A DNA stretch of 64,000 nucleotides, from NCBI RefSeq assembly GCF_030758975.1, contig NZ_CP132359.1:5047236-5111235 (forward strand), written 5' to 3'. This document shows positions 1-64,000 of this stretch, one piece after another. Made by a program: the position numbers and the translations under genes. Source of the stretch: Bosea beijingensis (GTDB lineage: Bacteria; Pseudomonadota; Alphaproteobacteria; Rhizobiales; Beijerinckiaceae). The notes under the pieces are model-generated. The model was not told the DNA's origin and searched no databases. It worked only from the letters and a program-made list of their open reading frames with translations. How positions within the stretch are numbered: position 1 is the first letter of the stretch; every line of letters starts with the position of its first letter.

Positions 1-528
1 GTTGAAGTTCCGCGCCGTGCGGCGATAGATCAGGTTACCGGCTGTGTCGGCCTTCCAGGCCTTGACGATGGCTAGATCGGCCCTGAGCCAGGTTTCGCGC
101 ACATAGAGCTGCCCTTCGAATTCCTCGACCGGCTTGCCTTCGGCGACGACGGTGCCGACGCCGGTCTTGGTGTAGAAGGCCGGGATGCCGGCGCCGCCGG
201 CGCGGATGCGCTCGGCCAGCGGGCCCTGCGGGTTGAGCTCCAGCTCCAGCTCGCCGGCGAGATATTGCTGCTCGAACAGCTTGTTCTCGCCGACATAGGA
301 CGCGATCATCTTCTTGATCTGCCGCGTCTGCAGCAGCATCCACAGGCCGAAGCCGTCGGCGCCGGCATTGTTCGAGATGACGGTCAGGTCCTTCACGCCG
401 GAATCGCGAATCTCGGGGATCAGGCTCTCGGGATTGCCCGACAGGCCGAAGCCGCCCGACATGATCGTCATGCCGTCGAAAAGCAGGCCCTCCAGCGCCG
501 CCGCCGGGCCGTCATAGATCTTGCGCAT
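1..528 (-). CDS. scoA: 3-oxoacid CoA-transferase subunit A (3' end beyond window)
   Basis: Alpha subunit of a heterodimeric CoA-transferase that moves CoA from succinyl-CoA to a 3-oxoacid (acetoacetate, or 3-oxoadipate in the PcaIJ branch). The first 176 residues are visible and the frame runs off the left edge. Recognisable family sequence includes [10 protein letters not shown] near residues 22-31, [22 protein letters not shown] and [12 protein letters not shown]. It reads more like ScoA/AtoD than PcaI. The usual GGFGLCGIPE is altered to [10 protein letters not shown]. The ATG at 528 follows an AAAAG-type leader and lies only 3 bases after the stop of the upstream EamA gene, so the two are probably co-transcribed. 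In a neighbourhood of protocatechuate-forming enzymes, a 3-oxoadipate role is possible. The beta subunit should lie just beyond the window. Confidence 0.9.
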
Positions 529-531
529 CTT

Positions 532-1488
532 TTATCGCTTCTGGTGACTTGGATGAGGTGTTGAGGGCGGACGCCGCGTAGCGAGCAGGATACCCCCCAC
601 GATCACGACGAAAGCGACCGGATGGTACCATGCGAGTCGCTCGCCGAGGAATGCAGCGGCCAGAATGGCGCTAAAAATCGGCATGAGGTGCATGAACATG
701 CCGGTCGTTGCCGGGCCGAGCGTCGCGATCGAGCGGTTCCAAAAGATGTATGCCAGGATCGACGGGAAAACCGCGAAGTAGACCAGAGCCGGCAGGCTGT
801 TCAGTGTCGGCACGAAGATTCTGCTCTGCGTTGCCTCGATCAGCACGAAGGGCAGGTGAAACACGATGCCGAAGGCGGTCGTCGCTCCGAGCAAGGACAG
901 CGGCTTTAAGCCGAGCGGCCGGCGGCGAACGAGAACCGTATACAACGCCCAAAAGCTCATCCCTAGGACGACGAGGATGTCACCCCGTCCCACCATGAGA
1001 TTGCCGAGAGCGAAAAGGTCGCCGCGTGCGATGACCAGGACCGCACCCATCAGCGAAACGGCGATGCCGAGTGCCCGGAGCGGAACGATCCGCTCGCCCA
1101 ACAGAAGCCGGGCCAAAAGGATCGTCGCGACAGGTAGGAGCGAGTTCACAAGGGCCGCATTGATGACTGTCGTATGATGCAGCGCGGTGTAGATGAAGCA
1201 ATTGAATGCGGTCACGCCGATTGCGCCTAGGAGGGCCAGGAAGGCCCACTCCTCACGCAGCCGCGACCGATCGAGCCGCAGCGAGGACCAGGCGAAGGGT
1301 AGCAGGATAGCCAAAGCAAGCACCCACCGCCAAAAGGACATCTGGATCGGCGGAATGTCGTCGCGCATCAGCCGCGCGATCAGGAAGTTACCTGCCCAGA
1401 ACAGCGGGGGTAGTGCGGCGACGACATAGGCCAGCGGGATGGGGCTTGCCGCGGAGGCGGCCGGCTTGCCCCTGTCGAGTTCAGCCAT
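532..1488 (-). CDS. EamA/DMT-family transporter
   Basis: A 318-residue inner-membrane protein with about ten hydrophobic segments in two EamA repeats. The first repeat starts at the PPLFWAGNFLIAR segment and the second at the GDILVVLGMSFWALY segment. DMT carriers usually export or exchange small metabolites; the substrate here is unknown. The ATG at 1488 is preferred over a longer frame because it overlaps the stop of the upstream ABC permease by 8 bases (translational coupling) and removes a non-conserved 20-residue extension. It sits at the end of an operon running SBP, permease, EamA, CoA-transferase. A second EamA gene with the same placement beside catabolic enzymes is at 17136-18053. 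Confidence 0.88.
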   Translation of the reverse strand: MAELDRGKPAASAASPIPLAYVVAALPPLFWAGNFLIARLMRDDIPPIQMSFWRWVLALAILLPFAWSSLRLDRSRLREEWAFLALLGAIGVTAFNCFIYTALHHTTVINAALVNSLLPVATILLARLLLGERIVPLRALGIAVSLMGAVLVIARGDLFALGNLMVGRGDILVVLGMSFWALYTVLVRRRPLGLKPLSLLGATTAFGIVFHLPFVLIEATQSRIFVPTLNSLPALVYFAVFPSILAYIFWNRSIATLGPATTGMFMHLMPIFSAILAAAFLGERLAWYHPVAFVVIVGGILLATRRPPSTPHPSHQKR

Positions 1489-2296
1489 CGCTGCGCTTCT
1501 TCGCCATGCGCACTTCGGTGTAGCGGCCGAGTACGGAGTTGACACCAACTGCCAGCAGAAAAACGATCAGCAGCAATGCGTACATGCGGGGCATGTTGAA
1601 AGTCGTGTAAGTCTGGATGACGGCGTAGCCGAGCCCCTGGTTTGCGAGCTTGGTCTCTGCCAGCAACGTACCCACGATGGCGACGCCGAGGCCAATGCGG
1701 ATGCCGTTGATCACCGGCAGTCGCATCGCCGGAATATAGATCTTGGTCAGCATCTGGGCCGAGGTGAGTCTGAAGGTCATCCCCACACGGATCAGGACCC
1801 GATCGATCTCGCGCATGGACGCGGCTACGCTGACGGCCACCGGGAAGAAGCAAGACAGGGCACCCATCGCGACCTTGGAACCGGGGCCGACGCCGAACCA
1901 CATGATCATGATCGGGAAGAAGATGATCTTCGGCGTCGGACCCAGATAATGCAGGAGCGGCTCGTATGCTGAACTGAGGAAGCGGTCGCGTCCCAGCACA
2001 ATGCCGACAATAACTCCCGCGCCGCCGCCGATGGCGACGGCCAGTGCAACCTCGCAGAAGGTCACCGCGAGGTTGTGGTAAAAGCCGCGATCGATCAGCA
2101 GCATCGCCAACTCCCGGCCGATGAGCGGCAGCGGCGGCACCACGTCGCGATACAGCAGACCCGAGCGGGCCAGGCTCTCCCATCCGATCACGATCGCCAG
2201 CACAATGGCGATGCGCGTCAGCATGACTGCTTGCCCTTCCGAAGGGCGTTTCCACGGCGTCGTACGAGACGGCATGGATCCGGCGGCCTGGTTCAT
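1481..2296 (-). CDS. NitT/TauT-type ABC transporter permease
   Basis: An inner-membrane permease of 271 residues, BPD_transp_1 family, with about six membrane segments. The EAA-loop region lies around the segment ending AMRLPVINGIRIGLG. Start: ATG at 2296; a GTG at 2314 is possible. It follows the substrate-binding protein gene by about 26 bases and overlaps the EamA start. It closely resembles the permease at 25844-26629 (shared PTPKIIFFP / APKIIFLP and FFPVAV segments), so it is the counterpart of that subunit in a paralogous system. No ATPase gene is adjacent. The ATPase and second permease at 7441-9053 are the likely partners (inference). Confidence 0.9.
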   Translation of the reverse strand: MNQAAGSMPSRTTPWKRPSEGQAVMLTRIAIVLAIVIGWESLARSGLLYRDVVPPLPLIGRELAMLLIDRGFYHNLAVTFCEVALAVAIGGGAGVIVGIVLGRDRFLSSAYEPLLHYLGPTPKIIFFPIMIMWFGVGPGSKVAMGALSCFFPVAVSVAASMREIDRVLIRVGMTFRLTSAQMLTKIYIPAMRLPVINGIRIGLGVAIVGTLLAETKLANQGLGYAVIQTYTTFNMPRMYALLLIVFLLAVGVNSVLGRYTEVRMAKKRSDG

Positions 2297-2322
2297 GGCT
2301 CGGACTCTCGTCACTTGGGGTC

Positions 2323-3288
2323 TCAGCGGCGCGGCGGAATCTGGATCAGTTCGCCGAGCTGTTCCTTGGTGAGCGGCTGCGCGGTGTACTTCAGCGTCAC
2401 GGCGTCCGGCACGATGGTGTCCAGCCCGACAATGCGATCGGGATCGAGCGCCTTCTTCGGAAAGAATTCATCACGGGTACGCTTGGCGATCTCGAGAGGC
2501 ACGCCGACGAAATCGGCATAGACCTTGAGGGCCTCGTCGTTCGCATACATTGCGTCCACGGTTTCCCGGTAGGCGAGCATGAAGCGATCGAGCTGCTCCT
2601 TCTTGGACTGAAGCACCGACGTGTTCGTGATCAGCAGACGGACGGTCTGGTCCCGGAATGCCTGGGTGTTGTTTCCGGTCGCGATGACGCGGATTTCGCC
2701 CTTGCTGAGCTGTTCGAGGCCGAAGGGCGGCGCCGCCCAGCCGACGTCGATCTGGCCCGACATGACCTGCGTGAGCGTCGGAGCCGGCCCCCCGGTGGCG
2801 GTCAATTTCGCCTTCAGTCCGTTTTCCTTGACGAAGGCGTTGACGACGCCATGCGTCGAGGACCCGTTTGTCGAATAGGCGACCGTGCGCCCGTCGAAAT
2901 CCTTCAGGGTTTTAACCGGTGAATCGGACTTCACATACCAGTACAGATCTTGTCCGCCAGTCGTCTCGGCCCCGATGATACGGATCGGCGCGCCCTTGGA
3001 GAACGCCGAGAGAGCGCCCATAATGCCGCCGGCCACGCCGATGTCGACGCTGTTCGACAGCACGGCCTGCTGCGTTTCGCCGCCGCCTTGCGTGTACAGC
3101 ATCTGAAGGTCGAGCTTGTGCTTCTTGAAGATCCCAAGCCGTGTGCCGATTTCGGCGACCGAGGTATCCCAGTTGCCGCGCTGGCCGACCGCAAGCTTAA
3201 GCTGATCCTGTGCGCTTGCCGGACCTGCCGCGAGTGACAGAAGACCGGCAAATGCGCCCGCCAGAACCGTTCGCTTCGTCAAGGTCAT
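2323..3288 (-). CDS. NMT1/TauA-like periplasmic substrate-binding protein
   Basis: A 321-residue periplasmic binding protein with a Sec signal peptide (basic start MTLTKRT, hydrophobic stretch, cleavage likely after ASA near residue 26). It has the SsuA/TauA/NMT1 fold pattern, with SGQIDVGWAAPP near the middle. A strong Shine-Dalgarno (GGGAGGAAAG) precedes the ATG at 3288. It is clearly paralogous to the binding protein at 24133-25122: both share the GALSAF, WYV-SDSP/AESP and TLTQVMSGQIDVGW segments. Ligand unknown; the setting beside Pht5-like, dioxygenase and MobA genes suggests an aromatic or other carboxylic acid. It is first gene of its operon, 65 bases after the decarboxylase stop. Confidence 0.92.
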   Translation of the reverse strand: MTLTKRTVLAGAFAGLLSLAAGPASAQDQLKLAVGQRGNWDTSVAEIGTRLGIFKKHKLDLQMLYTQGGGETQQAVLSNSVDIGVAGGIMGALSAFSKGAPIRIIGAETTGGQDLYWYVKSDSPVKTLKDFDGRTVAYSTNGSSTHGVVNAFVKENGLKAKLTATGGPAPTLTQVMSGQIDVGWAAPPFGLEQLSKGEIRVIATGNNTQAFRDQTVRLLITNTSVLQSKKEQLDRFMLAYRETVDAMYANDEALKVYADFVGVPLEIAKRTRDEFFPKKALDPDRIVGLDTIVPDAVTLKYTAQPLTKEQLGELIQIPPRR

Positions 3289-3353
3289 ATCTTTCCTCCC
3301 TCATTTTTTGATGGTCGTCGCAGATTTCTTGGATGCTGCGTTTGCCGTGCGCG

Positions 3354-4346
3354 TTAGATCTTGAAGGCCTCCAACGTGGGAGCGGGAAACAGATCCTCGA
3401 CGCCAAGGCGCCGCGACGACAAGCCCTGCGTGTGATGCGCCTGAAGGAACGCGTCCAGCACGTGCCGGTTCGCCTCGACACCATAGGACCAGAAATCGTT
3501 GCCCATCAGCTTCTTCGCCGATTGCAACTGCTCCTCGACGAATGGCAGCGTAACCTTCGTGGCCGATGTATCGGTGAGCCGCGAGAGAGCGATCCGCTTC
3601 GACTGCTCGAACGCCTTCAGGAGAGCGGCCGGCAGCCATGGCTGGTCTTCGACGATCGTGCGTCGCGCACCGATCACATGCATGATCGGGAAGATGTTCG
3701 TGCGGCGGTAGTAGTCGGAGGCCGCCGCCGTAGGCGTGGCAAAGAGTCGTGCAATCTTCGGGTGGCCCGCCTCGAAGGCGGAGGGCGCCCTCGGGCCGAT
3801 AAAGCCGTCAATCTCACCGTCGGCCAGCATTTGGTTTAGGGAGCGGTCCGCGGGAGCCTGCTCGACCCGGATGTCAGAGGGGAGTGAAACCGCGATCTTC
3901 TCCGCGCGCCCGGGCTGTTCGATGCCACCGCGGACCCACGTCACGTCGGTGGGCCGCACGCCATAATCGTCCTCGAGCATGGAGCGGATCCAGACGCATG
4001 CCGTGAGCTGGTACTCGGGGCACCCGATGCGCTTCCCCTTAAGGTCTTCCGGCCTCTCGATCCCGCGGTCGGTCCGAATGAAAATCTCGGAATGCCGGAA
4101 CGCGCGCGACACGAACGCGGGCACGCCTACATACGGATTCGTCCCGTGATCGACCTTTACCGCGAAGCTCGACAAGGATGCCTCGCAGACGTCGAACTCG
4201 GCATGCCGGAATGCGCGGAAGAAAATCTCCTCCGGAAAAAGCTTCATAAACACGGGGTCGACACCGTCGATCTGAACTTCCCCGTCAAGCAGTGGTCTGT
4301 TGCGGTCGTAATCCCCGATCGCGATGGAAAGTCGCAGCTTAGACAA
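3354..4346 (-). CDS. 4,5-dihydroxyphthalate decarboxylase (Pht5)-like protein
   Basis: Pht5-family protein of 330 residues, the usual family length. Pht5 removes one carboxylate from 4,5-dihydroxyphthalate to give protocatechuate. It uses a periplasmic-binding-protein-like fold but has no signal peptide. Family segments seen: GDYDR near the N-terminus, FRAFRHAEFDVCE, PAFVSRAFRHSEIFIRTDRGI, ADRSLNQMLADGEID and the conserved FPIMHVIG. The frame is open to 4568, but that part is not family-like. The TTG at 4346, preceded by GGGAGGACGA, gives the family N-terminus, so I chose it. It is upstream of and collinear with an importer, about 9 kb from the dioxygenase genes. A paralogous decarboxylase for a related dihydroxy aromatic acid is the main alternative. 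Confidence 0.85.
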   Translation of the reverse strand: MSKLRLSIAIGDYDRNRPLLDGEVQIDGVDPVFMKLFPEEIFFRAFRHAEFDVCEASLSSFAVKVDHGTNPYVGVPAFVSRAFRHSEIFIRTDRGIERPEDLKGKRIGCPEYQLTACVWIRSMLEDDYGVRPTDVTWVRGGIEQPGRAEKIAVSLPSDIRVEQAPADRSLNQMLADGEIDGFIGPRAPSAFEAGHPKIARLFATPTAAASDYYRRTNIFPIMHVIGARRTIVEDQPWLPAALLKAFEQSKRIALSRLTDTSATKVTLPFVEEQLQSAKKLMGNDFWSYGVEANRHVLDAFLQAHHTQGLSSRRLGVEDLFPAPTLEAFKI

Positions 4347-4837
4347 ATCGTCCTCCCAGAGGCGGGCATCATCGGCCCAGCTTTCCGGCAGGATGCGCCC
4401 GGCGCGGGGGGCGGACAAAGACTTCTGCGAGATGCCAGTGAGACCTCGACTGTTTGGCGTGCGTTCTGGCCGCGCAGTCGTCACGCGCGCCCGCGCAGGC
4501 GATCTGCCCCTCCGTGGTGTTCGTCGCAGCGGCCCATCGAAGATCCCGGAGGGTGCAATGATCCTCAAGACGATTTTCTTATACGAGAAGGAACCAAAAT
4601 ATACTTGATGTCGATCCTGAAAGGCCCGGACATCGTGCCTGGCCCAACGCCGGGATGCGATCGAGATATCGCTATCGGTAGGGCCGCCCTCGATGTTTCT
4701 GCATCAAACAACAATTCATGTCCGCGCGGGGCGGATCCTTATGCAACGGCACGGCGCCTCTCCCGCTGCGGTGCGCGCGAGGGCCGGCGCTTTGCACCGA
4801 GGGAGGGTGCCGCAGCGGAGATCAGGGAGGAAAATCC
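4347..4837. other. Divergent promoter region between decarboxylase and hydrolase
   Basis: Gene-free DNA of 491 bases between two divergent starts, so it must hold both promoters. The stretch around 4570-4610 is AT-rich compared with its surroundings. A short inverted repeat, GCGAT-N6-ATCGC, lies at 4657-4672. No TTAG-N4-CTAA palindrome is present. No protein or RNA gene is supported. Confidence 0.5.
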
Positions 4838-6175
4838 ATGACCAGATCGTTTCGGGCTATCACCCTCGCGCTGCTTGCGGGCGCGGTTCTCGCCGCCCCC
4901 TCGTCGGCGAGAGGCCAGGAGGCAGGCGAGGGAAAGCGCACGTACTTCGCCCTGGGGCCAGCGACCGCCGTCTATGCGGAGCCCGCTGCGCGCGCCAAAG
5001 TCGCGGCGCTCGTCATCCATCGCACCGCCAATTACACCACGCATATCGCCTGCAACGAACTGCCGAAGCGTGGTATCGCGGCCCTGTGCATGAGCACGCG
5101 CTTCACAAACAACGAGTTCGCGGTCGACTGGGACCGGATCGCGCTGGACGTGAAGGCTGGCGTCGAATTCCTGCGCAAGCAGCAGGGTATCGAGAAAGTC
5201 GTGCTGTTCGGCCATAGCGGCGGAGGCCCGACCACAAGCTTCTATCAGGCGGTGGCCGAGAACGGACTCGGCTTCTGCAAGGATCCGCAGAAGCTGGTGC
5301 CTTGCCGCGACGATCTAACCGGAATGCCGAAAGCCGACGGACTGATTCTCGCCGATGCTCATCCGGGCGTGCCGGTCATTCTGCTGCGCAGTCTGAACGG
5401 GTCGGTGCTCGACGAGACGGCCGGCAAATTTAATGCCGCGCTCGACCCGTATCTGACGAGTAACGGCTATAGCGCGACAGCGTCGTCAACCTATTCGCCA
5501 GAGTTCCAGGCCCGCTATTTCGCTGCGCAGTCGGCGCGCATGAACGCGCTGATCGCGACCGCGCAGGGGCGCGTGAAAGCCATCCGGGAGGGCAAGGGGA
5601 CCTATCCGGACAATGACCTGTTCGCCATCCCGCATGGCGGTAATCCCGGCGCGGGTCCAGGCGGCGCATCGCAACTGCACAGTCTCGATACGGCGATCTC
5701 GCTTCGGCGCACGCGCGCGCCGCAGAAACTGGTGCGCAACGACGGCAGCATCGTCGAACAGATCGTCACCTCCGTCAGTCCGCCAGAACTCGACACGAAG
5801 GAGACGACCAACAGCTTCGATCGCGGCACAAAAATCCTGTCGCTTCGCTCGTTCCTGAGCACTCAGGCCGTGCGCTCTAGCAACTCTCTCGATGGTATCG
5901 ACCATTGCTCCAGCAACAATTCCACCATCTGCGCCGTTCGCTCGATTGCCGCGCCGACACTCGTGGTCGGCATGGGGGGCTATCTGTTCATTCGCGACTC
6001 CGAAGAGGAGTACGAGAACAGCGTCGCCGCCAAAAAGGAACTGCTTTTCATCGAGGGCGCCAGCCACGGCTTCACCCCGTGCCGGAACTGCTCGGCCGAC
6101 CCTGAAGCCTATGCGAACAGCGTGCGCAACCTGTTCGACCAGGTGAAGAATTGGGTCGACGCAACGATGCGCTGA
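4838..6175 (+). CDS. Secreted alpha/beta-hydrolase
   Basis: A 445-residue hydrolase with a Sec signal peptide (MTRSFRAIT start, cleavage probably near residues 23-27). The nucleophile elbow is GHSGGG with Ser127. A late His in GASHGF, about 35 residues from the end, is the likely catalytic base. The mature protein has many cysteines (CNELPK, CKDPQ, CRDD, CSSNNS, CRNCS), suiting a disulfide-bonded periplasmic enzyme. ATG 4838 has a good Shine-Dalgarno (GGGAGG, 8 bases upstream). The exact reaction is unknown. Beside a phthalate-type pathway, an esterase that frees aromatic acids from esters outside the cytoplasm is plausible (inference only). Confidence 0.82.
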   Translation: MTRSFRAITLALLAGAVLAAPSSARGQEAGEGKRTYFALGPATAVYAEPAARAKVAALVIHRTANYTTHIACNELPKRGIAALCMSTRFTNNEFAVDWDRIALDVKAGVEFLRKQQGIEKVVLFGHSGGGPTTSFYQAVAENGLGFCKDPQKLVPCRDDLTGMPKADGLILADAHPGVPVILLRSLNGSVLDETAGKFNAALDPYLTSNGYSATASSTYSPEFQARYFAAQSARMNALIATAQGRVKAIREGKGTYPDNDLFAIPHGGNPGAGPGGASQLHSLDTAISLRRTRAPQKLVRNDGSIVEQIVTSVSPPELDTKETTNSFDRGTKILSLRSFLSTQAVRSSNSLDGIDHCSSNNSTICAVRSIAAPTLVVGMGGYLFIRDSEEEYENSVAAKKELLFIEGASHGFTPCRNCSADPEAYANSVRNLFDQVKNWVDATMR

Positions 6176-6403
6176 GGGGCTGGCACGGGTCGCCGTTGCC
6201 GGAATATGCGTGGTTTCGATGGGACCGCAGCGTCCTTCCGTTGCATGCCGAATATGGGCCCGAATTTCGGAACCAATGCCCACTGCGCCGACCAGCCGCG
6301 GCATCCGCGGCCTGTCGGCGACTCTCATTGGTTCTGGGTCCGGGCTCAATCCTAGGGATCGCTCCGGAACGACTGCATGTTTTCGAATGAAATCGGCACT
6401 CTT

Positions 6404-7333
6404 CTAGATGCCCACGCGCCGCGCTAGGGGCCCCAGGGAATCGAGCAGGCGCCGCACGATCCCGTCAATGAAGTGATCGATCAGATCCTGGCTTCTGAAA
6501 GAGGGTGCGTTAGACGGCTTCAGCAGATAGAGAGTTCGGGTCAACGGAATATCGGATATCCGTTGCATCACCAGCTTACCGGCGCGGATTTCCTCACTGG
6601 CGGTGCCGTAGGGCATCATGCTGGCGGCTGCTCCGCGCACCACCAGGCTGCGCATCGCCGGAATCGATTCCGCCTCGTAGACAATCCTGAGATCGAGTGA
6701 ATAGCGGGCTGCGGCATCCCTCAGCAGGCGCTGAACCATGTCACGCTCGCCGGCCTGCACGAGGTCATGAGAGAGCGCGTCCGCCAGAGTGAGGGTGGGA
6801 GGCAGAGGCTCTCCCGTCGCCGGACGAGCGAAGATTAGCTCCTCCACCAGCAACGGGCGTCGGCTTACCCCGGGGCGGGCTTCGTCCACGCCGTAAGCCA
6901 GCGCATAGCTGAGCTCGCCCTGTTCGAGGGATATCGTCAGGGTCCGGCTCAAAGCTTCGACAAGGCTCAACGATACCGTGGGCATCGTCTGCTTGGCATT
7001 GAGCAGCATGTCAGGGTCCATCTGCAGCATGATGCTGGGCGTGAGGCCCAGGATCATCATCTCTTGCTCAGGGCTGACATTGCCGGTGATCTCTCGCCGG
7101 AGTTCTTCGACATCTTGTAGGATGCGGCGAGCCCGGTCGAGCAAGAGCTTGCCTGCCTCGGTAAGCTCAACCCCCCTGGAGTGGCGCACAAGCAGTTCAG
7201 TCTTGAGTTCCTGCTCCAGCTGGCGGATCTGCAGGCCGAGAGCGGGCTGCGCCACGTTAAGCTGTTCGGCCGCCCGGGTGATATTGCCGACCTCCGCGAT
7301 CCGCACGAAATAGCGCAACTGCCTGAGATTGAT
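6404..7333 (-). CDS. LysR-type regulator with apparent ATC start
   Basis: A LysR-family activator/repressor of about 309 residues: winged helix-turn-helix in residues 1-60 (RAAEQLNVAQPALGLQIRQLE) and a LysR substrate-binding domain from about 90. The canonical beginning NLRQLRYFVRIAEVG is in frame only up to an ATC codon at 7333. AGGAGG lies 5 bases upstream of that ATC. There is no ATG, GTG, TTG or CTG between it and the upstream in-frame stop. The next candidate, TTG at 7318, would delete NLRQL and is about 20 bases from the ribosome site. It is convergent with the hydrolase gene and upstream of the permease/ATPase pair, which it may regulate. Its sequence resembles the LysR at 49752-50681 (NIAQTALGLQIRQLE). 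Confidence 0.85.
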   Translation of the reverse strand: MNLRQLRYFVRIAEVGNITRAAEQLNVAQPALGLQIRQLEQELKTELLVRHSRGVELTEAGKLLLDRARRILQDVEELRREITGNVSPEQEMMILGLTPSIMLQMDPDMLLNAKQTMPTVSLSLVEALSRTLTISLEQGELSYALAYGVDEARPGVSRRPLLVEELIFARPATGEPLPPTLTLADALSHDLVQAGERDMVQRLLRDAAARYSLDLRIVYEAESIPAMRSLVVRGAAASMMPYGTASEEIRAGKLVMQRISDIPLTRTLYLLKPSNAPSFRSQDLIDHFIDGIVRRLLDSLGPLARRVGI

Positions 7334-7440
7334 AGCTTCCTCCTGTCGATGCGAAGCGTTGCGTCAGAGTATGGCGCAGACGGGCGCACTCAGGAAGAAC
7401 CGCGCCTGTGCCGGCGCGGCTGCGGCAGCTGGCGTCAAGC

Positions 7441-8196
7441 TCACTGTGCAGGTCGCAGCCAGCGTTCGAGCCGCTCGAGGATCGAGAAAATAACGACGCT
7501 CACGAGAATGACGAAGATGATCGTCGCGAACACACCGGGCAAATCATAGCGCTCGGCCAAGTCATTGATCAGCTGACCGAGGCCGCCGAAATTGATCAGA
7601 AATTCGACGCCGATGAGGTTGATCAAGGTGAAGATGAGTCCCAGGCGTATCCCGGTGAATATGGTCGGTATCGAGGCTGGAAACTGAATCTTCCAGAACA
7701 GCTGCGACGGAGTGAGATTATAGGTGCGCCCAACATTCATGAACGTCTTCTTCACGCCCTGAAAGCCCTCGATGGTCTTGAGCACCACCGGGGCGAGGCC
7801 GGCGACAAACCCCATCGCGACAATCGTCGCGGAACTCCGTCCGAAGATCACCAGGAAGAGGGGATAGGCCAGAACGATCGGCGCTGCGGCGGCTGCAGCG
7901 ATCCAGGGCTCCACCGCAAGTTTGAGAATGCGCCTCTCCTGCAGGAAGATGCCTAAGCTGACGCCGACGACGATGACGAGCAAACTCGCCACGACCGCCT
8001 CCGATCCCGTCACGAACAGTCGGTGAGCCAACTGTTCTTCGCTGAAAAGGCGGCCAAAGCTGCCGATTACGGCGGAGGGGAACGGAATCACAAACTGGTT
8101 CAGCAGCCCGACACGGAGCAGCAGCTCGACCCCGCATAGAGCGAGCGCAACGGTGGCCAGTCCGAAAAGGATGGGAGGAAACGCGACGATTCGCAT
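7441..8196 (-). CDS. NitT/TauT-type ABC transporter permease
   Basis: A permease of 251 residues with about six membrane helices, BPD_transp_1 family. It resembles the permease at 25119-25862: FGRSSATIVAMGFVAG here and FGRSLVTIVVMGFVVG there, and both end with an ERLERWLR / ERSEAWLR tail. Its ATG at 8196 is 2 bases from the stop of the ATPase gene. With that ATPase it forms a half-system with no adjacent substrate-binding protein. The binding protein and other permease at 1481-3288 are the obvious complements. Substrate unknown. Confidence 0.9.
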   Translation of the reverse strand: MRIVAFPPILFGLATVALALCGVELLLRVGLLNQFVIPFPSAVIGSFGRLFSEEQLAHRLFVTGSEAVVASLLVIVVGVSLGIFLQERRILKLAVEPWIAAAAAAPIVLAYPLFLVIFGRSSATIVAMGFVAGLAPVVLKTIEGFQGVKKTFMNVGRTYNLTPSQLFWKIQFPASIPTIFTGIRLGLIFTLINLIGVEFLINFGGLGQLINDLAERYDLPGVFATIIFVILVSVVIFSILERLERWLRPAQ

Positions 8197-8198
8197 TG

Positions 8199-9053
8199 TC
8201 AGGCTTTTCTCGTGCGTGCCGCTTCCTCGGCATCGGCCATTCCGCGCGACGCCTCCTCGCGGAGATCATTCCAGATCTCCGCAACATATCGGCCAAATGC
8301 GTCGCTGCCGACAACATCGCTGCTGCGCGGACGCGGTAGGCGGATATCGACGATCCGCTTCACCTTGCCCGGACGGAAGGTCATTATTAGCACTCTGTCA
8401 GAGAGCTGAACGGCTTCCGTGATATTGTGAGTGATGAGCAGTGTCGTTTGCCGAAGGTCTTGCTGGATCTTGAGGACTTTGTCGCCAAGCAAGACTCGGG
8501 TCTGCTCATCCAGCGCCGCAAAAGGCTCATCCATCAGCAGGATCTTGGGCTCGAACACCAGCGTTCGAGCCAGCGCAACACGCTGGCGCATGCCGCCCGA
8601 CAGTTCGGACGGGTAGCGCTGCTCGAAGCCCGAGAGCCCCACCATGTCGATGAACTTTCGAGCCGTCGCATGACGTTCATCCTTGCCCACGCCCTTCACT
8701 TCGAGCGGGAAGGCGACGTTGTCGATGACGGTGCGCCAGGGAAACGTAGATTCCTCCTGAAACACCATCCCAATGGACGGGTGCGGGCCAGAGACTTTTT
8801 CGCCGCCGACGGTCACGGTACCTTCATACCCGCCTACGAGGCCGCCCATGACGTTGAATACCGTGGACTTACCGCAGCCCGAGGGCCCAATAATCGAAAC
8901 GAATTCTCCTCGCTTGATCTCGAACGACATGCCGTCGACCGCGGTCACTGTCCCCTCGCGCGTGTCGAAGCGCATCGAGACGTCTTTGATGACGACATCG
9001 ATTTCGTCGATGGACTCGCTCGCAAGACGCAGTTTCGCGTTCGTCGCCCGCAT
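8199..9053 (-). CDS. NitT/TauT-type ABC transporter ATP-binding protein
   Basis: A 284-residue ATPase with all motifs: Walker A GPSGCGKST (residues 56-64), Q-loop VFQEES, signature LSGGMRQR, Walker B ILLMDEPFAALDEQ and H-loop ITHNITEA. The C-terminal tail FGRYVAEIWNDLREEASRG is shared almost word for word with the ATPase at 23303-24100. Start: ATG 9053 with AAGGA upstream; ATGs at 9086 and 9095 are also in frame. First gene of a two-gene unit with the permease at 7441-8196. Confidence 0.92.
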   Translation of the reverse strand: MRATNAKLRLASESIDEIDVVIKDVSMRFDTREGTVTAVDGMSFEIKRGEFVSIIGPSGCGKSTVFNVMGGLVGGYEGTVTVGGEKVSGPHPSIGMVFQEESTFPWRTVIDNVAFPLEVKGVGKDERHATARKFIDMVGLSGFEQRYPSELSGGMRQRVALARTLVFEPKILLMDEPFAALDEQTRVLLGDKVLKIQQDLRQTTLLITHNITEAVQLSDRVLIMTFRPGKVKRIVDIRLPRPRSSDVVGSDAFGRYVAEIWNDLREEASRGMADAEEAARTRKA

Positions 9054-9356
9054 GTTCCTTCCGTCCTCCAGATCGCTGCCAGTCATGGATTGCATTCCAG
9101 TGCCGTGCCACGCTTAGGCGTGCCGGGACGTTTGGGCCATGCGGACTTGAATGGATTGATGGCAGGCATTCTTTCCTCCAGCGAGGTCGTTCTCGAAGGT
9201 TGCCCGCTTATGGGCGACGCTAGGGTGGCCCCTCATCGTGGTCCAATACTATATCGCTTTGTCTTCCAAACATTTGCGTAGCGGTCGAATCGGCAACAAA
9301 ATGCCGTGCTCCGACGTCCAATGGGCGTTAAGGTCCGATCGAAAGAACGGAGTAAA
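9054..9356. other. Divergent promoter region of ATPase and MarR genes
   Basis: About 300 bases between divergent starts, with a few upstream in-frame start codons on both sides. A 13-mer at 9259-9271 (TTGTCTTCCAAAC) recurs with one change at 20932-20944, next to the class II aldolase gene. No TTAG-N4-CTAA site is seen here, so the MarR protein may not control its own gene through that motif. No gene supported. Confidence 0.45.
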
Positions 9357-9860
9357 ATGCCCGAAACAAACTCAAAGGCCCCTGTACCCCCCGCCGAGCA
9401 GCGCTACGATCTCCCGCTCGAGGGAAGCGTCGGCTATCAGCTCCGGATGGCCAACAGAGCCGTGCAGCGCTATCTGCAATCGCAGATTGAGCCGTATGGC
9501 GTCACGCTTGGCATGTGGTATTTCTTACGGGCTCTCTGGCTGGAGGACGGCCTGACCCAGCGGGAGCTTTCACAGCGTATCGGCACAATGGAGCCGACGA
9601 CGCTTTCCGCACTGGCGACGATGGAGCGGTCCGGTCTTATCACCCGCGAGCGTGACCCGCATGATCGGCGGAAGCTCTGCGTCAGGCTGACGGAACGAGG
9701 CCGCTCGCTCCAGTCAAAGCTGATACCCTGCGCCAACGAAGTCATTGAACGCGCCACCAGCGGAATGACGGGCGAAGAAAAGGCGCGGCTGATCGGGCAG
9801 CTAGCGTTGGTGCAGCGAAATCTCGCGGACGCGGTTTTGTTGGGCGGAGATATCGACTAA
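9357..9860 (+). CDS. MarR-family regulator, MobR-like by context
   Basis: A 167-residue MarR-type dimeric repressor. Helices at about 25-60 lead into the winged helix: LTQRELSQRIGTMEPTTLSALATME (67-91), then the wing with the family's RDPHDRRKLCVRLTERG (99-115). ATG 9357 follows GGAGTAAA; upstream in-frame codons lack a ribosome site. MarR proteins usually sense phenolic ligands. In Comamonas testosteroni the MarR protein MobR controls mobA in response to 3-hydroxybenzoate, and mobA is present here at 18102-20027. SlyA/MarR proteins bind TTAG-N4-CTAA-type palindromes, and three are found in this window. That this protein binds them is inference. Confidence 0.88.
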   Translation: MPETNSKAPVPPAEQRYDLPLEGSVGYQLRMANRAVQRYLQSQIEPYGVTLGMWYFLRALWLEDGLTQRELSQRIGTMEPTTLSALATMERSGLITRERDPHDRRKLCVRLTERGRSLQSKLIPCANEVIERATSGMTGEEKARLIGQLALVQRNLADAVLLGGDID

Positions 9861-9991
9861 GCCGCCATGTGGCTCAACCGCCGAGCGTCTTAGCAAGACC
9901 GTTCGCGTCCTGCTTCTGAGAAAGCGCATTGCAGAAGTGTCCCGACCGCGCTCGGCTAGAGAAAAGTGCGGCCGGCTTGCGAGTCGGCGGC

Positions 9992-11779
9992 CTAGCTGCC
10001 GACCTTGCCAGAACCTTCACGGGTCATCCCGGCCGCCATGGCGGGGTTGTAGCCGGGTTTCACCCGCGCATCGATCAAGACCGATGCGCCGCCGCGAGCG
10101 GCCTCTACGCCCTTCTTGATAGCGTCGACCAATTCGGCGGTGGTCGAGATGGGCCCGATCCCGACCAGCCCCTGGGCGCTGGCGATCGCGGCGATATCTA
10201 TGTCGGGATCACCGATCCGCTGCCCGATCCACTTGTTTTCGACCGGCCGATCGCGAGTACGTGCTACGCGTTCCTGATGGATCTCGTCGTTGTAGAAGGA
10301 GCGATTATTCGCGACGATTGCGAGGAAGGGCAGCTTGTAGTGCGCGGCGGTCCAGAACGCCGAAACGCCCATCATCGTATCGCCATCTCCCAAGACTGCC
10401 ACAGGCAACCTGCCTGAGCCGGAAAGCGCGAGCGCCGCGCCAGCCACCATGCCGGGACCCGAGCCGATGCCGGCGCCGCCATCGGTGCCGAGATAGTCGA
10501 GCGGGTGGCGGAAGTGCCAGCTTTCACCGGCCCAGCCGAGAGGCAGCCGGACAAGCGACACGACTTCATCGCGCAGCACTGTGCCCATCGCCGCCGCGAG
10601 CGAGACGATGTCGAGCTCGCGTGATTCGCCAGGCAGGTCGAATGCCGGCAGTGCCGTCAGGTCGGCCGGTTCGGAACCGGGACCGACGCCGAGTTCGTCA
10701 GCGAGCAGATGGAGCGCCGCGTTCGGATCGCTGCTGAAATGCAGGTCGGCGGGCGGCAGCGCTTGGTGGTCCATGCTCCAGCCGTTGTGAAGCTGGTGGT
10801 CGAGCTGGACATTGATGATCTTGGTCGCGGCCGAACAGCCGCCCTGTTTCAGGGTGCCGGCGAGATCGACCCAGTCGAGCGCCAGGATGACGTCGGCGTC
10901 CGCGATCCGCTTCGCGCCGGCCTCGTCGAGGAAATGCCCAGGCTTGGCGCAGTGCAGCCTGTGATCCGTCGGGAAGGCTGCGCCCACCTTGATGTCCGTG
11001 AGCACCGACGCGTTCAGCGCTTCCGCGAGGGCCACGCGACGCGCCCAGTCGCGGGTGCTGCGCGAAACCCTGCCGATCAGAAGCATCGGCCGCTCTGCGT
11101 TTCTGAGAAGCGTCGCGGCGGCTTTGATGTCCTGGGCCGCCGGGATACCGGGGGAGGGCAGAGCGAAGCGTTTGGGATCGGGCAACTCGGGCATCTGCTC
11201 CAGGCGGCGCTCCTGCATGGAGACATCGAGGCAGACATAGGTCGGCGCCGCCGGTGCTGCCCGGGTGATGTTGTTCGCCCGCACCAGAGCTTCCAGCGCA
11301 GCTGGGACAGAGACCGGCTGATCGTCCCACTTGATATAGGGGCGGATCATGGCAGCCTGGTCCTTGGCGGTGTGCAGCCAGTCGATCCAAGGACGGCGCT
11401 CGGCAGCATCGACGGGACCCGTCGCGCCGAGGATCAGCATCGGCACGCGGTCACACCAGGCGTTGTAGATCGCCATCGTGCCGTGCATGAGCCCGACATT
11501 GCTATGCAACACCACGCCCATCGGCCGCTCGGTGACCTTGGCGTAGCCGTGAGCCAGAGCGACGGCATGCTCCTCATGCAGGCAGAGCAGCATCTGGGGG
11601 TCCTGGTTGCCCAGGTGGTTGACCAGGCTGTCATGCAGCCCGCGGAAGCTCGAGCCTGGATTGAGCGCGAGATAAGGAATGTCCAGCAGCCGCAGCATCG
11701 AGGCAATGGCGTCGCTGCCCCAAATGCCGTTGTCCTGCGATGCGACAGGCGTGTCGATGCCGTCGATCGGAGTGCTCAT
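9992..11779 (-). CDS. Thiamine-diphosphate enzyme, benzoylformate-decarboxylase/acetolactate-synthase family
   Basis: A 595-residue ThDP enzyme with three domains. The N-terminal Pyr domain holds the cofactor-activating Glu in HEEHAVALAHGYA. A central domain follows, and the C-terminal PP domain carries the metal/ThDP motif GDGDTMMG...NNRSFYND. ATG 11779 follows AAAGGATACACG; longer reading would run into the upstream gene. Members decarboxylate 2-oxoacids or carboligate them. With an aldehyde dehydrogenase directly upstream and 2-hydroxyacid dehydrogenases nearby, a mandelate-type side-chain route (hydroxyacid to oxoacid to aldehyde to acid) is plausible. The substrate cannot be read from sequence. 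Convergent with the MarR gene. Confidence 0.85.
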   Translation of the reverse strand: MSTPIDGIDTPVASQDNGIWGSDAIASMLRLLDIPYLALNPGSSFRGLHDSLVNHLGNQDPQMLLCLHEEHAVALAHGYAKVTERPMGVVLHSNVGLMHGTMAIYNAWCDRVPMLILGATGPVDAAERRPWIDWLHTAKDQAAMIRPYIKWDDQPVSVPAALEALVRANNITRAAPAAPTYVCLDVSMQERRLEQMPELPDPKRFALPSPGIPAAQDIKAAATLLRNAERPMLLIGRVSRSTRDWARRVALAEALNASVLTDIKVGAAFPTDHRLHCAKPGHFLDEAGAKRIADADVILALDWVDLAGTLKQGGCSAATKIINVQLDHQLHNGWSMDHQALPPADLHFSSDPNAALHLLADELGVGPGSEPADLTALPAFDLPGESRELDIVSLAAAMGTVLRDEVVSLVRLPLGWAGESWHFRHPLDYLGTDGGAGIGSGPGMVAGAALALSGSGRLPVAVLGDGDTMMGVSAFWTAAHYKLPFLAIVANNRSFYNDEIHQERVARTRDRPVENKWIGQRIGDPDIDIAAIASAQGLVGIGPISTTAELVDAIKKGVEAARGGASVLIDARVKPGYNPAMAAGMTREGSGKVGS

Positions 11780-11868
11780 CGTGTATCCTTTGCTTTTCTG
11801 GTCGGCATTCGGGCCGTCCGAGGCCGCAACGCAGGCGGTTCGCATTTCACTGGATGTTACAGCGCCGG

Positions 11869-13329
11869 TCAGCCGCCGCGGAGGCTCACATGGACGTTCT
11901 TCTCCTGGGTGAACGCGAGGAGCTCGCCCAGGCATTCCTCGCGGCCCAGCCCGGACTGCTTCCAGCCGCCGAAGGGCGCACCGAGAAAGTGCTTGGAGAC
12001 CTCGTTCACCCACACAAACCCGGCCTCAACGGCCAGCGCCGTGCGATGGGCCTTGCGCAGGTCGTTCGTCCAGATGGAGCACGTCAGGCCATATTCGACC
12101 TCGTTGACCTGGCCGAGCATCGTCGTCTCGTCATCCCAGGGCAGGACTGCGAGGACCGGCCCAAAAATCTCCTCGCGCGCGATGCGCATCGCCGGCGTGA
12201 CATCGGCGAAGATGGTGGGCTCGACGTAGAATCCCTTCGTCAGCGCCGGATCAGTGGGCGCCGCACCGCCGGTTATGAGCCGTGCTCCCTGTTCCTTGGC
12301 CGAGGCGATGTATTCCAGGACGCGCGCGTGCTGCTGCCGGCTGATGATGGCGCCCATGGTAGTCCGGTCGTCCGTGGGGAGGCCCGGGACATAGTGCCCG
12401 GCCAGCGACGGCAGCCTGGACAGCACATCCTCGTAGATGTCCCGATGGACGAACGCGCGGCTCGTCGATCCACACGATTGGCCGCACCAGGTGAAGTTCA
12501 TTCCGCCAATCACGGCCGAAGCCACGGTCGCGGGGTCGGCGTCGGGGAATGCGATCAATGCGTTCTTGCCGCCGAGTTCCAGGAGAACCGGCTTGATGGT
12601 GTCGCTGGCGGCCTTCATCACGGCACGACCGGCGCCGACGCTGCCGATGATCGCGATCTTGTCTACCCCGGGGTGGGAGGCAAGCGCCGCGCCGGCCTCG
12701 CGCCCGCCGGGCAGAACGCTGAATAGGCCCCTCGGGAGGATATCCTGTACCAGTTCGGCCAGGCGCAGCGAGGAAAGTGGCGCCTGCTCGGGCGGCTTGA
12801 CGATGACCGCGTTACCCGCTGCCAGCGGGGCGGCGATCTTGCCGGCGCAGAACATGAAGGGATGATTGAAGGCGAGGATGCGCGCGACGACGCCCAGAGG
12901 CTGACGGAGCGTCATGTTGATGACGTCGGGCCCCATCGGGATGGTCTCGCCCTTCATCTCCGTCACGAGCCCGGCGAAATAGTCGAGCTGCGCGGCGGCG
13001 ATCGTGGCATCGCCCATCATTTCCCGAACCGGATTGCCGCAATTGGCTGCGTCAAGGGCCGCGAGTTCGCGCGCATTGGCACGGACGACGGCAGCGACTT
13101 CCTTCAGCAGACGGGCCCTTTCGAGCGGGGCAACGCCCCGCCAGGAGAGAAAGGCCTGCCGTGCGGACTTGACCGCGGCATCGACGTCGCTGGCGCCAGC
13201 CTCCGCAACCTCGGCGATCGGCTCGTCGAGCCCCGGATTGGACGTTGCGGCGTAGCGCCCCGATATCGGATGGCGCCATTCACCCCCGTAGTAGAGGCTG
13301 CGGCCGGCCGGGGCTGGCTTGTCGAGCAT
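11869..13329 (-). CDS. NAD(P)-dependent aldehyde dehydrogenase
   Basis: An aldehyde dehydrogenase of 486 residues, normal family length. It shows the LELGGKNALI motif with the general-base Glu near residue 251, the catalytic Cys near 286 in GQSCGSTSR, EEIFGPVLAV, and the closing PFGGWKQSGLGRE. It oxidises an aldehyde to the acid in the cytoplasm. Closest in style to benzaldehyde/betaine-aldehyde dehydrogenases. It lies 89 bases upstream of the ThDP enzyme on the same strand, and together they could turn an aryl 2-oxoacid into an aryl carboxylate. Confidence 0.9.
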   Translation of the reverse strand: MLDKPAPAGRSLYYGGEWRHPISGRYAATSNPGLDEPIAEVAEAGASDVDAAVKSARQAFLSWRGVAPLERARLLKEVAAVVRANARELAALDAANCGNPVREMMGDATIAAAQLDYFAGLVTEMKGETIPMGPDVINMTLRQPLGVVARILAFNHPFMFCAGKIAAPLAAGNAVIVKPPEQAPLSSLRLAELVQDILPRGLFSVLPGGREAGAALASHPGVDKIAIIGSVGAGRAVMKAASDTIKPVLLELGGKNALIAFPDADPATVASAVIGGMNFTWCGQSCGSTSRAFVHRDIYEDVLSRLPSLAGHYVPGLPTDDRTTMGAIISRQQHARVLEYIASAKEQGARLITGGAAPTDPALTKGFYVEPTIFADVTPAMRIAREEIFGPVLAVLPWDDETTMLGQVNEVEYGLTCSIWTNDLRKAHRTALAVEAGFVWVNEVSKHFLGAPFGGWKQSGLGREECLGELLAFTQEKNVHVSLRGG

Positions 13330-13389
13330 AAGAAGACCCCAATGCGTTTCCAGGGCTCTTGCTTCGGCCCTCCAAGTCCAGTTTCGCGC

Positions 13390-13404
13390 AGCGCCGCCGG
13401 CGCT
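13390..13404. repeat. Short GC hairpin downstream of dioxygenase operon start of ALDH
   Basis: AGCGCC-GCC-GGCGCT, a perfect 6-bp stem with a 3-base loop, in the 135-base gap between the aldehyde dehydrogenase start and the dioxygenase stop. There is no T-run, so it is not a classical terminator. It may still separate the two transcripts. Confidence 0.4.
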
Positions 13405-13464
13405 TCCAAGACTTTATCCCTTGGGCACCCAAGCCGATATGATCGTTCGGCCTCGCCGTCGGGC

Positions 13465-14799
13465 TCAGCTTCCCGCAGCCGCCATTTCCGCCTCGGTGTC
13501 GTCCTGCTCCATGCCGTCGAGCAGCGCGATTTCCTCATTGGAGGCGCCGAGCCTGCGCCAATCGTCGCTCTTGGGGACGATGCCCTGATAGGAACGCAAC
13601 TTCGCCTGCGGGATATGGGGCTCGACGAGGCCGAGCGGGGAAGCGCCGGCGGCATGCTTGCGCGCTGCGTCGATCATCACGCGTCGGAACTGCACGATCG
13701 CGATGTCGCTCGCGCCGAGCCGCTCGCTTGTGCGGTCGGCGATCGGGCCCATCGACTCCCACATCATAATGTCCTGGTTGGGAATTCCGGGCACGCCGGT
13801 GAAATCCCCCAGCTTCATCGCCTTGCGGTCCTGCAGGTAGTTGTTCTCCCGCTTGCGCAGCATTGGCTTGTAGGTCTTGTCGAGGTCGATGCCGACCTGC
13901 GCCACGCAGAATTTCCGCCAGCTTTCCTGATCGATGCAGTCGTCGTTGCCCCAAGCGATGAAATGGAAATAGCTCGACACATCGTCCTTCGGCACAATCA
14001 CCGTCGCGACGTTATAGGAAGAATTGGGGGGGATCAGCGCTGCGAAAGGCGCGACGAACACCGTGAGCCGGACATAATCGTGAGTCTGAGCATTGGTGAT
14101 CGGCCGGCGCAGCGCGGCATAGCGGAAGCCGTAATTCGTCAGCTGGACCTGGATCCGCGGGTTCTTGTCGGTCGATGGCCGCGTCCAGTGCGTGGCAGTC
14201 GCGCCCGCGGTCGTCACGCGCGCGGGCTTCATGTCGGAGGAGTGCAGGCTCGAGGAATGCGCCGAGTCGATCTGCCCTTCCATGATCTGGGCCCAGTTGC
14301 AGGGCAGATCGATCTTGACGATCGAGACCTTCGCCTCGGGCGTGGGCGCCCACGGCGGGGCCTCGAATTCCGGCATTTGGTCCTTCGGACCCATATAGAC
14401 CCAAATGAAGCCTCCCGCCTCCTGGGTCGGATACGCCTTGTGCTGGACCTTATCGGCAAAGCCGCTTTCCGCCGGCTCCGACACCATTTCGAGGACCTTG
14501 CCGTCCACGTCGAACTTCCAGCCGTGATACAGGCAGCGAAGGCCACACTCCTCGTTGCGGCCGAAGAACAGCGAAGCCTTGCGATGCGGGCAGTACTCGC
14601 CGAGCACCCCGATCCGTCCGTCAGTATCGCGGAAGGCAACGAGATCCTCGCCGAACAGACGCACGCGGACAGGTGCGCCGTCGCTTTCGATGAGCTGCTC
14701 CGATAGCAGGGCGGGCACCCAATGACGCCGCATGAACTGACCCATCGGGGCCTCGCCTTCCACGCGGCAGAGCAATTCGTTCTCTTCGTGGGTCAGCAT
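13465..14799 (-). CDS. Rieske ring-hydroxylating oxygenase, phthalate 4,5-dioxygenase (Pht3)-type
   Basis: A 444-residue oxygenase component. N-terminal Rieske 2Fe-2S ligands are C70, H72, C89 and H92 (YCPHR...CLYHGW). The mononuclear iron site is D178, H181 and H186 in NWAQIMEGQIDSAHSSSLH-type sequence. It belongs to the phthalate-dioxygenase class of single-component-type oxygenases, which need an FMN/2Fe-2S reductase; one is divergently encoded at 14916. The frame is open to 14865, but ATG 14799 gives the family N-terminus MLTHEEN. The expected reaction is dihydroxylation of phthalate to the 4,5-cis-dihydrodiol. A related aromatic acid is possible. A TTAG-N4-CTAA operator lies in the divergent promoter. 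Confidence 0.9.
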   Translation of the reverse strand: MLTHEENELLCRVEGEAPMGQFMRRHWVPALLSEQLIESDGAPVRVRLFGEDLVAFRDTDGRIGVLGEYCPHRKASLFFGRNEECGLRCLYHGWKFDVDGKVLEMVSEPAESGFADKVQHKAYPTQEAGGFIWVYMGPKDQMPEFEAPPWAPTPEAKVSIVKIDLPCNWAQIMEGQIDSAHSSSLHSSDMKPARVTTAGATATHWTRPSTDKNPRIQVQLTNYGFRYAALRRPITNAQTHDYVRLTVFVAPFAALIPPNSSYNVATVIVPKDDVSSYFHFIAWGNDDCIDQESWRKFCVAQVGIDLDKTYKPMLRKRENNYLQDRKAMKLGDFTGVPGIPNQDIMMWESMGPIADRTSERLGASDIAIVQFRRVMIDAARKHAAGASPLGLVEPHIPQAKLRSYQGIVPKSDDWRRLGASNEEIALLDGMEQDDTEAEMAAAGS

Positions 14800-14844
14800 C
14801 GCATTCGCTCCAGATTTGACGGCCGGGCTAGTCAGCCGGATAAT

Positions 14845-14860
14845 ACTTAGGTATCTAAGT
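14845..14860. promoter_or_regulatory. MarR/SlyA-type operator palindrome (site 1)
   Basis: ACTTAG-GTAT-CTAAGT, a perfect 6-bp inverted repeat around a 4-base spacer, in the divergent promoter of the oxygenase (starts 14799) and reductase (starts 14916). It has the same architecture as the sites at 22183-22198 and 39426-39441. Confidence 0.75.
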
Positions 14861-14915
14861 CTCACATTATTCGGAATTCAAGCGCTTGTCGAGACGGCGC
14901 CGCGCGGAGGTTTGG

Positions 14916-15875
14916 ATGAGCGATCAGGAGCAGTGGCTAAAGGCCAGGATCGTGGGGAAGGAGGCGGTCGCCGACGACATCGTCATGTTCGATCTCAGGC
15001 CGCTGGATGAGAACATGCTCGAGCCCTACACCCCCGGGGCTCACCTGGCGGTGAAGGTGCCGAACGGCGAGACGCGGAAGTACTCGCTCTGCAACGGTCC
15101 GGACGAAGCCGAAGGCTATGTCATCGCCGTCAAGAAGGAACATGGCGGCCGGGGCGGGTCCGTCAGTCTGATCGATCAGACCAATGTCGGCGACGAGATC
15201 CTGATCTCGGCGCCGCGCAACGATTTCTCGCTGAAGGACGGCCCGTCGAGCTACATTTTCATCGCAGGCGGCATCGGAATCACGCCGATCCGATCCATGA
15301 TCCGCCATCTGATGGCGACGCGCGGGAAGCCCTTCAAGCTGTATTACTTCACGCGCACACCGGCGATGATGGCCTTCCGGGAGGAGTTCTCCGGGCCGGA
15401 ATTCCGAGGCAAGGTCGTCATCCACCACGATAACGGCGACCCCGACAAGGCGTTTGACCTCTGGCCGGTCCTTGAAGACCCGAAGGGGGCCCATCTCTAT
15501 TGCTGCGGCCCGCGGGGGCTGATGGAGGCGGTGCGGGACATGACCGGCCACTGGTCCTCGGCCGCCGTCCATTTCGAGGATTTCGGTGCGGCCAAGGCGA
15601 AGCCGGAAGACAACACGCCCTTCACCGTCGAACTGGCTAAGAGCGGCGAGATTTTCGAGATTCCCGTCGACAAGTCGATCCTCGAGGTGCTGCGCGAGGC
15701 GGGAAAGACGCTGCCCAGCTCCTGCGAAAGCGGGACTTGCGGCACCTGCAAGACGCGACTGGTCTCAGGCGAGCCCGACCATCGCGATCTTGCACTCTCG
15801 GAGCAGGAGAAGGCGCGAAACATCATGATCTGCGTCTCCCGCGCCAAATCCGGCGCCCTCGTTCTCGATCTCTAG
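14916..15875 (+). CDS. Phthalate dioxygenase reductase-type FMN/2Fe-2S protein
   Basis: A 319-residue electron-transfer protein for the Rieske oxygenase. An FMN-binding barrel comes first (RKYSLCN at 54-60), then an NADH domain (IAGGIGITPIRSM at 116-128, YCCGPRGLM at 195-203). A C-terminal plant-type 2Fe-2S ferredoxin follows, with cysteines 270, 275, 278 and 306. This domain order (FMN, NADH, ferredoxin) is that of class IA phthalate dioxygenase reductases. ATG 14916 has GGAGG 5 bases upstream. It precedes the Gfo/Idh dehydrogenase by 10 bases, so the two are one operon. Confidence 0.93.
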   Translation: MSDQEQWLKARIVGKEAVADDIVMFDLRPLDENMLEPYTPGAHLAVKVPNGETRKYSLCNGPDEAEGYVIAVKKEHGGRGGSVSLIDQTNVGDEILISAPRNDFSLKDGPSSYIFIAGGIGITPIRSMIRHLMATRGKPFKLYYFTRTPAMMAFREEFSGPEFRGKVVIHHDNGDPDKAFDLWPVLEDPKGAHLYCCGPRGLMEAVRDMTGHWSSAAVHFEDFGAAKAKPEDNTPFTVELAKSGEIFEIPVDKSILEVLREAGKTLPSSCESGTCGTCKTRLVSGEPDHRDLALSEQEKARNIMICVSRAKSGALVLDL

Positions 15876-15885
15876 CGAGGCAGTG

Positions 15886-17091
15886 GTGAGCGAACCTTTG
15901 CGATTGGGCGTGGTCGGACTCGGCCGCGCCTTCATGCTGATGCTGCCGACATTCGCGCAGCATCCCCTCGTTCGACTGGTCGCTGCGACCGATCCGCGTC
16001 CGGAGGCGCGGTCGCGGTTCGTCGAGGAATTCTCGTCGAACGGGTTCGCCGCGAAGGCCTATGACACTCTCGACGGTTTGCTGGCAGACGAAGCGGTCGA
16101 GGCCGTGTATGTGGCCTCCCCTCACCAGTTCCATGTCGCCCATGTCCGCAGCGCCGCTGCGGCCGGCAAGCACATCCTGGTCGAGAAGCCGATGGCGCTG
16201 CGGCTGGAAGACTGTCGCGCCATGATCGATGTGGCTGCAGAGGCCGGTATCCACTTGGCCGTCGGCCACAGCCATTCCTTCGATCTGCCTTATCTACGCA
16301 CCGCCGAACTGATCCGATCGGGCCGCTTCGGCCGCCCGCGCCTGATCGTTGGAAGCAACTATACGGACTTCCTGTATCGGCCGCGCCGGCCGGAGGAGCT
16401 AGACACCGCCCAGGGCGGCGGCGTCGTCTTCAGCCAGGCGGCGCATCAGCTTGATGTCGTCCGCCTTCTCGCTGGGGCGGAGATCGAGTCACTGCGGGCG
16501 GTCACCGCGCGCCTCGACCCCGCCCGGCCGACGGAAGGCGCCTATCAGGCCTTACTTCTGTTCGAGAACGGAGCCAGCGCGACCCTGACCTATAGCGGGT
16601 ATGGCCGCTACGACACTGACGAGCAACTCGGCTGGTTCGGTGAGCTTGGACAGCGTCGCGATCCATCGCAATACGGCGCCGCGCGCCGGGCCTTGGCACA
16701 AGTTTCGACGCCGGCAGAAGAAGCCGCGTTGAAGGAAAAGCGCGCCTATGGCACGTCCGGCAACGTCGCGGGCCGGACGGCACCCGCCGCTCATAATCAT
16801 TTTGGCCACTTCCTGGTCTCCTGCGACGAGGCCGACCTACGCCCCATGGCGGACGGGGTCCGTGTCTATGCCAATGATCGCGAATGGCTCGATCCATTGC
16901 CGGCGCCAGCTGTGCCGCGCGCGGAGGTGGTCGACGAGCTGCATGCCGCGGTCAGGTTCGGCGTCCCGCTGCTTCACTCCGGCGAATGGGGTACGGCGAC
17001 GCTCGCAGCTTGCCTCGCAATCCTCGAATCGGCCGCCACCGGACGAGAGGTTCGGCTCGGCAGCCAAAGCACGGCCTCTGCTCGCGGCTGA
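15886..17091 (+). CDS. Gfo/Idh/MocA oxidoreductase, phthalate dihydrodiol dehydrogenase (Pht4)-like
   Basis: About 401 residues. The N-terminal Rossmann fold (LGVVGLGRAF) is followed by the Gfo/Idh signature EKPMALRLEDC and VGHSHSFDLPYLR, and then a C-terminal dimerisation/substrate domain. Pht4, which oxidises 4,5-dihydro-4,5-cis-dihydroxyphthalate to the catechol with NAD, belongs to this family and has this length. It directly follows the oxygenase reductase. Start: GTG 15886 (GAGG 5 bases upstream); a GTG one codon earlier is too close to the ribosome site. With the oxygenase and the decarboxylase at 3354 it completes the three chemical steps from phthalate to protocatechuate. Confidence 0.87.
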   Translation: MSEPLRLGVVGLGRAFMLMLPTFAQHPLVRLVAATDPRPEARSRFVEEFSSNGFAAKAYDTLDGLLADEAVEAVYVASPHQFHVAHVRSAAAAGKHILVEKPMALRLEDCRAMIDVAAEAGIHLAVGHSHSFDLPYLRTAELIRSGRFGRPRLIVGSNYTDFLYRPRRPEELDTAQGGGVVFSQAAHQLDVVRLLAGAEIESLRAVTARLDPARPTEGAYQALLLFENGASATLTYSGYGRYDTDEQLGWFGELGQRRDPSQYGAARRALAQVSTPAEEAALKEKRAYGTSGNVAGRTAPAAHNHFGHFLVSCDEADLRPMADGVRVYANDREWLDPLPAPAVPRAEVVDELHAAVRFGVPLLHSGEWGTATLAACLAILESAATGREVRLGSQSTASARG

Positions 17092-17135
17092 GGACAACCC
17101 GTTGTTCCGCGTCGCGTGCGGATAGGGAAATAGGC

Positions 17136-18053
17136 ATGGCTTGGTTTGCGGGCAGGCTGGGCGAGACCTTCGCCATTCTTTCTGTCCTGGCCTTCGCCTA
17201 TGGCGGGGTCTCGATCGCAAAGGCGAAGCTTTACGGAAAGGGCGATGGCGGCGCCGTGCTTTCGGTGGTGTTCACGACGCTGCTGTCGGCCCTTGTCTGG
17301 GCGGTGGCGGGAACCCCGGCCGGCAGCTTGCCGGACACGCCGGACTTGATGATCGGGCTTTTCTGGTTCGCCGTCTCCGGCCTACTCGCCACGGCGCTGG
17401 CGCGCATCCTCTACTTCATGTCGGTGCGCGATCTGGGTGCAGTGCGCGGGTCGGCCGTGAAGCGTGCCATCCCTTTCTTCGCCGCAGTCTTCGGGGTCTT
17501 TTTTCTGGGTGAGACGCTGAACTCCAACAAGCTTCTCGGCCTAACATTGATCGCCGTCAGCATCGCGGTTCTGGTCGCGGTCGACCTGGCTCGCCGCGGC
17601 GGCAGCGAGGCGGATGCGGTGGCGTCGATCGGCTACGCATGGGGGACTGCGTCGGCACTGTGCTACGCCTCGGCCTATGTGGCCCGCAAGTTGGGCCTCG
17701 GCTATGTGCCTGATGGCGCGCTCGGCACCTTCGTCGGCTCCATGGCGGCCGTGGCCTATTACGCATTCGCCGTCTCCTTCAACGCCCGCGCGAGAACGGC
17801 GACGTTCGCTGCCCTGTCCCTAAAGAACAACTGGGCGGTAGTGGCCGCCCTCTGTTTCTCTATCGGCCAGATCTGCAACTTTTATGCGATCCAGCACACC
17901 GCCATCTCGACTGTCGGGGCGATCCAGTCGCTCGAGGTTTTCGTCTCGATGGTGATTGCGACGGTCGTGCTTCGGTCCGAACGCGCGCCCGGCTGGATCA
18001 CGATCGCCGCGGCGGTGGCAGCCACCGTCGGTGTATTGCTTGTTGTCGCCTGA
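17136..18053 (+). CDS. EamA/DMT-family transporter
   Basis: A 305-residue inner-membrane protein with about ten hydrophobic segments in two EamA repeats; the internal repeat begins near the SIGYAWGTASALCYASAYVA-type segment at about residue 165. It starts at ATG 17136, 44 bases after the dehydrogenase stop, probably the last gene of the reductase operon. It is distant from the other EamA gene at 532-1488. A role in moving an aromatic acid or relieving intermediate build-up is only a guess. Confidence 0.87.
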   Translation: MAWFAGRLGETFAILSVLAFAYGGVSIAKAKLYGKGDGGAVLSVVFTTLLSALVWAVAGTPAGSLPDTPDLMIGLFWFAVSGLLATALARILYFMSVRDLGAVRGSAVKRAIPFFAAVFGVFFLGETLNSNKLLGLTLIAVSIAVLVAVDLARRGGSEADAVASIGYAWGTASALCYASAYVARKLGLGYVPDGALGTFVGSMAAVAYYAFAVSFNARARTATFAALSLKNNWAVVAALCFSIGQICNFYAIQHTAISTVGAIQSLEVFVSMVIATVVLRSERAPGWITIAAAVAATVGVLLVVA

Positions 18054-18101
18054 GCTAGCCGGCCTGCCGCCGCGAGAGCATGGTCGCTGCGGCGCGCCGC
18101 C

Positions 18102-20027
18102 TTAACTCCGCGCCGGCTCGCGCAGGACGCGCTCGAAGAAGTCCGACAGGCGCTCTACCCCGGTGAGCGGAAGCACGTCGGCGACATACTGATCCGGACG
18201 CACGACGACCATGCAACCTTGCTCGCGGTCGATTCCGCGCAGGTCGAAGATATCGCTGCCCGGGCGCTGGTCCGCACAGTGCACCTTCTCGTAGTCCGTC
18301 AGGCCGTATCGGCCCTTGGCCGGCTGGAGGAAAGGCGGAACGCGCGCCAGATCGGCTTCGCGATGGGCCTGCTGCAGCACTGCGATAACCTCGATCACGG
18401 CGTCCGCATCCCCGAGCGGCGTGTAGCGCCGCACCGGAGAGGCCTGGTGGAGGTCGAGAAAGCTGACGAGCTCCGACAGGCCCGACCCGCAGTCGAACGG
18501 ATCGCCGGCTCCAGCGAAGGCGACTATTCGCCAGCGCCCATCGGCCGTGATGCGATGCGAAAGTTCCAGGGGCTTGGCATCGGCGAGCCTGACCACCGGT
18601 GCGGAATGAAACCGCATGCCGATCTGGAAGCCCGATGCCAACCCCTGATGCGTGCCGTCGGCGCAGATCGCGGATGGCTCGTAGCGCACGGCTGTCCCTG
18701 CGGTGAAGCGTCCCTGCTTGACGAAGTAGCGCTGGAACTCGGCGGGATCCCGGGCGCGTTGGGCGTCGGGCCCCGGGCCGGCTGGACGAGCGCTGAACAT
18801 GGCCGCGAACTCCCGGTCGAAGTCGATCAGTTCCTGGGCGAGCTTCCGGCGTTCCGCGGAGTAGCTGAGCAGCAGTTGCGCGGGGCTCGTGCCTCTTATG
18901 ACGGCTGCCAGCTTCCATCCCAGATTGAAACCATCCGCCATCGAGACGTTCATGCCTTGCCCGGCCTTAGGGCTATGCGTGTGGCAGGAATCGCCGGCGA
19001 TGAAGACACGGGGTGGTCGGCCAGCATCCTCGCAGCTGTCGTCAAACCGGTCGCAGAGCCGCTGGCCGATCTCGTAGACCGACCACCATGCCACTTCCTT
19101 GACGTCGATCCGGTAGGGATGCGCGATGCGGTTCGCAGCAGCGACAAGGTCCCCGACCTCCAGCGCGCGCGAAGCGACGCGCTCGTCTTTCGCCAGCTTG
19201 TCGAGCTCGACATAGAATCGCACCAGATAGCCGCCCTCCCGCGGTATCACGAGCATGCTGCCCTGGCTGGCCGACTGGATCGCGGCCTTCATGCGGATGT
19301 CTGGGAAATCGGTGATGGCGAGGACGTCCATTACGCCCCAGGCGCTGTTGGCCGAGTCACCGCGCAGCTCGAGTCCGATCGCCTTGCGAACGGCACTTCG
19401 CGCCCCGTCGCATCCGACCAGGTAGCGCGTTTTCACGACCTCCTCGCGCTCCGAGCCAGCCGGCCCGAGCCACTTCAGCCGAACCGTCACGGGGTGGCTT
19501 TCAGCCTCGGTCGTGTTGGCTGACCGGTCCAGCCCGATGAACTCCACCGCGTAGTCCGGCTCCAGCCTGCTCGCAGAGTTGCGCATGGTCTCCAGCAGAA
19601 AATCATGTACCCGCGCCTGATTGAGGATGACGTGCGGGAACTCGGAAAGCCCGTCCTCAGTATCCTGGATGCGGCTATGACGCGCGATGCGACGGGGATC
19701 GGCGGCGTCGGGCTTCCAGAACGTGGTCTCGTTGACCCAATAGCTTTCCCTGGCTACCCGTTCGGCGAAGCCGAAGGCCTGAAACATTTCCATGGTTCGG
19801 CAGGCTATGCCGTCGGCCTGGCCGATCCGAAGAGGGCCCGGCTTCCGCTCTACGATCCGGACGCGGATGTCAGGAAAAGCGGACAACTGCGCCGCGAGGG
19901 TGAGGCCAGCCGGTCCGCAGCCGACGATCAGCACATCGACGTCCGACGACCCGCTCGGAGCCCGGCTTGCCGGGACCGGAAGAATGGCAGGATCGCCGGG
20001 CAAGAAGCCGTTCAAGTGAAACTGCAT
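18102..20027 (-). CDS. mobA: 3-hydroxybenzoate 4-monooxygenase (MobA)
   Basis: A 641-residue flavoprotein monooxygenase that para-hydroxylates 3-hydroxybenzoate to protocatechuate with NADPH and O2. Characteristic MobA sequence runs through it: MQFHLNGF at the start, DVLIVGCGPAGLTLAAQL (FAD dinucleotide motif, residues 30-47), GQADGIACRTMEMFQAFGF, DTEDGLSEFPHVILNQARVHD, the FAD-pyrophosphate motif FIAGDSCHTHSPKAGQGMN near 350, and a C-terminal thioredoxin-like domain with DIFDLRGIDR and VVVRPDQYVA. Length matches the Comamonas testosteroni enzyme (about 640). It is convergent with the EamA gene and downstream of the class II aldolase gene by 27 bases. No TTAG-N4-CTAA site lies directly upstream, so transcription probably begins before the aldolase or hydroxyacid dehydrogenase gene. 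Confidence 0.95.
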   Translation of the reverse strand: MQFHLNGFLPGDPAILPVPASRAPSGSSDVDVLIVGCGPAGLTLAAQLSAFPDIRVRIVERKPGPLRIGQADGIACRTMEMFQAFGFAERVARESYWVNETTFWKPDAADPRRIARHSRIQDTEDGLSEFPHVILNQARVHDFLLETMRNSASRLEPDYAVEFIGLDRSANTTEAESHPVTVRLKWLGPAGSEREEVVKTRYLVGCDGARSAVRKAIGLELRGDSANSAWGVMDVLAITDFPDIRMKAAIQSASQGSMLVIPREGGYLVRFYVELDKLAKDERVASRALEVGDLVAAANRIAHPYRIDVKEVAWWSVYEIGQRLCDRFDDSCEDAGRPPRVFIAGDSCHTHSPKAGQGMNVSMADGFNLGWKLAAVIRGTSPAQLLLSYSAERRKLAQELIDFDREFAAMFSARPAGPGPDAQRARDPAEFQRYFVKQGRFTAGTAVRYEPSAICADGTHQGLASGFQIGMRFHSAPVVRLADAKPLELSHRITADGRWRIVAFAGAGDPFDCGSGLSELVSFLDLHQASPVRRYTPLGDADAVIEVIAVLQQAHREADLARVPPFLQPAKGRYGLTDYEKVHCADQRPGSDIFDLRGIDREQGCMVVVRPDQYVADVLPLTGVERLSDFFERVLREPARS

Positions 20028-20054
20028 CGGGCACCTCGCAGCTTCCCTTGGCCG

Positions 20055-20834
20055 TCAGGCCCGGCCCCCGGACCGCCTCTGGCGGGTCTGCTCGAGCCAA
20101 AGATCCCACGGTCGCTGGACCTGGCCCTCAACCCGGTCGACGCAGGCCCGGCATTCGTCTTCGGTCAGGTACGCCACTTCGCCCAGCTGGGTGGCCTGCA
20201 GCTGATACCGGGCATTGAGCTCTGCATAGACGGCGCGGTAGACGGCGTTCTTCACGGTCGGTCCAACGACGGTCGATCCATGGCCGCGCATCAGGACGAT
20301 GTCGCTGTTGCGGAAATGCTCGGCCAGCGCACGCCCAAGTTCGGGGCTGCTGATCAGCAGGTCGGTCGCGTCACCGCCTGTCGCCCGGATCTCGAAGACA
20401 GGCGCTTCCTTTCCGATGAAGCCGGCCATATGGAAGAGCGCCCTCAGCCTGGTTCCCTTCACGACGCTCAGCGGAACTATCGAATGGGAGTGGCTGTGAA
20501 CGATGGACTGGACGTCGGGCCTCGCGCGGTAGATCTCGCTGTGAATGAACCGCTCCAGGTAGACACCGCGGCCGTGCGCATCGACGGGCTGGCCCGAGAG
20601 ATCGAACTGCACGATGTCCTCTGCCGTTACACGCCCCGGCGCCATATTGCGCGCCAGCAAAAACCGATCCGGCCGCTTGTCGTGGCGCACGCTCACATGG
20701 CCGAACGCGTCCACTACGCCCTGGTCGAACAGGATGTGGTTGGCTGCGACGAGCTCGTCCATGAGTTCCCGCGCCGGCGGCGTTCCCGGTGCCGCGCCAT
20801 CCGGAACAGTGACGGCGGTTGCAGTGTCACACAT
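20055..20834 (-). CDS. Class II aldolase/adducin-family protein
   Basis: A 259-residue metal-dependent class II aldolase fold. Metal ligands are expected from HSHSH (after ARPDVQSIV) and RGHGSTVVG. Family members are sugar-phosphate aldolases or decarboxylases of hydroxylated aromatic acids; 3,4-dihydroxyphthalate decarboxylase of the actinobacterial phthalate pathway is one. Placed right before mobA and near the dioxygenase genes, a decarboxylase role is more likely than a sugar role (inference). ATG 20834 has AAGGAGG upstream at 10 bases. A paralogue is at 50935-51684. Confidence 0.85.
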   Translation of the reverse strand: MCDTATAVTVPDGAAPGTPPARELMDELVAANHILFDQGVVDAFGHVSVRHDKRPDRFLLARNMAPGRVTAEDIVQFDLSGQPVDAHGRGVYLERFIHSEIYRARPDVQSIVHSHSHSIVPLSVVKGTRLRALFHMAGFIGKEAPVFEIRATGGDATDLLISSPELGRALAEHFRNSDIVLMRGHGSTVVGPTVKNAVYRAVYAELNARYQLQATQLGEVAYLTEDECRACVDRVEGQVQRPWDLWLEQTRQRRSGGRA

Positions 20835-20913
20835 GCGGATTTCGCCTCCTTGCAACGGTTGGACGCCCTGCCTCGCTGGCCCGGGCTTCACTATTCAAGT
20901 TCGAGGGCGCGAA

Positions 20914-20942
20914 CTGGAAGATATTTTCGGCTTGTCTTCCAG
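20914..20942. repeat. 8-bp inverted repeat between hydroxyacid dehydrogenase and aldolase genes
   Basis: CTGGAAGA-N13-TCTTCCAG, perfect 8-bp arms. It lies in the 163-base gap before the aldolase start and contains an AT-rich spacer. The right arm overlaps a 13-mer that also occurs at 9259-9271. It may be an operator or a transcript hairpin; there is no T-run. Confidence 0.5.
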
Positions 20943-20997
20943 ACCGCAAACCGGCCTTCGACCGGTCGGCGACGCCTGGCGGGGACGGTGCGGCCAC

Positions 20998-22071
20998 TCA
21001 GGCATAAGGCAGGGGCTCGGGCTCGAACCCAAACATTGATGCGAAGCGGCGGCTAAACGCAGGCCACGCCTGAGGGTTGACCACTCGCGGCGGCGCACGG
21101 CCGTTGAAAAGCTCGATCCATTGGTCCGCGGCGGAGGATGACATCTGCTCCAGCGCTTCCTGTGTAATCCCGGCGGTGTGCGGCGTGGCGATCACGTTGT
21201 CGAAGGACAGCAGCGGATGGTCTGGCGGTGGCGGCTCCTTGAGAAAGACGTCGATGCCTGCGCCAGCGATGCGGCGTTCTCGAAGCGCTGTCTCGAGCGC
21301 CGGTTCGTCGTGGATGCCGCCACGCGCCGTATTGATGAAATAGGCGCTCGGCTTCATTGCGGCGAACTGAGCCTCTCCGAACATGCCCAGTGTCTCCTTG
21401 GATCGCGGGCAGTGCACCGAAACAAAGTCCGAGCGCTGCAAAAGCTCCACCAGACTTGCGCTGGTCCCGTGCCGCCGAACGATTTCCGCACCGTCGAGAT
21501 AAGGATCGTAGGCAAGCACCGTCATCCCGAAGAGCCCATGGCAGAGTTCGGCCAGCCTCCCGCCGATCGCGCCGAGCCCGACGATGCCCACCGTCTTTCC
21601 ACGAATGTCGTTGCCTTGCAGGGCGTACCGGTCGATCTCCGCTCCGTGCCGCCGCAACAGCTTGTCTGCGATGCCGATCCGCTTGGACAGCGACAGCATC
21701 AGGCCCAGAGCATGTTCGGCCACGGCCTCGGTATTGGTGCCGCCCTGGTTGCAGACAAGGATGCCGGCGGCGGTGCAGGCCTCGACATCGATATAGTCGT
21801 AGCCGGCGCCTGTGGAGCTCGCCGCGAGTAGGTTCGGGCAACGGGCGATCAGTGCAGCATCGGGGAACCAAGGTTCGCGCAACTCGGTTCGCGCCTGGAC
21901 CTGATAGCCATGTGCTCTGGACATCACGTCCCAGTTGTCCGCCTCGACGGTCGAGTAGCTCAGTTTCCGCAGGTCGACGTCGTCTCTTCCGCCCAGGATG
22001 TCTTCGGCGATCGGATCGACCCAGCTCTCGAAGAACACCAGACCTGCCTTTTGTCCTGCCCGGACAGCCAT
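20998..22071 (-). CDS. D-isomer-specific 2-hydroxyacid dehydrogenase
   Basis: A 357-residue NAD-dependent dehydrogenase. Nucleotide motif GIVGLGAIGGRLAEL is near residue 163. The catalytic triad is Arg in NTARGG, Glu in the LKEPPPP segment and His in TPHTAGIT. It interconverts 2-oxoacids and D-2-hydroxyacids in the cytoplasm. ATG 22071 follows AAGGGAGAGACA. It is transcribed away from the importer at 22235 and shares its promoter region, which holds operator site 2. It could feed the ThDP enzyme with a 2-oxoacid. Resemblance to phosphoglycerate dehydrogenase is only at family level. Confidence 0.9.
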   Translation of the reverse strand: MAVRAGQKAGLVFFESWVDPIAEDILGGRDDVDLRKLSYSTVEADNWDVMSRAHGYQVQARTELREPWFPDAALIARCPNLLAASSTGAGYDYIDVEACTAAGILVCNQGGTNTEAVAEHALGLMLSLSKRIGIADKLLRRHGAEIDRYALQGNDIRGKTVGIVGLGAIGGRLAELCHGLFGMTVLAYDPYLDGAEIVRRHGTSASLVELLQRSDFVSVHCPRSKETLGMFGEAQFAAMKPSAYFINTARGGIHDEPALETALRERRIAGAGIDVFLKEPPPPDHPLLSFDNVIATPHTAGITQEALEQMSSSAADQWIELFNGRAPPRVVNPQAWPAFSRRFASMFGFEPEPLPYA

Positions 22072-22182
22072 TGTCTCTCCCTTCGACGTCTTGTGAGGGC
22101 ATCCGCAGTCGCAGCGTGCGAGGTTACGGCGAGCCCCTTCGTTGCCTCATCATGCATGCGGGTTGAAAGCTGTGCAATTGTA

Positions 22183-22198
22183 AATTAGTTTCCTAAGT
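22183..22198. promoter_or_regulatory. MarR/SlyA-type operator palindrome (site 2)
   Basis: AATTAG-TTTC-CTAAGT: TTAG-N4-CTAA core with one outer mismatch to site 1. It lies in the AT-rich divergent promoter of the hydroxyacid dehydrogenase (start 22071) and the importer's first gene (start 22235). Confidence 0.7.
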
Positions 22199-22234
22199 AA
22201 TCATTATAACAAAACGAATGCGGAGGATGACACC

Positions 22235-23209
22235 ATGGGCGGAAGGTGGATGCTGGCCTTGATGATTGCGGCCTTTGGCTGGGTCTCGGCACACGCCCAG
22301 GAGGTTCGCAGCGGCGCAGCCAGGAACCGGATCGACCTCGCCATCGTCTCGCGCACCGTGTTCTACCTCCCGCTCTGGCTGGCGGCCGAGAAGGGATACT
22401 TCGCGGAGGAGGGGATCGATCTGCGTATCGAGGTCTTCGACAACGCGGAAAAGATCAATGAGGCGCTCAGGTCGGGGGCGGTCCAGATCGCCATGTCGAC
22501 GCCCGAGAGCATCATGGCCGATGCTCTCAAGGGGGGCAGCCTCCGGGTGGTCGCGGGCAATGCCGGACGCTTACCGCACTTCATCATCGCTCGGCCGGAA
22601 ATCCGGACAATCGCCGATCTCCGCGGCAAGACGATCGGTGTCCTCTCGGATCAGGAGGGCACGACCCATCTCGTGCCCGAGGTGACGCGCCGTGCCGGGC
22701 TGAAGCCGGGCGACTATGTCGTTAAGGCGGTTGGAGGCGCCCCGACCCGCTGGCGCCTCCTGCGATCGGGCGAGATCGACGCCGGGTTGCAGCCGTTTCC
22801 CTTGAGCTACGAGGCGGAGGCGGCGGGCTTCAGTAACCTAGGACCGCTGTCCGGCTTCGTCCCGGAATGGCAATTCACCAGCGTAAACGTCGACATGCGC
22901 TGGGCCGAAGCCAATCGGAATCGACTGACGGCGGCGCTGCGCGCATTGCGGCGCGGCCTCGACGCTATCGCCGTGGAGCCCGCCACTGCAGCCGCCGTTG
23001 CCGCGCGCGAACTGAAGACGTCCGAGCCTCTCGCTGCTCGCGCTATCGCCGACACCGCCCGCCTCGGGATTCTGACGCCAGGCATGGAGGTATCGCTGCC
23101 GGGGTTGAAGAAGGTGCACGAGGCGCTTGTGGCGGCAGGCCTGGTCGCGAGCGAGCCGTTCGACGCAGGGCGCGTGGTCGATGCGTCCTTTCTGCGCGCC
23201 AGCCGCTGA
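22235..23209 (+). CDS. NMT1/TauA-like periplasmic substrate-binding protein
   Basis: A 324-residue periplasmic binding protein with a Sec signal (cleavage probable after AHA near residue 22). Contains the NMT1-style VFYLPLWLAAEKGYFAEEGIDLRIE opening and RSGEIDAGLQPFPLSYEAE. ATG 22235 with GGAGG 9 bases upstream. It is not a close paralogue of the binding protein at 24133 in the same operon, so this importer has two different binding proteins and may recognise two ligands. Confidence 0.9.
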   Translation: MGGRWMLALMIAAFGWVSAHAQEVRSGAARNRIDLAIVSRTVFYLPLWLAAEKGYFAEEGIDLRIEVFDNAEKINEALRSGAVQIAMSTPESIMADALKGGSLRVVAGNAGRLPHFIIARPEIRTIADLRGKTIGVLSDQEGTTHLVPEVTRRAGLKPGDYVVKAVGGAPTRWRLLRSGEIDAGLQPFPLSYEAEAAGFSNLGPLSGFVPEWQFTSVNVDMRWAEANRNRLTAALRALRRGLDAIAVEPATAAAVAARELKTSEPLAARAIADTARLGILTPGMEVSLPGLKKVHEALVAAGLVASEPFDAGRVVDASFLRASR

Positions 23210-23302
23210 GGCCAGCTGCACCGAAGGTCTCGCGATCAGTCGGGCGCGCGATCCAGCACAGGAAAATGCCGCCGCGGCGGCGATGCATCCAGGAGGTTGT
23301 CT

Positions 23303-24100
23303 TTGGCCTATGATCTTGAGGTCGCCAATGTCTCCAAGCGCTATGGCGATCGGTCGAGCGGTCTACTGGCCGTCAGCGATGTCAGCCTGTCGGTCCGGAA
23401 AGGCGAGTTCGTGTCGGTCATCGGGCCGAGCGGCTGCGGCAAGTCCACGCTCTTCGGAATTATCGGCGGTCTGATTGGTGATTACGACGGAGAGGTTCGC
23501 GTCGGCGGGCAGTCTCATGTCGGCACGCACCGCGATATCGGAATCGTCTTTCAGGAGGAATCGACGCTGCCATGGCGAAGCGTCCTGGCCAATGTCGCCC
23601 TACCGTTGGAAATCCAGGGCATGCCACGCGCCGAACGCGAGGAACTGGCGCGGCATTACATCGATCTCGTCGGTCTTACGGGCTTCGAGACCAGCAAGCC
23701 CGCAGCCCTGTCGGGCGGCATGCGCCAGCGCACGGCTATCGCGCGCACGCTGGCCTTCAAGCCCCGCGTGCTGCTGATGGACGAGCCGTTCGGGGCACTG
23801 GACGAGCAGACTCGCCTCCTGCTCGGTGATCGGGTGCTGGCGATCCATACCGAATTGCAACAGACGACGCTTCTGATCACGCACAACATCACCGAGGCGG
23901 TTCAACTGAGTGACCGCGTCGTCGTGATGTCCTATCGGCCGGGCCGCATTCTCAAGGTCATCGACATCGATCTGCCGCGCCCGCGAAGCTCGGAAAGCAT
24001 CACTGACGAGCGCTTCGGACGCTATGTCGCGGAGATCTGGGGGGATCTTCGTGCCGAAGCCAGCCGTGGGATGCAGGAGGGTGAGCGCAAGCGGGCCTGA
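23303..24100 (+). CDS. NitT/TauT-type ABC transporter ATP-binding protein
   Basis: A 265-residue ATPase with Walker A GPSGCGKST, Q-loop VFQEES, signature LSGGMRQR, Walker B VLLMDEPFGALDEQ and ITHNITEA. Start: TTG 23303 lies 6 bases after AGGAGG; a TTG at 23297 directly abuts that site and is less likely. Highly similar to the ATPase at 8199-9053, including the RYVAEIWGDLRAEASRGM tail. Third gene-pair member of operon 22235-26629. Confidence 0.92.
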   Translation: MAYDLEVANVSKRYGDRSSGLLAVSDVSLSVRKGEFVSVIGPSGCGKSTLFGIIGGLIGDYDGEVRVGGQSHVGTHRDIGIVFQEESTLPWRSVLANVALPLEIQGMPRAEREELARHYIDLVGLTGFETSKPAALSGGMRQRTAIARTLAFKPRVLLMDEPFGALDEQTRLLLGDRVLAIHTELQQTTLLITHNITEAVQLSDRVVVMSYRPGRILKVIDIDLPRPRSSESITDERFGRYVAEIWGDLRAEASRGMQEGERKRA

Positions 24101-24132
24101 AGTTTAGCTGAGCCAGAGGGAGGACGACCACA

Positions 24133-25122
24133 ATGAATACCGAACGAAAGAACTGGATCGGACCGACGCGGCGGACGGCTATTGCCGGTGGCTTAGCCGC
24201 CGGCCTGATGCCGCGCGTCGCCCGCGCGGCCGACAAGATGCGCATCGTCAGCAGCCAGAAGGGTTTCTGGGACACCACTCTCATCCTGTTCGGCCAGCAG
24301 AAGGGCATTTTCGCCGATCACAAACTCGATCTCGACATCATCTGGTCGGATGGTGGGTCGGACATTCAACAGGCAGTCATCACCGGTTCGACGGACTTCG
24401 GAGTCGCGCCCGGAATTCTTGGCGCGTTGAGCGCATTCGAAAAGCGCGCGCCGATCGCCGTGACGAACGCGGCCATGACAGGTTCGAGCGACCTGTTCTG
24501 GTACGTGCGGGCGGAAAGCCCGATCCGTAGCCTTGCTGACTGCAACGGCAAGACGATTGCTTTCTCGCGCCCCGGCGCATCGACCGAGCTCATTGCATCG
24601 ACCCTGATCGACCATGCCGGAGTTAAGGCCAAGCTCGTCGGAACCGGCGGTCCCGGCGCCACACTGACCCAGGTGATGTCCGGCCAGATCGATGTCGGCT
24701 GGTCCGCACCTACGGTGGGGCTCGCTGAGGAACGCGCCGGCAAGCTGCGGATCATCGCGCGCGGCAACGACGCGCCAGGACTTGCGGCGCAGACTGTCCG
24801 CGTCGGAATGACGAATAGCCGGTTCCTGGCCGAACGTTCGGAGTTGCTCGCGCGCCTGTCGAAGGGAATGCAGCAGACCATAGACTGGGCCTATGACGGC
24901 GACGAGGCTCTGCAGATGTATGCCGAGCTGAACCGGGTCGACATCGCGACGGCGCGGCAGGCCCGCGACACCAACTATCCGAAGGCGGCGCTGGCGCTGG
25001 CGCCGATCGGGAACATCGAACTGAGCATCGCTCAGGCGGTGAGGGATAAGCGTCTGTCGAAGCCGCTGACACCGGACCAGATCAAGGCGTTTACTGCCAA
25101 TGTCGGGCGGTTCCTCGCATGA
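24133..25122 (+). CDS. TauA/SsuA-like substrate-binding protein, Tat-like signal
   Basis: A 329-residue binding protein. The leader contains TRRTAIAGGLAAG, a twin-arginine-like motif, followed by a hydrophobic stretch and an ARA cleavage site near residue 33. Core segments GALSAFEKRAPI, DLFWYVRAESP and TLTQVMSGQIDVGW match the binding protein at 2323-3288. ATG 24133 with GAGGGAGGA upstream. Its stop overlaps the next permease start by 4 bases. Confidence 0.92.
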   Translation: MNTERKNWIGPTRRTAIAGGLAAGLMPRVARAADKMRIVSSQKGFWDTTLILFGQQKGIFADHKLDLDIIWSDGGSDIQQAVITGSTDFGVAPGILGALSAFEKRAPIAVTNAAMTGSSDLFWYVRAESPIRSLADCNGKTIAFSRPGASTELIASTLIDHAGVKAKLVGTGGPGATLTQVMSGQIDVGWSAPTVGLAEERAGKLRIIARGNDAPGLAAQTVRVGMTNSRFLAERSELLARLSKGMQQTIDWAYDGDEALQMYAELNRVDIATARQARDTNYPKAALALAPIGNIELSIAQAVRDKRLSKPLTPDQIKAFTANVGRFLA

Positions 25123-25862
25123 GGCTCAGCGGAAGTTGGGCCAGCCTGGGCCTTCTTGTCGTCGCGACGGCAGCTCTTGAGGCGTTGTCGCGCGGCGGTT
25201 GGGTTTCGACCTTTATTACGCCGCCGCCATCGGAGACCCTGGCCGCGATACCCGGGCTCTTCCTGCACGAGGGGCTCGGATATGCCACATGGGTGACCTT
25301 CCAGACGACGCTGCTGGCGACCACGCTTGCTTTGCTCGTCGGGGTGCCCGCCGGTGCTCTGCTAGCGAGGCACCGCAGGTTCGGGCAGGCCTATGAGCCC
25401 TGGCTCGAGGCGGCCTTCTCGGCGCCCATCATCCTGCTTTACCCGCTGTTCCTGATCTTCTTCGGACGCAGCCTCGTAACCATCGTGGTGATGGGTTTCG
25501 TCGTTGGGGTCATCCCCGTGATCATCAAGACCCGCGAGGGCATCGTGAACCTGCGGCCGGTATTCCACAATCTCGCGCTCTCCTTGCACATGAGCGATGT
25601 GCAGAGCCTGATCAAGATTATCCTGCCTGCAGCTTTGCCAAGCATTTTCGTCGGACTGCGGCTCGCGCTGATCTATGCGATGATCAACATCGTCGCGGTC
25701 GAGTTTCTCGTCGGTTTGGGTGGGCTCGGTTATCTCGTAGCCGATATGTACGATCGCTACGACATTCCATCGATGTATTCCGCCATCGTCTTCGTCGTCG
25801 TGCTCAGCAGCGCATTCTTTCTCGTCATCGAACGGAGCGAAGCATGGTTGCGATCGGCATGA
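25119..25862 (+). CDS. NitT/TauT-type ABC transporter permease (subunit 1)
   Basis: A 247-residue six-helix permease. ATG 25119 overlaps the preceding stop (ATGA). Paralogous to the permease at 7441-8196. It pairs with the different permease at 25844, so the transporter core is a heterodimer. Confidence 0.92.
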   Translation: MRLSGSWASLGLLVVATAALEALSRGGWVSTFITPPPSETLAAIPGLFLHEGLGYATWVTFQTTLLATTLALLVGVPAGALLARHRRFGQAYEPWLEAAFSAPIILLYPLFLIFFGRSLVTIVVMGFVVGVIPVIIKTREGIVNLRPVFHNLALSLHMSDVQSLIKIILPAALPSIFVGLRLALIYAMINIVAVEFLVGLGGLGYLVADMYDRYDIPSMYSAIVFVVVLSSAFFLVIERSEAWLRSA

Positions 25863-26629
25863 CGCCGCCCGCCGCGGCCGCGGACCGGGGGTTGTCCGTG
25901 GGTGCCATCAGGCTGCTGACCTTGACGGGTCTGCTCGCCGCCTATCAGGCAATCTCATCCTCAGGGCTTGTCTTCGAGGGCGCGATGCCAGGGCTGCCGG
26001 CCATCGCTGTCGCATTGCTGCGCCAAGTCGCCGATCCCGCGTTCTACCCGCATCTCGGTCGCACTGCATACGAGGCCGCGGCAGGGGTCGCGATCGGCGC
26101 CAGTTTGGGCGTGGCTTGTGGGGTGTCGCTGGGCGCGTCCCGCTTCCTCGCGGCAATGCTGGACCCGTGGATCCGGGCCCTGGCGCCCGCGCCGAAGATC
26201 ATCTTCCTGCCGGTGCTGATCCTCGCCTTCGGCATCGACGCCGGACCGAAGATCGCAATGGCTGCGATTTCTTCCTTCTTTCCGGTCGCGGTCGCCACCT
26301 TCGGCGGCATGCGCGAGGTCCGGCGGATCCTGGTGCAGGTGGTGCGGAGCTTCGACGCCTCGACCTTGCAGCTGGTGCGGATCATCTACCTGCCGTCGAT
26401 TGTGGTTCCTCTGCTTGGAAGCCTGCGTCTTGCCGTGGGCGTGGCCCTGATCGGGGCACTGCTCGCTGAAGTAAAGATGTCGAACAAGGGGCTCGGGTAC
26501 CTGATCATCCAGGACTATAACGCCTTCCGCACCGCGGAAATGTACGCGCTGCTGCTCCTGGTATTTGCGCTGGCACTCAGCATCAACGCCGTCCTGCGCG
26601 CCATCGGCCGGCGCTTCGGTGTTCCCTGA
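25844..26629 (+). CDS. NitT/TauT-type ABC transporter permease (subunit 2)
   Basis: A 261-residue permease with about six membrane helices, overlapping the previous gene by 19 bases; ATG 25844 has GGAGCGAAGC upstream. Contains the APKIIFLPVLILAFG and FFPVAVATFGGMREV segments shared with the permease at 1481-2296. Last transporter gene of the operon. Confidence 0.92.
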   Translation: MVAIGMTPPAAAADRGLSVGAIRLLTLTGLLAAYQAISSSGLVFEGAMPGLPAIAVALLRQVADPAFYPHLGRTAYEAAAGVAIGASLGVACGVSLGASRFLAAMLDPWIRALAPAPKIIFLPVLILAFGIDAGPKIAMAAISSFFPVAVATFGGMREVRRILVQVVRSFDASTLQLVRIIYLPSIVVPLLGSLRLAVGVALIGALLAEVKMSNKGLGYLIIQDYNAFRTAEMYALLLLVFALALSINAVLRAIGRRFGVP

Positions 26630-26685
26630 GCATTCTTATCAGCGCCACGTGACGAGGGTCGGGCGCATAATCCGGATAAAATCAG

Positions 26686-27879
26686 ATGAGCCTGCTCAAG
26701 ACCGCAACGAATGTCGCCGATTTCGCGGCGGCCGCGCGACGCCGTCTGCCGCGCGTTGTTTGGGATTACCTCGACGGCGGGGCGGAAGACGAGACCACGC
26801 TGCGTGACAACCGCGCCGGGTTCGAGCGGCTAAAAATCATGCCGAGGGTCCTGACGGGGAATGCGAAGCGCGACCAGTCAGTCGAGTTGTTCGGGACACG
26901 CTTCGCCTCGCCCTTCATGATCGGGCCTACCGGCCTCAACGGCCTGTTCTGGCCTGACGCGGATCTTGCACTGGCGCGGGCAGCTGCATCTGCGGATGTC
27001 GGGTTCGCGTTGTCGACAGCGTCCAACAATTCGTTGGAAGAGGTCGCGGCCACCGGGCCGGGCACTCGCTGGTTCCAGCTCTATCCGTGGGGTGATGCCG
27101 CCTTCTCGGCGCGGTTGCTCGAGCGGGCTAAGCGCTCCGGCTACAGCGCGGTGATCGTGACCGTCGACACCTTGACCGCAGGCAAGCGCGAGCGCGATCT
27201 GCGGAACGGATTCTCTCACGAACTCCGGATCACCCCCCGCGTGGTGCTCGACGGTTTGGCCCATCCTGCCTGGCTGCGCTCAGTCTGGCTCGGCCGGGGC
27301 ATGCCTCGCTTCGAGAACCTGGCGGAGTTCCTGCCTCCGGGCGCGTCCGCGTCTCAACTCGCGGACTTCACCCGCTCGCAGCGTAACCCGTCCTTCGCCT
27401 GGGAGGATATCGAACGGCTGAAGAGGACTTGGGAGGGGCCGATCCTGGTCAAGGGCATCCTGGCCTCGGCCGACGCCGTCCGCGCGCTTGAGGCCGGGGC
27501 AGACGGGGTGGTGGTTTCGAACCACGGCGGCCGGCAGCTCGATGGTGCCCCTGCGACCATAGACGCACTTCCGGACATCGTCGCTGCAATCGGCGGACGG
27601 GGACGCGTCCTCGTCGATGGAGGGTTCCGGCGTGGCTCGGACATTGTCAAAGCCGTAGCTCTGGGCGCTGATGCGGTACTACTCGGGCGGTCGACCCTTT
27701 ACGGGCTGGCTGCTGCCGGCCAAGCCGGCGCCACCAGGGTCCTTGCGATCCTGCGTGATGAGGTCGACCGGACTCTGGCGTTGGCCGGAGCCCGCAGTCT
27801 CGTCGACCTGCAGCAAATGCAGATCGTGTCGTCGCCGCCATCGCAGCTTCGCCACGGCGCGCTCGACCGCGTCGTCTGA
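26686..27879 (+). CDS. FMN-dependent alpha-hydroxyacid dehydrogenase (lactate/mandelate type)
   Basis: A 397-residue FMN enzyme that oxidises L-2-hydroxyacids to 2-oxoacids. Seen: WDYLDGGAEDE near 25-35 (active-site Tyr), WFQLYPWGD, VDTLTAGKRERD, the catalytic SNHGGRQLDG (His and Arg) near 270 and the phosphate site LVDGGFRRGSDIVKA plus ADAVLLGR. Mandelate dehydrogenase, lactate dehydrogenase and glycolate oxidase share these residues, so the substrate is open. Lying 56 bases after an importer and in a cluster with a benzoylformate-decarboxylase-like enzyme and an aldehyde dehydrogenase, an aryl-hydroxyacid substrate is plausible. Confidence 0.9.
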   Translation: MSLLKTATNVADFAAAARRRLPRVVWDYLDGGAEDETTLRDNRAGFERLKIMPRVLTGNAKRDQSVELFGTRFASPFMIGPTGLNGLFWPDADLALARAAASADVGFALSTASNNSLEEVAATGPGTRWFQLYPWGDAAFSARLLERAKRSGYSAVIVTVDTLTAGKRERDLRNGFSHELRITPRVVLDGLAHPAWLRSVWLGRGMPRFENLAEFLPPGASASQLADFTRSQRNPSFAWEDIERLKRTWEGPILVKGILASADAVRALEAGADGVVVSNHGGRQLDGAPATIDALPDIVAAIGGRGRVLVDGGFRRGSDIVKAVALGADAVLLGRSTLYGLAAAGQAGATRVLAILRDEVDRTLALAGARSLVDLQQMQIVSSPPSQLRHGALDRVV

Positions 27880-27898
27880 CGGTGTGAACGTCGCGATA

Positions 27899-28105
27899 TC
27901 AGCGTCTGTTGGCAGGCTCTTCGGGGGCCGGATTGTTCGCCGTGGACGCCAGAATGGCGATCGTGTCCTGCTCGGCGGCGGCGGCGCTCTTATAGCGCGG
28001 TGCCGTCGTCACCAGGGGCCGTTCCGCGTCTGCAGGATAGTAAATCTCGATCGCGAACCGGCCGGAAGCGGCGTCCTCGACAGACTCAATCCGGATCAGT
28101 GGCAT
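27899..28105 (-). CDS. Small protein of unknown function
   Basis: A 68-residue protein beginning MPLIRIESVEDAASGR. ATG 28105 has GGAG at 7 bases; another ATG at 28111 is too close to it. The middle has alternating hydrophobic residues (FAIEIYYP) suggesting a beta strand, followed by an alanine-rich helix. It lies convergent with the hydroxyacid dehydrogenase. I do not recognise a family. Codon usage and a good ribosome site argue it is real. Confidence 0.55.
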   Translation of the reverse strand: MPLIRIESVEDAASGRFAIEIYYPADAERPLVTTAPRYKSAAAAEQDTIAILASTANNPAPEEPANRR

Positions 28106-28623
28106 GGTCATTCTCCGTTCGGCGTCGCCTCAAGGCAACCTGCCCGATTCTTGGACCATCGTGGTTGGCTGGTCCAAAACAAAAGCAGCCTTGCTGCCAT
28201 TCGGCTTTCCGTTCGAGGACCAGGAAAGCGTCGCCCATCTCCGATAGTGCGGCGTAGGGCAGTGCTGCCGACGGAGCCAGATTGATTCCGTCTTTCAGAT
28301 CAATCTCAACGGTTTGCCTAAATAATAGCCAGCTATGCGCAAGTGCCTACGATGTCAGAGAGAAGCTCGCTTCTCCAAGCGTTTACTCGGTTCGCTGCAA
28401 CGCGACCGCTTCGTGGTCGAGCAGCGTTTCGCAGCCGAGAGGCCGCCTGCCACGGGCTTTTGGAGACGCTTGGCGCTCTCTTTGCCTAGTTTTCGAGCAG
28501 TTTCTGCGGGGCGCAGTTAACCGGGTCGTCCCGGCGCCTTGACACTAGAACGCCCCTAAAGTCGTATTCGTATGATGGTATACCGTTTGACAACGGTGAT
28601 GCTGCACATCCGAGGAATGTTTC
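28106..28623. other. Divergent promoter region upstream of amidase operon
   Basis: About 520 bases without a supportable gene. A TTGACA (-35-like) is at 28539-28544, a TATGAT (-10-like) at 28571-28576, and an 8-bp palindrome overlaps the presumed start region. The stretch 28300-28340 is AT-rich. A short frame at 28282-28542 has no ribosome site and shadow-like composition. Confidence 0.45.
28577..28584. promoter_or_regulatory. GntR/FCD-type operator candidate
   Basis: GGTATACC, a perfect palindrome extended imperfectly to ATGGTATACCGT, 40 bases before the amidase start and directly after TATGAT. FCD-type GntR proteins often bind sites with a GTATAC core. The GntR/FCD regulator at 38539-39255 closes this gene block and is the likely partner (inference). 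Confidence 0.5.
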
Positions 28624-30090
28624 GTGACCCAGCCCTGTGATCTGACCGCGTCCGAGGCGCGCTTTCTAATCGGCGCGAAGCAGCTTTCTCCCGTGGAGTT
28701 GCTCAACTCCTGCCTGTCCCGCATCGAGGAGGTGAACGGCGCCGTGAACGGTGTCGTCGCTCTTGATGTCGAAGGCGCGACAGAAGCGGCGAGAACAGCC
28801 GAGAAGGCCGTTCTGTCGGGGGAGGCGCTGGCGCCGCTGCACGGCTTGCCGGTTGGCGTGAAAGACCTCAACGATACGGCCGGGCTGCGCACGACCTACG
28901 GTTCGAAGCTCTACGAGGAGAATGTTCCGGCCGCGGACGAGCATCTGGTCGCCAATCTCCGCCGGCAGGGCGGCATTGTTTTCGCGAAGACCAACACGCC
29001 GGAATGGGGCGCGGGCGGTAACACTTTCAACCCGGTCTACGGGGTCAGTGCGAACCCCTTCGATGTAGCGCTGACGTGCGGCGGCTCCTCGGGCGGCTCC
29101 GGTATCGCCCTTTCATTGGGCATGATGCCGCTCGCACACGGCTCGGACAATGCGGGCAGCTTGCGCATCCCGGCGTCTTATTGCGGCGTGGTCGGCTTCC
29201 GCCCGACGGCGGGTATCGTGGCTTCGGAGAAGCGCCTGATCGGCCTGTCGCATCTGCCGGTGCAGGGGCCGATGGCGCGCAACGTGGCAGATGTCCGGCT
29301 GATGCTGAATGCGATGTCGACCTCAGCCTCCATCGACGCCCTTGCGACCCCGCTTGCCCTGCGAGATGACCGCCCGATCGATCCTTCGACACTGAAGGTC
29401 GCCTTCTCGCAGGATCTCGGATTCGCCCCCTGCGAGCCTGGGCTGCGGAACGTGTTCGACGAAAGGACAGCCGCGTTCGCCTCGATCTTCCGGTCCACGG
29501 CCAAAGCACACCCGGATTTCGGCGACACCCGCCATGTCTACGAGGTGCTGCGCGCCGTGAATTACATCGGTATGTTCGCCGATCGGCAAAAGCAGAAGCC
29601 CCGGCAGTGGGGGCCGCTGGTCCAGCAGAACCTCGACCACGCATCGCGCTTCAGCCTCGAGGATGCGTCGCTGGCCTTCATCGAGCACAGCCGTATCTAT
29701 CAGCGCGTCCAGGCATTCTTCGAGGAATACGACCTCCTGATCACGCCGACGGTCGGCGCATATCCATGGCCGAAGCACGATATGTATCCAGCCTCGATCG
29801 AGGGCAGGGCGATTGCCAACTACTTTGACTGGGTGGGCCTGACCTATGGCATCACGCTGATCAATCATCCCTGCATCTCGATCCCCTGCGGCCTGGACGA
29901 CCGTGGCCTGCCCTTCGGCCTGCAGATCGTCGGGCGCCGGAACTCGGATCTCCATCTGCTGCGCTGCGCCGAGGCGATCGAGACCGTGCTCGCGCGTTCG
30001 CCCGTTCTCGCCAGGCCTTTGCCGGATCTCGCCTATCTTCGCGCGGCCCATGCCGATGATCGCATGCGGCCCGTGGCAGCGGTCGGCTGA
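28624..30090 (+). CDS. Amidase (amidase-signature family)
   Basis: A 488-residue amidase-signature hydrolase with the Ser-cisSer-Lys triad: Lys80 in GVKDLND, Ser155 in CGGSSGGSG and Ser179 in SDNAGSLRIPAS. Spacings of 75 and 24 are as expected for the family. The usual DTGGS is DNAGS here. It hydrolyses a carboxylic amide to acid and ammonia in the cytoplasm. GTG 28624 has GAGGA 7 bases upstream. First gene of a block with an oligopeptide-type importer, so the amide is probably imported by that system. Confidence 0.92.
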   Translation: MTQPCDLTASEARFLIGAKQLSPVELLNSCLSRIEEVNGAVNGVVALDVEGATEAARTAEKAVLSGEALAPLHGLPVGVKDLNDTAGLRTTYGSKLYEENVPAADEHLVANLRRQGGIVFAKTNTPEWGAGGNTFNPVYGVSANPFDVALTCGGSSGGSGIALSLGMMPLAHGSDNAGSLRIPASYCGVVGFRPTAGIVASEKRLIGLSHLPVQGPMARNVADVRLMLNAMSTSASIDALATPLALRDDRPIDPSTLKVAFSQDLGFAPCEPGLRNVFDERTAAFASIFRSTAKAHPDFGDTRHVYEVLRAVNYIGMFADRQKQKPRQWGPLVQQNLDHASRFSLEDASLAFIEHSRIYQRVQAFFEEYDLLITPTVGAYPWPKHDMYPASIEGRAIANYFDWVGLTYGITLINHPCISIPCGLDDRGLPFGLQIVGRRNSDLHLLRCAEAIETVLARSPVLARPLPDLAYLRAAHADDRMRPVAAVG

Positions 30091-30117
30091 CAGCCGAGCT
30101 GGAGGAAGCGTTTAGTC

Positions 30118-31128
30118 ATGCTACGAACCCTCGCCACGCGGATCCTGGGAGCCGTCCCGGTCGTTCTCCTGGTGGCACTCGGCATCTTCGCTCTCGTTAG
30201 GCTCGCGCCCGGCGACGCAGCCAGTACTCTCGCCGCCGAGGATGCGAGCGAGGCGGATATTGCTCGCATGCGCGCGCAATGGGGGCTCGACCAGCCGGTC
30301 CTGGTGCAGTTCTTCTACTTCCTGGGCAATCTCGCGCGCCTCGATATGGGCACGTCCTATCGCTACCATGCGCCCGTTGCCGAGCTGATCGGCCAACGGC
30401 TGCCCGCCACTCTCGAACTAGCTCTCACCGCCCTGCTGTTGGCTGCCGTGATCGCGGTGCCGCTCGGCGTCGCGACCGCGCTCAAGAAGGGCAGCTGGCT
30501 CGATGGTTTGGGCTCGCTTCTGGCCGTCCTCGGCGTCAGCGCTCCATCCTTCTGGGTCGGTATTCTCCTTGTGTTGCTGGTCTCGGGCCACTTCAATCTC
30601 CTGCCGTCCAGCGGCCGGATACCGCTCGACGTGCCGATCCGGGAGCTGACAGGCTTTATCCTGCTGGACAGCCTCCTTCAGGGGCGGTTCGACCTGTTCC
30701 GTCAGGCGCTGTCCTTCATCGTCCTGCCGGCCGCCACGCTGGCTTTCGGCATGATCGGTATCATCGCGCGAATTTCGCGGTCCGCCGTCATCGATGTCGG
30801 GCAGGAAGAGTTCGTGCTCACCGCGGTTGCCAAAGGATTGAAGCGCCGCGAGGTGGTCTCTCGGCACCTGCTGCCGAACGCGACGGTGCCGATCGTCACG
30901 ATCATCGGCCTGGAACTTGGCACGCTGATCAGCGGTAGCATCGTCGTCGAGGTGGTGTTCTCCTGGCCGGGGCTGGGCTCGCTGCTCTATGCCGCGGTGA
31001 CCGCCCGCGACATTCCGCTGACGACGGGTATCGTCATCTCCTACACATTCATCTTCATCTTCATGAACATACTGGTCGATCTGATCTACGTCCTCGTGGA
31101 TCCGCGGCTGCGCGTCGCGAGGACGTGA
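30118..31128 (+). CDS. Oligopeptide/dipeptide-type ABC permease, DppB family
   Basis: A 336-residue permease with the N-terminal TILGAV-type membrane anchor, the DppB-family GDAASTLAAEDASEADIARMRAQWGLDQP region and a C-terminal permease domain (PTALELAL..., EAA-loop VVSRHLLPNATVPIVT). ATG 30118 follows GAGGAAG. Overlaps the next gene's region by coupling. Confidence 0.94.
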   Translation: MLRTLATRILGAVPVVLLVALGIFALVRLAPGDAASTLAAEDASEADIARMRAQWGLDQPVLVQFFYFLGNLARLDMGTSYRYHAPVAELIGQRLPATLELALTALLLAAVIAVPLGVATALKKGSWLDGLGSLLAVLGVSAPSFWVGILLVLLVSGHFNLLPSSGRIPLDVPIRELTGFILLDSLLQGRFDLFRQALSFIVLPAATLAFGMIGIIARISRSAVIDVGQEEFVLTAVAKGLKRREVVSRHLLPNATVPIVTIIGLELGTLISGSIVVEVVFSWPGLGSLLYAAVTARDIPLTTGIVISYTFIFIFMNILVDLIYVLVDPRLRVART

Positions 31129-31130
31129 CG

Positions 31131-31970
31131 ATGCAGCCCTGGCGCTTTCTCGAGATCAAGTTCGTCATCGGCACCATCTGCCTGGGAGCGATCGTTCTGC
31201 TCGCACTCCTTGGCGGCCTCGTCGCCGGACATGATCCCAACGAGCAGAACCTCATGTTTGCGCTCGAGCCGCCATTCGGCATCGAGAGCGGCTATTATCT
31301 GGGAACGGACCATCTTGGCCGCGATCTGTTGGCACGGATGACCTCTGGCGCACGCATTTCCCTAGCGATCGCCGGGTCGGTCGTCGTGCTGTCGGGGGTC
31401 GTTGGGGTGTTGATCGGAGCGCTGTCGGGCTATCTCGCCGGTGCGCGCGACGCGGTCATCCAGAAGGTCGTCGAGACGTTCTGGGCATTTCCGCCAATCC
31501 TGCTGGCGATCGCGATCCTCGCGTTCTTCGGGCCGAGCCTGGGCAACGTCATCATCGCGCTCACGATCCAGCGCTGGATTCCCTATTGCCGGATAGCCCG
31601 CGCGCAGGCGCTCATGCTCCGCTCCCGGGAATACATCTCGGCAGCAAAGATCATGGGCGGCGGCACCGGCTGGATCCTGCGTCACCATGTGCTGCCGAAC
31701 CTGCTAGCTTCGGCGATCATCATCGCCACTTTCACGATGGCCACCGCAATCCTGGCGGAATCGAGCCTGAGCTTCTTGGGTTTGGGCGTGCCTCCGAACG
31801 TCCCGACTTGGGGCGGCATGCTCGCGGAGGGCCGCTCCTACATCACACGCGCATGGTGGCTGGCCGTCCTACCCGGCCTCGGCATCTTCCTCACCGTGCT
31901 TGGCCTCAACCTGCTTGGAGATTGGCTGCGCGATCAGCTCGATCCCAAGGCCGCACTAAACCTGTCGTGA
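31131..31970 (+). CDS. Oligopeptide/dipeptide-type ABC permease, DppC family
   Basis: A permease of 279 residues, DppC/OppC type: N-terminal helix, LGTDHLGRDLLARMTSGARISL and the terminal SFLGLGVPPNVPTWGGML typical of the family. ATG 31131 has GAGGA at 7 bases; GTG at 31125, overlapping the previous stop, is the alternative. Confidence 0.94.
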   Translation: MQPWRFLEIKFVIGTICLGAIVLLALLGGLVAGHDPNEQNLMFALEPPFGIESGYYLGTDHLGRDLLARMTSGARISLAIAGSVVVLSGVVGVLIGALSGYLAGARDAVIQKVVETFWAFPPILLAIAILAFFGPSLGNVIIALTIQRWIPYCRIARAQALMLRSREYISAAKIMGGGTGWILRHHVLPNLLASAIIIATFTMATAILAESSLSFLGLGVPPNVPTWGGMLAEGRSYITRAWWLAVLPGLGIFLTVLGLNLLGDWLRDQLDPKAALNLS

Positions 31971-31978
31971 CAAATGCC

Positions 31979-32980
31979 ATGCAAGCGACCCCTCCACGCA
32001 TGAACGGTTCAACTTCAACACCGGTGCTGCAGGCCGAGGATCTCTCGCTGTTCCTGCGCACGCATCAGGGCGGGCATCTGAAGATCGTCGACGGCGTGAC
32101 GTTCACGATCGGCAAGGGCGACTTCTACGCCGTCGTCGGAGAAAGCGGCTCAGGCAAGACTGTGCTTGGACGCTCGATCATGAGGTTGTTTCCGCCGGCC
32201 ATGCTGCGCATGGAGGGGAAGCTGTCCCTGAACGGCGTGGACCTGGTGTCGGCGCCTTCGGCCCAGGTCCAGACGATGCGCGGTCGTGTGGTCAGCATGA
32301 TCTTCCAGGAGCCCATGACCTCGCTCAACCCGTTGATGACGGTCGAGCGGCAGATCGCCGAGGCCCTCGCCGTCGCGGGCGAAGGCAGCAGACGCGAACG
32401 CAGCGAGCGGGTCCTCGACCTTCTTGCGAGCGTCCAGTTCGCCGATCCGAAGAGCGTGCGCTCCATGTATCCCCATGAGCTCAGCGGCGGCATGCGTCAG
32501 CGCGCGATGATCGCTATGGCACTGGCCAACAATCCCGCCCTGCTCATCGCGGACGAGCCGACGACGGCGCTCGACGTCACGATCCAGCAGGAGATCATGC
32601 AGCTATTGTTGCGCCTGCGCGATCAGCATGCGCTCTCTATCCTGTTCATCTCCCACGATCTTTCTCTGGTGCGCCGATACGCGGATCGCATCGGCGTTCT
32701 CTATGGCGGCGTTCTGATGGAGAGCGGCCCCGCGGACCAGTTGATCGACCACCCGACACACCCCTATTCGCGCGCGCTCGTCGATTGCATCCCGCGTCGG
32801 CGCGAAGGCGGGCGGCGCCAGGCCGGCATCGAGGGCCAGGTGCCTGGGGTGGCCAACTGGTTTGAGGGCTGCCGCTTCGCTCCGCGTTGCCCTCGCGTCC
32901 AGGACGATTGCCGCCGCGGCGAGATTCCGCTGCGGACAACCAAGACTGCGCAGGCGGCCCGATGCCTTTATCCACAATGA
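31979..32980 (+). CDS. Oligopeptide ABC transporter ATPase, DppD/OppD family
   Basis: A 333-residue ATPase with GESGSGKT (Walker A), IFQEPMTSLNP (Q-loop), LSGGMRQR, LLIADEPTTALD (Walker B), FISHDLSLV, and the C-terminal oligopeptide-ATPase region with four-cysteine iron-sulfur-type motif (CRFAPRC...CR...C). ATG 31979 is preferred; GTG 31967 would overlap the previous stop. Confidence 0.93.
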   Translation: MQATPPRMNGSTSTPVLQAEDLSLFLRTHQGGHLKIVDGVTFTIGKGDFYAVVGESGSGKTVLGRSIMRLFPPAMLRMEGKLSLNGVDLVSAPSAQVQTMRGRVVSMIFQEPMTSLNPLMTVERQIAEALAVAGEGSRRERSERVLDLLASVQFADPKSVRSMYPHELSGGMRQRAMIAMALANNPALLIADEPTTALDVTIQQEIMQLLLRLRDQHALSILFISHDLSLVRRYADRIGVLYGGVLMESGPADQLIDHPTHPYSRALVDCIPRRREGGRRQAGIEGQVPGVANWFEGCRFAPRCPRVQDDCRRGEIPLRTTKTAQAARCLYPQ

Positions 32981-33777
32981 CCTTCGACCATCCGGTGCTG
33001 CGTGCCGAAGGTCTCAGCAAGACCTATGCAGGGCGCGGCGGCCTGTTTAGCAGCAAGCCCGGCGTGACGGCTCTGACCGACGTCTCATTCGAGGTCCCGC
33101 GGGGCGAGATCCTGGGCATCGTCGGGGAATCCGGCTGCGGAAAATCAACCCTCGCGCGGATCATCGTCGGACTCGAGCAGGCAAGTGGCGGGCGCCTGGC
33201 CTCGGAGGACCGGCCATTGGTGGACGTCGCAGCGCGTATTTCGCTGCCTGCCGCCTCCCGTCAGATCCAGATGGTGTTTCAGGATCCATACTCGTCTCTC
33301 AATCCGCGGATGACCGTCGCGGACGTAATCAGCGAAGGGTTGCGTATCGCCGGCGAGCGAAACAAACGGGTACTGGCGGAGCGCGTCCGGGAGATGCTGC
33401 AGCTGGTCGGGCTGCCGGGCGAAGCCGGATCGCGCTATCCATTCCAGTTCAGCGGCGGACAGAGACAGCGCATCGGCATCGCCCGTGCACTGATTACCGA
33501 CCCGCGACTGCTGATCGCAGACGAGGCGGTGTCGGCCCTCGACGTCTCTGTGCAGATGCAGATCCTCAATCTTCTGCTCGATATCCGCGACAGGCTCGGC
33601 CTGACGATCCTGTTCATCAGCCACGACATCGGCGTGATCGACTATCTCTGCGACAAGGTCATCGTCCTCGCGCACGGGCGCGTGGTCGAATCCGGCGCAG
33701 CGAGCGCCGTCATTTCCAACCCCGAACATGCTTACACGCGAAAGCTGATCCAAGCCGTCCCAAGAATGGCTGGGTGA
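32977..33777 (+). CDS. Oligopeptide ABC transporter ATPase, DppF/OppF family
   Basis: A 266-residue ATPase with GESGCGKST, VFQDPYSSLNPRM, FSGGQRQRIGIARAL and LLIADEAVSALDVS. The Walker B stretch has DEAVSALD where DEPVSALD is usual. ATG 32977 overlaps the previous stop (ATGA); ATG 32962 is also in frame. The C-terminal oligopeptide-binding extension is short, ending soon after the HAYTRKLI motif. Confidence 0.92.
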   Translation: MTFDHPVLRAEGLSKTYAGRGGLFSSKPGVTALTDVSFEVPRGEILGIVGESGCGKSTLARIIVGLEQASGGRLASEDRPLVDVAARISLPAASRQIQMVFQDPYSSLNPRMTVADVISEGLRIAGERNKRVLAERVREMLQLVGLPGEAGSRYPFQFSGGQRQRIGIARALITDPRLLIADEAVSALDVSVQMQILNLLLDIRDRLGLTILFISHDIGVIDYLCDKVIVLAHGRVVESGAASAVISNPEHAYTRKLIQAVPRMAG

Positions 33778-33822
33778 GCCGACGTACACGGGCCAGCAGC
33801 CCATAACGCCGGAGGAGCCAGG

Positions 33823-35358
33823 ATGTCACATAAGAGCAGCCCCGTTTTCGCAGCGAGCTTGATCGCTGCCGCCATCGCTATCGCAGCGCCCGCCTCAGCC
33901 CAAACCGCGCAACGCCCGGCCAACGAGACGCTCGTCGTCACGACTGCGGATACGCTGGTGACGCGTCACCCCTACGCCGAGAGCAGTGCCCAGATGTATT
34001 CGATCTGGTGTCAGGTCTACGGCTGCCTCGGCCGCTACGACTATGCGCAGCGCAAGTTCGTGGGCCAGCTCGCGGAACGCTGGGAGCAGCGCGATGAGGT
34101 CACCTGGCGCTTCCATCTGCGTAAGGATCTCGTCCGGCACGATGGCGGCCCCGGTCCCACCGTTGCCGACGTCCTGCATTCCTACAACCAGGTCATGACC
34201 GATCCGCAAAGCCAGGGGCGGTTCTATCTTTCGAGCGTGAAGGAAATCCGGCGCGTCGATGACCATACCTTCGACGTTGTTACGAAAGAGCCGGCGTCGT
34301 CACTGCTGGGGCAATTGTTCGACAAGTTCACGATCACCAGCGAAGAGATCTTCAAGACGCAAGGAGGCGTGGCCAGCTACAACACGGCGCCGATTGGATG
34401 GGGCCCCTACAAGCTCACAAACTTCGCCATCAGTGACCGGATCGCGCTCGAACGGCATGATGCCTATCCTGCCAAGGTCGAAACCTCTCCGCGCAACGTG
34501 CTGTTCCGGCGTATTCCCGAGCCGGACCAGCGCGTCACGGCCCTGCTGAACGGCGAGGTTCAGATCGCGCGGCTGATCCCTCCGCAATTGGTCGGCAGGC
34601 TGGAGAACGTGCCTTCCGTCGAGATCCGGCGCGCGCCCTCGAACGAGCCGATGTTCATCGGCTTCAGCGTCAAGACCAAGCCTTGGGACGACCCGCGCGT
34701 GCGGAGGGCCGCTGCGATGGCGATCAGCAAGGATGTGATCATCCAGCGTATTCTGTTTGGGATGGCGGACCGGCTCGATGGCCCGGTTGGAGCGCAGCAG
34801 ATCTGCTACACGACTCCGATCGACCAAAAGACGCCGTATGACGTCGCGGGAGCACGGAAGCTTCTGGCCGAGGCCGGCTATGCAGGTGGTGGGCCAGTCG
34901 TCGACTTCTTCACCGCCACGGGCCGCTACATCTCCGATCGACAGATCGCCGAGGCGATCACCCAGATGTTGAACCAGGCCGGTTTCAAGGCAACCCTCCA
35001 CACGCCGGAGTTCGCCGGGCTCTGGGCCAATGTCAGGGCGGGCAAAGCGCCCATGTACTACATGGGGCGCGGCCTTGCGCTCGAGCCGTCCGAATGGCTG
35101 TCGCAGTATTTCGAGACCGGCGTCACGCCACGCATCGGCTACGACAATCCTAAGCTGAACGAGTTGTTCGAACGCGAGCGCAAAACCTTCGACATAATCG
35201 AACGCTGCAAGATCATCCGTGAGATCAGCCAGCTGATCGAGACCGAGGCACCAGGCATCTTCCTCTGGAATCACCAGTACGTCAGCGGCGTCCGCAAGGG
35301 GGTGCGCTACGTGCCGGATGCTTCGGGCGAGATCTGGCTGCCCGACGTCCGCCTCTGA
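33823..35358 (+). CDS. Peptide/nickel-type (SBP_bac_5) substrate-binding protein
   Basis: A 511-residue periplasmic protein with a Sec signal (hydrophobic ASLIAAAIAIAAPASAQ, cleavage after ASA near 26). SBP_bac_5 features include LAERWEQRDEVTWRFHLRKDLVRHDGGPGPT. ATG 33823 has GGAGGAG upstream. Its stop overlaps an in-frame start of the next, paralogous binding protein: both contain VTALLN-EVQIARLIPPQLV-type segments. Probably imports the amide or peptide hydrolysed by the neighbouring amidase or M20 enzyme. Confidence 0.92.
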   Translation: MSHKSSPVFAASLIAAAIAIAAPASAQTAQRPANETLVVTTADTLVTRHPYAESSAQMYSIWCQVYGCLGRYDYAQRKFVGQLAERWEQRDEVTWRFHLRKDLVRHDGGPGPTVADVLHSYNQVMTDPQSQGRFYLSSVKEIRRVDDHTFDVVTKEPASSLLGQLFDKFTITSEEIFKTQGGVASYNTAPIGWGPYKLTNFAISDRIALERHDAYPAKVETSPRNVLFRRIPEPDQRVTALLNGEVQIARLIPPQLVGRLENVPSVEIRRAPSNEPMFIGFSVKTKPWDDPRVRRAAAMAISKDVIIQRILFGMADRLDGPVGAQQICYTTPIDQKTPYDVAGARKLLAEAGYAGGGPVVDFFTATGRYISDRQIAEAITQMLNQAGFKATLHTPEFAGLWANVRAGKAPMYYMGRGLALEPSEWLSQYFETGVTPRIGYDNPKLNELFERERKTFDIIERCKIIREISQLIETEAPGIFLWNHQYVSGVRKGVRYVPDASGEIWLPDVRL

Positions 35359-35399
35359 TGACAGTCCGCGATCCCGCTACAAACGAAGGCGATTCAGCC

Positions 35400-36935
35400 A
35401 TGACCGACCCGACCAAGCGCGGCCCGTCGAGGCGCACCATCATGGGAGCGGCCGCGGCCGCACTGATGCCGCTGCCGCTGATCCCGACCGCTGCCTCCGC
35501 ACAGGGCAAGGCGCTCACGATCACGACGACGGGCATCCTGAACAACGTCAATCCCTACGCCCACTCGAGTATCCACCTCTACTATATCTGGAGCCAGATC
35601 TACGGGAGCCTCGGCCGGTACAACTACGCCGCCAAGGCCTATGAGGGCGTGCTGGCAGAGAGCTGGGAAACCGTCGAGCCGACACGCTGGCGGTTCAAGC
35701 TCAGAAGCGATCTCAAGCGCCACGACGGCGGTCCGGGCCCCACATCAACTGACGTCGTGCACTCCTGGCGGCGCATCCTGAGCGACCCAGCGAGCCAGCA
35801 GGCGTTCTTCCTCACCGAGGTCGACAAGTTCGAACGCGTCGACGATCAAACTTTCGACATCGTCACGAAGCGCCCGGTGGCGCAGCTGCTGTCGCTCCTG
35901 TTCGACCGCTTCGTGGTGACGAGTGCTGATCTTCACGAGAAGCACGGCGCAAATGCCGACAAAGCTGCCGCCTTCGGCTGGGGCCCCTATAAGCTCGACC
36001 GTTTCGACATCGATCGCAGCGTGATCGTCGCCCGCAATCCGTCATGGCCGGGTATGCCGGCCTCGGCACCGGAGACGGTGATCTATCGCCAGATTCTGGA
36101 AGCGGAGCAGCGCGTCACGGCCCTCCTCAACAATGAGGCGCAGATCGCGCGCCTCATCCCGCCGCAACTGGTCGATCGCCTGAAGTCGAACCCGGCCGTG
36201 AAAGAGGTCGAGACGGGCTCGCTGGAATGGATGTTCCTGGGCATGAACGTCAAGATCAAGCCCTTCGACGATCCGCGGGTGCGCCGGGCGGTGGCGCATG
36301 CGATCAATGCCGATCTGATCGTGAAACGGCTGCTCTTCGGGCTGGCGGATCCTATGCAGGGGGCCATAGGCAAGCATCAGGATTGCTTTGCTCCGAGCGC
36401 GGCCCGGCCCGAATATGATCCCAAGAAGGCCAAGGCGCTGCTCGCCGAGGCGGGCTTCCCCGATGGTTTCGACGTCGAGTTCGCGACCGCGAACGGGCGT
36501 TATGTCTCGGATCGGCAGGTCGGCGAAGCGTTGGCTCAGATGCTCCGGCAGGTGGGTATCAGGGCCAAGCTCAACACGCCCGATTACGCGAACTTTACCA
36601 ATGACATCCGTCAGGGAAAGTTGCCGCTCTACTATACCGGCCGGTCAGCGGCCAATGACCAGCTCGAAGCTCTGGCACAGTACTTCGAGACAGGCGGTTC
36701 GCGGCGAACAAACTATTCGGATCCCGAGGCGGACCGGCTGTTCCGTGAAGTTCGAGCGGCGTTCGACACCAAGGTCCAGTGCGATCTCCAGCGGTCCTTG
36801 AGCGATAAGCTTTCGCAGGATTCGCCAGTGGTCTTTCTCTGGACGCATCGTTTGGTGAACGGGGTTCGCTCGAACATCAACTGGCCGGCGGATGCCACCG
36901 GCGAGCCTTGGCTCACGGACATCACGGTATCCTGA
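35400..36935 (+). CDS. Peptide/nickel-type substrate-binding protein, Tat-like signal
   Basis: A 511-residue SBP_bac_5 protein, a tandem paralogue of the one before it. The leader TDPTKRGPSRRTIMGAAAAALMP has a twin-arginine-like motif and a cleavage site after ASA. I chose ATG 35400, with GAAGG about 10 bases upstream; ATG 35358, overlapping the previous stop, adds 14 unlikely residues. One importer core with two binding proteins suggests two related ligands. Confidence 0.9.
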   Translation: MTDPTKRGPSRRTIMGAAAAALMPLPLIPTAASAQGKALTITTTGILNNVNPYAHSSIHLYYIWSQIYGSLGRYNYAAKAYEGVLAESWETVEPTRWRFKLRSDLKRHDGGPGPTSTDVVHSWRRILSDPASQQAFFLTEVDKFERVDDQTFDIVTKRPVAQLLSLLFDRFVVTSADLHEKHGANADKAAAFGWGPYKLDRFDIDRSVIVARNPSWPGMPASAPETVIYRQILEAEQRVTALLNNEAQIARLIPPQLVDRLKSNPAVKEVETGSLEWMFLGMNVKIKPFDDPRVRRAVAHAINADLIVKRLLFGLADPMQGAIGKHQDCFAPSAARPEYDPKKAKALLAEAGFPDGFDVEFATANGRYVSDRQVGEALAQMLRQVGIRAKLNTPDYANFTNDIRQGKLPLYYTGRSAANDQLEALAQYFETGGSRRTNYSDPEADRLFREVRAAFDTKVQCDLQRSLSDKLSQDSPVVFLWTHRLVNGVRSNINWPADATGEPWLTDITVS

Positions 36936-37034
36936 GTTCTGCACCGGCCGGTCGAGCGATCGGGCCGGCGTGACGCTCCGCGAAGTCGGCGCTCGTGACA
37001 CCCGTGCGCCGCGAAACGGTATTGGATTGAGACG

Positions 37035-38447
37035 ATGACGGTACGCGAACAGGTCCTGCGCCGCGCACGCGGGTATATCGACGATGGCAGCTTCCTGCGG
37101 CAGCTTGCAGATCTGGTGGCGTATCAGACTGAGAGCCATCCTCCCGGCAGAAAGAAGGAACTGGAACGCTACTGCGCCGAGGGCTTGGGACCGATCGTCT
37201 CGAAACTCGGCTTCTCGGTCGAAATCCTGCCAAACCCGTTGGAGGAACACGGGCCCGTCCTCCTCGCGACGCGACATGAGGGCGATGGCCTGCCCACCAT
37301 CCTGATCTACGGCCATGGCGACGTCGTTCGGGCCATGCCGGAGCGTTGGCGTGCGGATCTCGATCCATGGAAGCTGAAGGTCGAGGGCGACCGTGTTTAT
37401 GGCCGCGGCGTCGTCGACAACAAGGGCCAGCACCTGCTGGCGATCGAGGCGCTGCGTGCAATCCTGGAAGAAAAAGGATCGCTCGGTTTCAACGCCAAGA
37501 TCTTCGTCGAAACAGGAGAGGAGGCTGGCTCGCCGGGTCTGAAGGCGTTCCTGGAGCGCCATCGCGAACGCTGCGCCGCCGATGTGTTCATCGCGCTCGA
37601 CGGTCCGCGTCAGAGCATGCAGGTTCCGGACATAACGCTCGGCACGCGGGGAGGGCTGGCGGTCGATCTGATCGTCGATCTACGCGAGGGATCGCATCAT
37701 TCCGGCCACTGGGGCGGGCTGCTCAAGGACCCCGCCGTGATCCTGGCGCATGCGATCTCGACGATTATCTCGCGCGATGGCCGGATCCTGGTTCCAGGAT
37801 GGACGCCGAAGTCGGTGCCGGAATCGGTCACACGGGCCAGCCGCGCCGTCGTGATCGAAGATGCGCCCGGCGCTCTGAAGCCTGACGAGGGCTGGGGAGA
37901 GCCTGGTCTCTCTCGCACCGAAAAGATCTATGCCTGGAGCAGCGCCATCGTGCTGGCCTCCGTCAGTGGTCAGCCGGAGGCGCCGGTGCCGGCGGTTTCA
38001 GGGTTTGCCAAGGCGCGCATTCAGCTCAGGCACACGGTCGATGTCGACGCTGCCGAAGTCGCGCCGGCGTTGAAGCGACATCTGGCGGAGCAGGGCTTCA
38101 CCGAGGTCGAGGTGCGGCCGGTAGTGGAGCGGGACATGTTTCCGCCCTCGCGTACGGATCCCGATGATCGTTGGGTTCGCCGTGTGGCGGAATCGATGGA
38201 GACGACCGTCGGGCGCCCGCCGAACCTCATCCCCAACATCGGGGCTTCGGGACCGTCGGAGTTCTTCAAGCAGACGCTCGGCGTGCCGATTCTCTGGATC
38301 CCGCAGTCCTATGGAGGCTGTGGTCAGCATGGCCCGGATGAACACGGGTTGCTCTCGCTGTTCCATGACGGGCTAGGGATCATGGCTGGTGTCTTCTGGG
38401 ACATCGGAGCTGAAACGACAGCGAAGTCCGCTGGCAACTCCGGCTGA
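37035..38447 (+). CDS. M20-family metallopeptidase/amidohydrolase
   Basis: A 470-residue M20/ArgE-DapE enzyme with a two-zinc site: His in YGHGDVV, bridging Asp in GRGVVDNKGQ, Glu-Glu in ETGEEAGS, Asp in IALDGPR and a late His in GQHGPDEH. A dimerisation domain is inserted from about 205 to 330. It cleaves peptide or N-acyl amide bonds in the cytoplasm. It follows the second binding-protein gene by 99 bases in the same direction and likely works with the importer and amidase. Confidence 0.92.
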   Translation: MTVREQVLRRARGYIDDGSFLRQLADLVAYQTESHPPGRKKELERYCAEGLGPIVSKLGFSVEILPNPLEEHGPVLLATRHEGDGLPTILIYGHGDVVRAMPERWRADLDPWKLKVEGDRVYGRGVVDNKGQHLLAIEALRAILEEKGSLGFNAKIFVETGEEAGSPGLKAFLERHRERCAADVFIALDGPRQSMQVPDITLGTRGGLAVDLIVDLREGSHHSGHWGGLLKDPAVILAHAISTIISRDGRILVPGWTPKSVPESVTRASRAVVIEDAPGALKPDEGWGEPGLSRTEKIYAWSSAIVLASVSGQPEAPVPAVSGFAKARIQLRHTVDVDAAEVAPALKRHLAEQGFTEVEVRPVVERDMFPPSRTDPDDRWVRRVAESMETTVGRPPNLIPNIGASGPSEFFKQTLGVPILWIPQSYGGCGQHGPDEHGLLSLFHDGLGIMAGVFWDIGAETTAKSAGNSG

Positions 38448-38538
38448 TTGCCGCGAAACCGTAATCTGTCTACGAGGGGCGGCGTGACTGCTAGGGGGCG
38501 GTACCACGCCGATCCACTTGAAACCAGATATTGTCGCC

Positions 38539-39255
38539 ATGAATGACGTGCCTTCACTGCGCGTAGTCCAGGATAAGGTCAGCTTGCGAGAACGCACCAC
38601 GGCCGTGCTTCGCAACGCCATCCTTACGATGCGCTTCAAGCCTGGTGAACGCCTCGTCGAGCGGCAGCTTTGCCTTGAGACCGGCGTCAGCCGGACCTGC
38701 ATTCGGGAGTCGATGCGTCACCTCGAGGCAGAGGGCCTGGTCCGCCGCGAGCACAATAAAGGCGTCGTCGTTTCAAGCATAACCGCGACTGAGGCGTCCG
38801 AGATTTACGAGGTCCGGCGGATTCTCGAAGCGAAGATGCTGGAAAAAATGATCCGGCGGCTCGACACCGACATTGTGGGGCGGCTTGAGGCTTCGCTCCT
38901 GCGTGCCGAAGAGTGCATTGGGCGCCCATTCGAGTATGTGAGTGCGATTGGCGATCTCATCGAGGTGCTTTGGAGCGGCTATAACAACGACACCGCTCGC
39001 AACCTGCTGCGATCCATTTTCGATCGCATATCCTACATCCGGGTTATCCTCAGCGTCTCCACTGGTGTTGACGAGAAGCGCACGACCGTCGCCATCCTCC
39101 ATGGAGTTCTCGATGCTATCAAACAACGCGACGTCATTGCCGCTCAGGAGCGTTACGACCACTATCTCACGCGTGCACACGACACCGTAGTTAAGATCAT
39201 CACATCGAACTCCGCCTCAAATGACCGCCTTGTGACCCAGGTGGCGATCGGTTGA
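38539..39255 (+). CDS. GntR-family regulator with FCD domain
   Basis: A 238-residue regulator. The winged helix (residues 17-75) contains GERLVERQLCLETGVSRTCIRESMRHLEAEGLV, and an FCD ligand domain follows. ATG 38539 is preferred to an in-frame TTG at 38518. Last gene of the amidase-importer block, so the probable local regulator; a GTATAC-core palindrome before the amidase is a candidate site. Confidence 0.9.
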   Translation: MNDVPSLRVVQDKVSLRERTTAVLRNAILTMRFKPGERLVERQLCLETGVSRTCIRESMRHLEAEGLVRREHNKGVVVSSITATEASEIYEVRRILEAKMLEKMIRRLDTDIVGRLEASLLRAEECIGRPFEYVSAIGDLIEVLWSGYNNDTARNLLRSIFDRISYIRVILSVSTGVDEKRTTVAILHGVLDAIKQRDVIAAQERYDHYLTRAHDTVVKIITSNSASNDRLVTQVAIG

Positions 39256-39425
39256 ACTGCGGCGATTGTGACTTTCACCCGCGATCCTGTGTTGTCGGCC
39301 CGGCCCGAAATCTTTGGATGCAGCCGACGTTCCGGAACTGTCGATCGGACCCATGCGGCCGGCAGATGCGAAAGAGCGCTTTAGGAGCGGAGCGTGAGCC
39401 GGTCCGGCGGCGAGGGAAACAGAAT

Positions 39426-39441
39426 ATTTAGTTTTCTAAGT
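39426..39441. promoter_or_regulatory. MarR/SlyA-type operator palindrome (site 3)
   Basis: ATTTAG-TTTT-CTAAGT, the same TTAG-N4-CTAA core and right arm as sites 1 and 2, located 33 bases before the chemoreceptor ATG in an AT-rich promoter stretch. Confidence 0.7.
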
Positions 39442-39473
39442 AAGTATCTCACCTCATATGGGGTGGGACTGAC

Positions 39474-41753
39474 ATGCAGAAAATTCGGCTCGGCAATCTT
39501 CTTCATTGCCTGACACTCGTTCCGCTTGTGGCCTTGATATGCTTTGGCGCAATCCTGGCGGTGAGCAGTTTCGAAACGTATCGGGAAGTGCAGCAGGCGC
39601 GTCGCCTCCAGGTGCTGGTTGATGCGACCACGGCTTTTTCTGCGACCGCCATTCCCAATGAGGGCCGCGCTGCCTACCCGTATCTGGCGTCGGGGGAAGC
39701 GGACGCCCGCGCCAAGATGCAGGCGCAGTGGCCACTGACGGATGCCGCATTTGCGCGGATCGATGACGCGTCGAAAGGCGTCAGGATCGCCAATGCCGAA
39801 ACGGCTGCTTTGCTGCAGTCGATATTGGACCAGCGCGCAATCCTCGCCGACGTGCGCGAGCGCGCGCTTCGCCGGGAGACCGACCGCTCGAAGATGGGAG
39901 CGTTTCTCCAGAACAGCAGCAATCTGGGCAACGAGCTCGTCGGCCGCCTCGCCGGCGCCGTCGACAATAGCGACATTGCCCGTTCGATTTTGGCGTTGCA
40001 CGCTGCTCTTGAAATCAGCACGGGAAGCCTGAACGAAGGTGGCCGCGGCGAAATTGCGTTTCAGACCGGCAAGCTGAGCCAGCCGCTGTTTCGCGTGATG
40101 CACCGTGGCGTGGAGCTTCAACAGATCTTCGGACGCCAGTTCGAGACCTTTGCGCCGACGGTGCATATTGCCCAGTACAAGAGCTTCCTCGCATCGGACG
40201 ACGTCCAGCTGATCAATAGGGTTCGTCCCGTCCTCCTCGATGCAGCTTTTGACAAGCTGGATCCGAAGGACGCCGCGGGGTGGACCAAGGCTGACCAAGC
40301 GAGGCGGGCATTCTGGCTCAAGGAGATCGAAGCCATGCGCGGCAGCCTTGCGGCGCAAACCACCGAGCTTCTCGATTCCGCCTATCGCAGCTTCCTCGTC
40401 TACACCGCGACATCCGTCGCCATCATACTTCTGGCGGTTGGTTTGGCAGCCTATGTCAGCCGAGTCATCAGATCGCTCTTCGGCCAGCTGGCATCGTCGA
40501 TGACCCATATTGCAGAGGGAACGCTGGAGACAGTGGTCCCATTCGCTGGACGCGCGGACGAAATCGGGCGGATGGCTGCAGCGTTGGATGTGTTCCGTAG
40601 CAATGCGCTGAAGGTCCGGGAGCGGGAGGTCGAGGAGCGGGCAGAGCTCCGCGCCAGAGCCGAACGGGCGCAAGTCATGTCCGCCGTCGTGGAGTCCGTC
40701 AGTGGCGTCGTTCAACGCGCTGCGGATGGTGACTTCTCAGGCCGCGTCCAGATCAAGGCGGACGATCCGGCGCTGACGGCACTGATCGATGGCATAAACC
40801 AGATCAACATCGTGGTGGACGAAGCCACAGGCGAGTTCGAGAGAGTGCTCACGGCAATCGCGGAAGGCGACCTGACGCTCGATGTCCGACGTGATTATGG
40901 CGGGCGCCTTGATCAGCTCAAATCGGCCATCAATGCGACGGCCAATACGTTGGGGACAGCGGTCGGGACGATCCAGCAGACCGCGCACGAAGTGCAGACG
41001 TCCTCGACAGAGATCAAAACCGGCGCGGACGACCTGGCCCGGCGGACCGAACAGCAGGCGGTATCCCTCGAAGAGACAGCCGCGACAACCGAGCAACTGG
41101 CAGCTTCGGTAAAATCGACAGCGCGTTCGTCCAAATCGGTGGTGACGGATGCGCAGGCGGCTCGGTCGGTGGCGTCTGAGGGAGGCATGGTCATCACTCA
41201 GGCCGTATCCGCCATGTCGCAGATCGAGGCGACAGCCATTCGTGTAGCCGCGATCACCAATGTCATCGAAGAGATCGCCTTCCAGACGAACCTACTGGCG
41301 CTCAATGCCGCGGTTGAAGCGGCCCGGGCCGGCGACGCAGGCCGCGGTTTCGCGGTCGTTGCCGCGGAGGTGCGGACGCTGGCTCAAAGGGCCGCCGACG
41401 CTGCGAAGGATATTGGCACGCTGATCGCCTCTTCCACGGTCGAGGTTGAGCAGGGGGTCAAGCTCGTTCGTGAGGCCGGGGATACGCTCACAAGGATCGT
41501 CGAGGCGTCGAGCCGTGTGGTCGAGACCATCTCGCAAATTGCGGTCGCCTGTGACGAACAGGCGAGCGGCATCGACGAAGTGAGTCAGGTCGTGGCGCAT
41601 ATGGATGAGATGACGCAGCAGAATGCTGCGCTTTCGGAGCAGAGCTCGGCGTCCGCTCTCGCTCTCGCGGGGCAGATCGAACGGTTGAATGATCTGGTTA
41701 CGCGGTTCCGGACCTCGTCGGCGGAACGCGTTAAGATCTGGCGAGCTGCCTAG
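39474..41753 (+). CDS. Methyl-accepting chemotaxis protein
   Basis: A 759-residue transmembrane chemoreceptor: TM1 about 12-32, a periplasmic sensor of roughly 275 residues, TM2 about 309-331 ([20 protein letters not shown]), tandem HAMP-like helices to about 480, then the cytoplasmic signalling domain. The hairpin tip, [36 protein letters not shown] sequence, lies around 600-635. No C-terminal methylase-docking pentapeptide is seen. ATG 39474. The sensor is helical-looking and of unknown ligand. The operator it shares with aromatic-catabolic genes suggests an aromatic acid or a metabolite of it as attractant. Confidence 0.93.
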
Positions 41754-42109
41754 GCACTGGCATCGCGTTCCGAGCGGTCGGACCGCAGGCTTTCGGCGCC
41801 TTCTCTACGCCGAGGGATCTGTCCGGCTCCGTGATCGCGTCGCCCATTCAGTGTCTGCAGGCGATGACGGTGCCGTCCATCAGACAACCATGCCGGTTGG
41901 AGGCGGCGGGGGTATTTGCCCTCCGAAGGCATCTTGCGCGTCGTGCTTGCTGCGGTGTGCAAGGGCCGGCTGCCTTGTTCGGTGAGATGCCGAGATCGCT
42001 GCCGGACGATCGGATTGATCAGGCTGTCCTCGGCTCAGGCGAGAACTTTTCCGAGGCCGACCCTCGCGAGTGGGGCCGGGCGCGTGGGATCGGCGTGCTG
42101 GAACGGAAC
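41754..42109. other. Gap between convergent genes
   Basis: 356 bases between the chemoreceptor stop and the LysR stop. I see no supported gene, no clear terminator and no repeat. Confidence 0.4.
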
Positions 42110-43045
42110 TCAGCGTGAGGCCTGAACAAGGCCGAACCCAGGGATTGTTTCCGCAATCTCTTCGATCAGGCCGCGCAGTTCTCCGCAGAACTCGCGCGAC
42201 GCGGCTGTGGGTTGAGCGCCGGCCGCCAGAACGAGCCTGCCGACAATGCGTTCGTCGGGGAGCAGCGGGACAAAGTCGAGGCCCTGGCTGGTCGGGCCGT
42301 AAAGAATGCTCAGCTTGTCCAGCAGGGCAATGCCGGCTCGCGCCTCGACGAGGGCGCAGGCGACGCTTGACTGGGTCACCTCGGCCGCCGGTCGCAACAG
42401 GCGATCCTGCTCTGCAAACAGCCGGTGCGCGAGCGCGCCCAAGGGCAGGTCCCGGTTGAGACAGATCAGGCGTTCGCGCGCGACGTCAGCGACCGAAACG
42501 CTGCCGGCTCCGGCAAGGCGATGGTCCTTTGACACGACGCATCCAAACTGCGATGTGCACAGATCCTCGATGACGATGCCGGACACGGCGGCCGTTTCGA
42601 TCAAAAGGCCGATGTCACTCCGGAAACTGGCAACACGCTGCGCCACGTCGCGGGCGGTCAAGGTCTCGATGACGATCTCGACGCCAGGCTTCCTGCTCTG
42701 CAGCCTGGCGACGGCGCGTGGCAGGATCGAGTTCGCGAACGCTGCGATCGAGGCGATCCGCAGTGCGCCGGTGCGACCCGCCTTGATGTCGCTCGCCCGC
42801 CTGCTGACGGCGTCGACCGCGGAGACCGCCTGCATGATCTCGCCGTAAAGCATCTCGGCTTCGCGCGTCGGGAAGATGCGCTGCTTCTCGCGGTGGAAGA
42901 GCACGATCCCGAGCCGCTGCTCGATTTGCTGCAGGGTTCGGCTGACTGCCGGCTGCGAAACATTCAGGGTCGAGGCGGCCGCCGTGACCGTGCCCTTCTC
43001 GATGACTGCTCTGAGGACAAGCAGTTCGCGCGTGTCGATCATCAT
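42110..43045 (-). CDS. LysR-type regulator
   Basis: A 311-residue LysR protein: winged helix in the first 60 residues (TVTAAASTLNVSQPAVSRTLQQIE) and a substrate-binding domain after about 90. ATG 43045; ATG 43042 follows directly. Divergent from the enolase-superfamily gene at 43140 with only 94 bases between, so it probably regulates that gene and the receptor after it. Confidence 0.9.
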   Translation of the reverse strand: MMIDTRELLVLRAVIEKGTVTAAASTLNVSQPAVSRTLQQIEQRLGIVLFHREKQRIFPTREAEMLYGEIMQAVSAVDAVSRRASDIKAGRTGALRIASIAAFANSILPRAVARLQSRKPGVEIVIETLTARDVAQRVASFRSDIGLLIETAAVSGIVIEDLCTSQFGCVVSKDHRLAGAGSVSVADVARERLICLNRDLPLGALAHRLFAEQDRLLRPAAEVTQSSVACALVEARAGIALLDKLSILYGPTSQGLDFVPLLPDERIVGRLVLAAGAQPTAASREFCGELRGLIEEIAETIPGFGLVQASR

Positions 43046-43139
43046 GACTGATCCGCATGAAGTCAGGCCATCTTTGTATTGGAGCGCATGAGCTAACCCG
43101 GTCAAGCTCGGCCATGGCCTCAGCTTCTACGGAAACCCC

Positions 43140-44282
43140 ATGAAGGTTATCGAGATCCGCGGACACCATGTCGGGTTCGAGCCCTCGCCGCCGATAGGCA
43201 ATGCCAGGACAATGATCCGGCGGCGCGAGTTTCTACTGCTCGAGCTGATCACCGACACCGGCGAAAGGGGTTGGGGAGAGGTCTTCTCCTCGCCGGACGC
43301 CGCGGCAGCCTTCCTCCGTGCCCGGCTGGCGCCGCTCGTTCTGGGGCAGTCACCGTCGCGCTTCCGCGCGATCTGGGAGCGGATGATCGGCACCCTGGGT
43401 TATGACAGGCGCGGACCCGGCATGATGGCGATCTCCGCGGTCGACATGGCGCTGTGCGACTTGGCGGCCAGGGAGCGGAACATCAGCGTGTCGGCCCTGT
43501 TCGGCGGACCGCTGCGCGACCGGGTCTTCGCCTATGGAAGCGGGCCGTTCATCACCGAGGCGCCAGACCCTTACGCGCATTATGCGCAGGAGGTCGATCG
43601 CTGCCTCGCGCTGGGATACCGCGCCATGAAGCCCAGGGCCGGTGTCTCTCCCGGCGCCGACGGCAGGATGGCAGCGGCCATGCGAAAGCAGGTGGGGCCG
43701 GATATCGGGCTGATGGTCGACATCAACCAGGCATACACGGCACCGGCAGCGATCGCTTCCGCACGCGAGATGGCAGAAGCGCGTCTTCTCTGGATCGAGG
43801 AGCCCGTCGAGCCCGAGGATATCCCCGGCTATGCGGCTGTCGCGAGATCAGCGTCGATCGCAGTCGCGGGTGGTGAGGCATTGGCCAGCGCCGCCGCGTT
43901 TCGCGACTTTCTCGTCGCTGACACCATGTCGATCCTCCAGCCGGATCTCACAGTCTGCGGCGGGTATACGGGCTTCCTGAGGATCGCGGCGCTCGCCGCT
44001 GCCTTCGACCTGCCTGTTATGCCCCATGTGTTCGGAACCATCGTCAACCACCAGGCGGCCTTGCAGGTGGCGGCGCTCCTGCCGTCCAAGCGTGGGGGCG
44101 GGCCAGCTTCCTATCCGTATGTGGAGGTCGATGTGTCCAACAACCCCCTGCTGCATCTGCAGGGGGAGGTCAGGCCGAATGCCGACGGCACGCTCAGCGT
44201 GCCTGATGCACCGGGCACCGGCCTCGCCTTCAAGGAAGAGCAACTGGAGCCGTGGCGGCGAGAGGTCTGGCGCTGCAACTGA
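43140..44282 (+). CDS. Mandelate racemase/muconate-lactonizing enzyme superfamily protein
   Basis: A 380-residue enolase-superfamily enzyme with an N-terminal capping domain and a C-terminal barrel. Metal ligands are Asp in VDINQ, Glu in WIEEPVEP and Glu in VAGGEA. A mandelate-racemase-type His is in VMPHVFGT. The Lys-x-Lys catalytic motif reads KPR, so the second Lys is replaced by Arg. Members are racemases or sugar-acid dehydratases; the substrate is unknown. It is followed 37 bases on by a TctC-type receptor, which points to a carboxylic acid. Confidence 0.87.
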   Translation: MKVIEIRGHHVGFEPSPPIGNARTMIRRREFLLLELITDTGERGWGEVFSSPDAAAAFLRARLAPLVLGQSPSRFRAIWERMIGTLGYDRRGPGMMAISAVDMALCDLAARERNISVSALFGGPLRDRVFAYGSGPFITEAPDPYAHYAQEVDRCLALGYRAMKPRAGVSPGADGRMAAAMRKQVGPDIGLMVDINQAYTAPAAIASAREMAEARLLWIEEPVEPEDIPGYAAVARSASIAVAGGEALASAAAFRDFLVADTMSILQPDLTVCGGYTGFLRIAALAAAFDLPVMPHVFGTIVNHQAALQVAALLPSKRGGGPASYPYVEVDVSNNPLLHLQGEVRPNADGTLSVPDAPGTGLAFKEEQLEPWRREVWRCN

Positions 44283-44319
44283 GCCGTTCAACAACGACAA
44301 AGAAAAAGGGGAGGGTCAA

Positions 44320-45297
44320 ATGACCGTTTCAAGACGTGAATTTACGACGGGCCTCGCGGCAGCCCTCGCGTTGCCGACCGAAAGGGTGCTCGCTGCGGAC
44401 TGGCCGACGCGATCGATCACCTTCGTAGTGCCCTTTCCGGCCGGAGGGAGCACGGACGTCGTCGCGAGGCTCTTTGCGGAGCGCTACGCCGAAACCCTGA
44501 AGCAGGGAGTCGTCGTTGAAAACCGGCCTGGCGCCAACGGCAACATCGCGGCCGCCGCGATCGCGAAGGCGCCGAATGACGGCTATACGATCCTCGTTTC
44601 GGGGAACGGCCAGAACGCCATGAACCATTCGCTCTATGCGCGAATGCCGTACGATTCCACCAAGGATTTTGCCCACATCGCCCTGCTGGCTTCCACGCCC
44701 AACGCGATCATCGTGCCGAGCAATTCCGACATCAAGACGCTCGCTGACCTGTTGCGCCGCGCGAAGGAAGCCGGGGAGGGGCTCTCATTCGCCAGCCCGG
44801 GTGTCGGCTCCTCGGGGCACCTGTCGCTCGCGATGCTCGAAGGAGCCGCCAATGTGAAGGTGCGTCACGTCCCCTATCGAGGGGCTGCGCCGCTCGTCAC
44901 CGACGTTCTCGGCGCGCACGTCCCGGTCGGGATCGTCAACGTCGATATTCCGTTCGGCCATGTGAAGGACGGCAAGTTGCGTGTCCTGGCGGTGACGAGC
45001 GCGAAACGAAGCGCGCTCTATCCGGACGCGCCGACGATTGCTGAAAGCGGTTTTCCGGGCTTTGAAGCGCAAGGATGGTTCGGGCTGTCCGCTCCTGCCG
45101 GAACTCCGGAACCGATCATCACGAAGCTCAACGCTCTCGCCAATGAATTTCTGCGAGAAGACAAAATGAAGAAGCGTTTCGAGGCTGGCGGTTATCTGGC
45201 CGGCGGCGGCAGTCCGCAGGACTACGCGGCCTTCATCGATGCCGAAATCAAGAAATGGGCTGGGGTCGTCAAGGCCAGCGGTATTTCGCTGGAATAG
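44320..45297 (+). CDS. TctC/Bug-family tripartite tricarboxylate receptor
   Basis: A 325-residue periplasmic binding protein of the Bug family. The leader MTVSRREFTTGLAAALALP is twin-arginine-like, with cleavage after LAA near 25. Family motifs: WPTRSITFVVPFPAGGSTDVVARL, ENRPGANGNIAA and PYRGAAPLVTDVLGAHV. ATG 44320 has GGGGAGGGT upstream. No TctA/TctB membrane genes are nearby, so it is an orphan receptor, as is common for Bug proteins. It binds a carboxylate, perhaps the substrate of the enolase-superfamily enzyme. Confidence 0.9.
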   Translation: MTVSRREFTTGLAAALALPTERVLAADWPTRSITFVVPFPAGGSTDVVARLFAERYAETLKQGVVVENRPGANGNIAAAAIAKAPNDGYTILVSGNGQNAMNHSLYARMPYDSTKDFAHIALLASTPNAIIVPSNSDIKTLADLLRRAKEAGEGLSFASPGVGSSGHLSLAMLEGAANVKVRHVPYRGAAPLVTDVLGAHVPVGIVNVDIPFGHVKDGKLRVLAVTSAKRSALYPDAPTIAESGFPGFEAQGWFGLSAPAGTPEPIITKLNALANEFLREDKMKKRFEAGGYLAGGGSPQDYAAFIDAEIKKWAGVVKASGISLE

Positions 45298-45778
45298 TGA
45301 GTGCAAGCTTTTCCCTGAAGCGCGCGCTTGCAACTGCGCGGTCTAGCTGCCTGAGCAGCTCTTCTAGCAAAGACACGGTCTGGGTCTTGTTGCCGAGGCG
45401 CTCGTCCAGCGGAGCACGCGGCGGGGCGGGGCGCCGTAGGACGCGGCGAGCCGCGCGATGGCCAGTGGGCGCACACTGGAACCGATCTTCACTGAGTTCC
45501 AGAAGGTTAGATTTCAAGCCTTCGGTTGGCCGGTTCCGGCGGAATTCCGCTCGGCGCCGGCTCTGGCGCTGCCCCACGCCAGAGCTTCTGCGCCGGCCCC
45601 GAGGCCGGAAAGCTCAACTGAATGGAAGTCGAGCTACGCGTAACATAGACGGCGGACAGTCGCCGGGAGAACGGCAGCCCGCGTTTCGACGAGAACAAAG
45701 ACCGGGATCTGTTGGTTGACAAAAAGGTCCTTCCATCTCAGCATCGTTACATAGAGCAAAAATAAAACGGGTGGAACG
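45298..45778. other. Gene-free region before ROK regulator
   Basis: 481 bases with no supportable gene; short open frames on both strands lack ribosome sites and are arginine-rich shadows. It holds a strong inverted repeat at 45560-45585 and an AT-rich stretch near 45740-45770 just before the ROK start, likely that gene's promoter. Confidence 0.45.
45560..45585. repeat. 9-bp inverted repeat
   Basis: GCTCTGGCG-N8-CGCCAGAGC, perfect 9-bp arms, flanked by further GGCGCC-rich sequence that extends the dyad imperfectly. It lies about 265 bases after the TctC stop. No T-run follows. Confidence 0.55.
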
Positions 45779-46963
45779 GTGAGGGGACCGAGGAGCCGGC
45801 GGGAGACACGTTCGGCGGTCTTGCGATATCTTTGGTGCTCTGGCGGCTCATTTCGTCCAGCCTTGGCGGAGAGTGCCGGGCTGACGGACGCCAGCATCTC
45901 GCGCATCGTTGCTAATTTGAAGTCAGAAAAGCTGATCGACGAGTCGAGACGCACGGCGCCTTATCAAGGGGGACCCAGCGTTTTCCTAACTTTGAGTAAG
46001 GATCGCTATGTAGGCGCCCTCGAATTTTCCAGTGGCCGGGTCCATCTCGGCGTTGCATCGCTGACTGGCGAAATTCGCTTTTCCGAATGGCTTGATCTCC
46101 CAGACGGCGCTGACGCAGAAACCGTGGATGGCACCTGCCGCCGCGCTCTCCGCCAACTGGCTGATTATGTTCAGCGGTCTGGGATTGCGCTCTGCCAGAT
46201 CGCGGTCTCCATCCCTGGCTATCACGAGGATCTTCCAACCAATCCAATCATCGCCCTCAATCCGGGCAAAATCCTGGGCGACATCCAGAGGGCGCTGCCG
46301 GGCGTCGCGCTCCTTGTCGCAAATTCGATCGTGACGCGAGCCGTCACCCATCGGCTGAAGCTCGGCGCGACGCTTGCTGGTGGGCCCTATCTCTACATCT
46401 TCGCTGGCCATGGCGTGGCCGGGGCCCTGGTTGATGATTTTGCCGCGAGCGGCGATGTCGTGCCATGCGAGATCGGCCATATGGTACTCAACCCGCGCGG
46501 GCCGCGCTGCCGCTGTGGCCATTTCGGCTGCCTTGAGGCTTATGTCTCCACGGCGGCCGTCGCGCCTGCTATCGGCATCCGTGAACAGGACCTGTTGACG
46601 ATGGGCGAGGGGCGGGCAGGTCGGCTCAAATTGTCGACGCGCGCCCGTGGCGACCTCGCGATGCGCCTAGGGCGCTTGGGCCTCGCCATAGGAAATGCGC
46701 TCAACCTGATGCCGGTTCGGCGCGTGATGGTGGCAGGGTGGCCGGCTGAGTTCGGCGACGAGGCCCACGCCGGCATTCTCGGCGGAATCGAGGGCAGCCT
46801 ATTTGGCGGGGCCTCGGCGGTGAATATCACCTTCTCGAACGCCGAATTGGGTCGCGAGCCGGCCGCCGGCATCGCACTGGCTACTTACGCCTACCTGCAC
46901 CGGGGCGCGATGCAACCGGAGGCGCTGGCTGGCGAAATCACCACAGACAACCTGACCGAATAA
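45779..46963 (+). CDS. ROK-family transcriptional regulator
   Basis: A 394-residue ROK protein with an N-terminal winged helix (RPALAESAGLTDASISRIVANLKSEKL) and a C-terminal sugar-kinase-like fold. The zinc motif is intact as CRCGHFGCLEAY near 245. The ATP-binding glycine loop of ROK kinases is degraded, so it is a regulator, not a kinase. Start GTG 45779. It precedes a peptide-type binding protein by 13 bases and probably controls it. Confidence 0.88.
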   Translation: MRGPRSRRETRSAVLRYLWCSGGSFRPALAESAGLTDASISRIVANLKSEKLIDESRRTAPYQGGPSVFLTLSKDRYVGALEFSSGRVHLGVASLTGEIRFSEWLDLPDGADAETVDGTCRRALRQLADYVQRSGIALCQIAVSIPGYHEDLPTNPIIALNPGKILGDIQRALPGVALLVANSIVTRAVTHRLKLGATLAGGPYLYIFAGHGVAGALVDDFAASGDVVPCEIGHMVLNPRGPRCRCGHFGCLEAYVSTAAVAPAIGIREQDLLTMGEGRAGRLKLSTRARGDLAMRLGRLGLAIGNALNLMPVRRVMVAGWPAEFGDEAHAGILGGIEGSLFGGASAVNITFSNAELGREPAAGIALATYAYLHRGAMQPEALAGEITTDNLTE

Positions 46964-46976
46964 GAAGGGGAGGAAC

Positions 46977-48542
46977 ATGGTTCTGAAAGCTTTGACGGCA
47001 GCGCTCTTCGGCGGTGCCATGGTCACTCTGGCGGGGGCAGCGCTTGCCGACAGCGTGCTCAAGGTAAAGCCGTCCGGAGACGTGAAGGTGCTGGATCCGA
47101 TCCTCGGTTCGGATTCCATGGCCCGCAATTTCGGTTACATGATCTACGACACGCTGTTTGCGGTCGACGACAAGCTGGCCGTCAAACCGCAGATGGTCGA
47201 CAGATGGGAAACCTCCGCGGACGGTAAGGTCTGGAACTTCGTGCTGCGCGACGGCCTCTTCTTCAGCGACGGCCAACCGGTGACAGCGGATGACGTGATC
47301 GCCTCGCTGAAGCGCTGGAGCGTCAATGACAGCATGGGGCAGCAGCTCAACCAGCGCGGTGCGGTCTGGGAGGCGGTGGATGCGAAGACCGTGCGCCTGA
47401 AGCTGACATCTCCTTGGGGGATGGTGCTTGATGCGCTCGGCAAGCCTGGCGCACCGGTGCCATTCATCATGCCGGCTCGCATCGCCGCGACGACACCGCC
47501 TAACCAAGCTGTCACAGACCATACCGGCTCAGGTCCGTTCATCTTCAAGAAGGACGAATGGATGGCGGGCGCCCGGCTGGTATTTATCAAGAACTCGGCC
47601 TACGCCCCGCGCCCCGAGGCGCCTGCTGGTCTCTCCGGCGGCAAGGTCGTCAAGGTCGACCGCGTCGAATGGCAGATCATTCCGGACCAGCAAACAGCGA
47701 TCAACGCATTGCTCAAGGGCGAGATCGACATCAGCGAGGAAATCTCTGGCGATCTCATTCCGCTCGCCAAGACATCGAAGGATATCGTGCTGGCACGCCA
47801 AGACGAGATCGGCGTGGCACAGCAGATACGTATCAATTCGGCCCAGCCGCCATTCGACAACCCGAAGCTGAGGCAGGCCTTGCTCCACGCCGTCGACGGC
47901 GCAGATTTCCTCGCCGCAGTGATCGACGATCCGAGCCTGGGAAGACCATGCCGCTCATTTTACGTCTGCTCGTCGCCCTATTTCACCGAGGCGAACTTCC
48001 CCGGCATCGACCTCGCGAAGGCCAAGGCTCTCGTCAAGGAGGCCGGCTATGACGGGACGCCGGTGGTGCTGCTCGATGCGACCGAGAATTCCAACATCCA
48101 TGCCTTCACGACCGTCGCCGAAGCGTTGTTGAAAAGTATCGGCTTCAGGACCGATGTGCAGGCAATGGACTGGGCGACCGTCGTCTCCCGTCGTGCCAGC
48201 AAAGAACAGGTCAGCAAGGGTGGCTGGTCGATCTTCATCTCGGGGCCGGGTGGGCTTGATATGATGGAACCGGTCAGCCATCTCGGGTTACGTTCGAACT
48301 GCGAGAAGGCGTGGTTCGGCTGGCCATGCGATGCCGAGATGGAAAGCATGCGGGCAGCCTTTTCCGACCTCTCCGACAAGGAGCAGCGCATGGCGCTGGC
48401 GGCGAAGATCCAGGCGCGTGCAGCAGAATCGGTCCCCTATGTACCGATCGGTGTGCAATATCAGATTCGTGCGCATCGGGCGAATTTGACCGGCCTGCTC
48501 ACGCCGCCGGCTCCCGTCTATTGGAACATTGCCCGCCGATAG
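46977..48542 (+). CDS. SBP_bac_5 peptide-type substrate-binding protein (orphan)
   Basis: A 521-residue periplasmic binding protein with a Sec signal (cleavage near ALA, residue 24). Contains PQMVDRWETSADGKVWNFVLRDGLFFSDGQPVTADDV-type SBP_bac_5 sequence and GVQYQIRAHRANLTG near the end. ATG 46977 follows GGGGAGGAAC. No permease or ATPase genes are adjacent. It may use the importer at 30118-33777 or a system outside the window. Confidence 0.92.
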   Translation: MVLKALTAALFGGAMVTLAGAALADSVLKVKPSGDVKVLDPILGSDSMARNFGYMIYDTLFAVDDKLAVKPQMVDRWETSADGKVWNFVLRDGLFFSDGQPVTADDVIASLKRWSVNDSMGQQLNQRGAVWEAVDAKTVRLKLTSPWGMVLDALGKPGAPVPFIMPARIAATTPPNQAVTDHTGSGPFIFKKDEWMAGARLVFIKNSAYAPRPEAPAGLSGGKVVKVDRVEWQIIPDQQTAINALLKGEIDISEEISGDLIPLAKTSKDIVLARQDEIGVAQQIRINSAQPPFDNPKLRQALLHAVDGADFLAAVIDDPSLGRPCRSFYVCSSPYFTEANFPGIDLAKAKALVKEAGYDGTPVVLLDATENSNIHAFTTVAEALLKSIGFRTDVQAMDWATVVSRRASKEQVSKGGWSIFISGPGGLDMMEPVSHLGLRSNCEKAWFGWPCDAEMESMRAAFSDLSDKEQRMALAAKIQARAAESVPYVPIGVQYQIRAHRANLTGLLTPPAPVYWNIARR

Positions 48543-48843
48543 GCACAGAAGGGCTAGTCGTGCCACGGCGTCGCTCATGTACCGGGCTCCGCCGGCCGCT
48601 GAGTTTTGCGCGAACTCACATGTGTCGAGGGCGGCATCTATGCCGTCGCACCGGCCGGCACCCAGACAGGCATATCGCGGGCCAGATCCTGTTGTCTACC
48701 TTCGGACGCGCACTTCAGATCCCACGCTCCACGGGAGCAAACTTGCGCGCCGAAGCACAAGATCGCTTGCCGTGAGCGAAAAATAAGCGTTGTCCGTCCG
48801 GGGCGCCCGGGCCAACACCCTGCCTTGTCGGGAGGTGGATGGA
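48543..48843. other. Gap before beta-hydroxyacid dehydrogenase
   Basis: 301 bases; nothing recognisable apart from a good ribosome site (GGGAGG) just before the dehydrogenase start. Confidence 0.4.
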
Positions 48844-49755
48844 ATGGCGAGATCGGATAAGGGGCCGACCGTAGGCTTTCTAGGGCTCGGGTCGCTGGGC
48901 GCGCCGATTGCGCGCCGGTTGGCGCGAGGCGACACGGTTGTGGCGTTCGATCCAGACGAGGCGCGTTTCGACGTGGTGCTTCCCGGCGTCGAGCGGGCGG
49001 CATCCCCGGCAGAGGTCGGCGACCGGGCTGACATTGTCTTTGCTTGCCTGGCCGCTGAGGCACATCACCGCGATGCACTTTTTGGTGCCGAGGGTCTCGT
49101 GAGGGGGGAGCGGCGCAGCGTCTACGTTCATCTGGGAACCAGCGGGTCGGCATTCGTCGCCGAGTTGAACGATACACTTCGCGGCTTCGGCATTGTCAGC
49201 ATCGACGCGCCGGTTACCGGCGGACCGCCCAAGGCGCGGACCGGCGACTTGACCTCGATCGTCTCCTGCAGTCCGGCGCACTGGCTGAACGTGCGCGACC
49301 TGATCGCCCGCTACAGTCGAAAGACCGTCAAGATCGATGGCGCCCCGGGCCGAGCGCAGACTCTCAAGCTGGTGAACAATGCGATTGCCCTCGTCAATCT
49401 CGTATCCGCTTGCGAGGCGATGGTCGTCGGCGCGAGGGCAAGCCTGCCTCCGCAGGCCATGCTCGACGTGATCAACAGCGGCAGCGGCCAGAACAGTGCG
49501 ACCCTAGGCAAGGTCCCCGAGCACATCCTTCCCGGCACTTTCGACTTCGGCGCCAGCCTCGATGTCGTGATCAAGGATCTCGAACTCTTCCTCGCCGAGC
49601 CGGCGGCGGGCAATGGCGCCCTGGTCGACACCTGCCGCAGTGCGCTCGCCGCCTACAGGCTCGCGAAGGCGGAGGGCGTCGAGATCGACGATCTGACCGC
49701 AGTGCTTCGCCCTATGGAGAGAAGAGCGGGGGCGCAACTCCGATGGCCGGCCTAA
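48844..49755 (+). CDS. NAD(P)-dependent beta-hydroxyacid dehydrogenase (HIBADH family)
   Basis: A 303-residue protein of the 3-hydroxyisobutyrate/6-phosphogluconate dehydrogenase family. N-terminal VGFLGLGSLGAPIARRL binds the cofactor. The substrate motif D-APVTGGPPKARTGDLT is present, and the catalytic Lys is in LKLVNNAIALVN. ATG 48844 was chosen; the frame extends 18 residues upstream without family sequence. Its stop overlaps the LysR stop by 4 bases (convergent). Confidence 0.9.
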   Translation: MARSDKGPTVGFLGLGSLGAPIARRLARGDTVVAFDPDEARFDVVLPGVERAASPAEVGDRADIVFACLAAEAHHRDALFGAEGLVRGERRSVYVHLGTSGSAFVAELNDTLRGFGIVSIDAPVTGGPPKARTGDLTSIVSCSPAHWLNVRDLIARYSRKTVKIDGAPGRAQTLKLVNNAIALVNLVSACEAMVVGARASLPPQAMLDVINSGSGQNSATLGKVPEHILPGTFDFGASLDVVIKDLELFLAEPAAGNGALVDTCRSALAAYRLAKAEGVEIDDLTAVLRPMERRAGAQLRWPA

Positions 49756-50681
49756 GCGAGCATCAGCACCTCGCCCATACCCCATGCTCCGGCGCTCTTG
49801 CGGTAGAGCGAAAGGAAGGTCGAGACGATCAGGTCGTCGACCACGGGATCGATGTTAAGAGGCCGGATCGCGTACAGGGTTCGCTCCAGCGAAGCGTCTG
49901 TGATGCGCGCAGCGGCGAGCTTTCCCGCCGCAACGTCCTCATAGACGCTTCCGAGAGGCAGAATGGCCGACGCCAAGCCCCGGGAAACCAGCTGCTTGAT
50001 CGCGGTTAGCGACTGCACCTCGTAGGCTACCTCCAGCGCAAGTCCTTCGCTCAAGGCGCTGTTCTCGACCATGCGGCGGACGACGTCGTCCCGATCGGGC
50101 ATGGCGAAGCGATGGCTCAGCGCGTCGCGCAGTGACACCGTCTTGTCGAGCCTGATGCCGGCCGATGGCGCCCGAACCAAGAACAGAGAATCTCGCAGCA
50201 GCGGCGAGCACCGGTGCGAGCCCCCGTCGTCGGGCTTGAACGCGAAAGTCAGGTCAATCTTCCCGGTCGGAAGGCTCGCGAGCATGACGTGGCTGAGCCC
50301 TTCCGCAAGCTTGAGGTCAACTTTCAAAGGTGAGGACGCGATAGCCTCAACAAGGTCGGCCCCTACCAGCAGCGTGAGGCTCGGCGTCAACCCCACCGTC
50401 ACTGTGCGAGGCGCCGCGCTCTCGCGAAAGGCGGCCAAGGCGACCCTGATATCCCTCCTGCCTTCGAGCGTGCGGCGGGCCCAGTCGAGAAAGGTCCTGC
50501 CCGCGTCCGTCGGCACGACGCCTCGGCTGGTTCTCCTGAGCAATGCGACGCCCATATCGTCCTCCAACTGCCGGATCTGTAGCCCCAGCGCGGTCTGGGC
50601 GATATTCAGGGATGTCGCCGCCTGCGTGATGCTGCCAAGCTCGCACACGCGGTCGAAGCACTCCAGTTGGCGGAATCTCAT
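49752..50681 (-). CDS. LysR-type regulator
   Basis: A 309-residue LysR protein beginning MRFRQLECFDRV, winged helix through residue 60 and a ligand domain after it. ATG 50681 follows GAGGACCGAGA. It resembles the LysR at 6404-7333 (NIAQTALGLQIRQLE; NVAQPALGLQIRQLE there). Divergent from the class II aldolase-importer operon at 50935, its likely target. Confidence 0.92.
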   Translation of the reverse strand: MRFRQLECFDRVCELGSITQAATSLNIAQTALGLQIRQLEDDMGVALLRRTSRGVVPTDAGRTFLDWARRTLEGRRDIRVALAAFRESAAPRTVTVGLTPSLTLLVGADLVEAIASSPLKVDLKLAEGLSHVMLASLPTGKIDLTFAFKPDDGGSHRCSPLLRDSLFLVRAPSAGIRLDKTVSLRDALSHRFAMPDRDDVVRRMVENSALSEGLALEVAYEVQSLTAIKQLVSRGLASAILPLGSVYEDVAAGKLAAARITDASLERTLYAIRPLNIDPVVDDLIVSTFLSLYRKSAGAWGMGEVLMLA

Positions 50682-50934
50682 TCTCGGTCCTCTGGAGCGG
50701 AAGCCATTCGAGGCGCGGTCGGGTCTTGCGACGCTACGACAGCGATGCCATGAGCCACGCGTTGACGCGAGCGTTTTTTTCGCTGGCCGTGAAATCGAAA
50801 CAGCCTTTGTCGCACGCGGCCAATTCAGACAAGTTTAGCGCAATGAGGGGCCTGGGCACCGTGAGTGCCTCGGTTGGCGCACGGTCTATGGCGTGCGGCG
50901 AGCACGATGGCCTTCGATAGGGAGATTAAGCAAT

Positions 50935-51684
50935 ATGAGCGTAGCGCTCGCCTCCGGCGCTGGCGCGCCCGCGCCTCTGCGTGCCGGCGATCTGGATTCC
51001 GTCCTTGACGATCTCGTTGCGTCCAATCGTGTTCTCGCCCGTGAGGGCGTGTTGGACGGCTTCGGCCATGTCAGCGCGCGCAATCCTCACGATACCAAGC
51101 GCTACTTCATTTCCCGGTCCCGCAGCCCGGCTCTGGTCGAGCGTGCCGATCTCGTCGAGCTCGACCTTGACGACCGCCCGGTCCGCCCCACCGACGCAAA
51201 GCTCTACGCCGAGCGCGTCATCCATGGCGCAATCTACAAGGCGCGGCCGGACGTTATGTCCATCTGCCACAACCACGCCCCGCCTGTCGTCGCATTCTGC
51301 GCGGCGGGCATCGACATGGTACCAGTCTGCCATCTCGGCGCGGTGATGGGACAGCGGGTACCGAGCTGGGACAGCCGCGACGAATTCGGCGACACCGACC
51401 TGCTGGTGAGTACGCCGGAGCAGGCCGCTTCCTTGGCTGCCACGCTGGCCGACAACTGGGTCGTCGCGATGCGCAGGCACGGCGCCACTGTAGTCGGTCG
51501 ATCCGTCCGCGAGCTGACCTTCCGCGCCGTACATCTGAAGCTCAACGCGGAGCTTCAACTTCAGGCGATCCAGATGGGGCCCCTGTCACCGCTGACCGCC
51601 GGCGAGATCGAGCTCTCGAGTCGAACCAACCTGTCAGATGCGGTCGTCGGCCGCATCTGGGAGTACTGGACGTCTCAGGGTTGA
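50935..51684 (+). CDS. Class II aldolase/adducin-family protein
   Basis: A 249-residue paralogue of the protein at 20055-20834. Metal-binding candidates are HNHAP (after ARPDVMSIC) and RRHGATVVG. Family enzymes include aldolases and aromatic-acid decarboxylases. ATG 50935, with GGGAGATTAAG upstream. It leads a five-gene operon with a NitT/TauT importer, suggesting that the imported compound is its substrate or precursor. Confidence 0.86.
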   Translation: MSVALASGAGAPAPLRAGDLDSVLDDLVASNRVLAREGVLDGFGHVSARNPHDTKRYFISRSRSPALVERADLVELDLDDRPVRPTDAKLYAERVIHGAIYKARPDVMSICHNHAPPVVAFCAAGIDMVPVCHLGAVMGQRVPSWDSRDEFGDTDLLVSTPEQAASLAATLADNWVVAMRRHGATVVGRSVRELTFRAVHLKLNAELQLQAIQMGPLSPLTAGEIELSSRTNLSDAVVGRIWEYWTSQG

Positions 51685-51727
51685 CGCCGGCCGATAAAAT
51701 ACAAACGAGAAAATTGGGAGGATTAAA

Positions 51728-52714
51728 ATGCGTATCTTCAAAGATGCCCGTGCGCGATGCCTTTCTCTTGCTTTGTTGGCCTGGACCCTCCATGCGACGG
51801 CCATCAAAGCCGAGGAGATCGTCGTTAGCAATTATGGCGTATCCGCGAGCGGGATGCCCTTTGCAATCGCGATGGAGAAAGGTTTCTTTGAAGGCAAGGT
51901 GACCGGCATCTTGTCGTCGCAGGGTGGCGGCACCACAGTCCGCAACCTGCTTGCGGGCGACATCGCCTATGCAGAAGTCAGCCCCATTGCGGTCGCCACC
52001 GCCATCCGCCAGGGCGCCGCGCTCAAGATTATCAGCAACAACGTCCAGACCGTCTCGGAATTCGGCTGGATGGTGAAGTCGGACTCACCGATCAAGTCGA
52101 TTGCGGACCTCAAGGGCAAGAAGCTGGGCTATTCGAGCCCGCGCTCCGTGAGTCAGGCCCTTGCCATGCTCATCGTGGAGAAGGCCGGATTGAAGCCGTC
52201 GGACGTCCAGCTGGTGATGACCGGCGGCCTCGGCGAGGCGCTAGTCGCCCTCGACCTCGGAGCCATCGACGTCGCGCCGGCTACCGAGCCGCTGCTCTCC
52301 AAATATCGCGACAAGTACCGCATCATCGCGACTGCCACCGAGCTCTTCCCGTCCATGAGCAACGTCGTCGGTGTAACCACCGAGGCGGCCGCCGGAAAGC
52401 GGGGCGACTTCCTGAAGTCCGTCGTTGCGGGCCGCGCGAAGGCGGTCGCCTTCATGAAGGAACGACCGGAGGAGGCGGCAGCGATCGTGGCTAAGGTCTA
52501 CAAGCTGGAACTGCCGGTGGCGATCCAGTCCGTCAGGAACTTGATCGAGGCGAAAACCACGCTGCCCTACTGGAGCGCCGGCAAGTTCGACCTTGCCGGC
52601 CTGAAGGAGATGTGGCGCGCGCAGATTCTCGTCGGCGCGGCCGAGGGTGACGTCGACTGGGCGAAGCTCATAGACGAACGTTTTCTGCCCGAGAGCGAGC
52701 GCGGACTGAAATGA
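51728..52714 (+). CDS. NMT1/TauA-like periplasmic substrate-binding protein
   Basis: A 328-residue binding protein with a Sec signal (cleavage near residue 30). Contains SGMPFAIAMEKGFFEG and LGAIDVAPATEPLLSKY. ATG 51728 follows GGGAGGATTAAA. Overlaps the ATPase start by 4 bases. Only distantly related to the binding proteins in the first importer pair. Confidence 0.92.
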   Translation: MRIFKDARARCLSLALLAWTLHATAIKAEEIVVSNYGVSASGMPFAIAMEKGFFEGKVTGILSSQGGGTTVRNLLAGDIAYAEVSPIAVATAIRQGAALKIISNNVQTVSEFGWMVKSDSPIKSIADLKGKKLGYSSPRSVSQALAMLIVEKAGLKPSDVQLVMTGGLGEALVALDLGAIDVAPATEPLLSKYRDKYRIIATATELFPSMSNVVGVTTEAAAGKRGDFLKSVVAGRAKAVAFMKERPEEAAAIVAKVYKLELPVAIQSVRNLIEAKTTLPYWSAGKFDLAGLKEMWRAQILVGAAEGDVDWAKLIDERFLPESERGLK

Positions 52715-53529
52715 ACGCCATGGCCATCGACGCTGCTGTCCATGTCGGCCTGAGAGGGGTGACACGAGTCTTCGGAGACGATCCGAAAAACCAGGTCAAG
52801 GCGCTCGGGCCGATCGATCTCGACCTGCGCAGAGGCGAGTTCTTCGCGGTCGTCGGGCCGTCAGGCTGCGGAAAGTCCACCTTGTTCGACATCGTCGCCG
52901 GCCTCTCGCCGGCGACCGAAGGCGCGGCGACCTTCGAAGGCCGTTCTTTGGACGGCGGCGACGTCCCCGAAGGCGTGGGAGTTGTCTTCCAGGAAGACGC
53001 GTCATTTGCGTGGCTCAACGTCGCTGACAACGTCGCCTTCGGCATCCGGCGCGCCGGCCTGGGCGAGAGTGTGATCAAGAGCAGGGTCGACGATACTCTG
53101 GCGTTCATGGGGCTCAAAGACTTCGCAGCTGCCTATCCGGCCCAGCTCTCAGGCGGCATGCGTCAACGCGTCTGCATTGCCAGGACGCTTGTGCAACGGC
53201 CCCGCCTGATCCTGCTCGACGAGCCTTTCGGCGCGCTTGACCAGCAAACGCGGCTTATCATGGGTGAGGAGCTGCTCAAGCTGTGGCGCGAGACAGGGGC
53301 GACAGTACTCCTCATCACGCACGCCCTGGACGAGGCCGCGATGCTAGCAGATCGCGTCGGAGTGATGTCCGCCCGTCCGGGACGGATCATCGACATCGTC
53401 GAGACGCCATGGGGTCGAGACCGCGATAGCCGGGTCGTTTCGGACCCGCGGTTTGGTGAGATCACCGCGCGGCTTTGGACGCGGCTGCGCAGCGAGTCGA
53501 TGTCTGCTCTTTCTCACAAGGTCGGGTGA
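52711..53529 (+). CDS. NitT/TauT-type ABC transporter ATP-binding protein
   Basis: A 272-residue ATPase with GPSGCGKST, VFQEDASFAW, LSGGMRQR, LILLDEPFGALDQQ and ITHALDEA. ATG 52711 overlaps the preceding stop; the following permease begins 2 bases after its stop. Confidence 0.93.
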   Translation: MNAMAIDAAVHVGLRGVTRVFGDDPKNQVKALGPIDLDLRRGEFFAVVGPSGCGKSTLFDIVAGLSPATEGAATFEGRSLDGGDVPEGVGVVFQEDASFAWLNVADNVAFGIRRAGLGESVIKSRVDDTLAFMGLKDFAAAYPAQLSGGMRQRVCIARTLVQRPRLILLDEPFGALDQQTRLIMGEELLKLWRETGATVLLITHALDEAAMLADRVGVMSARPGRIIDIVETPWGRDRDSRVVSDPRFGEITARLWTRLRSESMSALSHKVG

Positions 53530-53530
53530 G

Positions 53531-54283
53531 ATGAAGCGAGCGACAGCCCTGAGGCTCTGTTTGATCGCCGCCGTCATCGTCGTCCTGGAGGTCCTCGCCC
53601 GCATCGGTGTCATTGCCCGTTTCGTCGCGCCGCCTCCGAGTGAGATGGCCACGGGCCTCTGGAAGCTGCTGCTATCCGGCCGCGTCCAGCTCGCAATTGA
53701 ACACACGCTGGCGAAGATCGCGATCGCTTGCTCGTCGGCCATCCTGGTCGGCATTGTGGTCGGAGTGCTCATCCAGCGGTCGCGCTCCCTGGCCGACGCC
53801 ATGTCCCCATTCTTCACTGCCTACTATGCAGTGCCGATCTACGCGTTCTATCCGATGATGATCGCGATCTTCGGCGTGGGCGAGGCACCTCAAATCGTTA
53901 TCGGCTTTATGCTAGCGGTCGTGGCAGTCATCGTGAACACGATCAACGCCCTGGACCGGATACCTCGGGTCCTACGGAAGACCGCTGCCGTCTACGGCAT
54001 GAGCCCCGTCGAGGCCGCGCGCCGCATCTATCTGCCACATGCCGGGCCGTACCTTGCGACCGGCGTCAAGCTCGCCGTCTCGTATTCTTTTATCGGCGTA
54101 ATCGGTGCTGAGTTCATCATGTCGCGTATCGGCATCGGTCATGAGATCGTCTTCGCTTACAACAACTTCGACAACGAGATCATGTACCCGCTCATTCTGT
54201 TCGTGCTGCTCGTTGCGGGGACCGTGAACGCGTTGTTCTACGCTTGGGAAAAGCGACTGTTGAGCCGCAGGAGCCGGTCCTAA
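53531..54283 (+). CDS. NitT/TauT-type ABC transporter permease (subunit 1)
   Basis: A 250-residue permease with about six helices; AVPIYAFYPMMIAIFGVGEAPQ is the TauC-like core. ATG 53531 follows GGGTGAG. Its stop (TAA) overlaps the next ATG by one base. Confidence 0.9.
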   Translation: MKRATALRLCLIAAVIVVLEVLARIGVIARFVAPPPSEMATGLWKLLLSGRVQLAIEHTLAKIAIACSSAILVGIVVGVLIQRSRSLADAMSPFFTAYYAVPIYAFYPMMIAIFGVGEAPQIVIGFMLAVVAVIVNTINALDRIPRVLRKTAAVYGMSPVEAARRIYLPHAGPYLATGVKLAVSYSFIGVIGAEFIMSRIGIGHEIVFAYNNFDNEIMYPLILFVLLVAGTVNALFYAWEKRLLSRRSRS

Positions 54284-55020
54284 TGACGAGTTTAAGGAAT
54301 AGTTTCTTCGTTATTCTCGGACTGCTCGCTGCGTGGCAGCTCGCATTCTGGGCAATTGGGGATCTCGCCTTGCGCCCGCCGCTCGAGACCGTTCGAGACG
54401 CCTGGGCGCTGGTAGTTTCCGACGGATTTGGCACGCATCTGGCCGAGACAGCGCGCGCGTTCGCCCTGGCACTCGTGATCGCGACGGCCATCGGTGTGGG
54501 GCTAGGCTTCGGGCTCGGCATGAACCGGCTCGCCGGGGAGGTCGGCGAGCCTCTCCTCGTGTCTTTCTACTCGCTTCCCAAGATCACCCTCTACCCGATC
54601 GTGCTGCTGATATTCGGGATTGGGATGCCGTCCAAAATCGCATTTGGCGCGATCCATGGCATCATGCCTATCGCGATCTTCACACTCGGGGCGTTGCGAA
54701 ACCTGCCTCCAGTTCTCGGGAGGACGTCCCGGGCGCTTCGGCTAACGAGGTGGCAAAGTGCTTGGAGCGTGCTCCTGCCCGCTGCCAGGCCGGAGATATT
54801 CACCGGGCTCCGCCTCGGATTCTCGCTGACGCTGATCGGGACGCTGCTCGGCGAGATGTTTGCTTCGCAGCGAGGCGTCGGGTTTCTGCTCATGCAGGCG
54901 ATCGGCTTGCATGATACAAGCCTGATCATGGCGCTCGCTCTGCTGATCGTCGGATTCGCGATCGCCGCGAGCATGATATTACTTGCCGTTGACAAGCGGC
55001 TTCGCCACGGCGTCGCATAG
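54283..55020 (+). CDS. NitT/TauT-type ABC transporter permease (subunit 2)
   Basis: A 245-residue permease with the core LPKITLYPIVLLIFGIGMPSK and an EAA-type loop near PAARPEIFTGLRLG. TAATG junction with the previous gene. Last intact gene before the scar region at 55.2 kb. Confidence 0.9.
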   Translation: MTSLRNSFFVILGLLAAWQLAFWAIGDLALRPPLETVRDAWALVVSDGFGTHLAETARAFALALVIATAIGVGLGFGLGMNRLAGEVGEPLLVSFYSLPKITLYPIVLLIFGIGMPSKIAFGAIHGIMPIAIFTLGALRNLPPVLGRTSRALRLTRWQSAWSVLLPAARPEIFTGLRLGFSLTLIGTLLGEMFASQRGVGFLLMQAIGLHDTSLIMALALLIVGFAIAASMILLAVDKRLRHGVA

Positions 55021-55180
55021 GCGTAGCGCCGACTACGTTGGCCCTTCGCCAAGATCGGGTGGACGTGGACAAGTCCGCGATTGATATGATCTCCCGCCGT
55101 TGCCTCAAGCTGGTTCTTTGGAGAACTCGATTAGAGTCGGACAGGAGGCGTCAAGGCATAAGACCGGCCGCGCCCGCGCT

Positions 55181-55740
55181 TCATTGCCACAGCGGCAGCA
55201 CGTTCGAAGGCGGCTCATCGACCGGTCGTGATGGCAACTCACGCAGGCGGCGCTTGTGGCTCTTCAGCGACAGCGTGTCGTCCGCCGCACCGCTTCGTAG
55301 ATCTGCAACGACGTGATCGATCATGCCGAGCGCTTCCGCCTCGGGGGCGGTGACCCGGCGACATGTAGAAGCGATCTCCAGCGCTGTCGCGGCATCGGTC
55401 AGACGTGGCAAGCGCACCGTCCCACCGGCGCCCGGAATGATGCCGAAGGTGCCCTCAGGCAACCCGATCACGGCGTCGGCGAGCGCGACACGCCCGTCAC
55501 AGGCGAGCGCGATCTCGTAGCCACCGCGCGCGGCCATGAAGCGCGGCGACGATCGGCTTTGGACAGGTCTCAATAGCCGCAATGACCTCGGGAAGTTGCG
55601 GCTCAACCAGCGGAGCCGAGAACTCGCGCAGATCCGCGCCCGCGACAAATTTCTTGCCCGCACCAATCAGAACGCCGGCTGATAGCGCCTCGTCAGCAGA
55701 AACCTCGGCGACAGCAGCCAGCAGACCGACGCTTACGGCT
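55181..55740 (-). pseudogene. Enoyl-CoA hydratase (crotonase) fragment, truncated and frameshifted
   Basis: Remnant of a crotonase, possibly the hydratase half of a FadJ-like enzyme. On the minus strand the first part reads GLLAAVAEVSADEALSAG, then GAGKKFVAGADLREF and PKPIVAALHG. The second part reads RGGYEIALACDGRVALADAVIGLPEG, but in another frame. The shift is at about 55525-55535, where the conserved A-x-GGGYE segment seems to have lost five bases. The N-terminus is missing beyond 55740, where the sequence becomes the opposite-strand IclR fragment. No 3-hydroxyacyl-CoA dehydrogenase part follows. Non-functional. Confidence 0.78.
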
Positions 55741-55926
55741 AGGGATCGCGCGGGGCGGCCGATCGCTGCGCTCAACGTATCGGTGCCGACGGCGCGCTGG
55801 GAAGAGGGCGCTGTCCGGGAGCAGCTCATCCCCGATCTGCTCGACGCCGCTGCCATGATCTCCAAAAGCCATGGGCTCTGGAACAATCATCCCTGGTTCG
55901 CCAAATCGATGGCCGCCAAAGCCTGA
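55741..55926 (+). pseudogene. IclR-family regulator, C-terminal fragment
   Basis: The frame reads RDRAGRPIAALNVSVPTARW then REQLIPDLLDAAAMISKSHG and ends at 55926. This is the typical C-terminal end of the IclR ligand domain (GR-I-ALNVS ... L-P-L--AA--IS). Everything upstream of 55741 is crotonase sequence on the other strand, so about four fifths of the gene is gone. IclR proteins often control aromatic catabolism. Confidence 0.65.
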
Positions 55927-56023
55927 AGGCCTGCGGGGAGACGTTCGCAGCTCTCCTTTGGTCAAAGGGGAATTTGGATCGGCTTCATACGCCAGCGAAA
56001 GCGTTGCGATCAAACTTGGAGAC

Positions 56024-56446
56024 CTAACGAAAAACCAGTGCTGTGGTCTTTCCATATTGGATCAGCAGGAGATCGAAGTGTGACGCTAGAAGTGACTGTA
56101 GCCAGCCCTCGAGCATCGTGTCGGTGTGCGCAGGCAGAAGCCAGCCTTTCGAGATCGGATCGAACTCAACGACGTCGTAACCGAGTGCCTTGAACCAGCC
56201 GTTCACAGAGCACAAGAACGGAAAGATGACGAGAGCTCTCCGCAGGGGACCGTGGCTGAACGGGGACTGTCGCCAGCGGGATGGGGAAACCGACAGTCTG
56301 ACGAGTGCTACGGACTGCGTTGGATCGAGGCCCGCCTTGCGCGCGACCTCGCTGAACAAGAATTCGCGGTTGGCCGGCGCAGAGAGCGCGGGGATGTCGA
56401 TCTGCCAGCGCCTGGGATCGAACTGGAGGTAGCGAAGAGAAGCCAT
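56024..56446 (-). CDS. Cassette gene E: unknown protein
   Basis: A 140-residue protein starting MASLRYLQFDPRRW, at ATG 56446 one base after the stop of gene D (TAAGATG); a GTG at 56470 overlapping gene D is the alternative. Mixed alpha/beta look, tryptophan-rich, no membrane segment and no family I recognise. A hydrophobic strand lies near RRALVIFPFLCSV and a second in HFDLLLIQYG. Last gene of the five-gene minus-strand cassette. Confidence 0.65.
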   Translation of the reverse strand: MASLRYLQFDPRRWQIDIPALSAPANREFLFSEVARKAGLDPTQSVALVRLSVSPSRWRQSPFSHGPLRRALVIFPFLCSVNGWFKALGYDVVEFDPISKGWLLPAHTDTMLEGWLQSLLASHFDLLLIQYGKTTALVFR

Positions 56447-56447
56447 C

Positions 56448-57053
56448 TTAATGCCGGATCCGCCAGCCACTGGCGACCTGCGCCCCGTCCGGCCCAGGAC
56501 GAGTGAACGCCAAGCAGCTCTTCTCCATCCGGATCCATCCTGGCATCGAGCAATCAGCGATCGCCTTGATGTCGCCAGTGTCGATGAGAGCTTGAATTGC
56601 CGGTGCAGAACTCGAGGACATGAGCTGAAGCGCCCGGGCCATCGTCTGCTGATCCGGGCTTAGCGCGGGCGGGCGCGGCATCAGCAGAAGTGCCGACAAG
56701 GCGCCTGCAAGGAAGCCGCAGGAGAGTGCACCAAGTAGGAAAGGCCACCAGGCGCGAAACTGCGCCTTCAGACTCTGCTTCTGCTGGATGCCCTCTGACA
56801 GCTCGCGAAGTTTCCCCGCCTCGATGGCGAGTTGGGCTGACACTTCACGGCATTCGACCTGCTGCGCCTCCAGGCGCAGTGACATCGTATGCATCAGCAC
56901 GACCAATGCGAATATGGACTGGTTTGCCGGAATGCCGACTACTCGAGAGATCTTCTCAAGCTGCTTTGCGGGATCTTCCTGGGCAAGAGCGTCAGCGATC
57001 TCGCCGAGGAGATGTCGCGCCTGAATCAACGTGACAGTATTAATCGGAGGCAT
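56448..57053 (-). CDS. Cassette gene D: one-pass membrane protein with coiled coil
   Basis: A 201-residue protein. A helical N-terminal part (10-100) contains a likely coiled coil at about 58-98, followed by one membrane helix at 102-125 (WWPFLLGALSCGFLAGALSALLL). A C-terminal domain with two or three cysteines and ADCSMPGW at about 165 would lie in the periplasm if the N-terminus is cytoplasmic. ATG 57053 overlaps the ATPase stop by one base, so the products may form a complex. The arrangement recalls IncP TraM (helical plus membrane segment, next to the ATPase TraL), but no sequence match can be claimed. Confidence 0.7.
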   Translation of the reverse strand: MPPINTVTLIQARHLLGEIADALAQEDPAKQLEKISRVVGIPANQSIFALVVLMHTMSLRLEAQQVECREVSAQLAIEAGKLRELSEGIQQKQSLKAQFRAWWPFLLGALSCGFLAGALSALLLMPRPPALSPDQQTMARALQLMSSSSAPAIQALIDTGDIKAIADCSMPGWIRMEKSCLAFTRPGPDGAQVASGWRIRH

Positions 57054-57955
57054 CAGATGGGCCTCCTGAACTCGAAGACACGCTCAAGTTGCGTGGCCAT
57101 GTCGTCGAGAAACGTCTCAAGCAGGGTTTTGTCGAAAAAGTCGGTCGACGGGTCGTTGGCGATGCGTCGATAGGTGCGTTTCTGACTTTCCATCAGGTTC
57201 ATGGCAGCGCGAGGGCCGACTGGCATCAGGAGCGTGCGCCCTTGGGCTTCGACACGTTTCCGCACCGGATGTCCCAGATAGTATCCGAAGTCACTCAACT
57301 GCTCTGTCGGGCCCTCTTTGATATTTAGCACGGCGTGAACAGTCGCGTCAGGCATCTGGTCCAGCAGAACGCCGAGTTGGTTCACGGAATCATGAAGCGG
57401 CGACAGCATGTAGAGGATCACCAGCTGATACCCGAACTCCTTGAGCGCGCGACGGAGCGGCGGACCATATTCGTCGAAGGGGCTCGTCAGACCCGCCGGA
57501 AAGTTGACGACGACCGGTGAGATCTGCGTCTCCTTCATGATCGTGACAAGGCCCTGCATGCCGGTGCGAGCCTCGAGCTTAAGACCGATTACACGCAGGT
57601 TCGGCTCGTCTTTGCAGGCCGGCCCGACGTCCCTCGTCTTTTGATCGGCGTCGCAAACCAGAAATCGGATGCCATAGGAAAGCAGCACATCGACGAGGCT
57701 CATCGTCATCGTCGACTTGCCCGGCCCTCCCTTGACGCCGGTTACCATGATCATGAGCCGCTCGGGCGAATGAACCGCCCAACGATTGAAGTGCCCGTCG
57801 CCCTCGGAGATGCTGGGCGGAGCCTGCACTTGCAATGCCATGACACTATCGAATTTTGCAAAGGCGTCAGATGTCACCGCGTCGTCGCCGGAAATCTTCA
57901 CGGTTTCGACCTCGGGCTGTTTGATACCGTTACGTGGATGCTTACGATTATCCAT
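57053..57955 (-). CDS. Cassette gene C: ParA/MinD-like P-loop ATPase
   Basis: A 300-residue deviant-Walker ATPase. The Walker A is VKGGPGKST (74-82) with the signature Lys75, Lys80 and Ser81. The A' strand is FLVCDADQKTRD (Asp102, Asp104). At the Walker B position the strand reads VVVNFPAG, with Asn151 where Asp is usual. A low-complexity N-terminal extension of about 60 residues precedes the ATPase fold. Possible roles: plasmid/chromosome partition, membrane positioning, or a transfer-accessory role like TraL. ATG 57955; 11 bases after gene B, 1-base overlap with gene D. Confidence 0.82.
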   Translation of the reverse strand: MDNRKHPRNGIKQPEVETVKISGDDAVTSDAFAKFDSVMALQVQAPPSISEGDGHFNRWAVHSPERLMIMVTGVKGGPGKSTMTMSLVDVLLSYGIRFLVCDADQKTRDVGPACKDEPNLRVIGLKLEARTGMQGLVTIMKETQISPVVVNFPAGLTSPFDEYGPPLRRALKEFGYQLVILYMLSPLHDSVNQLGVLLDQMPDATVHAVLNIKEGPTEQLSDFGYYLGHPVRKRVEAQGRTLLMPVGPRAAMNLMESQKRTYRRIANDPSTDFFDKTLLETFLDDMATQLERVFEFRRPI

Positions 57956-57966
57956 GTTTTGTTCCT

Positions 57967-58500
57967 CTAGATTGGGAAGAAGGGAGACTCTTCGCCGCCG
58001 CCTGTCTTCTCGAGAGCGTCGAGGCGGTCGAATATTGCGGTGTTCGATTCCAGGCTTTTCGGCGGAGCGCGGGCGGCTGCGCCGTCATTCGGCCCGGGCC
58101 GTGTCAATACGGGCGCTAGGCCCTTGTGTGATTTCAGGAATGCGGAGATGCGGTCATTGACGTAGAGATCGAGCTCTGAACTCAGTAAATCTTCGATCTG
58201 CGCTCCCTCAGCGAGGAGATGAAAGATCGTCGTCCCAATCTCGTCAGCGAATTTCCTGGCTTCAGTTATCGAAAAGCGCCTGCTCAGCGCTCCTTCCGGC
58301 AGAATCGGTGCCAAGATGCTGACCGCGCCGGTCTGGGCGGCTAGCGCCAGACGATCGCCTTCGTCAGTCCGGCGGTGTTGTCCTCCGCTCGCTTTGGTCC
58401 CCTGGCGCGCTCCGAATGCAAGAGGCCCGTCGGAGGCTTCACCTAGTACCAGCGGCTGGTTCCAGGCCTTGAGGAGGTTGAACAGGCTCTTCTTTGTCAT
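57967..58500 (-). CDS. Cassette gene B: unknown protein
   Basis: A 177-residue soluble protein beginning MTKKSLFNLLKAWNQP. A middle helical part, RFSITEARKFADEIGTTIFHLLAEGAQIEDLL, is followed by a polar, proline-rich tail. No recognised domain. ATG 58500 overlaps the stop of gene A by 4 bases (ATGA), so A and B are coupled. Confidence 0.65.
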   Translation of the reverse strand: MTKKSLFNLLKAWNQPLVLGEASDGPLAFGARQGTKASGGQHRRTDEGDRLALAAQTGAVSILAPILPEGALSRRFSITEARKFADEIGTTIFHLLAEGAQIEDLLSSELDLYVNDRISAFLKSHKGLAPVLTRPGPNDGAAARAPPKSLESNTAIFDRLDALEKTGGGEESPFFPI

Positions 58501-59042
58501 TTGCGCCGACCCTGCTGGCGCGCCTGACGACGACGCTTGGAAATGCGCTGTGCCACGACCTTGTTGAGCACCAGCGACAGCGCTTCCGCGCTGGCGAGAC
58601 AGATCTCCGATCTGGCAACATCGCGGCGGGCCGATGCCCGAGAGCGTTCACGTGGCGCCAGATGGTGTTTGCCCATCGTTGTGCAAATGGACGCAATGAC
58701 GGCTTCGGCCGTGCGGTGCCCGATTGGTCCTCTCAGAACGGACAGCTGCGCATCGACGAGCGCCGCGACCAGATCACGCGTGAGGGAGCCGTCGAAGAGC
58801 GGCTCATGATGCGCGTTTGTCTTGATGTAATACCCAGTCTGAAGTGCGTCCTCGCGCATCCCTGCCAGCGTTGGGAGCAACGCGAGCATGTCGACATAGG
58901 AATTGCTCTTGAGCATGAGCTTGCAAATGCCCTGGTGCAGAGCCCTCTGCTCGTTCAGTAGCCTTTCGTGTCGAGTAACCATCGTGAGTTCCAGGCAAAG
59001 AGCTCTCCTTGCGCTTGAGCCTTTATGGCTAAGCTTTCGCAT
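58497..59042 (-). CDS. Cassette gene A: unknown protein with basic C-terminus
   Basis: A 181-residue, mostly helical protein ending in a strongly basic tail (RISKRRRQARQQGRRK), compatible with nucleic-acid binding. Start is ambiguous: ATG 59042, or ATG 58982 beginning MVTRHERLLNEQ; neither has a strong ribosome site. First gene of the cassette; the upstream DNA holds several short repeats. No family recognised; an oriT- or centromere-binding adaptor is one guess. Confidence 0.62.
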   Translation of the reverse strand: MRKLSHKGSSARRALCLELTMVTRHERLLNEQRALHQGICKLMLKSNSYVDMLALLPTLAGMREDALQTGYYIKTNAHHEPLFDGSLTRDLVAALVDAQLSVLRGPIGHRTAEAVIASICTTMGKHHLAPRERSRASARRDVARSEICLASAEALSLVLNKVVAQRISKRRRQARQQGRRK

Positions 59043-59051
59043 GAGTTGCTC

Positions 59052-59073
59052 TGTTCGATCAGATATTGTTCGA
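59052..59073. repeat. Direct repeat TGTTCGA at 15-base pitch
   Basis: TGTTCGA at 59052-59058 and again at 59067-59073, immediately upstream of the first possible start of cassette gene A. Candidate binding site for a cassette regulator. Confidence 0.45.
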
Positions 59074-59119
59074 GAATTAACGTGGGTGTGGATGCGTTAT
59101 TCGTCAACGAAAGTTTTGA

Positions 59120-59142
59120 ATGTGTTCCACATTTTCACATTT
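59120..59142. promoter_or_regulatory. AATGTG/CACATT palindrome plus extra half-site
   Basis: AATGTG-TTC-CACATT (59120-59134), perfect 6-bp arms, followed two bases later by another CACATT (59137-59142). AT-rich setting about 80 bases before gene A suits an operator or an origin element. Confidence 0.5.
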
Positions 59143-59152
59143 ACCGAATCGG

Positions 59153-59176
59153 ATGCAGATGTTGACTGCTGCATCA
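59153..59176. repeat. 7-bp inverted repeat
   Basis: GATGCAG-N10-CTGCATC, perfect 7-bp arms, 10 bases after the AATGTG/CACATT element, in the same AT-rich stretch. Confidence 0.5.
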
Positions 59177-59630
59177 AGGATTTAAGTCCAAAAAAAATCG
59201 CCAATTCTTTTCGGCTTCGTGGATTGATTTGAGTTCATGTCTCTGGGTCGTGTTTTTGTGATTCGCGTTGCTCGTCGCGCACTCAATTTCTCAACTCGTG
59301 CGCTGTGCCGCGGATATTCGGCGAGCCGATCGATTCCTGTAGACCAACATCAATGCGCTCCGTTCGCGCGGAATGATCCGCGACTTCCGGCTGCAGCTGT
59401 CTAAGGTCCGCGCCGTAAGCGCCATGCCGTCCGACGGCGCGGCGCTGACTAGCCCCACGCTCCCGCAGCACCACGTGTCGGGTCGGCGCTCCCAGGAGCG
59501 CAACCCCTGATTCAGCGCGATCCCGCGGGTCGCGACTGCACCCCTATGCTGGGCCCGGGCAGCGCTCTTCGTTCAGCGCAAGGGCCTCAGAACGCGATAG
59601 CCCCTGCGATCTGGCGATCGTGCGTTGTCA

Positions 59631-59678
59631 TTGCACCCCCGTGGGAGGCCTTGCACCCCCGGCTTAGCGAGGGTGCAA
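59631..59678. repeat. TTGCACCC repeats at exact 20-base pitch
   Basis: TTGCACCCCC at 59631-59640 and 59651-59660, and the inverted form GGGTGCAA at 59671-59678. The three elements begin exactly 20 bases apart; the last two form an 8-bp inverted repeat with a 12-base spacer. A related CTGCACCCC is at 59536-59544. Iteron, operator or transfer-origin element are all possible. Confidence 0.6.
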
Positions 59679-60298
59679 TTAAAAGAGGCTCCACTTCAAC
59701 CGCTCCACGCGCTGGAAATCGAGCGCGCCGGCACCACCGCAGGCCGGAGGAACCGTCAGATAGGGGCGAGAATGCAGCCCCCAGGGCTCATTTCGCAGAA
59801 AGCAAACCCCAGCAAAAATGGCACGATATACAAAATCACTGCAAACTCGGCTTCGCCCTCGTGAGCAGTGATTTCGATTGTCGCGCTGAGCGCTCCGTGT
59901 GCTCTCCGAGAGGACGCCCGACAGACTCTGCCGCGCACTGGACGGCCTCGGTCAGGCTGTCGAACCCGGCCTGTTCGGCCTCGACCCGCGCGCTCCATTT
60001 CCCTGGATCGCGCCGCCCCTTCGGGCGGCTGCGGGTTGTTCGGGAAGCAGGGAAAAACCAGGGTCAAAAGCCCTTGGTTGAGTTCGCCTGCGATGAGGCC
60101 TGTCATCCCTCCGTCCCAGCGAACATGGTCCGACTTGCACAAGATCAGCCCGTGAAGCGGCTTGACGTGGTCTGACAGAAGTATGGGCCGCCCTGGTGCG
60201 TTGGACGACGCCGCCCTATCCTCAGACTTTCCCTATCGTGCCTGAGCCGGTCTGGACCTAGGTGCTTTACCAGAGACGTAGCCAGCGCTGCTTGCGGT

Positions 60299-61060
60299 CT
60301 ATCTTTCAAAATCGCGGGCGCGACCACGATTTCTCAGCGCAAGAATTCCGCGCTGCCGCTCTTCCCGCTTAGTGCGCTTCTTACGTTTCGGCTTCGGCAC
60401 TTCCTCGCTGTTGCCGGAAGAGGGCTCTTGCGCGGGCAGTTCCGGCGGCGCAACCTTCCGTGCGTCCTCGCGCTGCGGCGCGGGCTGCTCTACTGGCGTC
60501 AGTCCCGGGCGCTCGAGTGGGGAGGTCCCGTGCTGGAGCGGCTCGGTGTCGTCGGGCGTAGCCCGGGACGTCCGGCGCTTGGGGATGGCAGAATGGTTCT
60601 TCGGCCTAGCGGCTCGGTCGGCTGGCGTGTCGGCGCAGATGACGGGTGACTTCAGCGCGGCCTCGCGGCTGCGTCGCTCCGCATCGTGGGCCATGATGAG
60701 CTCCTCGGCCTTGGCAGGGTTCTGCTTGACGGCCTGGGTCAGCTTCTCGGCGAGCTCGAGGGGCGTGCGCCCAGGCACGTTGGGGTCGGCGTTGTCGAGG
60801 ATGAACTGACCGTATCGTTTGAAGACGCCGGCCATGAACTTCTGGAAGCCGGTGTGGAAGGTCTGGTCGACGACCTCGTCGTAGCTCGTCCAGATCGGGT
60901 GCTGGTCCGGCTTGGGCGGCTTGATGTCGAGGGGCGGCATTGCGCGCGCCTTGAAGGAGATACCCTCGACGGAGACCGCTCCAGGTGCGGCGGGGAGCGG
61001 CAGAACGGGTTTGGCGCCGCGCGCGGCGGCGCGCCAGCCGATCACGACGCGCCAGCTCAA
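60299..61060 (-). CDS. Unknown protein with lysine/arginine-rich C-terminus
   Basis: Open frame of up to 253 residues from a TTG at 61060; the best ATG is at 60940 (MPPLDIKPPKPDQHP), giving 213 residues. A compact part, TSYDEVVDQTFHTGFQKFMAGVFKRYG with ELAEKLTQAVKQNPAKAEEL, looks like real helical protein. A proline-rich linker and a basic tail (PKRKKRTKREERQR) follow. I do not recognise it. Basic, disordered tails are common in plasmid mobilisation and DNA-binding proteins. The frame sits directly after, and in the same frame as, the truncated aapP, so its original N-terminus may have been lost at that junction. Confidence 0.5.
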   Translation of the reverse strand: MSWRVVIGWRAAARGAKPVLPLPAAPGAVSVEGISFKARAMPPLDIKPPKPDQHPIWTSYDEVVDQTFHTGFQKFMAGVFKRYGQFILDNADPNVPGRTPLELAEKLTQAVKQNPAKAEELIMAHDAERRSREAALKSPVICADTPADRAARPKNHSAIPKRRTSRATPDDTEPLQHGTSPLERPGLTPVEQPAPQREDARKVAPPELPAQEPSSGNSEEVPKPKRKKRTKREERQRGILALRNRGRARDFER

Positions 61061-61069
61061 CCGGGCCTG

Positions 61070-61234
61070 TCATTTGCCCGAGCCGGACGGGCCGCAGATG
61101 ACCAGCTTCTCGCCACGGCCGACCTTGAGGTTGATGTCGCGCAGCACGTGGAACTCGCCGTACCACTTGTTGACGCCGACCATCCCAACCGCGTCCTGAT
61201 TGGTCGGCACGGGCCTGTTCACGCTCACGTTCAT
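61070..61234 (-). pseudogene. aapP: General amino-acid ABC transporter ATPase, cut at Walker A
   Basis: The reading frame begins MNVSVNRPVP at ATG 61234, 33 bases after the AapM stop as expected for aapP, and continues through VNKWYGEFHVLRDINLKV. It stops (TGA, 61070-61072) right after GPSGSGK of the Walker A loop. Only 54 of roughly 250 residues remain; no signature, Walker B or H-loop sequence occurs anywhere in the following 6 kb. The break marks the edge of the foreign segment to the left. Confidence 0.85.
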
Positions 61235-61267
61235 GAAGACTCTCCCAGACGATGCTCGGGTCGCTTG

Positions 61268-62383
61268 TCAGCGCACGTTTCCAACGCCCGCCCGCCGCTC
61301 CAGAAAGGCGCTGTATCGCGAAATTCCGAAGCAGATCACGAAGTAGATGGCGGCGATGAAGAGGTAGGTTTCCGTGAAGGGGCTTGGCCAGGCCGGATCG
61401 GTGAGCGCTGCTTTCCCGGAGCTGAGCAAATCGAACAACCCCACCACGAGGACCAGGGCAGTATTCTTGACCATCACGATGATCGTGTTCGTGAGGGGCG
61501 GAATCACCTTTTGAAGGGCTTGGGGCAGCACGACCAGGCGGATCGCCTGCCCCCAGCTCAGACCGAGCGCTCGGGACGCCTCCTCCTGCCCGGAAGGCAC
61601 TGCCTGCAAGCCGCCGCGCACGATCTCCGCGAGATAGGCCGCAGAGAAAATGGTGAGCGCCACGCCAGCCCGGGCGAGCTTGTCGATCGCCATCCCGTCG
61701 GGGAGCATGATTGGAAGCATGATCGACGACATGAAGAGCAGGCTGACCAGTGGCAGTCCGCGGATGACCTCGATTAGGCCCGTCGAAAGGATGCGGGGAA
61801 CGGCCATCGCGGAGCGTCGTCCGAGCGCGAGCAAGACCCCGAGCGGGAAGCCGATACCGAGCGCGGAAACTGCCAGGATCAGTGTCACCGGCAAACCGCC
61901 CCAGTAAGCGCTGGGCACCGGCACGAGACCGAACAGTCCCCCTTGCATCAGTATGAGGAACGCCGCGATGGCCGTCCCCCAGATCACGAGCAAGTTTCGT
62001 CCCCAGTTGCGAGGCGGCAGGCTCCAGAGGATGCACGCGAACACCAGGATCATCGCCAGAAGCGGCCGCCATTGCTGCTCGGGGGGATAGATTCCAAAGG
62101 TGATCTGCCGGAACTTGGCGCGCAGGAACGCCCAGCAGGCTCCGGTCGCTTCACGGCAAGCTGCGCCGTCGTTTGCGCTCCAGACGCTGTCGATCACGCC
62201 CCATTGGATGATGCGCGGCAGCGCGAGGATCAAAGCCGCACCGAGGGCGATCGTCAGCGCCGCACTGCCGAAGTTGCCGAACAGCACCGACAGAGGCGAC
62301 ACGCGCCGTTCCGGAGGCCTGGCCGACTTTTGGTTCATGCGCGTCGGAGAGGTCGATTCCAAGGAAAAATCCGCAACCGTCAT
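61268..62383 (-). CDS. aapM: General L-amino-acid ABC transporter permease AapM
   Basis: A 371-residue polar-amino-acid permease. The N-terminal extension carries AapM-type sequence (SANDGAACREATGACWAFLRAKFRQITFGIYP region at about 70-100). The C-terminal HAAT permease domain contains GLIEVIRGLPLVSLLF and the EAA-like GQEEASRALGLSWGQ. ATG 62383 overlaps the aapQ stop (ATGA). It forms the heterodimeric membrane core with AapQ. Confidence 0.95.
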   Translation of the reverse strand: MTVADFSLESTSPTRMNQKSARPPERRVSPLSVLFGNFGSAALTIALGAALILALPRIIQWGVIDSVWSANDGAACREATGACWAFLRAKFRQITFGIYPPEQQWRPLLAMILVFACILWSLPPRNWGRNLLVIWGTAIAAFLILMQGGLFGLVPVPSAYWGGLPVTLILAVSALGIGFPLGVLLALGRRSAMAVPRILSTGLIEVIRGLPLVSLLFMSSIMLPIMLPDGMAIDKLARAGVALTIFSAAYLAEIVRGGLQAVPSGQEEASRALGLSWGQAIRLVVLPQALQKVIPPLTNTIIVMVKNTALVLVVGLFDLLSSGKAALTDPAWPSPFTETYLFIAAIYFVICFGISRYSAFLERRAGVGNVR

Positions 62384-63519
62384 CGCGTCACCAGCATGAT
62401 GCGCTTGTTGTAGCCGTTCATCAGTGTCGATACCGACAGGCTAACCACCAGATAGACTGCCATGAGGATCAGCACGCCTTCGATCGCCTGGCCCGTCTGA
62501 TTGATCGTCGTGGCCATGACGGAAGCAAAGTCGGGATAGCCTACGGCCAGCGCTAGGGTCGTGTTTTTCACGACATTCAGGAACTGACTTGTCATCGGCG
62601 GTACCATCAACCTCACCGCCTGAGGCAGAATGACCAGCCAAAGAATCCGCGGCTCCCGCAAGCCCAGCGATCGCGCGGCCTCCCACTGTCCTTTCGGAAC
62701 TGCGTCGATGCCGCTCCGGACGATCTCGGCGATGAAGGCGGAGGTGTAGAGCACGAGACCCAGCATCAACGCCATGAACTCTGGGGTCAGTGTCGCACCG
62801 CCAGTGAAGTTGAAGCCCTGCAACGCGGGCCGATCGAAACTCACGGTTGCGCCAACCGCCCAGGCCGAAGCCGCAGCAAGTCCCAACCCTCCGACGGCAA
62901 TCACGCGTGGAGGCGGAATCTGCACCCGAGCAGCGGTCCGACGAAACCAGGCCGCACCGACCGAGAGAGCGGCCGCGGCGAGCGCGATCCAGCCCGGGAT
63001 TTCCCACCCGTTCAAGACGGGCCAGGGAAAGAACAGCCCCCGCAGCGAAAGAAACAACCCCGGAGCAGGCTCCAACGCCGCGCGAGGCGATGGCAGGCCG
63101 ATCGTGAGGACGGCGTACCAAAACAGCAATTGAACCACGAGGGGCGTGTTTCGCATCGCTTCGACGAAGCTGGCGGCAACGCCGCGAACGAGCGGGTTCA
63201 GCGAGCGCCGGGCGAGCCCGATAAAGAAGCCGATCACCATTGCAGCGGCGATCGCGAGCACAGACACATAGACCGTGTTCAGAAGGCCGACCGCGAATGC
63301 CCGCAGATATGTCTGCGTTGGCTCATAGGCGAGAAAGCCTTCCGAAATCGGGAAGCGTGCGGGCCTCGTCAGGAAGCCGAAGCCAGTCTGGATTCCTCGC
63401 CGCGCCAGATTGTCGAGCGTGTTTGCGGTCAGCCAGGCGACCGCCGCCAGAAAAGCCGCAAGGATTGCCGTCTGCCAGACGGCAGAACGAACGCGACGAT
63501 CGAACCAAAAACGAAGCAT
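62380..63519 (-). CDS. aapQ: General L-amino-acid ABC transporter permease AapQ
   Basis: A 379-residue permease beginning MLRFWFDRRVRS. AapQ features: LDNLARRGIQTGFGFL near the N-terminus, FVEAMRNTPLVVQLLFWY, a long central insertion, then AFIAEIVRSGIDAVPKGQWEAARSLGL. It lies 58 bases after aapJ and overlaps aapM. Confidence 0.95.
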   Translation of the reverse strand: MLRFWFDRRVRSAVWQTAILAAFLAAVAWLTANTLDNLARRGIQTGFGFLTRPARFPISEGFLAYEPTQTYLRAFAVGLLNTVYVSVLAIAAAMVIGFFIGLARRSLNPLVRGVAASFVEAMRNTPLVVQLLFWYAVLTIGLPSPRAALEPAPGLFLSLRGLFFPWPVLNGWEIPGWIALAAAALSVGAAWFRRTAARVQIPPPRVIAVGGLGLAAASAWAVGATVSFDRPALQGFNFTGGATLTPEFMALMLGLVLYTSAFIAEIVRSGIDAVPKGQWEAARSLGLREPRILWLVILPQAVRLMVPPMTSQFLNVVKNTTLALAVGYPDFASVMATTINQTGQAIEGVLILMAVYLVVSLSVSTLMNGYNKRIMLVTR

Positions 63520-63577
63520 GACGCGCCCTCGCGCTCGTCGGGAGAGGCGGCCGGGCCTCTCCCGCTGTCCCGGTGGA

Positions 63578-64000
63578 CTAGTTGAACACGAGCGGGAACA
63601 TCAGCCCGCCGTCCTTGTGGAGCTTGTTCGGTCCGCGGTCGAGCTTGATCGGGCTGTTCTGGCCGATGTGCTTGTCGAAGATCTCGCCGTAGTTTCCGAG
63701 CTGCTTGACGATATTGTAGGCCCATTTCTCATCCAGCCCGAGCGCCTGTCCGTTCCCCGGCTCGACGCCCAGAAAGCGCTGGACCCTGGGATCGCTCGAC
63801 TTGAGCTGTTCATCGACATTGGCCTGAGTAACTCCGAGATCCTCTGCCGCGATCAGGACCTGAAATGACCACTTGACGATGTCGTAGAAGCGATCGTCGC
63901 CATGCCTCACGGACGGCGCCAATGCCTCGTAATGCCCGCTGGCCGGAACGATGACGTAATCATCCGGATTTTTGGTTTGCGTCGCCCGGGCTGTCGCGAG
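63578..64000 (-). CDS. aapJ: General L-amino-acid-binding protein AapJ (C-terminal part)
   Basis: The last 140 residues of the periplasmic binding protein are visible; the gene continues past the right edge. Sequence such as NPDDYVIVPASGHYEALAPSVRHGD, FYDIVKWSFQVLIAAEDLGVTQ and GLDEKWAYNIVKQLGNYGEIFDKHIG is AapJ-like. It leads the aapJQM(P) operon and delivers a broad range of L-amino acids to AapQM. Confidence 0.93.
   Translation of the reverse strand, partial: LATARATQTKNPDDYVIVPASGHYEALAPSVRHGDDRFYDIVKWSFQVLIAAEDLGVTQANVDEQLKSSDPRVQRFLGVEPGNGQALGLDEKWAYNIVKQLGNYGEIFDKHIGQNSPIKLDRGPNKLHKDGGLMFPLVFN

Follow-up and report, generated by a model that had tools for sequence, protein, structure and literature searches.

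Does a group of five coupled genes, one of them encoding a ParA/MinD-type ATPase, constitute a transfer-accessory, a partition or a defence module? This question, with its three options, was left by an earlier note on a 64,000-nucleotide stretch of Bosea beijingensis DNA (hereafter the window). Here, the cassette, its flanks and its relatives in other Bosea genomes and in plasmids were analyzed.

A five-gene operon shared by a few Bosea genomes

The five minus-strand open frames and their spacings, as described in the earlier note, were reproduced in gene calls and in the sequence. Initial calls were 58497-59042, 57967-58500, 57053-57955, 56448-57053 and 56024-56470 or 56024-56446, the junctions being a 4-base overlap, an 11-base gap, a 1-base overlap and a 1-base gap, the last of these if gene 1 starts at 56446. 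Alignment with relatives placed the start of gene 5, the first of the operon, at 58982 rather than 59042. The resulting genes are:

58497..58982, minus strand: gene 5, first of the operon, 161-residue basic protein with homologues in five genomes of the genus
57967..58500, minus strand: gene 4, 177-residue soluble protein with homologues in loci L022, L023, L024 and L038
57053..57955, minus strand: gene 3, ParA/MinD-type ATPase, StbB/TraL/MobD-like, with the deviant Walker A motif KGGPGKST
56448..57053, minus strand: gene 2, 201-residue protein with one hydrophobic segment and a C-terminal domain common to relaxase-linked proteins
56024..56446, minus strand: gene 1, 140-residue alpha/beta protein

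Third-position GC was 0.67-0.72 in all five genes, against a mean of 0.784 (s.d. 0.033, lowest value 0.703) in the 47 other genes of the window. A neighbourhood search, one of the checks proposed for the cassette, found the five genes together and in the same order in 4 of 67 Bosea genomes, including that of the window. Order-conserved homologues of all five are located in G024 (L022), G031 (L023) and G014 (L024), and share 23-41% identity with the window proteins over the alignments. A fifth Bosea genome contains only the first two genes, the cassette being cut by an IS21-like insertion. When gene calls were read by eye, the chromosomal neighbours of the cassette differed from genome to genome and no replication gene was noticed beside the cassettes; the G014 contig also carries genes resembling a ubiquitin-type operon.

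The ATPase and the membrane protein resemble relaxase-linked proteins

The Walker A motif of the gene 3 product conforms to the KGGxxK[S/T] signature of Stb/TraKLM/MobCDE ATPases, and residues K75, G76, G77, K80 and S81 are invariant in 9 of 9 aligned sequences. In the ATPase tree, the cassette proteins form one clade (support 96/99) that groups with 10 of 12 relaxase-linked ATPases, on a weak split (75/80) that leaves five of the six ParA/MinD-like host proteins on the other side. Matches to the ATPase were detected by tblastn on 230 plasmid records, all below 60% identity, 216 of them typed as mobilizable or conjugative and 14 as non-mobilizable. Four of these plasmid relatives were opened, and they bore out the likeness to TraL-TraM that had been pointed out earlier: an annotated relaxase lies opposite the ATPase gene in three, and MobC and an LPD7-domain protein take that place in the fourth. 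Outside the cassettes, the ATPase was found at nine places in eight genomes, and a relaxase-like gene is present in each of the seven loci fetched (L025-L031). These sequence comparisons suggest, with weak support at the deep nodes, that the ATPase belongs with the relaxase-linked StbB/TraL/MobD-like ATPases.

Gene 2 overlaps the ATPase gene by 1 base and encodes a protein with a single hydrophobic segment (peak window from residue 106), so that a small membrane-type gene directly follows the ATPase gene, as in Stb/TraKLM/MobCDE operons. Its C-terminus matched four of the seven relaxase-linked loci (L027, L029, L030 and L031, E <= 1e-4); L028 reached only E 0.13, and no match was listed for L025 and L026. 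The copy of gene 2 as called in L022 lacks this C-terminal domain. A modest likeness was observed between the gene 2 profile and five relaxase-linked proteins, four from plasmids and one from L025 (53%, 45 columns). DUF6753 was matched weakly by four of eight aligned gene 2 members (best E 0.014), and in a Nostoc plasmid the ATPase is followed by a DUF6753 protein.

The remaining proteins are less familiar. That of gene 5 has a pI of 10.7 and a tail rich in Arg and Lys; its structure model is mostly helical (pLDDT 79, pTM 0.49), and no fold match to it was found. Comparison with eight first-gene proteins of relaxase-linked operons gave an hhalign probability of 0.1, the same value as that of gene 4 against the small first-gene proteins of such operons, the profiles being shallow in both cases. 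Profile searches gave no family match for gene 4, and none of the five genes matched a ParB-type protein in Pfam or NCBIfam. In its structure model, the gene 1 product weakly resembles a SMARCAL1-like phage protein. We propose gene 5 as the putative DNA-binding component of the operon.

A relaxase remnant lies directly upstream

The cassette had been reported to sit between a gene scar and a truncated host gene, and its flanks are as described:

55181..55886, minus strand: enoyl-CoA hydratase remnant in two frames, both matching ECH_1
60302..61036, minus strand: remnant of a MobA/MobL-family relaxase that retains the C-terminal end and has lost the catalytic part, identified by alignment to the L058 and L057 relaxases
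61070..61234, minus strand: ABC-transporter ATPase gene, presumably aapP-like, of which only the 5' end with 54 codons is left

The scar, which is co-directional with the operon and directly upstream of it, corresponds to the C-terminal ~245 residues of the relaxase. It aligns only to residues 595-841 of the L058 relaxase and 583-790 of the L057 relaxase, and the PF03389 catalytic domain (residues 185-392 in L058) lies outside the part retained. The junction between this fragment and the ABC-transporter gene is near 61036-61074: locus L060 matches the window at 88% from 61074 rightwards only, and its ABC-transporter ATPase gene continues to the contig end. The intact relaxase gene found opposite Stb/TraKLM/MobCDE operons at oriT is absent from the window. 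Profile searches with PF03389, PF03432 and PF03135 (VirB4) gave no match anywhere in the genome of the window (G000), which makes a present transfer function doubtful. No relaxase-like match was found near four of the five cassettes, in the 8.7-20 kb fetched per locus, and neither the cassette ATPases nor two relaxase-linked ones had a match in the MobA/MobL loci L057, L058 and L088-L091; this window is thus the only place where a cassette and a relaxase occur together.

Conserved noncoding elements precede the operon

Three conserved noncoding features were found upstream of the operon:

59123..59138, minus strand: 16-base motif D, GTGAAAATGTGGAACA, roughly 140 bases upstream of gene 5
59537..59678, minus strand: motif C array of four TTGCACCC-type half-sites, a candidate binding site (stbDR/parS-like)
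59913..60040, minus strand: R1, a noncoding element with a covarying structure, which may be an oriT or a small RNA

Exact copies of motif D occur in 6 of 67 genomes, three at cassettes and three beside MobC/relaxase-like islands, and the reversed control gave 0. In the array, TTGCACCC half-sites at 59671-59678, 59651-59658 and 59631-59638 are accompanied by a shorter half-site, GGGGTGCA, at 59537-59544. The spacing (0, +20, +40 and about +135) is fixed in four of the five cassettes, the array being absent from L024, and the paired pattern has an expectation of 0.00 occurrences in the window. R1, for which no Rfam match near threshold was obtained, is common to the region upstream of the cassette and to relaxase loci; in L024 there is a weak match on the opposite strand, 4 kb past the operon. 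Since R1 also occurs where no relaxase was found in the stretch examined (20 kb in L059, 3.1 kb in L122 and L123), and the relaxases of L088 are without R1, its reading as an oriT is weakened.

Comparison with known systems

In R388, transfer requires StbB if StbA is there as well; StbA binds to repeats around the promoter of the operon, and Stb has roles in both transfer and segregation (PMC3098194). Like stbABC of R388 (IncW), the cassette is a small operon with a ParA-type ATPase gene, a link to mobilization genes and DNA repeats upstream, around the promoter. Half-site TTGCACCC and the R388 stbDR unit TTGCATCAT have TTGCA in common, which may be chance (PMC3098194). Unlike stbABC, the Bosea cassette has five genes instead of three, has lost the relaxase, and carries a Walker motif of the TraL/MobD type rather than the R388 type. 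TraL of RP4 and MobD of pTF-FC2 are described there as StbB-like proteins with KGGxxK[T/S], and the cassette shares with traKLM and mobCDE a KGGxxK[S/T] ATPase beside relaxase genes (PMC3098194).

The cassette ATPase is 33% identical to a Xanthomonas 'mobD' product over 178 residues. By contrast to these operons, no TraK/MobC-type first protein was detected in the cassette, which has extra genes and a co-directional relaxase remnant instead of a divergent intact relaxase. Bosea islands with MobA/MobL relaxases (L057, L058, L089 and L091) share R1 with the cassette, and the relaxase C-termini of L057 and L058 match the window scar, but the stretches fetched contain neither cassette-protein matches nor TTGCACCC. 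Agrobacterium VirC1, for which a role in taking the relaxosome to the cell pole has been proposed (PMC3098194), is a ParA-type ATPase like gene 3, although the VirC1 profile is weak here (E 0.17 for the window ATPase; 8e-4 reached by one of nine aligned members).

A probable stranded mobilization-accessory operon and its alternatives

The relaxase fragment directly upstream and the relaxase-linked plasmid relatives of the ATPase support the earlier suggestion that a mobile element brought in a transfer-accessory module. Probably, the five genes are a mobilization-accessory operon of the relaxosome-positioning Stb/TraKLM/MobCDE kind, derived from a mobilizable element and now stranded. The earlier note named as refuting outcomes that the genes never co-occur or belong to a known operon type, and the result is in between: the five co-occur, and the ATPase-membrane protein core is that of a known type, but with another front end and extra genes. 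The cassette looks like a rare variant, with five genes, of an operon kind already known with three.

Partition was considered as a rival, in which the array would be the centromere of an excisable or once-plasmid element, gene 5 or 4 ParB-like, gene 3 ParA and gene 2 a membrane anchor. The parts list is the same (a ParA-type ATPase, a conserved upstream cis array and a basic protein), and R388 Stb has both roles (PMC3098194); however, genes 5 and 4 are without a ParB match, the affinities of genes 2 and 3 are with relaxase-linked operons and no replication gene was noticed by eye beside the cassettes. Partition proper is less likely. Slightly less probable still is a relaxase-independent island function, such as regulation or stress, with a recruited transfer-type ATPase and the relaxase fragment as a chance neighbour. 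All five genes can still be recognised in four genomes and no relaxase match is near four of five cassettes, as such a function would have it, but motif D and R1 are common to relaxase loci, GC3 is low and, as read by eye, the chromosomal neighbours are different in each genome. Anti-phage defence, to which unfamiliar genes together with an ATPase and a membrane protein, and the ubiquitin-type-looking genes read by eye on the G014 contig, might point, is very improbable: PADLOC gave two matches, both to the ATPase (E 0.03-0.05), and relatives of the ATPase adjoin relaxases.

For a mobilization-accessory operon, we infer the following binding and positioning steps. The four half-sites upstream of the operon would be bound by a DNA-binding protein, for which basic gene 5 is the likeliest candidate. 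The gene 3 ATPase would move or hold the resulting complex, and the gene 2 membrane protein would tie it to the inner membrane near a transfer channel, with genes 4 and 1 assisting. Nicking would be the task of a MobA/MobL-family relaxase, at an oriT that may coincide with R1 or lie close to it. Because the relaxase is reduced to its C-terminus, the module would be unable to initiate transfer by itself and would depend on a relaxase supplied in trans. A bolder version, which we hold as tentative and rather doubtful, is that R1, the array and the five genes make up a compact relaxase-less hitchhiker, a mobilization module in the chromosome using a foreign R1-recognising MobA/MobL relaxase in trans. 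R1 would then be a structured transfer origin or a transfer RNA of a new sort, and the products of genes 5, 4 and 1 would be novel proteins for positioning the relaxosome.

According to the R388 paper, it is not known by what means relaxosomes reach the transfer channel (PMC3098194), and StbB/TraL/VirC1-type ATPases are candidates. The present family is compact and has a well-defined cis array and a membrane partner, so that the site, the binder, the motor and the anchor could each be tested on its own. For Bosea islands, covarying R1 is a candidate, open to testing, for a transfer origin or an RNA.

Conservation of the cassette

The genome holding the window is a single contig of 5,560,387 bases, of which the window spans positions 5,047,236-5,111,235. 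The five genes of the cassette were found as the earlier note had stated, except for the start of the first gene, which is probably at 58982. The features considered here are:

Start probably 58982, minus strand, cassette: genes 5 (basic), 4 (soluble), 3 (ParA/MinD-type ATPase), 2 (membrane) and 1 (alpha/beta), in operon order
59913-60040, R1, a structured element
60302-61036, relaxase fragment (gene scar)
61070-61234, ABC transporter ATPase gene, presumably of the amino-acid type, cut where it meets the relaxase fragment

Searches of the five proteins against Pfam, NCBIfam, PADLOC and PHROGs gave nothing above the curated cut-off, where one exists, and the ParA/MinD-type matches of the ATPase were all sub-threshold. 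Counting the window's own genome, the ATPase was found at 13 places in 12 of 150 related genomes. Nine of these 12 genomes supplied ten stretches for comparison, with genomes G100 and G128, whose matches were weak and outside the family, kept as short loci. Stretches L022 (genome G024), L023 (G031) and L024 (G014) contain all five genes in identical order and strand, gene 2 of L022 being shorter and devoid of its C-terminal domain as called by the simple gene caller used for the comparison stretches. Gene 5 was matched in 6 of 67 same-genus genomes, or 5 after setting aside G059, where a weak match inside a long frame was not counted. In the fifth genome, G010, genes 5 and 4 are immediately followed by a gene pair taken, on inspection by eye, for IS21 transposition genes (stretch L038, 9554-11916), and no match to genes 1-3 was found in the 20 kb of L038 save one chance-level row. 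Across 397 genomes of the order, with only 9 candidates scored in each, only the window's own gave a match. Profiles searched in a set of 5.8 billion proteins recovered 8 clusters for gene 5 (7997 candidates scored) and 10 for gene 1; the longest contigs listed, which several of these clusters share, measured 5,220,396, 4,865,277, 53,899 and 6,784 bases, and such coincidence is expected if both genes travel together. By eye, cassette neighbours are unlike from genome to genome. No report of the five-gene module was found in the open-licence literature with the few terms tried.

Links of the ATPase and gene 2 to DNA transfer

The ATPase matched 230 plasmid records (174 typed mobilizable, 42 conjugative and 14 non-mobilizable), with identity below 60% in all and query coverage above 80% in none. 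In three of the four plasmids examined, an annotated relaxase lies on the opposite strand and the ATPase is flanked by two small genes; the fourth, a Methylocystis plasmid typed non-mobilizable, carries MobC and an LPD7-domain protein opposite the ATPase, with no small gene listed ahead of it. Of nine ATPase places that are not cassettes, seven were covered (L025-L031), and in each of these a relaxase-like gene lies close to the ATPase and the gene that follows it. The L025 relaxase matched PF03432, that of L029 matched no Pfam family, and related proteins of L086 and L087 matched PF03432 below and at the cut-off.

In a tree of 22 ATPases, from which host row L008 (dropped beforehand), L026 and L030 were left out, the four cassettes formed one clade (support 96/99). 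This clade shared a side of the tree with 10 of the 12 relaxase-linked ATPases, opposite 5 of the 6 host ParA/MinD-like proteins, a split with a support of only 75/80. The C-terminus of gene 2 matched L024 and the relaxase-linked L027, L029, L030 and L031 (E <= 1e-4), and L028 at E 0.13; L025 and L026 were absent among the matches listed.

The region upstream of the operon

Toward the operon, the order is relaxase fragment, R1, an array of motif C half-sites, the 16-base motif D and gene 5. In the window, L022, L023 and L038, inverted half-sites of the array lie at +20, +40 and about +135, counted from the first (+) TTGCACCC; the window's fourth and L023's third and fourth are shortened to GGGGTGCA. 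For the paired pattern, the number of occurrences expected in the window is 0.00. No array half-sites were found in L024, and no TTGCACCC in seven R1 loci lacking the cassette (L056-L059, L089-L091).

Exact motif D copies occur in 6 of 67 genomes, at three cassettes and at three sites (L085-L087) adjoining MobC-like and relaxase-like genes; ATPase-like genes of the latter were recognized by eye, and the tree places two of them with host proteins. Allowing one mismatch added the G014 cassette, a second G031 site and one G046 site. The reversed motif gave none in the 67 genomes. The G010 cassette has a version with two changes. Two cassettes carry an inverted motif D copy 81-85 bases off (L023 5570-5688; L022 11816-11930), these copies being 17 nt long and 100% and 82% complementary.

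R1 could be aligned across ten loci. Eight of its 25 predicted pairs change on both sides with pairing kept, versus 2.5 (s.d. 1.1) in shuffles, none of 500 reaching 8, the structure being derived from the same sequences and relatedness not being kept in the shuffles; slid-structure controls gave 1-2 such pairs. Further pair types were unexceptional (13 versus 11.4; 55/500 shuffles). A model search of 67 genomes returned 16 matches in 13 genomes, ten being the model's own sequences and six independent: G065 (E 5e-13), G060 (6e-12), G014 (2.5e-7), G023 (1.1e-5), a second in G060 (2.0e-4) and G002 (4.1e-4). The G002 match, amid apparent chromosomal partition genes, may be a false positive. R1 lies within about 2 kb at 7 of 9 relaxase places (E < 1e-40, 8 genomes), the weak G060 match included; both G041 places gave no match. 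No relaxase was found beside R1 in L059 (20 kb) or in L122 and L123 (3.1 kb each), the last two containing Rha-like genes (Phage_pRha E 0.0037, and by eye, respectively). Among 28 sources searched, R1 was found neither in mobilization loci of other type (L025-L029, L031, L085-L087) nor in plasmid loci (L093-L096, L136). R1, present in the window, L056-L059, L089, L091, L122 and L123, is a noncoding, structured and covarying element of Bosea islands for which Rfam gave no near-threshold match. As an alternative to a candidate oriT, it could be an RNA with a role in DNA transfer, for which SGI1 sgm-sRNA (PMC9299015) is a precedent.

The relaxase remnant

The scar shows 40-43% identity to two relaxases, aligning with residues 595-841 of the one in L058 and 583-790 of the one in L057. 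Since the PF03389 (MobA/MobL) domain of the L058 relaxase lies at 185-392 and the scar matches only residues past it, the catalytic part is absent from the window; searches of the window's genome for PF03389, PF03432 and PF03135 gave no match.

A block that includes an exonuclease-like gene (44-53% identical to the L057 one) recurs in islands of both relaxase types (L057, L058, L086-L088, L090 and L091) and, by eye, in L042, a cassette-bearing G014 island. On this contig, the genes at L042 1556-3821 were also judged, by eye only, to be similar to a ubiquitin-type (JAB/ThiF) operon of bacteria.

Probable role of the cassette

The MobA/MobL family belongs, we assume, to the MOBQ relaxase class. 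The nearest studied system found is stbABC of R388. In R388 (PMC3098194), the direct repeats surrounding the operon promoter are the binding site of StbA, transfer in the presence of StbA requires StbB, an ATPase of the ParA type, StbC has no effect, and RP4 TraL and pTF-FC2 MobD are StbB-like with a KGGxxK motif. The cassette is probably a mobilization-accessory (relaxosome-positioning) operon of the Stb/TraKLM/MobCDE kind, stranded because the window's relaxase is broken. Some MOBQ-class relaxases prefer to act in cis, according to another report (PMC6856555), which counts against easy use of a relaxase in trans. By analogy with stbABC, the joint task of the array, the basic, putatively DNA-binding protein, the ATPase and the membrane protein would be to position the element's DNA at the membrane for a relaxase and channel.
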